A DNA stretch of 31,286 bases from a virus. The position numbers and the translations under genes were made by a program. The stretch is from positions 1-31,286 of IMG/VR virus record IMGVR_UViG_3300023174_000463; one strand, 5' to 3'. Below are positions 1 to 31,286 of the stretch, one piece after another. How positions within the stretch are numbered: the first letter of the stretch is position 1; every line of letters starts with the position of its first letter. The notes beneath the pieces are model-generated. The model ran no database searches and had not been told where the DNA came from. It saw nothing but the letters and a program-made list of their open reading frames with translations.

Positions 1-2205
1 AAATGTATTATCTGTACGAATATATCTAAAGTCTAAACAATCTGATAACTTAATCTTAGTACCAGATGATGTTGTATATGTTTGAATATTCTCATAAGGA
101 ATATCAATATATGAATCAACACTAAAGAAACCACTATTACCTGAATGTTCAAAATACTTAAATTCAATAGTAATAAATGTATTTGATGTATCATTTAATT
201 GTGGCAATTGACTATTTGATTTAACAGTTAATGTTGAATAATCATAATAATCGTCTCTTTGACCATTATTAAATGTATATGCTTGAGTATAATTTTGCTC
301 TAATTCATCAGTTATTGATGTAATTGAAACAACATCGACTTTATTTAAATTAATTACTGATAGATAATCGCTAAGATTCTTAGTATCATCATAATTAATA
401 GTAAGAGTTGATATTTTTAGACTCTTGGTCTTTGCTTGAGCTGAGCTTAATGTATAATTAAAAGCAATTGATGCTGTAAAAGTTGATTGGCTTGTTACTT
501 TAACGATTGCAGTATTTGGATTAACAATTTCAACCGATACTGGAGTTAATACTTCTCCAATTGCAGGTGTACCAGTAATGCTTTGTGTTACGGCAATATA
601 AAATCTGTCAGCAATGGCATCAGCACTTAAGAAGCCAGTACCAATAAATTCTTCATTTGTTGGTAATGTAAGTGTTGCGACTGAAGTACCAGATGACGTA
701 CCAGTGCCAGGAGCAAAATTTACTCCAGTTAATGTCTTAGATGCTGAAATGACGGTATCAGAACTACCGCCTGGCTTAAAGGTCTTAACAAACTTTTGTG
801 CAACTGGAAATAGCAATGAATCATCAGTTGTTGAGTTTAAAACAAGATTATTATTTAGATTATAATAATCTGCTTTAGCATTAAGAGTATATGTATTATT
901 AGTAACATTAACTGAAATGAAACTCTTGACTTCGCTTAATGAATGGCCAGTATTAACCTTAATATCATAAAGATACATGTTATAGTTAGTACCAACACGC
1001 TTAACATATCGTACTTTTGCAGCACCGATCTTTGTGTTATTATAGCTAGCGCTAGTTAATGATACTGATATTGCTGCTACTGAATGTAAATCAATAACAA
1101 TTGAAGTATTTGGATTGAAGAAACCCGTTAAGTTATTAACTGTAACATATTTTGCATAATCCGCAGCGATTGGAAAGCCACTTACTGTGTTATAATCGCG
1201 GGCCTTATTAACAGAAATATATGTTGTATTAGTTGTTTCAAAGGCATAGCCCTTTACATATGCCTTACCTGATGATACTTGAATAGTAAATTGATCATCA
1301 TTATTGTAAATATTTTTAATTGCTTTAGCAATAAATGGCTTAACAGTATAATCACCTGATTCGTCAAAGGTGCGCTTAGCCATGGCATCTTCGACTTTAT
1401 TATAGTCAGAGTCAACCTTAATATTAATTACATCACCATTTCTAATATTAGCAATGTCAACAAAATTATTAACACTAATATTATCACTGCCTTCAACTGT
1501 TGAGTCATATTCAAATGATTTTAATACAAGTTCAATTGCATAACGGTCAGCGCCTGGTGCAAAATAGTTACTTGAGCCTAACGCAGGATCTAATAAATCT
1601 GGATTATCTTCAGATGTTACAACACTTTCATTGACTAAAAGACCAATACGTGCAGATGGATTTTGAATTAATGTTGGAGAAACTACAATTACTTGTTCCT
1701 CACAATATACAAAATGACCACTTACGTAAATAATACCTTCTTTAATTGTAAAGAAATATGAATTACTAGTAAATGGACTATCTGATGATACTTCTAATTG
1801 AATATTATTACCAGTTACAACAAGTGTTTCGCCTTGTTCAAATGAACCAGTAACAGTAGCAAAATGTAAAACTGGTGCAGTATTATCACCAGTAATTAAC
1901 TTAACAACACCAGTAGCACCTGAAGTTTGACCAGTAACAGTCAAACCTTTAATTGTTGATGCAAGAGTAGATGGCTTTAACTTAAGATATACACCCGGCG
2001 TATATGCTGATTGACATCCATATACAATTGATCCATTTTTAAAAACGTTTGTACCAATTGCTTCAATCTGTGATTGAAGAATTGATTGAATTTGAGTTAA
2101 TTCACGCGCTTGAACAGCATAACCTGGTCGAAATAAGATTTTATAAAACTTATTTTCGCGTGAAAAATCATCGTAATATGGATTGGTGTTGAAGTTAATC
2201 GTCAT
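1..2205 (-). CDS. Virion structural protein, DUF4815-like (3' end beyond window)
   Basis: The reading frame is open from an ATG at 2205 to the window edge, giving 735 codons with no stop, so the C-terminus is missing. The N-terminus (MTINFNTNPYYDDF, then ILFRPGYAVQARELTQIQ) matches the start of the DUF4815-type structural proteins found in T4-like cyanophages and pelagiphages. Thereafter it is a long Ser/Thr/Asn/Val-rich beta-type sequence with no enzyme motif, as expected for a tail or baseplate appendage protein. The upstream sequence has only a weak GAAAGA ribosome site. It is the last gene seen of the leftward virion operon, following the Gly-rich structural gene by 32 bp. The family is recognised by eye; the precise place in the virion is not known. 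Confidence 0.85.
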   Translation of the reverse strand, partial: MTINFNTNPYYDDFSRENKFYKILFRPGYAVQARELTQIQSILQSQIEAIGTNVFKNGSIVYGCQSAYTPGVYLKLKPSTLASTIKGLTVTGQTSGATGVVKLITGDNTAPVLHFATVTGSFEQGETLVVTGNNIQLEVSSDSPFTSNSYFFTIKEGIIYVSGHFVYCEEQVIVVSPTLIQNPSARIGLLVNESVVTSEDNPDLLDPALGSSNYFAPGADRYAIELVLKSFEYDSTVEGSDNISVNNFVDIANIRNGDVINIKVDSDYNKVEDAMAKRTFDESGDYTVKPFIAKAIKNIYNNDDQFTIQVSSGKAYVKGYAFETTNTTYISVNKARDYNTVSGFPIAADYAKYVTVNNLTGFFNPNTSIVIDLHSVAAISVSLTSASYNNTKIGAAKVRYVKRVGTNYNMYLYDIKVNTGHSLSEVKSFISVNVTNNTYTLNAKADYYNLNNNLVLNSTTDDSLLFPVAQKFVKTFKPGGSSDTVISASKTLTGVNFAPGTGTSSGTSVATLTLPTNEEFIGTGFLSADAIADRFYIAVTQSITGTPAIGEVLTPVSVEIVNPNTAIVKVTSQSTFTASIAFNYTLSSAQAKTKSLKISTLTINYDDTKNLSDYLSVINLNKVDVVSITSITDELEQNYTQAYTFNNGQRDDYYDYSTLTVKSNSQLPQLNDTSNTFITIEFKYFEHSGNSGFFSVDSYIDIPYENIQTYTTSSGTKIKLSDCLDFRYIRTDNTF

Positions 2206-2237
2206 ATCTAATCTTTCGTATTTGATGCTATTATTTA

Positions 2238-3836
2238 TTAGAACTGGATAGCAGTTCTCGTGACAATAGTTTCTTCAAGTGATGGAGAAAATGCTTTTCT
2301 ATTATCAATATACAATATATCACCAGAGAATTTATTAAAGTCTGGTGACTCTACATCAATAATTTTAAAACTATATGTATTTTCATTAATTTGCATATTC
2401 AATATTTGATTTACTATACATGGATGATTATCCAATGGCTGTAATAGCATTGTTGAAGTATTAAATGCTATAATCAAATATTTATGACCTGAACTATCAG
2501 TTAAAATCATATCATTTTCATATAGTTCAGGATCAAATTGTGCAGTAATTTTAAAACATGCCGATGCTAAACTAGAAATCAATCTATCAGTTGATACATA
2601 CTTTTGCGGATTACGGATTATACCAAACTGACGATAATCATTATTAACAGTAAAGCCTTTATTTTTTTCAACTGAAATTGAAGTATATGTCATAACTGCA
2701 CTTGCATATAATTCTTTTTCAACATTTTTACCATGACCACCTGGTGGACTAATAATTACTCGCGCTGTTGCACCAGTACCATTTCCAGTTATTTCAACAT
2801 TTGCATAGGTATAATTACTACCATGATTTAGTATATTAATACCTTTAATCTGGCCATTTTGTATAACTGCTGTTGCCGTTGCGCCTTCACCGTCACCAGT
2901 TATAGAAACAGTAGCAGCGCCATAACCAGTACCATTTGATATCATTTTAATAAAATCAATTGATCCATTCACTGCTTGTAATTCAACATTTGATTGAATT
3001 GTATTTAATGTACCAACCGATAAATCTGCTTGTATCTTTGCTGGAACAGTTGGTCGATGTGCTTCATCTGTTACTAGTTCTAAATTGGCAAAACTATATC
3101 CTAAACCAGCATCATTGATAATGACATTAGTTACTTGTCCATTTTCCATGACTGCCGTTAATTTGGCTTTTGTATTTGCTATACCAGTACTTGATGTACC
3201 ATCACCAACAACAACAATATCTGGAACAGTTGTATAACCTGAACCAGGATTAAGAATCTTAATCTTATCAATTGTACCAGAAGTATAAAACTTATCCTTT
3301 AATGCAGTCATAACTGGCATAAAGGCACTAGTTAAAAACTTATTACGTAAAGCACTTGGCACATTAAACATATACTTCCAAATGTACCCATCAGAAGTAT
3401 GAATTAAATCTACGCCTACATCAATTGGTGATACTGTTGATGGTGCATCACCATTGTTTGATATGCATTTGTAAACATTAAACTCGCTATTTAAAACATA
3501 AAATTTAGCATTTTTAATATTTGTTGCACCAGAATATGCTGGATTATCAACCGAATATGAATCATCATACATATCATATACGGTATCTTTAACCCAATCA
3601 ATACGTGGGACAATTAAACATATATCTGATTCAGTAATTTGCTTTAATGAAATCATGTTATTTCTAACTTGATTTTCATATTTCAAATCATCACGAGGAA
3701 CCATTGGTTCATCTTGATTTAACCAAGACAATGTTTGTCCAAGAAATGTGTAATAAGTTGCTCGACGAGATACAATCTCGTCATACATTCCCTGAGCAAT
3801 AGATGCCCGTAATGCTGATGTAATTACTGAACTCAT
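2238..3836 (-). CDS. Virion structural protein with Gly-rich beta repeats
   Basis: This 532-residue protein resembles conserved baseplate/fibre-associated proteins of T4-like cyanophages. The N-terminal part (about 1-165) contains the conserved block ending in HTSDGYIWKYMFNVP. Residues roughly 190-370 hold repeated units of the type GxGY..A.V.ITGxGxGATA..VI.NGQI, a motif often seen in phage fibre and baseplate proteins and also found once in the gp7-like protein upstream. There is no enzyme motif. Its ATG overlaps the stop of the preceding gene by one base (TAATG), so it is translationally coupled to the short fibre-like protein. A structural role is well supported by context and composition; attachment site and partners are inferred only. 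Confidence 0.8.
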   Translation of the reverse strand: MSSVITSALRASIAQGMYDEIVSRRATYYTFLGQTLSWLNQDEPMVPRDDLKYENQVRNNMISLKQITESDICLIVPRIDWVKDTVYDMYDDSYSVDNPAYSGATNIKNAKFYVLNSEFNVYKCISNNGDAPSTVSPIDVGVDLIHTSDGYIWKYMFNVPSALRNKFLTSAFMPVMTALKDKFYTSGTIDKIKILNPGSGYTTVPDIVVVGDGTSSTGIANTKAKLTAVMENGQVTNVIINDAGLGYSFANLELVTDEAHRPTVPAKIQADLSVGTLNTIQSNVELQAVNGSIDFIKMISNGTGYGAATVSITGDGEGATATAVIQNGQIKGINILNHGSNYTYANVEITGNGTGATARVIISPPGGHGKNVEKELYASAVMTYTSISVEKNKGFTVNNDYRQFGIIRNPQKYVSTDRLISSLASACFKITAQFDPELYENDMILTDSSGHKYLIIAFNTSTMLLQPLDNHPCIVNQILNMQINENTYSFKIIDVESPDFNKFSGDILYIDNRKAFSPSLEETIVTRTAIQF

Positions 3837-4279
3837 TAACTAATTGTAACAACCCAAGTAATAGAAATGCTATCAGCAGCTTGCTTATTAATAGTTGGGA
3901 ATACTGTGCGGCAAAGCATTGTGCCGGCAGAAGCAGCATTGAAAATACCAGCTTCAGTTAGAGCACCTGTACCTACACCGGCGCCAAAAGTTGCGGTATA
4001 GGTTACAGTATTATCAGTTGCAGTTGTTGAAGTTAATGCAACAATTGCAGTTTGAGTATTTAAAGCTGTATCAGTAACACCAGCAGCGGTAGTACCTGTG
4101 CCGACAGCCATATGTGACATAACTGCAGATGTGGTTCCAGCCATGCGTGAAGCAATAAAATTCTTACCATTTGTTACAATAAGATTCTTATGCTCAACTG
4201 ATTCTACTAAGGCACCAGTACTATCAAATCGATTAATAGTAAGCATGCCAGTTAATTTAACTTCATTATTAAATGCCAT
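3836..4279 (-). CDS. Short tail-fibre-like structural protein
   Basis: A 147-residue protein starting MAFNNEVKLTGMLTINRFD, rich in Ala, Thr and Gly and lacking membrane segments. The layout (N-terminal beta block, a NLIVTNGKNFIASRM stretch, then GTG/TAxxG repeats and a C-terminal SITWVVTIS strand) is typical of small phage structural proteins placed beside fibre genes in many contractile-tailed phages. The ATG is preceded by AGGAGAAAATA, a strong ribosome site, and by a TATAAATA late box about 25 bp upstream, so it can start its own late transcript. It overlaps the next gene by one base. The fold and exact role are inferred. Confidence 0.7.
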   Translation of the reverse strand: MAFNNEVKLTGMLTINRFDSTGALVESVEHKNLIVTNGKNFIASRMAGTTSAVMSHMAVGTGTTAAGVTDTALNTQTAIVALTSTTATDNTVTYTATFGAGVGTGALTEAGIFNAASAGTMLCRTVFPTINKQAADSISITWVVTIS

Positions 4280-4303
4280 TATTTTCTCCTAATTTATTAA
4301 AAT

Positions 4304-4311
4304 TATTTATA
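4304..4311 (-). promoter_or_regulatory. T4-type late promoter box
   Basis: The minus strand reads TATAAATA, identical to the T4 late -10 consensus, in the 64-bp gap between the gp7-like gene and the short fibre-like gene. It lies 25 bp before the ATG at 4279, leaving room for a short leader with the AGGAG ribosome site. Confidence 0.65.
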
Positions 4312-4343
4312 CTATATTAATGTGTAAACTACTCAAATTAAAG

Positions 4344-6515
4344 TTAAGACACTACAACTGAAATTGATTCTTCACTATCTACAAAATAACCATATTCAGC
4401 ATAATTATCGGCATTATATACATATGATGTTATTGCAAAGGCAATATCAGAATAATTAGCACTATAATTATTTACTAATTTATCATCTAAACTAATGCTA
4501 TCATTTACTGATTTATTAATATTTGGAATACTTGAATCAGTTAAAGAAACAGAATCTTGAACAGATCTATAACTATTTATTGCATTAGTTTCAATAGCAT
4601 TAATAGAATCTTGTATATTCTTAGTATTATTCGACTCATTACTATCTAATGATGTTACAGAATCTTGTAAGTTTAATGCTTTATTTGCTACTGATGAACT
4701 ATCATCTACTAAAGAAATAGTATCTTGTACTAATTTTCCACTTAAAATACTATCAAAATCATCAATTACAATATCATCTTCAATAGATCTATTTGATGTT
4801 ATTCCAATAAATTCTTGTGTTTCACTAAAATAACCATATTCTGCATAATTATCGGCATTATATAGATATATTGTTACATCAACATTATCAGTAAATGTAG
4901 TACTATAATCTTTAATTAATTCATCAGTTGAAGTAATATCATCAGATATTAGTTTATTATTAGTTAATTGATTAACATCATTACTAATAATAGAATCTTG
5001 TTTTGCTGTTTCAACTAATTTATTATTAATATCAGTAATAGGTGCATCATCAACTAATGCTTTTGATACATCAACAATATCAAAATCAGATGTTACAATG
5101 CCATCATCTCTATATTTAGAGATATCCTTAATATTTTCATCAATTGGATGAACTGTATCAATAAATTCAATCAACTGATAATTAATTAGTGACTGAATTG
5201 TAGATGATACATCAATGATATTATTTAATTGATATTCTGCAAATAGTCTTGTACCTGCAGGATGCAAGTAAGATTTAATAATATTCTTATAACTATTTAA
5301 AGATTCATCAATCTTTATTTGATATGCATATGGCTGGTAATAATCCTGATCTTCTATATAAACAGCATCAGAAATAAAACCATCATTATTAAGATAATAA
5401 CCCTGATACTTAGCAATAGGACTGATATTAAATTTAATCAGTGCCATTTTTTGTTCGGCTGGAATATTATCAACCGAAGTATTTGACACATCTAAATCAT
5501 ATGAAATCTCTGTTCTAAATGTTTGTATAATGTCGCCAACATAAGTATTATCGGCATAGTCTTGCTCATAATAATTAGATATATTAATATAGCCTTCATC
5601 AATAAAACCTAAAGTGCTTGTTTTTGACGGTGAAGTTAAAACATTACCATTGTTTTTATTAATACTAATAATACCACCCGGTGCATTAGTATTTGCTGAT
5701 TGAATGTTTGCATAAAAGTCATAAGAATATCCAGTACCAAATTTAATAATTGATATTCTTTTAATACCACCTTGTGCATCTATTTTATCTACTTTAATAG
5801 TAGCATTAATAATGCCCTTGCTAGTATTTGTACTAGCAGTAAGTAATTGACCAACTTTGAAGCTTAAGCCCGGTGTAATTACTTCATATGTACCAAGAGT
5901 AGGAGAAATACTTCCAACAAAGTCATTATATTGAATTGTTGATGTTACAGTAATATTCTTAAGATATTTGTTATTCTCAATGAATACTTCATACAATGAA
6001 TCATTGATTTTCTTAATTTTCTTTACAACAACATAAGTAATTCTATTTTTTTCAGAAATTACTTTAATTGTATTATTTAATAATGTATTAATGTCACCTG
6101 AAGTAGGAACAATGAATAATGAATTATCTTGATTCCATTTACCATCTGATGCTCGTAGTACAGATTTGTATGGATAATAAATTTCAACGTCTTTATTAAA
6201 GAGTAACTTAAATAATAGACGATATGATTCTTCAGAACCTTTTGCTGAATAGATTTCCTTAATCTTTTTAAGGATAAATCTATCATTTTCTGGTGCAGTA
6301 TAAAAGCCATTATAGTTTAATTCATTTTTGAAATGAACTATAAATGCATCAAGAGTTTCGTCAATATCACGATAACTACTTAAGTTTCTAGTATTTGTTT
6401 GCTCTAAAAACTTATAATATGCTTCTATAAAAGAAGTAAGCGCGGGATATTCTTCCTGAATAAACTCAGGAAATTGGTTTGCAACTAATGTTGATAATTT
6501 TACTTTTTGAAGCAT
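4344..6515 (-). CDS. Large baseplate wedge-like structural protein at the gp7 position
   Basis: A 723-residue protein beginning MLQKVKLSTLVANQFPEFIQEEYP, the recognisable start of a conserved T4-like cyanophage/pelagiphage structural protein. The first 120 residues (through IYSAKGSEESYRLLFKLLF) are the conserved part. Residues about 200-330 carry beta motifs including GTGYSYDF. The C-terminal third is low-complexity Asp/Ser/Asn-rich; near residues 616-687 it has four units of exactly 18 residues starting LQDS, IQDS, VQDS and VNDS. Two copies of YNADNYAEYGYF lie 148 residues apart. It follows gp6 by 2 bp, the position of gp7 in T4, so a wedge role is plausible, but homology to T4 gp7 was not seen. 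Confidence 0.75.
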   Translation of the reverse strand: MLQKVKLSTLVANQFPEFIQEEYPALTSFIEAYYKFLEQTNTRNLSSYRDIDETLDAFIVHFKNELNYNGFYTAPENDRFILKKIKEIYSAKGSEESYRLLFKLLFNKDVEIYYPYKSVLRASDGKWNQDNSLFIVPTSGDINTLLNNTIKVISEKNRITYVVVKKIKKINDSLYEVFIENNKYLKNITVTSTIQYNDFVGSISPTLGTYEVITPGLSFKVGQLLTASTNTSKGIINATIKVDKIDAQGGIKRISIIKFGTGYSYDFYANIQSANTNAPGGIISINKNNGNVLTSPSKTSTLGFIDEGYINISNYYEQDYADNTYVGDIIQTFRTEISYDLDVSNTSVDNIPAEQKMALIKFNISPIAKYQGYYLNNDGFISDAVYIEDQDYYQPYAYQIKIDESLNSYKNIIKSYLHPAGTRLFAEYQLNNIIDVSSTIQSLINYQLIEFIDTVHPIDENIKDISKYRDDGIVTSDFDIVDVSKALVDDAPITDINNKLVETAKQDSIISNDVNQLTNNKLISDDITSTDELIKDYSTTFTDNVDVTIYLYNADNYAEYGYFSETQEFIGITSNRSIEDDIVIDDFDSILSGKLVQDTISLVDDSSSVANKALNLQDSVTSLDSNESNNTKNIQDSINAIETNAINSYRSVQDSVSLTDSSIPNINKSVNDSISLDDKLVNNYSANYSDIAFAITSYVYNADNYAEYGYFVDSEESISVVVS

Positions 6516-6517
6516 TA

Positions 6518-8365
6518 TTAAGATCGGCTAGAACTAAAGATATAATTAGTTCCACCACCAGTATTACCCATTGAAATTGTATCCACCAAAACATTAATAT
6601 TAATTAATTCTTCTGGAATAGAAATAATTTGATCTAGCACTGAGGCTACATCATATGATTGAGGTTTAATAATAAATTTCAATTCATCAATATTTGTATT
6701 TGGATCTAGACTATCAATAAACAAATTTTTAATAAGAATTAAGCCAGTTGAATAATCAATGGTACCAATATTTTTATTAACAACTGTTTTTTGTTTACCT
6801 GAATAAGTGTACATTACCACATTACCAATTCCATCATCTTCTAGATAATGTAATTGATCACTATTTGCGGTATAAAAGCCACCTGACTTAATACTTTCTT
6901 CAGCTACGCCAGAATAATAAATTGGATTACCTAAATAAATCTGATAATTGCCATAAATACCATAAACTGGCACAACACTGGTGTGTAAGTTAATTGTTGT
7001 AATATTACTTACAATACTTTGATCACTCTTATCAATTAATGACATTAAATTTGAAATTCTAAAAATAGAATCAAATTTTTGTAAATTATTAGTGTTATAA
7101 TCTTTAATTGTTGTTAAAACTTGTGCTTTAATATCATCACTAGTTTTATTGGTTGACTTTGAATTAAAATATACTGATGAATTTACTTGAATAGTTGTAT
7201 ATTTTGGATCAACAATTTCAGGTGTAATTGAGATAACATTCTTGGCTTTTAGAATGTCTCTCTTAATAGCATTCTTTTCTTCAATAGTAAGAACTAAACT
7301 TTCTTTTGGCTTTATGCATAGAAATACTTTACCATAAACTACTGGCTTATTATTTTCTCCGCCCCAAACATTAATAGAACTTACATTTGGATAATTATTT
7401 AGAATAATGCTCTTATAATCCTCGGTAGTTACACCTCTATTTTGAGTAGAATAAGCACGAGGAGCATTATATCGAATACTTTCAATATCTTCTATTTCAG
7501 AACCGCCAGTTGATGACTTCATTGTAACAACTGAAACAGTTGAATTTGCAATTAAGTTTGATCCTTGATATTGAAAGGATCTTGCATTATTTGCCGCGCC
7601 TTTACTTGTAACTAAATATTCTAGATGTACAATATTACCAGCTTCAATTGCTTTACCTAGTACACCATCGCCAAATGAAATTTCGTATAACTCATTATCG
7701 ATTTCATTTACAAAGTATACGGTACTATCTTTATCTAAATTGATAATAGTATCACTACGCTTAAATATAACATACTTTGAAGACATTGAACTAGCTTGAA
7801 CACTTACCTTAAGTGTTGAAAGATCGACATCTTTATTTGGAACAATATAACGTTGACCTTGTGTAACAGTATACTTAAATGTTAACGGTGTGCCTTCTTT
7901 AATTTCAATATTATTAAATACGTATCTATTATTATTTAAAACTGCTGTATACTCTTGAAGAGTATAAAATGTATATTGAACATTATTTAAATTAACAGTA
8001 AATGGACTATACTTTGGTAATGTAACAGTAATTGGAGGAGATACTGCTTGACTCGATAAATTAACTGTAATATCAACAATTGCTGTTGAACATAGTGCAG
8101 ATTTTGTAATATAACCTAATTGCTTTGATAATGATACAACGCTTGAACGCTTAACAGCTGAATCTAGAAATGATTCATTAATAGCTAAATTTGTATATAA
8201 AGCATTGTAATGAGTATTATATGCCAAAACATCAAGAAGAATAGACATGGTCGACCCTTCAAAATCATAATCTTGAATGGTGTTTTGACCCTTAAGGAAT
8301 TCTTTAAGATTAGCTTTGATTTGATCAAAGTCTAATTCTGCAACTTGTATTTTTTGATTTGCCAT
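6518..8365 (-). CDS. 6: Baseplate wedge protein gp6
   Basis: A 615-residue protein whose N-terminus (LDFDQIKANLKEFLKGQ, then DYDFEGSTMSILLDVLAYNTHYNALYTN) is the hallmark of T4 gp6 and the related baseplate J family. gp6 forms the inner ring of the baseplate, joining the wedges; two copies per wedge in T4. The length is close to T4 gp6 (660). The middle block (SIRYNAPRAYSTQNRGVTTEDYK) is the conserved baseplate-J signature. The gene follows gp25 by 3 bp, the same 25-6 order as T4. Start MANQKI at 8365 is supported by homology though the ribosome site is weak. Identification is firm. Confidence 0.93.
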   Translation of the reverse strand: MANQKIQVAELDFDQIKANLKEFLKGQNTIQDYDFEGSTMSILLDVLAYNTHYNALYTNLAINESFLDSAVKRSSVVSLSKQLGYITKSALCSTAIVDITVNLSSQAVSPPITVTLPKYSPFTVNLNNVQYTFYTLQEYTAVLNNNRYVFNNIEIKEGTPLTFKYTVTQGQRYIVPNKDVDLSTLKVSVQASSMSSKYVIFKRSDTIINLDKDSTVYFVNEIDNELYEISFGDGVLGKAIEAGNIVHLEYLVTSKGAANNARSFQYQGSNLIANSTVSVVTMKSSTGGSEIEDIESIRYNAPRAYSTQNRGVTTEDYKSIILNNYPNVSSINVWGGENNKPVVYGKVFLCIKPKESLVLTIEEKNAIKRDILKAKNVISITPEIVDPKYTTIQVNSSVYFNSKSTNKTSDDIKAQVLTTIKDYNTNNLQKFDSIFRISNLMSLIDKSDQSIVSNITTINLHTSVVPVYGIYGNYQIYLGNPIYYSGVAEESIKSGGFYTANSDQLHYLEDDGIGNVVMYTYSGKQKTVVNKNIGTIDYSTGLILIKNLFIDSLDPNTNIDELKFIIKPQSYDVASVLDQIISIPEELININVLVDTISMGNTGGGTNYIFSSSRS

Positions 8366-8368
8366 GTA

Positions 8369-8761
8369 TTATCTTGTTCTTTTTAGAACAACATCTAGAG
8401 TTATTGGGCGGATGGTGTTAACTATTGAAAATTCAATTCGGACATATACATCATTTGTGTCATAATTATTTCTTACCATGACATCAAGTAATTTAACACG
8501 TGGTTCAAAGTTTTGAATAGTGTCTGTTATTGCCCGTTTCATTAGTGCAGTAAACATCGGGCCAGCTGGTTCAAATAATAAACCTCGAATATTTGAACCA
8601 ATTTCTGAATGAAATGGGCGCTCATAATATGAGGTCATTATTAAATTTCTAACGGCTTGCTTTATTGCTTCTTCATCATATTTAAGCGTAAGATCTCCCG
8701 AAACTGGATGCTTCGAAAAATTATTGTTTAAATCGGAAAAGCTGCGAATATTTTTTGCCAT
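8369..8761 (-). CDS. 25: Baseplate wedge protein gp25 (lysozyme-like)
   Basis: A 130-residue protein of the GPW/gp25 family (T4 gp25 is 132 residues), which together with gp6 and gp53 forms the wedge core and contacts the sheath start. Conserved elements are the AVRNLIMTSYYERPFHSEIG segment (residues about 35-54), the GLLFEP turn, the FEPRV motif near residue 88 and the closing beta strands. It lies between the PAAR gene and gp6, as is usual for this family. No clear ribosome site precedes the ATG; a TATAAATA box sits only 4 bp upstream and is probably too close to act as its promoter. Confidence 0.93.
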   Translation of the reverse strand: MAKNIRSFSDLNNNFSKHPVSGDLTLKYDEEAIKQAVRNLIMTSYYERPFHSEIGSNIRGLLFEPAGPMFTALMKRAITDTIQNFEPRVKLLDVMVRNNYDTNDVYVRIEFSIVNTIRPITLDVVLKRTR

Positions 8762-8773
8762 GTTTTATTTATA

Positions 8774-9055
8774 TTAGTTTACAAAAACATTTGGAGAACC
8801 TTCGGCACAATGATCACCACAGCTTAATTCATCACCAATTCTTGCCGCGGCAAGACCATTAATAAACACATTTGGAGATCCCTGAGCAGTAATTGAATCA
8901 TGTGATCTTCTACCACATTTATGTTTTGGCCAATAATCACTTACTCGATGAGCTGCTATGCCATTAATAAAGACATTTGGCGATCCTTGAACATTTGGTC
9001 TTGGATTAAAACAATGTCCAGCTGATTTATCACCTAATCTAACTGATGCAGGCAT
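8774..9055 (-). CDS. PAAR-repeat tail spike tip protein (gp5.4-like)
   Basis: A 93-residue PAAR protein. PAAR proteins cap the tip of the membrane-piercing spike in contractile tails and type VI secretion systems and bind a metal with His/Cys ligands. Three copies of GSPNVF stand at residues 24, 59 and 86, with the first two extended as GSPNVFING followed by AAxRxxD. Candidate metal ligands are H14, C15, H45, C47, H52, C79, H82 and C83. It is encoded two genes after the gp5 hub/spike and just before gp25, matching a role as gp5 tip cap. The ATG overlaps the previous stop by one base. Confidence 0.92.
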   Translation of the reverse strand: MPASVRLGDKSAGHCFNPRPNVQGSPNVFINGIAAHRVSDYWPKHKCGRRSHDSITAQGSPNVFINGLAAARIGDELSCGDHCAEGSPNVFVN

Positions 9056-9603
9056 TATAATAGCTCCGGATAACTAGTAATTGCATCTTTATATGTTGAT
9101 GCCTTTGTAATGATCTCAATAAGCTTTTGGTTTGAATAACTATCATTATATGTAATTGTTAATGGCCATTGTTCAGTTACAGTAAATAAACCAAGACCAG
9201 CAGCAGGAATAGTTGATGATATGTTTATCTTTGCAGTAACATTAAAATTCAAAATTAAAGATGTTTTGGTTGGAGGTTTATATTGATATAATCCAACAAA
9301 ATCTGGTGGTATATCATCAAGGCTATTTGTTACAGTAAATGATTTATTATAATTGGCATCTTGATTAGCAAATTTTAATACTCGATTAAACATATTTGCA
9401 AATTTGCTTGAAAATGTAAATGAATTGTTACTCCATGTAACATTTAAATCCTTTGGAGCATTATCACATACAACATTAATTATTTGAACTGAAGAGCTTG
9501 TTCCTGCTGCATATAATGCTAAGTCGGCACTACATGTAACTGTTTGTCCAGTTGTGCCTTCAAATTCAGTCAATGACAAATTAGTAGGAGTAAAGATTAT
9601 CAT
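9055..9603 (-). CDS. Unknown structural-operon protein
   Basis: A 182-residue protein that I do not recognise. The composition is that of a beta-rich virion protein (many Thr, Val, Ser, Asn; no membrane segment, no signal peptide, no catalytic motif). Residues 1-40 read like the start of an Ig-like beta sandwich, and the C-terminal 25 residues (IEIITKASTYKDAITSYPE) look helical. It overlaps gp5 upstream by 4 bp (ATGA) and the PAAR gene downstream by 1 bp, so it is made together with the spike. A role as an adaptor or chaperone of the spike is a guess from position only. Confidence 0.75.
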   Translation of the reverse strand: MIIFTPTNLSLTEFEGTTGQTVTCSADLALYAAGTSSSVQIINVVCDNAPKDLNVTWSNNSFTFSSKFANMFNRVLKFANQDANYNKSFTVTNSLDDIPPDFVGLYQYKPPTKTSLILNFNVTAKINISSTIPAAGLGLFTVTEQWPLTITYNDSYSNQKLIEIITKASTYKDAITSYPELL

Positions 9604-12299
9604 AATAAGTAAAATCCTGTTTTATTATCTTTCTTATATGTTTGATCATTTAACATAGTAAATGCCATTTTACGATTTATACCGCCAGGCCCAGCAGTAT
9701 CACCTGCCTTTAAGCCACGATATCCAATATGCATCCAACATTGATTACCTGATCTATATTCAAGAATAATTTGGTCATATGGAAGAATCTTTTCGAGTTG
9801 TTGAATAAACTCAAAATGCCGTTGATTTCTAGTATCATCTTTTGGTAATAATGAAAGATCTATTGCTCTACCATATGGGTGATCAGAAGTTGAACTACCA
9901 ACACCATTTGATAATTGTCTATAACCTGAATTAATTGTCCATTGCTTGCCATAACCTTTAATACCGCCCGGAAGAATTGATAATGCAGGTTCAAGAATAT
10001 TTTGACATAATTGTGAAAGGTTACAAATAATTTGTTGCTTAGTTAAACCACATTGATTAACTAATTTATGATTACCAGCATGGTCATATAGCATGCCTAG
10101 ATTAAAATTATCTGACAGTTTAAAGCTATCATTAAAGTCTTCGGTATTATAGATAACAGTACATGATGCAACAGTATTTGTTTTTGCTCCACCGCTTGTT
10201 TCTGTTACTTGATCTTGAGCAGGAACATTTTCTGGTGTTTGCTTACCATATTTCTTTTCAATAGCTTCCTTTGCAGCAATACCTTGAGGTGTTTTCCAAT
10301 CTTCTTCCGATTCAAATGTAAATACTTCTTCACCTTCTGTTGATGGTGGAATTGTATATGGAACCGTTTTATTTAATGGAGTACCATTTGCTGGAATTGG
10401 AACATTAATTGTTGACGGGCTTTTTGCTTTACCACTATTCATAAAGATCATCGATGCATCCGCCGCAAAATTACCCGCAGCTCGAATATTAGTTGATCCA
10501 GTTGAAAATTGATTTAAATCTTTACCTGTAATAATATTACCAGAGCCTAAACTTTGGAATGTCATATTACCTTTTGATAATACATTAAGCTTACCACCAA
10601 TACCGACATTCATATTACCGGCAACACCGAGATTATAATTACCACCAACTTGCATTTCAGCATCACCAGTAACTTCAATATTTGCATTTGATTGGCAAAG
10701 AATATTAATGTTACCATCAACCGATAAGTTACATTCACCTGTTATGTAAATACAACCATTGCGATCAACAATTGTATACTTGTCACCAACAACGTGATGA
10801 ACTTCTGTACCATTTGCATCGATTTCAGTAAATGTACCTTTTCTATGAAAGGTGTTTATTCTTTCCATGCCTGGTGTATCGTCAAATTCCTGAACGTGAC
10901 CTGATTCAGTTTCAATGACATGATTATATGGATATTTAGCTGCATATGGAGATGTTGGCTCATCATATGTTTCTTTACTAAGTGCCTTCTTAATGCCAAG
11001 TACTCTATTTGCTTCTTTAATTGGAACAATTGTTCCCTTCTTAATACCTCGTGCTAAACGATTAACATCTGGTTCATGCACAAAACTCTTAAGTGGGTAC
11101 TTATTATTTGGATCACGGAAGCCTAATTCACCGATGTCATATTGACCAGCATTAGCACCAGTACTATTTGGATTAATATTAGTACCTGCAGTTTTTTCTT
11201 CAGTTTGTGATGCTTCTACTTGTGTACCATAAAAATATTCATAATACCTAGTTCTAACAATTGCGCCATTACCGGTATCATTACCATTTGCTTTCTTTGC
11301 GGCAAAGAACCAATCTGGATTTGCAGATGCATTAACTGACTTTGACGTTTTGTCCTTAATCATTACACATGTAACATAAGCACTTTTATCGAGATCAGTT
11401 TGAAGGATTCCAGGATTATTTAAAATATCTACGCCTGATAGTTTGGCATATTTTGTATAATTAGCACGACCTGTAATTTGATTAAAGCCACGACCGAAGA
11501 ATTTGCCACCATCACCAGTTTGTGTATTACCGAGTTGTCGACCATTATTCTCAGGTGCATAAACAAAAGCAAAGAAATCTTGTCTTGAGCCTTTCCAGCG
11601 TGCATACTTATCAGCTAATTCTGGTTTACCAGAAAATGTTGATTTAAATGTTGATTGAAGTCCAGCAGAAGAATATGAATAACCTTCTTCTTGGGGAATC
11701 CAACCGCATTCACCACCTGCAATTGCTAATACGGAACATTTTTGTTCACGCGTTGTTAAACCAGCTTTATCACATGCTGCAAGTAATGCTTTAATACCCG
11801 CCGATGCTTTTGACCTATCACCTTTCCAATCTGGTGGTGGTACTGTTGGAATATCAGTAGATGGTGTAGCAGTTGATGCTGGTGCAGTGGTGCCGGCATT
11901 TGGATCAGACGTTACAACTGCTTGATTATCTTGGTTTGCTACTACTTGTTGTGATAAAATTGGTGTTTTACCAGAATCATCTTTTAAGATAATGCCATCG
12001 GCTTCTGAATTATCTTGTGGAATGCCAGGAATTGTGCCAACCATAATTGGTAATTGACAATCCTCATCGCGGAACATTACAATTACCCAAGTGCCTTCAA
12101 CTGGACCAGTTGGAGCATGACCAATACCTGACATCGAAGCAGAAGTAATTGGTAACATTGGATGAGCCCATGGCAAATCCTCAGTCTTGATTTTATTTTT
12201 ATCAATCGTATGTAGGCCAACAACTCTAACTTGGCATCGACCTAGTTTAAGTGGGTCATTACGATTTTCGACACAACCAATATAAAAATTATTATTCAT
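9600..12299 (-). CDS. 5: Baseplate hub/spike protein gp5 with GH19-like and M15-like domains
   Basis: An 899-residue multidomain spike. Residues 1-95 are the gp5/VgrG OB fold (start FYIGCVENRNDPLKLGRCQV; PVEGTWVIVMFRDEDCQLP). A Thr/Ala/Pro linker covers 125-158. Residues 165-360 resemble GH19 chitinase-like lysozymes, with probable catalytic E197 (GGECGW) and the signature GRGFNQITGRANY at 269-281. Residues 455-620 hold the triplex beta-helix region (ESGHVQEFDDTPG, then Gly-rich xGNxNVxxxG repeats). Residues 730-899 form an M15-like peptidase with SGYRQ, H807 and D814 (SDHPYGRAIDL) and H857 (WMHIGY) as zinc ligands. T4 gp5 has one lysozyme domain of a different family and no peptidase. The gene overlaps both neighbours by 4 bp. 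Confidence 0.92.
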   Translation of the reverse strand: MNNNFYIGCVENRNDPLKLGRCQVRVVGLHTIDKNKIKTEDLPWAHPMLPITSASMSGIGHAPTGPVEGTWVIVMFRDEDCQLPIMVGTIPGIPQDNSEADGIILKDDSGKTPILSQQVVANQDNQAVVTSDPNAGTTAPASTATPSTDIPTVPPPDWKGDRSKASAGIKALLAACDKAGLTTREQKCSVLAIAGGECGWIPQEEGYSYSSAGLQSTFKSTFSGKPELADKYARWKGSRQDFFAFVYAPENNGRQLGNTQTGDGGKFFGRGFNQITGRANYTKYAKLSGVDILNNPGILQTDLDKSAYVTCVMIKDKTSKSVNASANPDWFFAAKKANGNDTGNGAIVRTRYYEYFYGTQVEASQTEEKTAGTNINPNSTGANAGQYDIGELGFRDPNNKYPLKSFVHEPDVNRLARGIKKGTIVPIKEANRVLGIKKALSKETYDEPTSPYAAKYPYNHVIETESGHVQEFDDTPGMERINTFHRKGTFTEIDANGTEVHHVVGDKYTIVDRNGCIYITGECNLSVDGNINILCQSNANIEVTGDAEMQVGGNYNLGVAGNMNVGIGGKLNVLSKGNMTFQSLGSGNIITGKDLNQFSTGSTNIRAAGNFAADASMIFMNSGKAKSPSTINVPIPANGTPLNKTVPYTIPPSTEGEEVFTFESEEDWKTPQGIAAKEAIEKKYGKQTPENVPAQDQVTETSGGAKTNTVASCTVIYNTEDFNDSFKLSDNFNLGMLYDHAGNHKLVNQCGLTKQQIICNLSQLCQNILEPALSILPGGIKGYGKQWTINSGYRQLSNGVGSSTSDHPYGRAIDLSLLPKDDTRNQRHFEFIQQLEKILPYDQIILEYRSGNQCWMHIGYRGLKAGDTAGPGGINRKMAFTMLNDQTYKKDNKTGFYLL

Positions 12300-13579
12300 G
12301 ATCTATTATTAAAATCCACGACATATGAGTCTTTAATTAATTCCATTGAACATTCATGTTTATCTCTATTAATATAATGATTAATAGCAGATACAATATA
12401 TCTTCCAGAAAAGATATTATCTTTTGCATCTTCATTCTTTTGAATGGGTTGCATTTTATTTAAATCTAATTCAACAATCATACCAACTGTATAATCAGTT
12501 CTTCCCATTACAGTAACTTGAATCTTTGTTGATTCAGCTTGCATTAATCTAGAAATTCTTTTTTGAATAATTGAAGCATTTGTTACATCGGTATAACCAG
12601 TATGTGATGCATATGCCTTTGGATAATTAATTATCATTGCATTTGGATTTGATATATTTTTCTTTGACACCGCAGCATATCTATTTAAATGATAGTTATT
12701 ATCAAAGTCCTTAAGCATATCATAATTTTTAACTACATATCTTTTTGTTGTTGTATCAAATGTAATTAGTTTTGATCCGTACATACCAGATTTAGTTCTG
12801 TCCATATAATCAAATACATTTGGAACATCAATATCTAATAATCTTGAATAGTCTTTATTTAAATCAATAATAGAACCGCCATCTGCACGATAATCACGTG
12901 AGTAATTATCATAAACAAATTTCATATAAGATGGTTGTTTATATAATGTATCAAGTGAAGCAAAATTTAAACCTCGTCTATTTTCAAAGAAAATATAATT
13001 TGATGCATTATCTAAACTAATAGCAGTACCAGCAATATAATTTAATGATGATACAGGCGACCAATAATTTGAAATGAATTTTGTAGTATTTGAAGTTGCT
13101 TCAATATTAACTTTCTTTTCTGTTTCAAGACCATCTATTTTATTTGTTAAAATTTCTTTTGCAATATCAGATACTTTACCTTGATATGACTTACTTACAT
13201 TTTTATTTAAATCAACAATTGCTTCTTTTGATATAAAATGAATTTGATATATTTGTGTACGAAGATTTAATATTTGTCGATTTGATACTTTGTAAATATA
13301 AAATTGCCCTTCAATATGATCTGCATTACCAAATGATGGAGTAAAAACTGATAAATTAATATATTCTTCGCCAATAAAAGGTAATACATTAATAAAATCA
13401 TATGATTCATTAATGTTAATGACACCAGTAATAAATGGCGAAAAAAGATCTTCATAGATCTCAATTGCCATTACTTGGTTTTTAATATTATGTACTAGAC
13501 CAGTTGAAGTAATTACACTAATATATTCAATATTAACATCACCAGCAAATCTAATACTATTTGAATCAGTTGGATTCAT
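12296..13579 (-). CDS. Baseplate hub protein, gp27-like
   Basis: A 427-residue protein lying directly upstream of gp5, with a 4-bp overlap. It has the pattern of the first VgrG/gp27 hub domains: an N-terminal strand pair (IAMEIYEDLFSPFITGVININESYDF is the characteristic region near residues 38-65), a central mixed domain, and a C-terminal block with VTVMGRTDYTVGMIVELDLNK followed by FSGRYIVSAINHYINRDKHECSMELIKDSY, typical of gp27/gpD-type hub proteins of T4-like cyanophages. gp27 trimers form the adaptor between tail tube and the gp5 spike. The assignment rests on these motifs and on its position between gp53 and gp5; T4 gp27 itself is too diverged to align by eye. Confidence 0.8.
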   Translation of the reverse strand: MNPTDSNSIRFAGDVNIEYISVITSTGLVHNIKNQVMAIEIYEDLFSPFITGVININESYDFINVLPFIGEEYINLSVFTPSFGNADHIEGQFYIYKVSNRQILNLRTQIYQIHFISKEAIVDLNKNVSKSYQGKVSDIAKEILTNKIDGLETEKKVNIEATSNTTKFISNYWSPVSSLNYIAGTAISLDNASNYIFFENRRGLNFASLDTLYKQPSYMKFVYDNYSRDYRADGGSIIDLNKDYSRLLDIDVPNVFDYMDRTKSGMYGSKLITFDTTTKRYVVKNYDMLKDFDNNYHLNRYAAVSKKNISNPNAMIINYPKAYASHTGYTDVTNASIIQKRISRLMQAESTKIQVTVMGRTDYTVGMIVELDLNKMQPIQKNEDAKDNIFSGRYIVSAINHYINRDKHECSMELIKDSYVVDFNNRS

Positions 13580-14064
13580 AGATTACTTAAATTAGTTAAT
13601 ATTAAATTTATAATATCTTTTGAAACAATTTTTATTTTTCGTTTTGATTCATTTATTCTTATCTCATAATCATAATTAGATACTGATACTGCACCAGGAT
13701 AAGATGAATTTACAACTAAACCTTTACCATTTTCATAATGATGAATGCCATATACTTTATCACCATATTTTTCATTAATAAATTTTTCAAGCTTATGGGT
13801 ATCTAATGGAAAATCTGACAAATAATCATATTTGTCATTTGCTAGCATAATAATCCAATGATATTCTGGATTGCCATAGATTTTTTCAGCAATAATCTCT
13901 GGTGTTTCACCGTCTTTAATATCATAATAATCATATGCTGAAATATTAGACAAAACTTCTTTTCTAAATCTAACATTTTTGGTGATATCAGTAACAACCT
14001 TTAATTCTTTTTCACCATTAATGTTATAGTCATAATATATTTTTTGAAAGTTTTTAAAGTACAT
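13576..14064 (-). CDS. 53: Baseplate wedge protein gp53
   Basis: A 162-residue wedge protein. The conserved gp53 signature is clear: the N-terminal F.NF..IYYDYN motif, then VRFRKEVLSNISAYDYYDIK, the LysM-like stretch GETPEIIAEKIYGNPEYHWI, and LANDKYDYLSDFPLD. In T4, gp53 clamps neighbouring wedges through gp6 and gp25. The protein is slightly shorter than T4 gp53 (196). The ATG overlaps the gp48-like stop (TGATG), and the 3' end overlaps the hub gene by 4 bp. Identification is firm. Confidence 0.92.
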   Translation of the reverse strand: MYFKNFQKIYYDYNINGEKELKVVTDITKNVRFRKEVLSNISAYDYYDIKDGETPEIIAEKIYGNPEYHWIIMLANDKYDYLSDFPLDTHKLEKFINEKYGDKVYGIHHYENGKGLVVNSSYPGAVSVSNYDYEIRINESKRKIKIVSKDIINLILTNLSNL

Positions 14065-15272
14065 CAGTATCCCTCTTGGATCCGCTCCTTCGTAAGCTGT
14101 GAAAGCTCCTTGAAGGTAAGAGTCATATTAATTTGTGTTGGTGCACCTTCTTCAAATGAAGTAAATTGTCCTTGTGGTGCATAATTAACTACCATTTCTG
14201 TTAATACACAAGATGTATGGCGTGGTAAATTTAAGTTTTCATCAACACCATTATAATGGACAATATCAAATTCAGAAGGGTATAGATACAAGAAGTTATC
14301 TTTGTCTTTAAATTCTGGGTGCATATGCAATTTAAACATATAAATGATATTTTGCACATTTTGTAATTCTTCTTTTCTTCTGGGGAAGAATTGATAATCA
14401 AATGTAAATGTTCTAAAATCAACACCTTTAAAGATTTGTTCTTTCTTTGGATTAACTGCTAAACCAGTTATAGTAGAAATAGCATCTTTCCCGGGTGCAG
14501 AACTTAAAGCAACAGTAGCAAGTAAAGGTGCAGCTTCTTTTGCTATTGTACTACCTGCACGCATAGTAGAATCTTTAGCATCACCAATAGTATTTACTGT
14601 TTTATATTCTGATGCAGCTTTTGTTAATGTATCAACACCCTTTAGTGCCATTTGAAACATATTTGTATCTTCGTCTGTCCATGATGCACTATATCGTGTT
14701 GATATTTGATTAGGTGTATGCATTGCAATTGCTGCGCGCAAACGTTTCATTTGTCGCGTAAATGTACCAGCAGTTTCAGCAATTGCACCAACACCAATAG
14801 CAGTAACACCACCAGCAACAGCCGCGCTAGTAGCTGCAGCTAAATCGCCAGATAAAATCTTTCCTGCTGCTCCACCTGCTAATGCAGAAATTCCAGCAGA
14901 AGTTGCTATAACTTGCTTTTCGGAAATACCCTTTCCTGCAAGAGTATTAATATCTGATGGATTATAATTAGGAATAGTCATATCACCGCCCTTATCATTT
15001 GTTAAGAGCTTTGAACTAGCATTTACATTAATATAAAATATGACATAATTATTGCCATATTCGGTATTACCAGATCTATTATGCTTAGGAAAACCATTAG
15101 CACTTAATAGATCTTCAGGATACATTAAATTATCAACGCGATAGTCACCATTCTCCGAGAACGTAGTTCTGGAGGATTTAATATTTTCTATGTCCTGAAT
15201 CTTATCATTGATATTTAAATCAGCTTTTTGATAAGATTCATCATAGTATGACGCATTGGGATTAAATGCCAT
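14064..15272 (-). CDS. 48: Baseplate tail tube cap protein gp48-like
   Basis: Start placed at ATG 15272 (MAFNPNASYYDESYQ) because TTAGGATAATA immediately precedes it; the frame is open 18 codons further up but without a ribosome site. The resulting 402-residue protein has the C-terminal gp48 region with GVDFRTFTFDYQFFPRRKEE, IIYMFKLHMHPEFK and FLYLYPSEFDIVHYNG, all characteristic of T4-like gp48/tube-cap proteins, which nucleate tail tube assembly on the baseplate. Residues 119-170 form an unusual Ala/Gly-rich hydrophobic segment resembling a glycine zipper. It is the first gene of the leftward virion operon and has a TATAAATA late box 31 bp upstream. Confidence 0.82.
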   Translation of the reverse strand: MAFNPNASYYDESYQKADLNINDKIQDIENIKSSRTTFSENGDYRVDNLMYPEDLLSANGFPKHNRSGNTEYGNNYVIFYINVNASSKLLTNDKGGDMTIPNYNPSDINTLAGKGISEKQVIATSAGISALAGGAAGKILSGDLAAATSAAVAGGVTAIGVGAIAETAGTFTRQMKRLRAAIAMHTPNQISTRYSASWTDEDTNMFQMALKGVDTLTKAASEYKTVNTIGDAKDSTMRAGSTIAKEAAPLLATVALSSAPGKDAISTITGLAVNPKKEQIFKGVDFRTFTFDYQFFPRRKEELQNVQNIIYMFKLHMHPEFKDKDNFLYLYPSEFDIVHYNGVDENLNLPRHTSCVLTEMVVNYAPQGQFTSFEEGAPTQINMTLTFKELSQLTKERIQEGY

Positions 15273-15302
15273 TATTATCCTAATAATACTAGTTGTGTAA
15301 TA

Positions 15303-15310
15303 TATATTTA
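15303..15310 (-). promoter_or_regulatory. T4-type late promoter box for the leftward virion operon
   Basis: TATAAATA on the minus strand, 31 bp before the gp48-like ATG at 15272 and inside the divergent gap between gp48 and gp4. It fits the T4 late consensus exactly and is positioned to transcribe gp48-53-27-5 and following genes. Confidence 0.7.
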
Positions 15311-15332
15311 TAGCAATAATTACCAATTAATT

Positions 15333-15767
15333 ATGAATTACTACAAAGGCAAATTTACTCCTAAAAATCCCAATAAATACGAAGGGGATCCGACTCAGAT
15401 TTATTATCGGAGCTCATGGGAGCTTAGGGTCATGAATTGGTTTGATAATAACCCAAATGTAATTGGGTGGTCATCAGAAGAAATAGTTGTACCCTACCGA
15501 TGTGGTACAGATAATAAAATACATCGGTATTTTCCGGACTTTAAAATTAAAGTTAGGACTTCTAACGGTTCTATTAAGACTTATTTAATAGAAGTTAAAC
15601 CTTATGGACAAACAGAACCACCTAAGTTTCCGGGTAAACAAACAAGAAGGTATATAACTGAATCGATGACTTTTATTAAAAATCAATCAAAGTGGAAAGC
15701 AGCAGAACAATACAGTAAAGCAATGGGATGGGAATTTAAGATAATTACAGAAAAAGATATTTTTTAA
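15333..15767 (+). CDS. 4: Head completion nuclease gp4
   Basis: A 144-residue protein beginning YYKGKFTPKNPNKYEGDPTQIYYRSSWE, the conserved start of T4 gp4 family head completion proteins. In T4, gp4 (also called gp50/65) acts at the end of DNA packaging to finish the head before tail joining. The sequence has a TnsA-like PD-(D/E)XK nuclease core: E30, the PDF motif with D69, and E87-x-K89 in YLIEVKP. It diverges from gp48; in T4 gp4 is also next to gp53. No ribosome site is visible before ATG 15333, but the start agrees with the family. Confidence 0.92.
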   Translation: MNYYKGKFTPKNPNKYEGDPTQIYYRSSWELRVMNWFDNNPNVIGWSSEEIVVPYRCGTDNKIHRYFPDFKIKVRTSNGSIKTYLIEVKPYGQTEPPKFPGKQTRRYITESMTFIKNQSKWKAAEQYSKAMGWEFKIITEKDIF

Positions 15768-15772
15768 TTAGC

Positions 15773-15780
15773 TATAAATA
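15773..15780 (+). promoter_or_regulatory. T4-type late promoter box for the rightward operon
   Basis: TATAAATA on the plus strand, in the 77-bp gap after gp4. It is 64 bp before the ATG at 15845 and the best candidate to drive the rightward late genes from 15845 to 20790. Confidence 0.7.
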
Positions 15781-15844
15781 TATATTACTGAAGACCCCGA
15801 TAAGTAAATATAAACAATCCTGGAATTAATGTACAATTTATTTT

Positions 15845-16438
15845 ATGACAAATGAAACCAATTTTAAAGATGTATTTGAGAAAAACAAATATAATCTAAA
15901 GAATGCTGCTCGTAAATCGCAAGCATGGTTTCAGCAACAATCGCTTTTATTACAAAAGCAAAGAATTTCTCCAGGTCAATTAATTCGTGGTGAAGATTTA
16001 ACTACAAATATATTACCTGGTAATATGTATATGTTTCTCTATGATGCAAAGCATAAAGATACATTACCATATTGGGATAGATTTCCTTTATTATTGCCAT
16101 ATAAAAAATATGCTGGTGGTTTTATTGGCTTAAATATGCATTATTTACCATATCAAATGCGATTTCAATTAATGGATAGATTAATGTATTTTGCAAATAA
16201 TAAAGCAATGGATGATACTACAAAATTAAGATATTCTTGGGCATTAATTGATGGTGTGTCAAAATATAAAGCAGCAGAAATTTGTATTAAACAATATTTA
16301 ACTGAGCACGTTCGTTCACCATTTAGAAAAATATCACCCGAAGATTGGGCTACAGCATTAATGTTACCAGTAGAAACATTTGTTGGGTCCAATAAATATA
16401 CTGTATGGCAAGAATCAAAAAGAGCATTTAATAAATGA
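15845..16438 (+). CDS. Conserved T4-like phage protein, probable virion assembly, function unknown
   Basis: A 197-residue soluble protein. It looks like a conserved T4-like cyanophage/pelagiphage family without a secure name: an N-terminal helical part with AWFQQQ, then GNMYMFLYDAKHKDTLPYWDRFPLLLP, GGFIGLNMHYLPYQMR and a C-terminal block HVRSPFRKISPEDWATALMLP. No catalytic motif or membrane segment is visible. It stands between gp4 and the tube-like gene and overlaps the latter by 4 bp (ATGA), so a structural or assembly job is likely. T4 has gp2 (DNA end protector) near gp4, but I cannot see sequence support for that name. Confidence 0.8.
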   Translation: MTNETNFKDVFEKNKYNLKNAARKSQAWFQQQSLLLQKQRISPGQLIRGEDLTTNILPGNMYMFLYDAKHKDTLPYWDRFPLLLPYKKYAGGFIGLNMHYLPYQMRFQLMDRLMYFANNKAMDDTTKLRYSWALIDGVSKYKAAEICIKQYLTEHVRSPFRKISPEDWATALMLPVETFVGSNKYTVWQESKRAFNK

Positions 16439-17103
16439 GCACATTAAACGAATTTATCGCTTCAATTAAAACTAATGGTATAATGCCATTGAATCGATAT
16501 GAAGTTGATTTTGCGTTGCCAAAAACAATTGCTAGCACATTTAATGGTGATTTACAAACAGTACATTTGCATTGTGAAAGAGTTACTATTCCAGGCATGG
16601 CCATTTCTACACAACAAGCAAGAACATATGGTGAATTCCGAGAGATGCCATATGAACGTACATTTGATAATGTAAATATGACATTTCTTGTTGATACAAC
16701 AATGGATACAAAGCGTTTATTTGATTCATGGATAAATTCAATCCAAGATCCAGGTACAAGACAATTTAATTACTATAGAGATTATACTACTGATCTTACA
16801 GTAAAAGTTTTAGATAAAAATGAAACTCAAGTATATTATGTTAAATTGTTTGAATGTTATCCAAAATCAATTGGTTCAATTCAAATGGATTATTCATCAA
16901 GAGATATTATGACTCTTGACGTTAATATGCAATATCGTTATTGGGTTACTGGATCATCGGCTGAAGATATTAATGGCACAAATAATGATACATTAGAAGC
17001 TCTTAATAGTCCAGGTAATCTTACAAATATTAGTCCATTTGATGATACTGCAATATCGCCAAATCTAGATGTGGATACTGTACGTAACTTTCCACAATTC
17101 TAA
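16435..17103 (+). CDS. Tail tube-like protein, gp19/gp54 family
   Basis: A 222-residue protein with the gp19-type tube fold signature: MPLNRYEVDFALPK near residue 17, the ERVTIPGMAISTQQ strand, then REMPYERTFDNVNMTFLVD and RLFDSWINSIQDP, and the closing YYVKLFECYPKSIGSIQMDYSS. T4 has three proteins of this fold: gp19 (main tube), gp48 and gp54 (first tube rings). Since gp48 is present next door and the main sheath/tube genes are not in the window, this is either the tube initiator gp54 or the tube protein itself. The 3' tail (from about residue 175) is Asn/Asp-rich and probably flexible. Confidence 0.82.
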   Translation: MSTLNEFIASIKTNGIMPLNRYEVDFALPKTIASTFNGDLQTVHLHCERVTIPGMAISTQQARTYGEFREMPYERTFDNVNMTFLVDTTMDTKRLFDSWINSIQDPGTRQFNYYRDYTTDLTVKVLDKNETQVYYVKLFECYPKSIGSIQMDYSSRDIMTLDVNMQYRYWVTGSSAEDINGTNNDTLEALNSPGNLTNISPFDDTAISPNLDVDTVRNFPQF

Positions 17104-17104
17104 T

Positions 17105-17422
17105 ATGACAAGAAAACCTTCCCCAATATTTGAAGACTGGATGAATCGTAAATGGAGGCCATTGGCTGCATATACGTATATGATAACATGTGCATTTGAT
17201 TTTGTTATTGCACCAATTTTATGGTCAATTGCACAAGCTATAACTCAAGGCGGTGCTATAACATCACAATGGGTACCTTTAACTTTACAAGGTGCTGGAT
17301 TATATCATATTGCAATGGGAGCTATACTTGGCATATCAGCATGGTCACGCGGACAAGAAAAAATTGCTAATATGTCAATACAAAATAAGAATACCCAAAA
17401 TACGGAAGAAGATAAAGCGTGA
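17105..17422 (+). CDS. Holin-like small membrane protein (3-TM, GTA-holin type)
   Basis: Start placed at ATG 17105 (MTRKPSPIFEDW), two bases after the preceding stop; this gives 105 residues, while an upstream in-frame ATG at 17069 would overlap the tube gene. The RKWRPL motif at about residue 15 followed by hydrophobic segments near residues 19-43 and 58-78 resembles the 3-TM holin family known from gene transfer agents (RWRP..GW start). The C-terminal 27 residues are charged and polar. Holins open the inner membrane for the lysin at the end of infection; the candidate lysin here is the SleB-type hydrolase at 28622-29233. Holin function is a family inference; a scaffold role in the virion is an alternative. 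Confidence 0.68.
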   Translation: MTRKPSPIFEDWMNRKWRPLAAYTYMITCAFDFVIAPILWSIAQAITQGGAITSQWVPLTLQGAGLYHIAMGAILGISAWSRGQEKIANMSIQNKNTQNTEEDKA

Positions 17423-17847
17423 AAATAGATGATAATTTGTCTCAAATCTTTGACGTTGAGCCAATAAAACAAGGTGAGGTAATTACTTCATCTGGTGAAG
17501 TTGTTGTGCCTGAGCATGATACAAAAAATGAAATGATTGATTATGATTATGAGAAATCTAGAAATAATCTTCATGGTCTATTAATTCAAGGTCAAGAAGC
17601 ATTAAATCATGCACTCGAGGTTGCAAAATCTTCAGAACATCCACGTGCATTTGAAGTTGTTGGTGGTTTAATTAAAAATATTTCTGATGTTAATGATAAA
17701 TTATTAGAGCTTCATGAAAAGATGCAAAAGCTAGAAGGTAAAGTGACAAAAAAAGAAGAAGTAAAAACAGTTACAAATAATTCGATATTTTTGGGAAGTA
17801 CCAATGAACTTTCGCAATTACTTAAAAAAATGAATACAGGGGAATAA
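17419..17847 (+). CDS. 16: Terminase small subunit gp16
   Basis: A 142-residue protein with the small terminase pattern of T4-like phages: an acidic N-terminus, DYDYEKSRNNLHGLLIQGQEA at about residue 41, the coiled coil EVAKSSEHPRAFEVVGGLIK and KLLELHEKMQKLE, and the C-terminal VTNNSIFLGSTNELSQLLKK. gp16 oligomers recognise concatemeric DNA and regulate the gp17 packaging motor. The start is GTG 17419 overlapping the preceding TGA (GTGA). T4 gp16 is 164 residues. In T4 it is followed by gp17; here it is followed by gp26, so the large subunit must lie elsewhere. Confidence 0.88.
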   Translation: MKIDDNLSQIFDVEPIKQGEVITSSGEVVVPEHDTKNEMIDYDYEKSRNNLHGLLIQGQEALNHALEVAKSSEHPRAFEVVGGLIKNISDVNDKLLELHEKMQKLEGKVTKKEEVKTVTNNSIFLGSTNELSQLLKKMNTGE

Positions 17848-17849
17848 TT

Positions 17850-18563
17850 ATGGCGTTACCTATAAACTCAGCACCAATTTATAATTTAACAGTACCATCA
17901 ACTGGTAAGCAATTAAAATTTAGACCCTTTTTAATTAAAGATGAAAAGGCTTTATTAATTGCACAGCAATCCGAAGATCCTGTTGTTATGCTTGACTCAT
18001 TAAAGCAAGTAATTAAGTCATGCACAATGGATTCTATTAATTTTAATGAGCTTTCATCATTTGATTTAGAATATATTTTTATTCAATTACGTTCAAAGTC
18101 TGTTGGTGAAGTTGTTGAATTATTATTACATTGCGACACATGTGCAGATGAAAAAGCAGTTAGTAAAGTAATGATTGATTTAACAAAGATTGAAGTAGAA
18201 AAATCGACAGAACATAATCCAAAGATTGATTTATATGATGATGTTGGTGTAATGATGAAATATCCAACAATGGAAATTATTCAACGTTTAGAGTCTTTAG
18301 ATAAATCAGATATTGATTCAGCATTTAATATTATTGTTGAATGTATTGATTATATCTTTACAGATACAGAAGTATTTCATGCTAAAGAACAAACAAAATC
18401 AGAACTTTTAGAATTTTTAAATAATTTAACTTCTGATCAATTTATGAAAATTCAAAAATTCTTTGACACAATGCCAAAGTTATCAAAAAATATTCAATAC
18501 AATTGTCCAGTATGTAATAAACATCATGAAAAGGTATTGGAGGGACTTAACAGTTTTTTCTAG
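17850..18563 (+). CDS. 26: Baseplate hub assembly protein gp26
   Basis: A 237-residue protein of the T4 baseplate gp26 family, recognised by the N-terminus (PVYNLTVPSTGKQLKFRPFLIKDEK-like; here PIYNLTVPSTGKQ then FRPFLIKDEKALL). Two CxxC pairs, C95/C98 (HCDTC) and C219/C222 (CPVC), probably form one zinc site. T4 gp26 is needed for hub assembly. The gene ends with AGT TTT TTC TAG, so its final two sense codons form a classic -1 slippery heptamer that can extend the protein by 60 codons into the next open frame. It begins 3 bp after gp16 and lies just before the tape measure, the position of lambda-type tail chaperones. Confidence 0.88.
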   Translation: MALPINSAPIYNLTVPSTGKQLKFRPFLIKDEKALLIAQQSEDPVVMLDSLKQVIKSCTMDSINFNELSSFDLEYIFIQLRSKSVGEVVELLLHCDTCADEKAVSKVMIDLTKIEVEKSTEHNPKIDLYDDVGVMMKYPTMEIIQRLESLDKSDIDSAFNIIVECIDYIFTDTEVFHAKEQTKSELLEFLNNLTSDQFMKIQKFFDTMPKLSKNIQYNCPVCNKHHEKVLEGLNSFF

Positions 18564-18585
18564 TAGCTCTCTCACATGAGACGCT
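18554..18585 (+). promoter_or_regulatory. Putative -1 programmed ribosomal frameshift site with hairpin
   Basis: The heptamer T TTT TTC at 18554-18560 fits X XXY YYZ in the gp26 frame and is followed at once by the TAG stop. A small hairpin starts 4 bases further on: AGC (18565-18567) with GCT (18583-18585), and TCTC (18570-18573) with GAGA (18578-18581), loop ACAT, small internal loop between. Spacing suits a stimulatory structure. A -1 slip enters a frame that stays open to 18742. Confidence 0.6.
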
Positions 18586-18742
18586 CTTTAATTATTATAA
18601 AATGAATTTTGCATTATTACAATATCACAAATATTCATTAACAGAAATCGAAGAGATGATACCGTTTGAGAGAGAAATTTATATTGCATTATTGACGAAA
18701 TATCTTGAAGAAGAAAAGGAAAGGCTTTTAAATAAAGGTTAA
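18560..18742 (+). CDS. Frameshift extension of gp26 / small tail chaperone-like ORF
   Basis: After a -1 slip at the end of gp26, the frame runs 60 codons from CTA 18560 to TAA 18740-18742. It reads LVALSHETLFNYYKMNF and then QYHKYSLTEIEEMIPFER, ending in a charged helix. The internal ATG at 18602 would give a free 46-residue protein but lacks a convincing ribosome site. The pattern SLTEIEEM followed by ER and an aromatic/hydrophobic helix resembles the short downstream parts of tail assembly chaperones (gpT, P2 E', gp25-like cases). The segment before the ATG also looks coding. If fused, the product is 297 residues. The fusion is inferred from sequence, not shown. Confidence 0.72.
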   Translation, partial: LVALSHETLFNYYKMNFALLQYHKYSLTEIEEMIPFEREIYIALLTKYLEEEKERLLNKG

Positions 18743-18744
18743 AA

Positions 18745-20790
18745 ATGGCTGACAAAAATAAACCACTAACTCTTGCTGATATTATATCAACCCAGAAAAA
18801 GGGTGATATTCAAATGAGTGAGTTCATGCGAGCTCAAATTGCAGCAAAGCAAGCAGAATTTGCTAAAGAGTCAAGTGAAGCCCAAATTATATCTAAACCA
18901 CAAAAGCCAGCTATTACAAATAAACCAATATTAGAATCTACAAATATATCAAAGTTAATAGATGCAATTGAAAAGAATACTAAGCAGCTATCAATGTTAA
19001 CTGATTTGATGTTAAAGAAGAATACAAATGTTGTTTCTTCTAAAATATCAAGTATTACACCACAAATTCAACCAACTACTGTAACTGAAGAAAAAAGACA
19101 ATTAGATAATACAAAAGAACAGCAAATTGAACAAACTGCAATTCAAGAAAAAAATGTAGATCTACTTGAAAAGATTGAAAAAAATACAGAAGGTTTATCT
19201 TCATTAAAAGATTTATCGAAAGACAAGTCAAAAGAAACAGCTGGACCTAATTTAGGTTTATTAGGAACAGGCTTAGCTATTGCCATTGGTTCAGCAATAG
19301 GTATAGTTCAAGGCCAAATTAAGGCTATTAAGTTATTTTCTTCAGTTATTATTGACACTTTAAAAGTTATTTCTAAAGTATTTAAAGATATAGCAATGTC
19401 TGTTTCTCCAATTAAAAATGGAATTAAATCGGTTCAAGATGTTGTTTCAGGTATTACTAAGTATTTTTCTGATATTAGTGATATCGGTAAAGATTTGTCT
19501 CTTGCTATAAGAAAAAAAATAGCAGGAATATTTACTGGAATAAGTTTTCAAATTGATTTAGTTTCAAATTTCTTTACTGAATTATCAAATTCAGTAAAGA
19601 AATTATTTGATAATAATAAAATAAAGTCAGTAACTTCAGTCTTTAAAGAATTAATAGACATTCTTGGAAGATTTGCTGAACCATTTGTTGATGCATTTAA
19701 TTTAATTAAAGATGCTTTATCTGGCCCAATGGGTAAAGCAGTTGGTTCAATTAAGCAAACATTTTCAGCAATAACGGAATATATTGGTGCATTTGCATCT
19801 AAAATTGGTGTTGTATCTAATATAGTTGGCAAAATATTTTATCCAATTACTGTCATTATGACATTATGGGATACTGTAAAGGGTGCTATCGAAGGCTTTA
19901 AAAAGGATGGTATAATTGGTGGAATAAAGGGCGCTTTACAGGGATTTTTAAGTTCGCTTATAACTGGCCCATTAGATCTATTAAAAGATGCTGCGGCATA
20001 TGTTGCTGGATTATTTGGATTTGATAACGTTAAAAATATTCTTAAATCATTTTCAATTGAAAAGATTGTAAATGACTTTATTCAAGCACCAATAGATACA
20101 ATTAAGAATATATTTAGTTCAATTGCTGATATTTTATCAAATATTCAAATTCCAGCTATTGGTTTTGAATTATTTGGTAAGAAGGTTCAAATCGGGCCAT
20201 GGCAACCATTTAAGAAAGAACAAGCAGCTACTGCTACACCAGCAGCTACACCAGCTACTGAGGCCTCACCAACTGCAGCACCAACAGCAGCAACATCTAC
20301 TACAACATCAGCCGCTGGAATAACGCCAACTGCAAGACCAGCAATGGCCGAAAAAGCACCAATGACAGGATTACAATCTGTTGTTGGGCCCAAAAATAGT
20401 GGCGATCTTTCTTCTATGTCAAAAGAGCAATTAATTGATTATAGAAAAAAGGTAGAATCTCGTGGCCCTATTGGTAATAGCGCTATGTCACAAGAAAGTT
20501 ATAATCGTAAATTAGAACTTATTGATTCAGCAATCGATAGTAAAACTGCAGAAATTATACAAAAGTCTGATACAAGATCACAATCACTTACTACGCCAAG
20601 TGCAACAATTTATAATAAATCAATGGAAAATAAAGCGGCCGAAATGAATACAAATTCAGTTTCAGCTGCTCCAACTATTGTTAATGCACCAACTCAAGTA
20701 AATAATAGTTCACAAAATGCTATTATTAAAACTCCAATTAGAAATGCTGATTCAACATTGATGATGTATCTTAAGACACGTTATGTTTAA
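18745..20790 (+). CDS. Tail tape measure protein (gp29-like role)
   Basis: A 681-residue protein with tape measure features. Residues 1-160 are Lys/Gln/Glu-rich helical (LADIISTQKKGDIQMSEFMR near the start). Residues about 170-200 are strongly hydrophobic (GLLGTGLAIAIGSAIGIVQG), and further amphipathic/hydrophobic segments with GxxxG patterns follow to about residue 460. An Ala/Thr/Pro linker covers about 490-540, and a C-terminal polar part ends SQNAIIKTPIRNADSTLMMYL. Tape measures fix tail length and are ejected ahead of the DNA. The gene comes right after gp26 and its frameshift frame. T4 gp29 (590 residues) has the same role; direct homology was not seen. The stop shares bases with the convergent gene. 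Confidence 0.8.
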   Translation: MADKNKPLTLADIISTQKKGDIQMSEFMRAQIAAKQAEFAKESSEAQIISKPQKPAITNKPILESTNISKLIDAIEKNTKQLSMLTDLMLKKNTNVVSSKISSITPQIQPTTVTEEKRQLDNTKEQQIEQTAIQEKNVDLLEKIEKNTEGLSSLKDLSKDKSKETAGPNLGLLGTGLAIAIGSAIGIVQGQIKAIKLFSSVIIDTLKVISKVFKDIAMSVSPIKNGIKSVQDVVSGITKYFSDISDIGKDLSLAIRKKIAGIFTGISFQIDLVSNFFTELSNSVKKLFDNNKIKSVTSVFKELIDILGRFAEPFVDAFNLIKDALSGPMGKAVGSIKQTFSAITEYIGAFASKIGVVSNIVGKIFYPITVIMTLWDTVKGAIEGFKKDGIIGGIKGALQGFLSSLITGPLDLLKDAAAYVAGLFGFDNVKNILKSFSIEKIVNDFIQAPIDTIKNIFSSIADILSNIQIPAIGFELFGKKVQIGPWQPFKKEQAATATPAATPATEASPTAAPTAATSTTTSAAGITPTARPAMAEKAPMTGLQSVVGPKNSGDLSSMSKEQLIDYRKKVESRGPIGNSAMSQESYNRKLELIDSAIDSKTAEIIQKSDTRSQSLTTPSATIYNKSMENKAAEMNTNSVSAAPTIVNAPTQVNNSSQNAIIKTPIRNADSTLMMYLKTRYV

Positions 20791-20793
20791 CGT
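20778..20793. other. Palindromic hairpin at convergent gene ends
   Basis: ACGTTA / TAACGT with a 4-base loop, covering the overlapping stop codons of the tape measure (plus) and the small gene at 20787-20984 (minus). The stem is only 6 bp and no T-run follows, so it is at best a weak terminator; no stronger terminator is seen here. Confidence 0.35.
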
Positions 20794-20984
20794 TCACGAG
20801 AAACTGTAAGCATAACAGGACCATTGCTGTACTTACCAAAAAATACAGAACCAGAAGGAAAACGATCTGGAGCATCAAGGCAATAACTCGAATCGATAAT
20901 ATGTTGATGAGTCACACCATTTGCAATATAGTCACCAATAATCGATCGAGTAATTAGTTGACGTGCATCATATTGGCTTTGCAT
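20787..20984 (-). CDS. Small unknown protein
   Basis: Start placed at ATG 20984 (MQSQYDARQLITRS) because GAAAGGA lies 9 bases upstream; an in-frame GTG at 21002 would place that ribosome site inside the gene. The 65-residue product has no recognised motif. It contains Ser/Tyr-rich and hydrophobic stretches (SGSVFFGKYSNGPVMLTVSRER at the C-terminus is beta-like) but no membrane segment. It follows the 166-codon-range gene upstream closely and so belongs to the same transcript. Its stop overlaps the tape measure stop on the other strand by 4 bp. Confidence 0.6.
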   Translation of the reverse strand: MQSQYDARQLITRSIIGDYIANGVTHQHIIDSSYCLDAPDRFPSGSVFFGKYSNGPVMLTVSRER

Positions 20985-20998
20985 AATATAGTTTCCTT

Positions 20999-21520
20999 TC
21001 ACTTAACTTGACGAGTAGGCCATTGGTTAAACACTTTACCAAGAACTGATACATTAATAATTTGTTGAGTTCTCCAATGTTCAGTTTGATCACCTTTCTT
21101 CACGGTTAGGAGTGAATAACCCCAGACGTGATTACCGGAAAGAGAAGCTTCATCAACATCACCAATTTTCTTAATCAGCTTTGCAACAAACTTTTCATAA
21201 TCAAATGCAGCATCTTGTTTAATTTGATCAAGAAGACGCTGCTCAGCTTGACGATTCCGAATACGAATGTCAGGATCATTTATTCGGCAAGTCGGAGTAT
21301 TTGAAGAAGTCAATTGGCGAATCATATTATGTAATGCCATCTTTTCTTTATAAGACTTGCGATCCATCATAGTATGTGGCCGCGGGGCAACAACATTTAA
21401 ATCCCAACCTGCTTTTTCTAGATTTTCAAGATGATTTGCAATCATTGCTTGGCCTTTTTCTTCAGCACGTTTGATTGCATCATTTTTTAGCGGAGCAACT
21501 GCTTGTTCAATCTTGTTCAT
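20999..21520 (-). CDS. Unknown phage protein downstream of gp32
   Basis: Start placed at ATG 21520 (MNKIEQAVAP) because AAGGAA lies 6 bases before it; an in-frame ATG at 21538 has no ribosome site. The 173-residue product is helical and charged, with AEEKGQAMIANHLENLEKAGWDLN and PHTMMDRKSYKEKMALHN near the N-terminus, and a C-terminal beta part containing GNHVWGYSLLTVKKGD and QQIINVSVLGKVFNQWPTRQ. I do not recognise a family function. It is transcribed from a sigma70-like promoter at 21546-21574, separate from gp32, whose terminator lies directly upstream. That suggests early or constitutive expression in infection. Confidence 0.72.
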   Translation of the reverse strand: MNKIEQAVAPLKNDAIKRAEEKGQAMIANHLENLEKAGWDLNVVAPRPHTMMDRKSYKEKMALHNMIRQLTSSNTPTCRINDPDIRIRNRQAEQRLLDQIKQDAAFDYEKFVAKLIKKIGDVDEASLSGNHVWGYSLLTVKKGDQTEHWRTQQIINVSVLGKVFNQWPTRQVK

Positions 21521-21545
21521 GTTTATTTCCTTATTCATTAGAAAT

Positions 21546-21574
21546 ATTATATCAACAAGACAAATAAAAGTAAA
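21546..21574 (-). promoter_or_regulatory. Sigma70-like promoter
   Basis: Minus strand: TTTACT, 17 bp spacer, TATAAT. It ends 25 bp before the ATG at 21520. The -35 box overlaps the 3' arm of the gp32 terminator. Confidence 0.7.
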
Positions 21575-21604
21575 TAGGCCAGAACAAAAAATTCTGGCCT
21601 ATTT
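21572..21604 (-). terminator. Terminator after gp32
   Basis: A perfect 13-bp stem (AAATAGGCCAGAA with TTCTGGCCTATTT, 7-base loop) lies 15 bp after the gp32 stop. The minus-strand 3' side continues with a T-rich stretch. It is the strongest terminator in the window and should end gp32 transcripts; it is symmetric enough to work on both strands. Confidence 0.85.
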
Positions 21605-21619
21605 TGATTAAACTAAAAC

Positions 21620-22543
21620 TTAGTCTTCGGTCAAAGACTGGAAGTATGAAAGTACATCATCATCGTCTGAATCAGTAACTTCTACAACCTTAGATGGCTT
21701 ACTAGCAACCTTTACTAGTGGCTTAGCTGCAGGTTGAGGTGCTTCCATAACTGGGCGATCCTCTTGCTCTGCAATTTCTTCTGCTGTCATACCAATAAAT
21801 TCGCCAGATAGAACCATATCAAGCTTCTTCTTTAGTTCATCATATGACTTAAAGTTCTTAGCATCAAGAAACTCTGATAGCTTATGCTGCTTATTAGCAA
21901 CTTCTAGAATTTCTTCATCATCATTTAGTATAACACTTGGTTCTGCAAATGTTGATTGATCATAGTTAGGATAACCTTCAACTGTCTTCATACGAAGCTT
22001 GAAGTTAGCACCTTCCCAATAATCAAAGACATTTACTGGTTCTTCATCTTCAAAAGTTGGACGTGCCTTATCCATAATCTTATCAAAAATCTTCTTACCA
22101 TACTTAAACAAGAATACTTGACCTTCATTCTCAGGATGCTTAGGATCAGATACAACTAGGATATTTGAGATATAATGAAGGCGGCGCTTTTGCTTACGTG
22201 CAAGATCCTTATTTGCCTCAGAACCTGAGTTCCAAAGCTTGGAATTTAGTTCACCAACTGGGTCATTTTGACCAAGAGTAGTAAGTGAGTTTTCAATATA
22301 CCACTTTCCGCTTGGGCCTTGAAAGCCATGCGAAAAGATCTTTACCCATGGAAGCTCATCGCCTTCAGTTCGAGGGAGGAATCGGATTGTGGCTTGGGCA
22401 TTACCAGCCTTATCACGTTCTGGCTTCCAGAAGCGGGTATCTTCGTATGATTGTGTTTGTTGTGGATTTGCAGTCTTTTCAAATTCTTGAGCGATCTTTG
22501 AAAAGTCAGAATTGCGCATCTTGCGTAGTGAATTGATATCCAT
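21620..22543 (-). CDS. 32: Single-stranded DNA binding protein gp32
   Basis: Start placed at ATG 22543 (MDINSLRKMRNSDF) because AAGGAA lies 5 bases before it; the longer frame begins at a TTG inside the leader. The 307-residue protein (T4: 301) has the N-terminal basic LRKMR region for cooperative binding, the core with FWKPERDKAGNAQATIRFLPR, a KRRLHYISNILVVSDPKHPENEG block and KYGKKIFDKI, and an acidic tail with DSDDDD near the end that in T4 contacts gp59 and other replication proteins. It contains no cysteine, so the T4-type His-Cys3 zinc site is absent. gp32 covers ssDNA in replication, recombination and repair, and in T4 represses its own translation. Confidence 0.95.
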   Translation of the reverse strand: MDINSLRKMRNSDFSKIAQEFEKTANPQQTQSYEDTRFWKPERDKAGNAQATIRFLPRTEGDELPWVKIFSHGFQGPSGKWYIENSLTTLGQNDPVGELNSKLWNSGSEANKDLARKQKRRLHYISNILVVSDPKHPENEGQVFLFKYGKKIFDKIMDKARPTFEDEEPVNVFDYWEGANFKLRMKTVEGYPNYDQSTFAEPSVILNDDEEILEVANKQHKLSEFLDAKNFKSYDELKKKLDMVLSGEFIGMTAEEIAEQEDRPVMEAPQPAAKPLVKVASKPSKVVEVTDSDDDDVLSYFQSLTED

Positions 22544-22608
22544 ATTAGTTCCTTGTATAAGCGTAGTATTAACGTAGTATTGCGATGTATAAGAGGTTTC
22601 CCTCAACT
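22544..22608 (-). promoter_or_regulatory. gp32 leader with GNRA hairpin and direct repeats
   Basis: The 65-base gp32 leader (minus strand) contains a perfect 4-bp hairpin with a GNRA loop, GAGG-GAAA-CCTC (22593-22604), then two copies of AATACTACG 11 bases apart and two copies of CTTATAC flanking them, just before the AAGGAA ribosome site. T4 gp32 binds such a leader (pseudoknot plus unstructured repeats) to shut off its own translation. An autogenous operator is inferred. Confidence 0.45.
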
Positions 22609-22803
22609 TTATTTATCATCTTCATGAAGAAATATATCATTAGCTAGTTCATCAAAATCATCTTCAGTCCAATCGTCATAAACATTAATGATAGGAATAC
22701 CATTACTTCGACGATTATTGGAATGTTGAGAGTGTTTACCACCTCGACTTGACTGAACTTCATCATCAAACTTACGACTTTGTTTACGATATGTATTACC
22801 CAT
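22609..22803 (-). CDS. Small acidic unknown protein upstream of gp32
   Basis: A 64-residue protein with a basic, polar N-terminal half (NTYRKQSRKFDDEV, SSRGGKHSQHSNNRRS) and a strongly acidic C-terminal half (DDWTEDDFDELANDIFLHEDD). No family or motif is recognised. It overlaps the end of gp59 by 8 bp and is followed directly by the gp32 leader, so it is co-transcribed with the gp59/gp32 replication genes. Similar short polar ORFs are common at this spot in T4-like phages, though their role is not known to me. Confidence 0.65.
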   Translation of the reverse strand: MGNTYRKQSRKFDDEVQSSRGGKHSQHSNNRRSNGIPIINVYDDWTEDDFDELANDIFLHEDDK

Positions 22804-23419
22804 TTTGATTCAGTACTAACTCCTGCTGTAAATTGTTAATAATGCCTGCAGTTTTTGATACATCATATTTAATGAAGCCTTTAGATTTTTGGATCCGTCG
22901 TACTTCATCCCCAAGTAGAAGCATCACTGCAGTAGAACTATTCCATTCTTGGGTAAAATGCAATGCTTCATCTAAAATACAGACTGATTCAATGCAAATT
23001 TGTTTAGCCGCATATAGATATATTATATATGGAGCTACATTTTTTGTACAATAAAAGATATCATAAGCAGAATAATTTTGTTTTTCTGCTTCAGTTAGTA
23101 TCTTTTGACAATCATCAGAAAGAATCTTAGTAATTGATTGCTTTCGTCTTTGCCATTCTATATAATTATCATCTGATTCAGGACCAGAATATACAAAATT
23201 CTGATTACCATAAATAAAATTACTAGCCATAAATTGAATTAGTTCTTTTTCAGAACTAAACTTTTTGGCAATTTTATCAAAAATAAATCGGTCATTTCGC
23301 AATTCAAATTTGCTTTTATTAGTCTTCACTGCACCCTTTGATTCAAATACATTATACTTTTCAGTGGTGAAGTGAAGCTTAAGTGCAAGATAAAACCGAT
23401 AAGCCCTAAATCCATCCAT
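22796..23419 (-). CDS. 59: Helicase loader gp59
   Basis: A 207-residue protein (T4 gp59: 217) with the gp59 N-terminal pattern GFRAYRFYLALKLHFTTEKYNVF, then KSKFELRNDRFIFDKIAKKF and the FIYGNQNFVYSG segment. gp59 binds forked DNA and gp32 and loads the gp41 replicative helicase, linking recombination to replication. The gene lies between gp33 and gp32 as in T4. The C-terminal helical half (from about residue 110) carries the region that in T4 contacts gp32 and gp41. Start ATG 23419 is 2 bases after the gp33 stop. Confidence 0.9.
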   Translation of the reverse strand: MDGFRAYRFYLALKLHFTTEKYNVFESKGAVKTNKSKFELRNDRFIFDKIAKKFSSEKELIQFMASNFIYGNQNFVYSGPESDDNYIEWQRRKQSITKILSDDCQKILTEAEKQNYSAYDIFYCTKNVAPYIIYLYAAKQICIESVCILDEALHFTQEWNSSTAVMLLLGDEVRRIQKSKGFIKYDVSKTAGIINNLQQELVLNQNG

Positions 23420-23420
23420 A

Positions 23421-23654
23421 TTATAGTTCGATTGATGATTTCTTTGGTAAGAAATTCAACTCACGCATATTATTTGCGATCTTTTCTTTAAGTGATTTAT
23501 TTATCATCTTAGAGACTTCATCTGGTTCAAGCAAATTGTCTTCACAGTACTTAAGTACTGCATCCATATGCGTCATATTAGTTGCTAATACTAGCTTTTC
23601 AATATGAAGTGAAAATTCATTTGAATTCTTAAATAGTTTATTATTGTCAATCAT
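23421..23654 (-). CDS. 33: Late transcription co-activator gp33
   Basis: A 77-residue protein (T4 gp33: 112) in the canonical position upstream of gp59. The sequence has the gp33 core helices (MTHMDAVLKYCEDNLLEPDEVSKMI) and ends NFLPKKSSIEL, matching the C-terminal clamp-binding hydrophobic/acidic tip. In T4, gp33 bridges RNA polymerase beta flap and the sliding clamp to activate gp55-dependent transcription from TATAAATA promoters, several of which are present in this window. The ATG overlaps the previous stop (ATGA). Confidence 0.85.
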   Translation of the reverse strand: MIDNNKLFKNSNEFSLHIEKLVLATNMTHMDAVLKYCEDNLLEPDEVSKMINKSLKEKIANNMRELNFLPKKSSIEL

Positions 23655-23866
23655 CGTGTATTCTTTATCTTGTATTCAATTGCTTTAATTTGATAAGCAA
23701 TATCATTATATTCTTTAAGCTTATTTTTGTACATCTTCCATTGATACGTATCAGTATCATCGTCATCTAGATCATTGTATGTAAGAAAATCAGAAAAAAA
23801 TCGATCTAGATGCATGCGCTTAATTACTAATTCTTGGTGCAGCTTGATTAATTGGTTCTTATTCAT
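23651..23866 (-). CDS. Small unknown protein upstream of gp33
   Basis: Start placed at ATG 23866 (MNKNQLIKLHQEL), one base after the preceding stop; the open frame upstream of it overlaps the neighbouring gene in another frame. The 71-residue product is helical with an acidic DLDDDDTDTY patch in the middle and a basic C-terminus (YKNKLKEYNDIAYQIKAIEYKIK). T4 has dsbA just upstream of 33, also small, but no similarity is visible. It overlaps gp33 by 4 bp (ATGA) and so is co-translated with it. Confidence 0.6.
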   Translation of the reverse strand: MNKNQLIKLHQELVIKRMHLDRFFSDFLTYNDLDDDDTDTYQWKMYKNKLKEYNDIAYQIKAIEYKIKNTR

Positions 23867-23867
23867 G

Positions 23868-24080
23868 TCAAATTTCTTTAAATGACCATGATGCGTCATG
23901 AATAATTTCTGCCCACTTCTTATGATAGAATGAAAGTTCGGCATTAGGATCTTCAGCTTTTGCTTGATGTTGCAATTCTGCAAAATGCTTAATTGCAATC
24001 CATGCAGAATCTTCTACTCCACCTTCAAGGTAATCAAAATCTTCTGGAATATCGATTACCATTTTAATTTCGGCTTTCAT
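23868..24080 (-). CDS. Small unknown protein
   Basis: A 70-residue acidic protein (MKAEIKMVIDIPEDFDYLE, later AWIAIKHFAELQHQAKAED) with no recognised family. The ATG at 24080 follows TTGGTGA, an acceptable ribosome site; an internal ATG at codon 7 is an alternative. It sits in the tightly spaced small-gene transcript leading to gp33/gp59/gp32. Confidence 0.6.
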   Translation of the reverse strand: MKAEIKMVIDIPEDFDYLEGGVEDSAWIAIKHFAELQHQAKAEDPNAELSFYHKKWAEIIHDASWSFKEI

Positions 24081-24096
24081 ATGTCACCAAGTAATA

Positions 24097-24288
24097 TTAA
24101 GTTAGTTCTTCAGTTCCAGTGGCAACCCACATACGGCAATAAAAACTATCATTTAGCTTATCAATTTCAGATTGAGGATAACCATTATCAACAAGCCATT
24201 GAGTACAACAACCCTCTTGATTCCATAGCTTAGGAAACCCATATGCCCAACCACCCGGAGGATCAACCCAAATCATTTCTTTACTCAT
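24097..24288 (-). CDS. Small unknown protein with Trp/Cys-rich sequence
   Basis: Two adjacent ATGs at 24291 and 24288; the second (MSKEMIWVDPPGGW) is preferred because AAGGA is 6 bases before it. The 63-residue product is rich in Trp, Gly and Cys (WAYGFPKLWNQEGCCTQWLVDNGYP; FYCRMWVATG), suggesting a compact fold or a metal site, but no known motif. It follows the tiny membrane peptide gene by 9 bp. Confidence 0.55.
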   Translation of the reverse strand: MSKEMIWVDPPGGWAYGFPKLWNQEGCCTQWLVDNGYPQSEIDKLNDSFYCRMWVATGTEELT

Positions 24289-24297
24289 CATTTATCC

Positions 24298-24363
24298 TTA
24301 TTTAAGTCTGCCAATAAAAATACCAATTACAATACACAAAACAATCAATCCAATAAGACTCAT
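24298..24363 (-). CDS. Tiny single-pass membrane peptide (21 aa)
   Basis: ATG 24363 opens a 21-codon frame reading MSLIGLIVLCIVIGIFIGRLK: almost entirely a transmembrane helix with a small positive C-terminal tail. It starts 4 bases after the stop of the next upstream tiny membrane gene. No strong ribosome site is seen (TTTTAGGTTAATT). Its place in a series of three similar ORFs and the clean TM composition support coding; the function is unknown. Confidence 0.45.
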   Translation of the reverse strand: MSLIGLIVLCIVIGIFIGRLK

Positions 24364-24367
24364 ATAA

Positions 24368-24487
24368 TTAACCTAAAATTACATTGAATGTTAAAATGCC
24401 AAGATTTACAATAACAACAATACTAACAACTGTTAACATGAGCACAAAAAGCCCAGCAACAATATACTTAGCTATTTCATCCTTCAT
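24368..24487 (-). CDS. Tiny single-pass membrane protein (39 aa)
   Basis: ATG 24487 gives 39 residues: a short charged start (MKDEIAKY) and a hydrophobic helix (IVAGLFVLMLTVVSIVVIV) ending NVILG. The ATG overlaps the stop of the preceding tiny membrane ORF (ATGA), showing coupling. The start MKDxI is shared with that neighbour, so the two may be related by duplication. No family recognised. Confidence 0.5.
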   Translation of the reverse strand: MKDEIAKYIVAGLFVLMLTVVSIVVIVNLGILTFNVILG

Positions 24488-24594
24488 GATAGTTTCTCAT
24501 GAAGACCAAAACTAATTCCAGTAATACAAATTACAAAAAACAATACAAGAAAAACAAGAATTAGTTTTCCAAAACCATCGATTTTATCTTTCAT
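24484..24594 (-). CDS. Tiny single-pass membrane protein (36 aa)
   Basis: ATG 24594, preceded by AAGGAAAAGCAA (good ribosome site), gives 36 residues: MKDKIDGFGK, a hydrophobic helix (LILVFLVLFFVICITGI) and a short tail GLHEKLS. It is the first of three consecutive tiny membrane ORFs and overlaps the next by 4 bp. Possible roles include membrane modification or interference with host membrane proteins, but nothing in the sequence decides this. Confidence 0.55.
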   Translation of the reverse strand: MKDKIDGFGKLILVFLVLFFVICITGISFGLHEKLS

Positions 24595-24612
24595 TTGCTT
24601 TTCCTTGGTTAG

Positions 24613-24951
24613 TTAATTGTAATTATCACAATCAGTTAAAACAAATGACAAGCGCATATATGGTCTTTCTTCACTACGATATACTGTAGTTTCATAAACA
24701 TAACCACCGGTAGTCATTCGGGCTGTTGTTTTTTTCTTATTTAGTTTCTTATTAAGTTTATCTAATGCTGTATTATAAGTTTCAAGAAGATATTTACGAT
24801 TTGTTTCCTTCATCTCTTGAATTGAAGGTACACCAATACGTTTAGGAGTAATCCAAACCCACTTGTCATATTCCATATGACAATAGACTTTTTCATAATC
24901 AAACTGTTCAATTAGTTTATCTGCAATTTGTTCTGCTAAAGTGTAATTCAT
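24613..24951 (-). CDS. Unknown protein
   Basis: A 112-residue protein starting MNYTLAEQIADKLIEQFDYEKV, with a central basic helix (DKLNKKLNKKKTTARM) and a beta C-terminus (GGYVYETTVYRSEERPYMRLSFVL). No family is recognised. The ATG overlaps the stop of the GC-richer ORF (ATGA) and follows GGGGGAAG, a strong ribosome site. Base composition returns to AT-rich within this gene. Confidence 0.65.
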   Translation of the reverse strand: MNYTLAEQIADKLIEQFDYEKVYCHMEYDKWVWITPKRIGVPSIQEMKETNRKYLLETYNTALDKLNKKLNKKKTTARMTTGGYVYETTVYRSEERPYMRLSFVLTDCDNYN

Positions 24952-25187
24952 TTCTTCCCCCTCGCTCGAATTTCCGCCGCCAAAGCGTTGAAGTTGTCAC
25001 TCATGTAAGCATATGTCTCAGCGCATTTAGCACATTCCTCACGCTCGACAGCGGCGACTAGTTCGGCAAAGCGTGTGAGTTCTTCGATTGGCGCGACCGT
25101 GACAATTTCTGAACCGTCTTCGTAGACCTGCATGACTCGTATAAACCCAGCCTCTTGCGCCATACGGATGATGTCATCGCGGTTCAC
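24948..25187 (-). CDS. GC-richer small phage protein, proteobacterial phage type
   Basis: A 79-residue protein starting at GTG 25187 (overlap GTGA, GGAG site 7 bases upstream). The layout NRDDIIRMAQEAGF, then ELTRFAELVAAVEREECAKCAE and a C-terminal AEIRARG, is a very common pattern of small proteins of unknown function in phages and prophages of Proteobacteria. Its G+C content is visibly higher than that of its neighbours and codon choice differs (GCC, GCG, CGC, GTC), pointing to acquisition from another phage. Function is not known. Confidence 0.7.
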   Translation of the reverse strand: MNRDDIIRMAQEAGFIRVMQVYEDGSEIVTVAPIEELTRFAELVAAVEREECAKCAETYAYMSDNFNALAAEIRARGKK

Positions 25188-25348
25188 TTTGCAACTCCTT
25201 CAAACCGAGCCCAGCAACCTGTGGTCTTACGCGAAAAGTTGATGATTTGAACCATTGCTTCAGCGTCATCTTTATTAGGAAAGACATCAAGAGTCATCTT
25301 ACCATTTGGCATGAAGACGCGGATCATATACTTACGCTTATTACGCAT
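25184..25348 (-). CDS. Small unknown protein (54 aa)
   Basis: ATG 25348 opens a 54-residue basic frame (MRNKRKYMIRVFMPNGKMTLDV ... FEGVAK, split here for length), overlapping both neighbours: TAATG with the ORF before and GTGA with the ORF after. It has a short beta-type pattern (YMIRVFMPNGKMTLDVFPN) and contains DDAEAMVQIINFSRKTTGCWA. G+C is somewhat raised, as in the following gene. Coupling and composition argue that it is real; no family recognised. Confidence 0.55.
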   Translation of the reverse strand: MRNKRKYMIRVFMPNGKMTLDVFPNKDDAEAMVQIINFSRKTTGCWARFEGVAK

Positions 25349-25497
25349 TAGGACACCACCTTATCAAAAAGATCTTTGTTAAAGTCACAAGCTTGCATAA
25401 TGTCAAGCATATTTGAAATCTGTTGATCACTCAACTCTTCTACAAGAGCACCAAGAATATTACGAACTTCAGCGATTTGATCTTCAGTGTAATTCAC
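25348..25497 (-). CDS. Small acidic unknown protein (49 aa)
   Basis: GTG 25497 follows AGGAG by 5 bases, and the frame reads MNYTEDQIAEVRNILGALVE then ELSDQQISNMLDIMQACDFN to a TAA overlapping the next ATG. It is helical and acidic. It is the first gene after the sigma70-like promoter at 25527-25555, so it leads the transcript towards gp33/gp59/gp32. Function unknown. Confidence 0.55.
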   Translation of the reverse strand: MNYTEDQIAEVRNILGALVEELSDQQISNMLDIMQACDFNKDLFDKVVS

Positions 25498-25526
25498 AAC
25501 TACTCCTTTTGTTTGACTGTAGAGTA

Positions 25527-25555
25527 ATTATATCCTTATTTGCAATTAATGTACA
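25527..25555 (-). promoter_or_regulatory. Sigma70-like promoter
   Basis: Minus strand: TGTACA, 17 bp spacer, TATAAT, located in the 62-bp gap before the GTG at 25497. The -10 is perfect and the spacing ideal; the -35 is one of the recurrent TxTACA forms in this window. Confidence 0.68.
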
Positions 25556-25559
25556 TATG

Positions 25560-26219
25560 CTAGGACCATAAAGATCGAAAATATTTTCCAAAAAGTCTTA
25601 GTCCAACATCAATTTGTTCACTATGTGCTCGATATCCTTCTAAGTCAAATTGCGCAGTATGATTAGGACCATGTTTCATTTCACTAATGCCTTCCATTTT
25701 ATTAGTGATAGAATTAAATGAAGTTTCTCTGGTTTTTTCCCAATAGATATCATACTCACCAGAATGAAACTGTGCTTCCCAATCTGTATCAAGTTGTTCA
25801 AAACTCCAAATCATTTGATCTAACACCCAAGTCCATCGATCATGCCAAAGATCATCGGTGTCCCATTCATTTTCTTTAGGAGGTGCAGCGGTTGACCTTA
25901 AATGCTCTGGCACATCTTCATCTGCAACATATCCAGATCCTTGTTGAGACGATTTTAGTTGTTTGAGCATAGGTAGGATAATAGGAGTCAATTTATTATC
26001 CATACTCCAAGTATCCCAACTATCAATCTTTACATAGCGAATTTCTGGATGAACAAAGTCTAAAACCTTCTGTAGACCAACACAGATAGGATTAAGAATT
26101 CGATTTACCTTTTTTACCCAAGGTTCATTATAGTCGATTTCACGCCACCAACACAGCTTTTCACAAATAGTATAAGGACTAAACCAATGATTACGATACT
26201 TGGAAAAATATACTTTCAT
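25560..26219 (-). CDS. Conserved T4-like phage protein of unknown function (219 aa)
   Basis: A 219-residue protein of a family widely seen in T4-like and other large phages, without known function. Conserved stretches are FSKYRNHWFSPYTI at the start, FWREIDY-like WWREIDYNEPWV, YVKIDSWDTWSMDNKLTPII, LPMLKQLK, DEDVPEHLRS, WVLDQMIWSFEQ, and the C-terminus VGLRLFGKYFRSLW. The many Trp and Asp residues and an acidic surface suggest a soluble protein, possibly with a metal site. The ATG overlaps the previous stop by one base. The family is recognised by pattern; the role is open. Confidence 0.8.
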   Translation of the reverse strand: MKVYFSKYRNHWFSPYTICEKLCWWREIDYNEPWVKKVNRILNPICVGLQKVLDFVHPEIRYVKIDSWDTWSMDNKLTPIILPMLKQLKSSQQGSGYVADEDVPEHLRSTAAPPKENEWDTDDLWHDRWTWVLDQMIWSFEQLDTDWEAQFHSGEYDIYWEKTRETSFNSITNKMEGISEMKHGPNHTAQFDLEGYRAHSEQIDVGLRLFGKYFRSLWS

Positions 26220-26425
26220 TACTGTCTTCCAATTAATTCATAAATGAGTTGATTAAGCTCTTTATCATAATCAACATTGTTACGACGTTTTTGATAAATC
26301 ATTTCAACTATTGATATTAAATAGTTTTGATATTTCTTTGCATCTTTCAATTCATCTATTAGATTACTTAGATAGGGGTCATCATCATCGTTATCGTAAT
26401 CAATATTATTAAATTGAATTGCCAT
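26219..26425 (-). CDS. Small unknown protein (68 aa)
   Basis: Start placed at ATG 26425 (MAIQFNNIDYDNDDDDPYLS), which follows the neighbour's TAA by one base; the upstream part of the open frame overlaps that neighbour. The product is acidic at the N-terminus (DNDDDD) and helical and basic later (MIYQKRRNNVDYDKELNQLI). No family recognised. It overlaps the next gene by 1 bp. Confidence 0.58.
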   Translation of the reverse strand: MAIQFNNIDYDNDDDDPYLSNLIDELKDAKKYQNYLISIVEMIYQKRRNNVDYDKELNQLIYELIGRQ

Positions 26426-26426
26426 A

Positions 26427-26621
26427 TTACGGCTTCCGTTGCTTTTTACAACCAGAACCTTTAAAGACAACTTGTTCAACTGGTTCTAGGTTTTTTTTAA
26501 ACAATTTATGATTTTTATGCATATATGCTTCACATTGTTCAAACTTATCAAACTCTTCGATTGGTACAGTAAAGTTTCCAGTATTTGTTACTAGAAACAC
26601 ATAAAATACAAATACGTTCAT
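26427..26621 (-). CDS. Small unknown protein with hydrophobic start (64 aa)
   Basis: A 64-residue protein starting MNVFVFYVFLVTNTGNF: eleven mostly hydrophobic residues that may be a beta strand or a short membrane anchor, followed by an EEFDKFEQCEAYMHKNH helix and a basic C-terminus (CKKQRKP). The ATG overlaps the preceding stop (ATGA). No family recognised. Confidence 0.55.
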   Translation of the reverse strand: MNVFVFYVFLVTNTGNFTVPIEEFDKFEQCEAYMHKNHKLFKKNLEPVEQVVFKGSGCKKQRKP

Positions 26622-26956
26622 CCACGTCTCATTTTCGAGACTGCTTCTGCTTCATCTTTATTAAAGATTGGAACTGCATTTGACTTATGCAATGTTGAAA
26701 TGCCAATCATTGCGTCACCAGTATAATGAATGGTTTCTTTTTTTGTAGTTGAACCATTCCATGAATCAACTGATGGAATATGGTGCGTAGACCTATTTAC
26801 CGGAATTTTATATTCCGGGATCTTTGCTGTAGAAATTGATTTAGCTTTGGGATCTACTTTATGCTTTTTAAGAAGTTCTTCCCAAGCAGCTTTTTGCTGA
26901 CGATGTTTAGAATTAAGCTTACGCTTACGCTTTGGAATATGAGCATGAATAATCAT
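26618..26956 (-). CDS. Conserved basic phage protein of unknown function
   Basis: A 112-residue protein whose N-terminus is very basic (HIPKRKRKLNSKHRQQKAAW) and whose C-terminal half carries a pattern repeatedly seen in T4-like and other environmental phages: YKIPVNRSTHHIPSVDSW, YTGDAMIGISTLHKSN and AVPIFNKDEAEAVSKMRRG. The basic tail suggests nucleic acid contact. Function unknown. The ATG overlaps the stop of the upstream ORF (ATGA). Confidence 0.75.
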   Translation of the reverse strand: MIIHAHIPKRKRKLNSKHRQQKAAWEELLKKHKVDPKAKSISTAKIPEYKIPVNRSTHHIPSVDSWNGSTTKKETIHYTGDAMIGISTLHKSNAVPIFNKDEAEAVSKMRRG

Positions 26957-27105
26957 TGGCCTTGAAATTCTGGATTGAATGCTTTAGGGCACGTAAACAT
27001 ATCACACAAAGCTTCTTCCATAGCATCTTCACGTGACATTACAATAATTGGTTCTTCAATACAAAATTCAATAAACTTAAATAAATCATTGTCTACTTCG
27101 TTCAT
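26953..27105 (-). CDS. Small acidic unknown protein (50 aa)
   Basis: ATG 27105 is preceded by GGAGGTGATAT, the best ribosome site in this region. The 50-residue product reads MNEVDNDLFKFIEFCIEEPI then MSREDAMEEALCDMFTCPKA. It is the first gene after the sigma70-like promoter at 27133-27161. Its stop overlaps the next ATG. No family recognised. Confidence 0.6.
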   Translation of the reverse strand: MNEVDNDLFKFIEFCIEEPIIVMSREDAMEEALCDMFTCPKAFNPEFQGQ

Positions 27106-27132
27106 ATATCACCTCCAAATACTGTATGAATG

Positions 27133-27161
27133 ATTATACAATACTAGAAATTAAATGTAAA
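27133..27161 (-). promoter_or_regulatory. Sigma70-like promoter
   Basis: Minus strand: TTTACA, 17 bp spacer, TATAAT; close to the ideal host sigma70 promoter. It lies in the 69-bp gap before ATG 27105 and should read leftward through the small-gene block. Confidence 0.75.
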
Positions 27162-27174
27162 CAACTATTTTAGA

Positions 27175-27342
27175 CTATTCGTATGAGTTCCAATAATAAC
27201 GGCTTGGCGAATTGTCTTGTACTACTTTTTCTTTGTGCTGTGTATATGATTTAATTGGTTCATCATTTACCCAAGCTGGAAGGTCTTCTATTCTATTACA
27301 TAATCGCTCAGCAATTTGTAATAGAATTTGTTCTCTTTTCAT
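27175..27342 (-). CDS. Small unknown protein (55 aa)
   Basis: ATG 27342 follows CGGAGACACAC. The 55-residue frame reads MKREQILLQIAERLCNRIED, then LPAWVNDEPIKSYTQHKEK and ends RYYWNSYE. An N-terminal helix with a polar C-terminus; no family recognised. It lies 13 bp after the preceding ORF, with the same spacing style as its neighbours. Confidence 0.55.
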   Translation of the reverse strand: MKREQILLQIAERLCNRIEDLPAWVNDEPIKSYTQHKEKVVQDNSPSRYYWNSYE

Positions 27343-27355
27343 GTGTGTCTCCGTG

Positions 27356-27535
27356 TTAAATGAGGCTTTTTTCTGATTCCTCTACAGTTTCTTTTAAGAT
27401 TGTCTTAAATGCAGTTCTTTCTTGTAAAGAATATTCTTTATAGTGTTCAGCAAAATGAAGCATTTGATCATTAAATGATAATTGATTTTCAATACATAAA
27501 CTATCAACGATCATTCTTGCCGTAACAATATTCAT
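27356..27535 (-). CDS. Small unknown protein (59 aa)
   Basis: ATG 27535 follows CGGAGATTAAT. The 59-residue product (MNIVTARMIVDSLCIENQLS, FNDQMLHFAEHYKEYSLQER, then TAFKTILKET and an acidic end) is helical and soluble. It begins directly after the stop of the next upstream gene. No family recognised. Confidence 0.55.
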   Translation of the reverse strand: MNIVTARMIVDSLCIENQLSFNDQMLHFAEHYKEYSLQERTAFKTILKETVEESEKSLI

Positions 27536-27536
27536 A

Positions 27537-27794
27537 TTAATCTCCGTCTTCTAGAAGTTGTGGAGCAAATTCTTTTACTTCTTCAAGCAACTGTTCATTC
27601 GAATATTTGTATAAAGCATCGACAATATGGTCATATGCAATTTCATGCAATTCATCTTGATCCATTTCATCTACTAAATGCTCAGCATATACTGCAATTA
27701 AATCATCATCACGACTACGTAAAATACAAAAGATATCATCGTCACGATAAACAGAATCAAACTGTTTCCAATTATGTTGCATAGTATAATTCAT
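27537..27794 (-). CDS. Acidic small unknown protein (85 aa)
   Basis: An 85-residue strongly acidic protein (VYRDDDIFCILRSRDDDLIA; HLVDEMDQDELHEIAYDHI). The ATG at 27794 follows AGGAATAAATA, a fair ribosome site; an internal ATG at codon 5 is possible. Such acidic small proteins in T4-like phages are often early host-takeover factors or DNA mimics, but nothing specific is visible here. Confidence 0.6.
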   Translation of the reverse strand: MNYTMQHNWKQFDSVYRDDDIFCILRSRDDDLIAVYAEHLVDEMDQDELHEIAYDHIVDALYKYSNEQLLEEVKEFAPQLLEDGD

Positions 27795-27797
27795 TAT

Positions 27798-27941
27798 TTA
27801 TTCCTCTTTGAATTGTTCTTTCAAAAACTTAATAACTTGAGATTCCTTAGCAAAGACGTATTCCTTTTCATCAAACTCTGTTTCATCCTTAACTACAACA
27901 TGAAACCCGTTTTGTACCTTCTTAATTTCAATCGTTTCCAT
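27798..27941 (-). CDS. Small unknown protein (47 aa)
   Basis: ATG 27941 follows GTGAGGAATT. The 47-residue charged product begins METIEIKKVQNGFHVVVKDE and continues with FDEKEYVFAKESQVIKFLKE. The pattern (two strands, then a YVF-x-ESQVIKFL helix) resembles short unnamed phage ORFs. It precedes the acidic 85-residue gene by 3 bp. Confidence 0.55.
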   Translation of the reverse strand: METIEIKKVQNGFHVVVKDETEFDEKEYVFAKESQVIKFLKEQFKEE

Positions 27942-27947
27942 AATTCC

Positions 27948-28157
27948 TCACTTACGTTGTGTGTAAACAATACAAATATTATCTGATTCAGCAGCAAAAG
28001 CACAACGAACTGCAACTGGATCAATTCCCTTTTGTACTGCTATTTCAATTGCATTACTGATGGCAGTATTCTTTTTGTCATATATAATACAAACACTTAC
28101 TAAAGTAGAAATACAAATAATAACAACAGCAATAAGCTTACAAATCAATTCATTCAT
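27948..28157 (-). CDS. Small membrane-anchored unknown protein (69 aa)
   Basis: A 69-residue protein with an N-terminal membrane segment (LICKLIAVVIICISTLVSVCIIY, written here as two parts in the sequence from residue 4 to 26), then a polar domain AISNAIEIAVQKGIDPVAVRCAF and ESDNICIVYTQRK. The arrangement TM, then an xxxMIxxGxxPxxARCA-type helix, recurs in short membrane proteins of environmental T4-like phages; function unknown. AAGGAC lies 6 bases before the ATG. Confidence 0.65.
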   Translation of the reverse strand: MNELICKLIAVVIICISTLVSVCIIYDKKNTAISNAIEIAVQKGIDPVAVRCAFAAESDNICIVYTQRK

Positions 28158-28167
28158 AATATTGTCC

Positions 28168-28671
28168 TTATTTAAGTTCCTTAATCAAATCACATACACC
28201 ATACTCTTTTGCTTCTTTTGCATTTAACCAAATATCTTGAGGGGGTAATAGGATTTCACGAATTCGTTTTTCATCAAGACTAGTGGTTTTCTTATAATGA
28301 TTAATCAATCGTTGATCAATGTTACTATATTCCTTTGCTGCAGCAATTAGTTCATGATGCTTACCAACTGCACCCCATGCATATTGATGAGAAAGTATTG
28401 ATGTATTTGGGGTAAGTACACGCTTACCCTTTTCGCCAGCAAGGAAAATCAAAAGTCCAGCTGAAGCAATTTCACCTAGCCCAATAGTTTGTACTGGGAT
28501 TGCTGAACCGCGCATAACATCAATTAATGCAAAGGCTGCAGCTAAATCTCCCCCAGGAGAGCAGATCATTAGATTCAACGCTTCTGGCCTCTCCTCGGAG
28601 AAATTAGATTCAATTATCCATTCAATTATTGGCTTGCATGACTGGAGTGATATATCCTCCATCAAAAGCAT
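28168..28671 (-). CDS. ClpP-like serine protease
   Basis: A ClpP-family peptidase. ATG 28671 (MLLMEDISLQSCKPIIEWI) is preferred, giving 167 residues that match the usual N-terminal strand; the frame is open to 28731 but that part lies inside the lysin gene. Conserved elements: the ICSPGGDLAAAFALIDVMRG block, catalytic S70 in EIASAGL, H95 in LTPNTSILSHQYAW, and D146 in the QDIWLNAKEAKEYGVCD region. Phage ClpP-like proteins may mature prohead proteins or act with host ClpX/ClpA; here no prohead genes are nearby. The gene overlaps the end of the SleB lysin by 50 bp in another frame. Confidence 0.85.
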   Translation of the reverse strand: MLLMEDISLQSCKPIIEWIIESNFSEERPEALNLMICSPGGDLAAAFALIDVMRGSAIPVQTIGLGEIASAGLLIFLAGEKGKRVLTPNTSILSHQYAWGAVGKHHELIAAAKEYSNIDQRLINHYKKTTSLDEKRIREILLPPQDIWLNAKEAKEYGVCDLIKELK

Positions 28672-29233
28672 AAACGAGCTCTTTGTTGGATCTGAATTGC
28701 TGTTCAAAACTAGGTTTAACTTTTTTAACATAATAAACTTTCTTCTTATAAAAAATGTGATGTCCGATTTTTACTGTTTTTACTACATTTTTCCAACCAG
28801 GATTAATACTTTGTTCATGAAAGTATGTTGCTCCTTTTGTAATATCAGACATTGAACCATAATTCAAATACACTTGAACTGCAATATCTTGTGCTCTTTT
28901 ATAATTACCATAATGAATTTTTCTTCTAGCTTCGCACCACCAACTAAATTGGCATATAGAACCAGTTTTTTGTTTTACAACTGAACAAACATCAGGTGCA
29001 AAATTATCATTAACACGATTCATTGTTACCATTGCTACTGCTAGTAATCCATCAGTAATTTCTGCTCCTGCTTCATAATATATATTTTGCGTTAAACAAT
29101 CAACTTGGGTTTTTACTTCAGGAATTAATGTGTGATATGATACATCAATTGGATTGGTTTGTTCATATTCAGCAAATGAACTCCCAATAATCATTGACAA
29201 TCCAATGCATAAAGCGATTGCCAGTGTACGCAT
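28622..29233 (-). CDS. SleB/CwlJ-type cell wall hydrolase with signal peptide (candidate endolysin)
   Basis: A 203-residue exported hydrolase. Residues 1-21 form a signal peptide (basic R2, hydrophobic TLAIALCIGLSMIIG, cleavage probably after SSFA). The Hydrolase_2 domain follows: NIYYEAGAE with E53 the likely catalytic residue, AVAMVTMNRV, CSVVKQK, CQFSWWCE, and GATYFHEQSINPGWK. SleB-type enzymes are lytic transglycosylases that cut peptidoglycan. It is likely the lysin of this phage, partnered by the holin-like protein at 17105-17422. GGAGG lies 4 bases before ATG 29233. The 3' end overlaps the ClpP-like gene. Confidence 0.88.
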   Translation of the reverse strand: MRTLAIALCIGLSMIIGSSFAEYEQTNPIDVSYHTLIPEVKTQVDCLTQNIYYEAGAEITDGLLAVAMVTMNRVNDNFAPDVCSVVKQKTGSICQFSWWCEARRKIHYGNYKRAQDIAVQVYLNYGSMSDITKGATYFHEQSINPGWKNVVKTVKIGHHIFYKKKVYYVKKVKPSFEQQFRSNKELVYAFDGGYITPVMQANN

Positions 29234-29248
29234 ATTGCCTCCTTTCGG

Positions 29249-29920
29249 TCATACGCCCTTCAGCTTTCTATATTGTTTTCTTATATTCATGAACTCGGGA
29301 AGCCAATCTTTGATTTTTTCAACAAAGATTAATGGCCTATCATCTTCAACACCCATGATGATAACAGATTGTTTTACAACAATACCAGTAAGTTCATAGA
29401 AAGCTTGTCCGTATGCTGCCGTTTGGTAAAAATACGAATGAATATCGTCTCGAGTCTTTAAACGCGAAGAAGACTTGAAATCGATGACAGATAATGTTCC
29501 TTCGTACTCCGCAACACAGTCCACGGTACCTGCTACTTGCAGATGGTGTGAATAAAGCGGAGACTCGAGCGCGTGTATATTGTCTATATTATTTAGATAC
29601 TTCTTTATAGACTCATATAGTTTCGCTCCTTGTTCCTTTTCACCAAATACATCCAGTTTAAATTCTGGATCTTCATCAGTTAAAAGGAACTGTTCGCAAA
29701 GAGTATGCATTCTTGTTCCTCGAGATGCTGCTCTAGCAGATACTCGATTTGCTTCCTCTTCGCCTACTCGCTTCCTCCAAGCAAGTATAGAGTCTTTATT
29801 AAGAATACTAAGAACCGAGGTTACAGAAGGGTATTTTCCCTTTTCAGTAATATAAAAACGACCATTTTCGTTTTCTTCTCGATCCAGCGACTTAAAATTA
29901 TGATGTATAAAAGTTTTCAT
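29249..29920 (-). CDS. PD-(D/E)XK exonuclease, RecB/Cas4-like
   Basis: A 223-residue nuclease of the PD-(D/E)XK superfamily, like those of T4-like cyanophages and the MGME1 group. Motif order: PSVTSVLSIL and WRKRVGEEEANRVS near the start, RGTRMH (H72), E119 in LESPLYS, D134 in GTVDCVAEYEG, D147-x-K149 in SVIDFKSS, and the QTAAY helix with Q166 and Y170. These are the metal-binding core and the Q-x3-Y motif of RecB-like exonucleases. Likely role: DNA degradation or end processing in recombination. A TATAAATA late box lies 26 bp upstream. Start ATG 29920 has a poor ribosome site. Confidence 0.88.
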   Translation of the reverse strand: MKTFIHHNFKSLDREENENGRFYITEKGKYPSVTSVLSILNKDSILAWRKRVGEEEANRVSARAASRGTRMHTLCEQFLLTDEDPEFKLDVFGEKEQGAKLYESIKKYLNNIDNIHALESPLYSHHLQVAGTVDCVAEYEGTLSVIDFKSSSRLKTRDDIHSYFYQTAAYGQAFYELTGIVVKQSVIIMGVEDDRPLIFVEKIKDWLPEFMNIRKQYRKLKGV

Positions 29921-29945
29921 TCAAACATTTTATCACAAGGTTAAA

Positions 29946-29953
29946 TATTTATA
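29946..29953 (-). promoter_or_regulatory. T4-type late promoter box
   Basis: TATAAATA on the minus strand, 26 bp before the exonuclease ATG and just after the homing endonuclease gene. It could drive late transcription of exonuclease, SleB lysin and ClpP-like protease. Confidence 0.65.
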
Positions 29954-29974
29954 CAATACTTTTTTACTAAAAAA

Positions 29975-30691
29975 TCATTCAAGCGAATCCTCGTACTTAA
30001 TCATTTTACATTTATCGCCATGCCATCGTGCAAATGGACCTGGTTTAGCTATTGTTCCACAATGTTTACAAGTAATACATTGTAATTCTAATGCTTTCTT
30101 TTTCATTTTATCAATTGTTTCTTGTGAATGAGTTTGTCCAGAAAAAGATGGAACATATGGTTTAATTCCTTTTTCTTCATAAGTTTTTTTTCTATTTCTA
30201 ACTAATTTCTTTTTCCCTTCTTCAGAATAAGATATTCCTGTTCTTGATTTAGAAATATTTTTTCTACCTTCTTCTGACATAGGCTTTTCCCATTTTCCCC
30301 TTGGGCGTTGATTAGCTTTTGCAATCTTTTTTGCAACTTCAGGCCTTTTTGCCGGATTATTTTCACCACTCACACGTTCTGATATTCTTTTTCTACCTTC
30401 TTCTGAAGCAGAAGGATTAAGTTCTCCTGTTGAAAAACCACAAGAACTTAAATTAAAATTCATACAATCAATTTTACCTACATGTTCTAATAATAAAAGT
30501 TCTTCACACACTTTAAGTTCATCTAATGTTTCACAAAATTGAATTATTTCAAGTGTTAATTGTGATTTATCCTTTATTGAACGAACCCATTTTCCAGACC
30601 CAAAGTAGTTATCATTTAAGTTTAAAGTACTATGCCGTCCAATATAATATTTTCCAGATGATGAAGTTGTTTTATATATAAAATGAAACAT
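29975..30691 (-). CDS. GIY-YIG homing endonuclease
   Basis: A 238-residue free-standing homing endonuclease. The GIY-YIG domain is at the N-terminus (FIYKTTSSSGKYYIGRHST, with the second half YYIG; then NDNYFGSGKWV and R/E residues to about 90). NUMOD3-type DNA-binding units follow: SEEGRKRISERVSGENNPAKR, SEEGRKNISKSRTG, SEEGKKKLVRNRK and HSQETIDKMKKKA. The C-terminus has a zinc-type C-x2-C...H-x3-C motif (CITCKHC, then RWHGDKC), usual for phage enzymes of this kind. It lies between phoH and the exonuclease gene with its own late box, as an inserted selfish element. Confidence 0.9.
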   Translation of the reverse strand: MFHFIYKTTSSSGKYYIGRHSTLNLNDNYFGSGKWVRSIKDKSQLTLEIIQFCETLDELKVCEELLLLEHVGKIDCMNFNLSSCGFSTGELNPSASEEGRKRISERVSGENNPAKRPEVAKKIAKANQRPRGKWEKPMSEEGRKNISKSRTGISYSEEGKKKLVRNRKKTYEEKGIKPYVPSFSGQTHSQETIDKMKKKALELQCITCKHCGTIAKPGPFARWHGDKCKMIKYEDSLE

Positions 30692-30721
30692 TTGTAATTA
30701 CCCAATTACTATTAGTTAAAT

Positions 30722-30729
30722 TATTTATA
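30722..30729 (-). promoter_or_regulatory. T4-type late promoter box
   Basis: TATAAATA on the minus strand between phoH and the GIY-YIG gene, 31 bp before the latter's ATG. Homing endonucleases in T4 commonly carry their own late promoters. Confidence 0.62.
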
Positions 30730-30737
30730 CTCTTTAA

Positions 30738-31286
30738 CTAAAGATTTTGTGGATAATTGTCCTCATATTTCAATTTAGCAATAATATAATCTTTCACCAA
30801 GCTACTTCTACAAATGTCATCTACTGTAAATTCAACTCTAGTAAATGCGCTCATATGATGGGCAATATCAAAGAATTTCAAAATACCTGAAACGTCATTC
30901 TTCTTTTTATTCAAATCAGTTTGACGATAGTCACCACACCAAATAATCTTGGATCTATAACCTACGCGTGTCATGACTGTATCAATTTCTTCATATGTCA
31001 TGTTTTGACATTCATCAACAATAATAATTGCATCGTCGAAACTCATCCCGCGGATGAATGAAGTTGAAATAAATTCAATATGATTTTGCTCTTCAAGTCT
31101 ATCCCATGCATCCTTTCTACCAAATAAAGTTTCACATATTTGGCGATAAGGTTGTTGATAAATTTCCATCTTTTCATTAACGTCGCCGGGCAAATGACCA
31201 ATTTCTCTACTTTGAACAGCAGAACGAACAACAATGATTTTATTAAATGGATTTGATTTATCTAAAACTTCTTCAATTGCTTTATA
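30738..31286 (-). CDS. phoH: PhoH-like ATPase (5' end beyond window)
   Basis: The frame is open to the window edge, so the N-terminal part with Walker A is missing; 182 residues are visible. They match PhoH: KIIVVRSAVQSREIGHLPGD, EKMEIYQQPYRQICETLFG, HIEFISTSFIRGMSFDDAI, the Walker B box IIIVDECQNMTYEE, MTRVGYRSKIIWCGDYRQTD and a C-terminal helix pair. phoH homologs are very common in marine phages; an RNA/DNA helicase-type role linked to phosphate stress has been proposed, but the phage function is unsettled. The visible ATG-like start inside the frame (TTG 31193) is not the real start. Confidence 0.92.
   Translation of the reverse strand, partial: YKAIEEVLDKSNPFNKIIVVRSAVQSREIGHLPGDVNEKMEIYQQPYRQICETLFGRKDAWDRLEEQNHIEFISTSFIRGMSFDDAIIIVDECQNMTYEEIDTVMTRVGYRSKIIWCGDYRQTDLNKKKNDVSGILKFFDIAHHMSAFTRVEFTVDDICRSSLVKDYIIAKLKYEDNYPQNL

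Follow-up and report, generated by a model that had tools for sequence, protein, structure and literature searches.

The gp32 gene and its leader

The stretch of DNA analyzed here, referred to as the window, is 31,286 nt long and comes from a record of a T4-like myophage. Its minus strand carries the gene for gp32, a single-stranded DNA (ssDNA)-binding protein (Table 1). The translated protein matched PF08804 in Pfam (E 8.7e-43) and the PDB entries 2atq, 2a1k, 8gme and 1gpc at E 1.6e-42 or better, and the solved T4 and RB69 gp32 structures are homologues of it. Identity to the gp32 of HTVC008M was 54% (alignment A3; 52.9% by tblastn). Identity to T4 gp32 was 36%, and the zinc-finger cysteines of the T4 protein are missing from the window protein. 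A gp59-like gene and an ORF of 64 aa stand ahead of gp32, and a Pfam search with this ORF gave zero matches. Past gp32 lies an intrinsic-terminator-like hairpin; an excerpt of PMC1524935 reports terminators predicted downstream of gene 32 in five of six T4-like genomes.

Table 1. Features of the gp32 region of the window
Feature	Position	Strand	Remarks
Intrinsic-terminator-like hairpin	21572..21604	(-)	directly past gp32; 1 found vs 0.7 expected
gp32 (ssDNA-binding protein)	21620..22543	(-)	307 aa, ATG at 22543; translation, Pfam and PDB matches
gp32 leader	22544..22608	(-)	hairpin and four phased units
Shine-Dalgarno-like AAGGA	22550..22554	(-)	sequence
Unit 4, TATACAAGG	22551..22559	(-)	fused with Shine-Dalgarno
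Unit 3, AATACTACG	22562..22570	(-)	sequence/pattern match
Unit 2, AATACTACG	22573..22581	(-)	sequence/pattern match
Unit 1, TATACATCG	22583..22591	(-)	sequence/pattern match
CTTATAC, two copies	22593-22587, 22561-22555	(-)	sequence
5' hairpin GAGG-GAAA-CCTC	22593..22604	(-)	GAGG 22604-22601, GAAA 22600-22597, CCTC 22596-22593
64-aa ORF	22609..22803	(-)	upstream of leader; TAA stop overlaps GATAAATA
Late-promoter-like GATAAATA	22610..22617	(-)	one mismatch to TATAAATA

The initial annotation had described a GNRA hairpin, GAGG-GAAA-CCTC, with doubled CTTATAC and doubled AATACTACG before the ribosome site, and all of these were found on the minus strand. Its repeat count was correct for the two copies of AATACTACG and too low in total, since TATACATCG and TATACAAGG are further units, which makes four in all. 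The steps along the array were 10, 11 and 11 nt, and the unit consensus at the RNA level was [A/U]AUAC[U/A][U/A]CG. With an array defined as at least three NAT[AC]C-type cores, spaced by about 9-11 nt, within -60 to -1 of gp32, the window has one of four cores. When the 66-nt leader was shuffled 20,000 times, four WATAC words appeared together only once. A GNRA hairpin of 4 bp with at least three G-C pairs occurred in 0.04% of 5,000 leader shuffles, and any 4-bp GC-rich hairpin with a loop of 3-8 nt in 4.1%. The motif ATACNNCG was only mildly unusual across the whole window (10 vs 5.1 expected). The striking part was its clustering: the pattern WATACNNCG-gap-WATACNNSG matched the window three times (overlapping), all inside the leader. 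When 14 records were searched with this pattern, only one match (G005) was obtained beyond the window, because the linkers differ among phages, and core-based counts were used instead.

The folding of the leader was also analyzed. Prediction was limited to nested folds and gave a simple hairpin; the leader as a whole folded no better than shuffles (z -0.29). The last 45 nt were predicted to be 84% unpaired, largely an effect of composition. The window and 10 loci gave zero matches in Rfam, and UUAAA was absent from 22544-22608.

The repeat array in related phages

Four scans gave 320 gp32 loci (80 each), to which the window's own copy and 12 annotated phage regions were added. Matches were obtained for 332 of the 333 loci; 314 had a leader of at least 60 nt, 278 of those were unique, and dereplication at 75% over the last 45 nt left 168 leaders. 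By best-matching query they were grouped as window-like (W, 34), HTVC008M-like (H, 58), P-SSM4-like (M4, 27) and P-SSM2-like (M2, 49). The gp32 starts were picked by homology and Shine-Dalgarno sequence, and the motif was not used. As a control, 1,688 leaders of other ORFs were taken from nine genomes with a simple ORF finder and were not dereplicated.

Exact 5-mers recurred in the 168 leaders 8.1 times more often than in shuffles at a distance of 9 nt (z 23), 7.6 times at 10 nt (z 23) and 3.3 times at 11 nt. Recurrence was 3.3-5.1x at 18-20 nt (5.1x at 18 nt, 4.1x at 19 nt), 3.0x at 28 nt and 4.0x at 32 nt. The same was seen group by group: 9.4x, 5.3x and 5.1x at 9, 10 and 11 nt in W leaders, 3.2-5.0x at 8-11 nt in H leaders, 12.9x at 9 nt and 1.7x at 11 nt in M4 leaders, and 15.9x at 9 nt and 14.0x at 10 nt in M2 leaders. 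The 1,688 control leaders showed no phasing, with 0.4-2.1x at every distance. The usual distance between neighbouring cores was 9-11 nt in W, 8-11 nt in H and 9-10 nt in M4 and M2.

The array was confined to the region just before the gene, with 3.02 cores per 60 nt at -60 to -1 vs 0.17, 0.35, 0.32 and 0.55 in the four surrounding 60-nt bins. At least three WATAC words were present in 72 of 168 gp32 leaders (3 of 49 in the group using AATCC), vs 3 of 1,688 controls. Conservation in relatives had been set beforehand as the refuting test of the operator proposal, and the repeats came through it strongly, the array preceding gp32 in different lineages and being nearly absent from the leaders of other genes. 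In many W leaders the array extends into the 3' end of the preceding ORF. Among the W-clade loci L001-L011 and their kin, the codons in this overlap must serve both the ORF and the array.

The core in W, H and M4 leaders was AATAC, with an A-rich pair and often a G after it; in M2 leaders it was AATCC[A/G]A. Of 115 leaders with at least three NAT[AC]C units, 82 were pure A, 12 were pure C and 21 were mixed, whereas 68.5 mixed leaders (minimum 59) were expected with units dealt at random, in a comparison from which shared descent was not removed. On a gp32 tree (FastTree, with weak deep support), the A/C core state changed five times over the 153 labelled of 168 rows. These data showed that the whole array tends to switch core together, as expected if a single binding partner reads every copy. 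Among the gp32 residues listed, none was tied to the AATAC/AATCC switch, for which there were three supported independent pairs.

Specificity for gp32 was then ranked within each of the nine genomes, using a profile trained on other groups only. The gp32 leader came first among gene leaders in six of the nine, the window included: controls at or above gp32 numbered 0/40 in the window, 0/227 in P-SSM4, 0/239 in P-SSM2, 0/165 in the L003 record, 0/229 in the L040 record and 0/236 in the L028 record. The rank was weak in HTVC008M (1/175), Melnitz-3 (4/185) and the L038 record (10/192). Maximum 5-mer multiplicity, tried as an unbiased score, was too weak and failed to set gp32 apart in the majority of the nine genomes. 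It was clear only in P-SSM4 (0/227 at or above) and P-SSM2 (2/239); the values were 8/40 in the window, 10/175 in HTVC008M, 17/185 in Melnitz-3 and 8/236 in the L028 record, and the score failed in the L003 (115/165), L038 (126/192) and L040 (56/229) records. As a separate observation, the L003, L038 and L040 records each have TAACTGTAACTG / GCAACTGTAACTG repeats directly ahead of a called gene, which is 1155, 504 and 1149 nt long, respectively.

The 5' hairpin and the predicted transcript start

The T4 late promoter consensus is TATAAATA, which has a set spacing to +1. The late-promoter-like site of the window is by itself within chance frequency in this AT-rich DNA; TATAAATA or GATAAATA was found in the same position in L029, L033, L038 and L051. 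If 22610-22617 is a late promoter, the T4 spacing predicts +1 at 22604, the first base of the hairpin. P-SSM2-like leaders were inspected by eye, and a sigma-70-like promoter was seen in front and no hairpin was noticed: TTGACT-17-TATAAT precedes the AATCC array in L092, and TATAAT stands just before the array in its P-SSM2-like kin (e.g. L088 and L115). This promoter position suggests a leader made of almost nothing but repeats.

In L051, L038, L029 and L033, which belong to the window's own clade, ATAAATAAA was followed within a few bases by a stem where the window has GAGG/CCTC. These stems (GAGTA/TACTC, GAGCA/TGCTC and GGATA/TATCC) differ by compensatory changes. The H and M4 leaders have a different hairpin, with a 9-10-nt loop of the GAUUAUACA type. 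A single alignment for both hairpin types (A1) gave three registers rather than one countable structure and was replaced by loop-anchored counting. In A2 alone, percent paired, cells changed on both sides and the covariation score exceeded all 500 shuffles; pairs changed on both sides (2 vs 1.8) and further pair types (7 vs 7.0) did not beat the shuffles.

For the loop-anchored count, hairpins in TAAATA-led H and M4 leaders were found by the loop alone, which gave 34 of 58 H and 22 of 28 M4 leaders; the count excludes the remaining 30 of 86, which lack the loop motif. The four flanking pairs were fully complementary in 32/34 H and 22/22 M4 leaders (54/56 together), and re-dealing the 3' arms gave 10.3 such hairpins of 56 on average and 20 at most. 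The loop-anchored hairpins comprised 13 distinct stems; at pairs 2, 3 and 4 alike, each of the four Watson-Crick combinations occurred. Complementarity so far above that of re-dealt arms showed that the hairpin in H and M4 gp32 leaders is under RNA-level selection.

The conservation that the initial annotation asked of the hairpin was found in part. It held in L051, L038, L029 and L033 and, as a different covarying hairpin, in HTVC008M-like and P-SSM4-like leaders, but the corresponding hairpin was absent from the closest relative, L047 (95% identity over gp32 residues 1-201). L047 retains five repeat-like units (counted by eye), so the repeats are the constant part and the hairpin is optional or clade-specific. 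By eye, an element of about ATTATG-N5/6-GTGGA[TC]AAG was also seen to be conserved in L437, L439, L430, L230, L232, L458 and L242, between the promoter-like site and the repeats, in the usual place of the hairpin.

The hairpin may have nothing to do with the repeats and act solely as a 5' element that stabilises late mRNAs, an explanation that is compatible with a gp32 operator and has, in our estimate, slightly less than an even chance of being right. Its loss from L047, where the array persists, agrees with this, as do strong hairpins after TATAAATA at a few other genes, whereas the conserved GAUUAUACA-type loop of the relatives goes beyond what stability requires. Among 85 TATAAATA-led genes in nine genomes, the share of strong hairpins was somewhat over shuffles in some genomes and at or below them in others, so such hairpins may still have a generic role. 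Strong hairpins immediately past TATAAATA at other genes were seen in the L028, L038 and HTVC008M records, one of them with a GAAA tetraloop.

A candidate autogenous operator and its relation to known gp32 operators

We interpret the leader as a probable autogenous translational operator of gp32, at a probability of roughly 0.7, judging from sequence comparison. The mRNA before the start codon would stay single-stranded and present three to five core copies every 9-11 nt, the last of which holds the Shine-Dalgarno sequence. When free gp32 exceeds the available ssDNA, cooperative binding of protomers to the array would occlude the ribosome site and stop translation; when ssDNA appears, gp32 would depart and translation resume. 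In the window and several relatives, the late-promoter-like site would start the transcript at or a few nt from the small hairpin, which might either nucleate binding to the array or protect the mRNA. We infer gp32 as the ligand and repression as the outcome because cooperative gp32 binding is the simplest reading of an array that has the same place and layout as in T4 and RB69, is unpaired in the predicted fold and hardly occurs outside gp32 leaders.

Several points stand against the operator reading. Excerpts of PMC10484735 and PMC7826291 give T4 gp32 a site size of 7 nt on ssDNA; because the 9-11-nt pitch is longer than this, the occupancy of each unit by one protomer is conjectural. The protein is held to be sequence-independent on ssDNA (excerpt of PMC535899), and the max-5-mer score was weak. 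The weak profile rank in three genomes, the largely compositional origin of the open structure and the lack, among the gp32 residues listed, of one that follows the core switch also count against it.

Other explanations of the array were also considered. Instead of a repressor site, it could be a translation enhancer or standby site, unstructured and A-rich, bound by ribosomal protein S1 or the 30S subunit for high gp32 output. We regard this as unlikely: the array does adjoin the Shine-Dalgarno sequence, and gp32 leaders were less paired than controls (unpaired fraction 0.81-0.89 vs 0.61 in 400 control leaders sampled from the 1,688), but a generic enhancer needs neither a 9-11-nt phase nor a lineage-specific core that is uniform within a leader, and it would be expected before other genes, yet at least three WATAC words occur in just 3 of 1,688. 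The openness itself was largely an effect of composition, with structure z values against shuffles of -0.11 to 0.72 as group means and -0.28 in controls. Less probable again is that the repeats bind another regulator, either a different phage RNA-binding protein (for instance a homologue of RegA) or a transcription factor bound to one face of the DNA helix. The 10-11-nt step of the window is close to one DNA turn, but the P-SSM4-like group favours 9 nt, off helical phase, the array passes through the Shine-Dalgarno sequence, and the neighbouring hairpin covaries as RNA in relatives. RegA is a general repressor, and a general regulator should mark many genes. Neutral tandem duplication, by which AT-rich phage DNA easily gains short repeats, is very improbable, since the core is conserved while the linkers differ, the steps vary from 9 to 11 nt, and the array survives gp32 identities of about 50% and is confined to -60 to -1.

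The autogenous operator would have a precedent in T4 and RB69, where gp32 represses the mRNA that encodes it, acting through a folded element on the 5' side and a tract of unstructured repeats over the ribosome site (excerpts of PMC535899 and PMC3014915). The likeness to the T4 layout drawn in the initial annotation was apt. Like the T4 operator, the window leader lies immediately upstream of gp32 and overlaps the ribosome site, and, as in T4 and RB69, an unstructured repeat tract separates the folded element from the start codon. However, where the T4 operator has a pseudoknot and UUAAA repeats, the window leader combines a GNRA hairpin of 4 bp with AUAC(N)(N)CG units at steps of 10-11 nt. 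The RB69 operator has diverged and is still bound by gp32, so that the leader changes while control persists (excerpt of PMC535899); it keeps a pseudoknot and UUAA(A), and no phased AUAC array is described for it.

Leaders closer to the window share more with it. HTVC008M-like and P-SSM4-like leaders have phased AATAC running into the Shine-Dalgarno sequence, a late-promoter-like site and a 5' hairpin; unlike the window, the unit step is 8-11 nt in the former and mostly 9 nt in the latter. P-SSM2-like leaders have a phased array up to the start codon, as in the window, with AATCC as the core instead. Leaders obtained with a T4 query (80 loci, 77 leaders read) were also analyzed. Sixteen dereplicated leaders, from loci whose gp32 is 58-99% identical to that of T4, showed 5-mer recurrence of 9.6x at 5 nt and 13.0x at 10 nt, and 7 of the 16 had at least two [AC]CTGT words, 9-13 nt apart save one step of 19 nt, whereas T4 itself uses UUAAA. 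In 22 further leaders (36-45% identity), recurrence was 8.8x at 9 nt and 5.3x at 10 nt, and AATAC cores were visible. These periodicities indicate a pitch of about 10 nt common to leaders of differing sequence.

A tentative extension, which we hold more doubtful than not, is that T4-like gp32 reads RNA sequence: one protomer would sit on each lineage-specific core at a protomer pitch of about 10 nt, and this register would locate its own mRNA, the core (AUAC, AUCC, ACUGU or UUAAA) shifting with lineage and the pitch being kept across the T4 superfamily. If so, an SSB that textbooks treat as sequence-independent would recognise its own message through a phased register written in the sequence. 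An excerpt of PMC3014915 calls for work in diverse T4-related phages, and a repeat code in many lineages makes phase, core and copy number directly testable for gp32 binding and repression.

The UUAAA repeats of T4 and the divergence of RB69 are already known. For phased AUAC/AUCC arrays before gp32, no report was found among the open-licence PMC papers searched. Both marine and freshwater T4-like phages carry this layout, and its occurrence in pelagiphages, methylophages and cyanophages would imply that autocontrol of gp32 is general in the T4 superfamily. Because its layout fits but the UUAAA definition fails, the window leader was classed, on its sequence features, as a variant of the T4/RB69-type operator, with a similar layout and a different sequence and hairpin.
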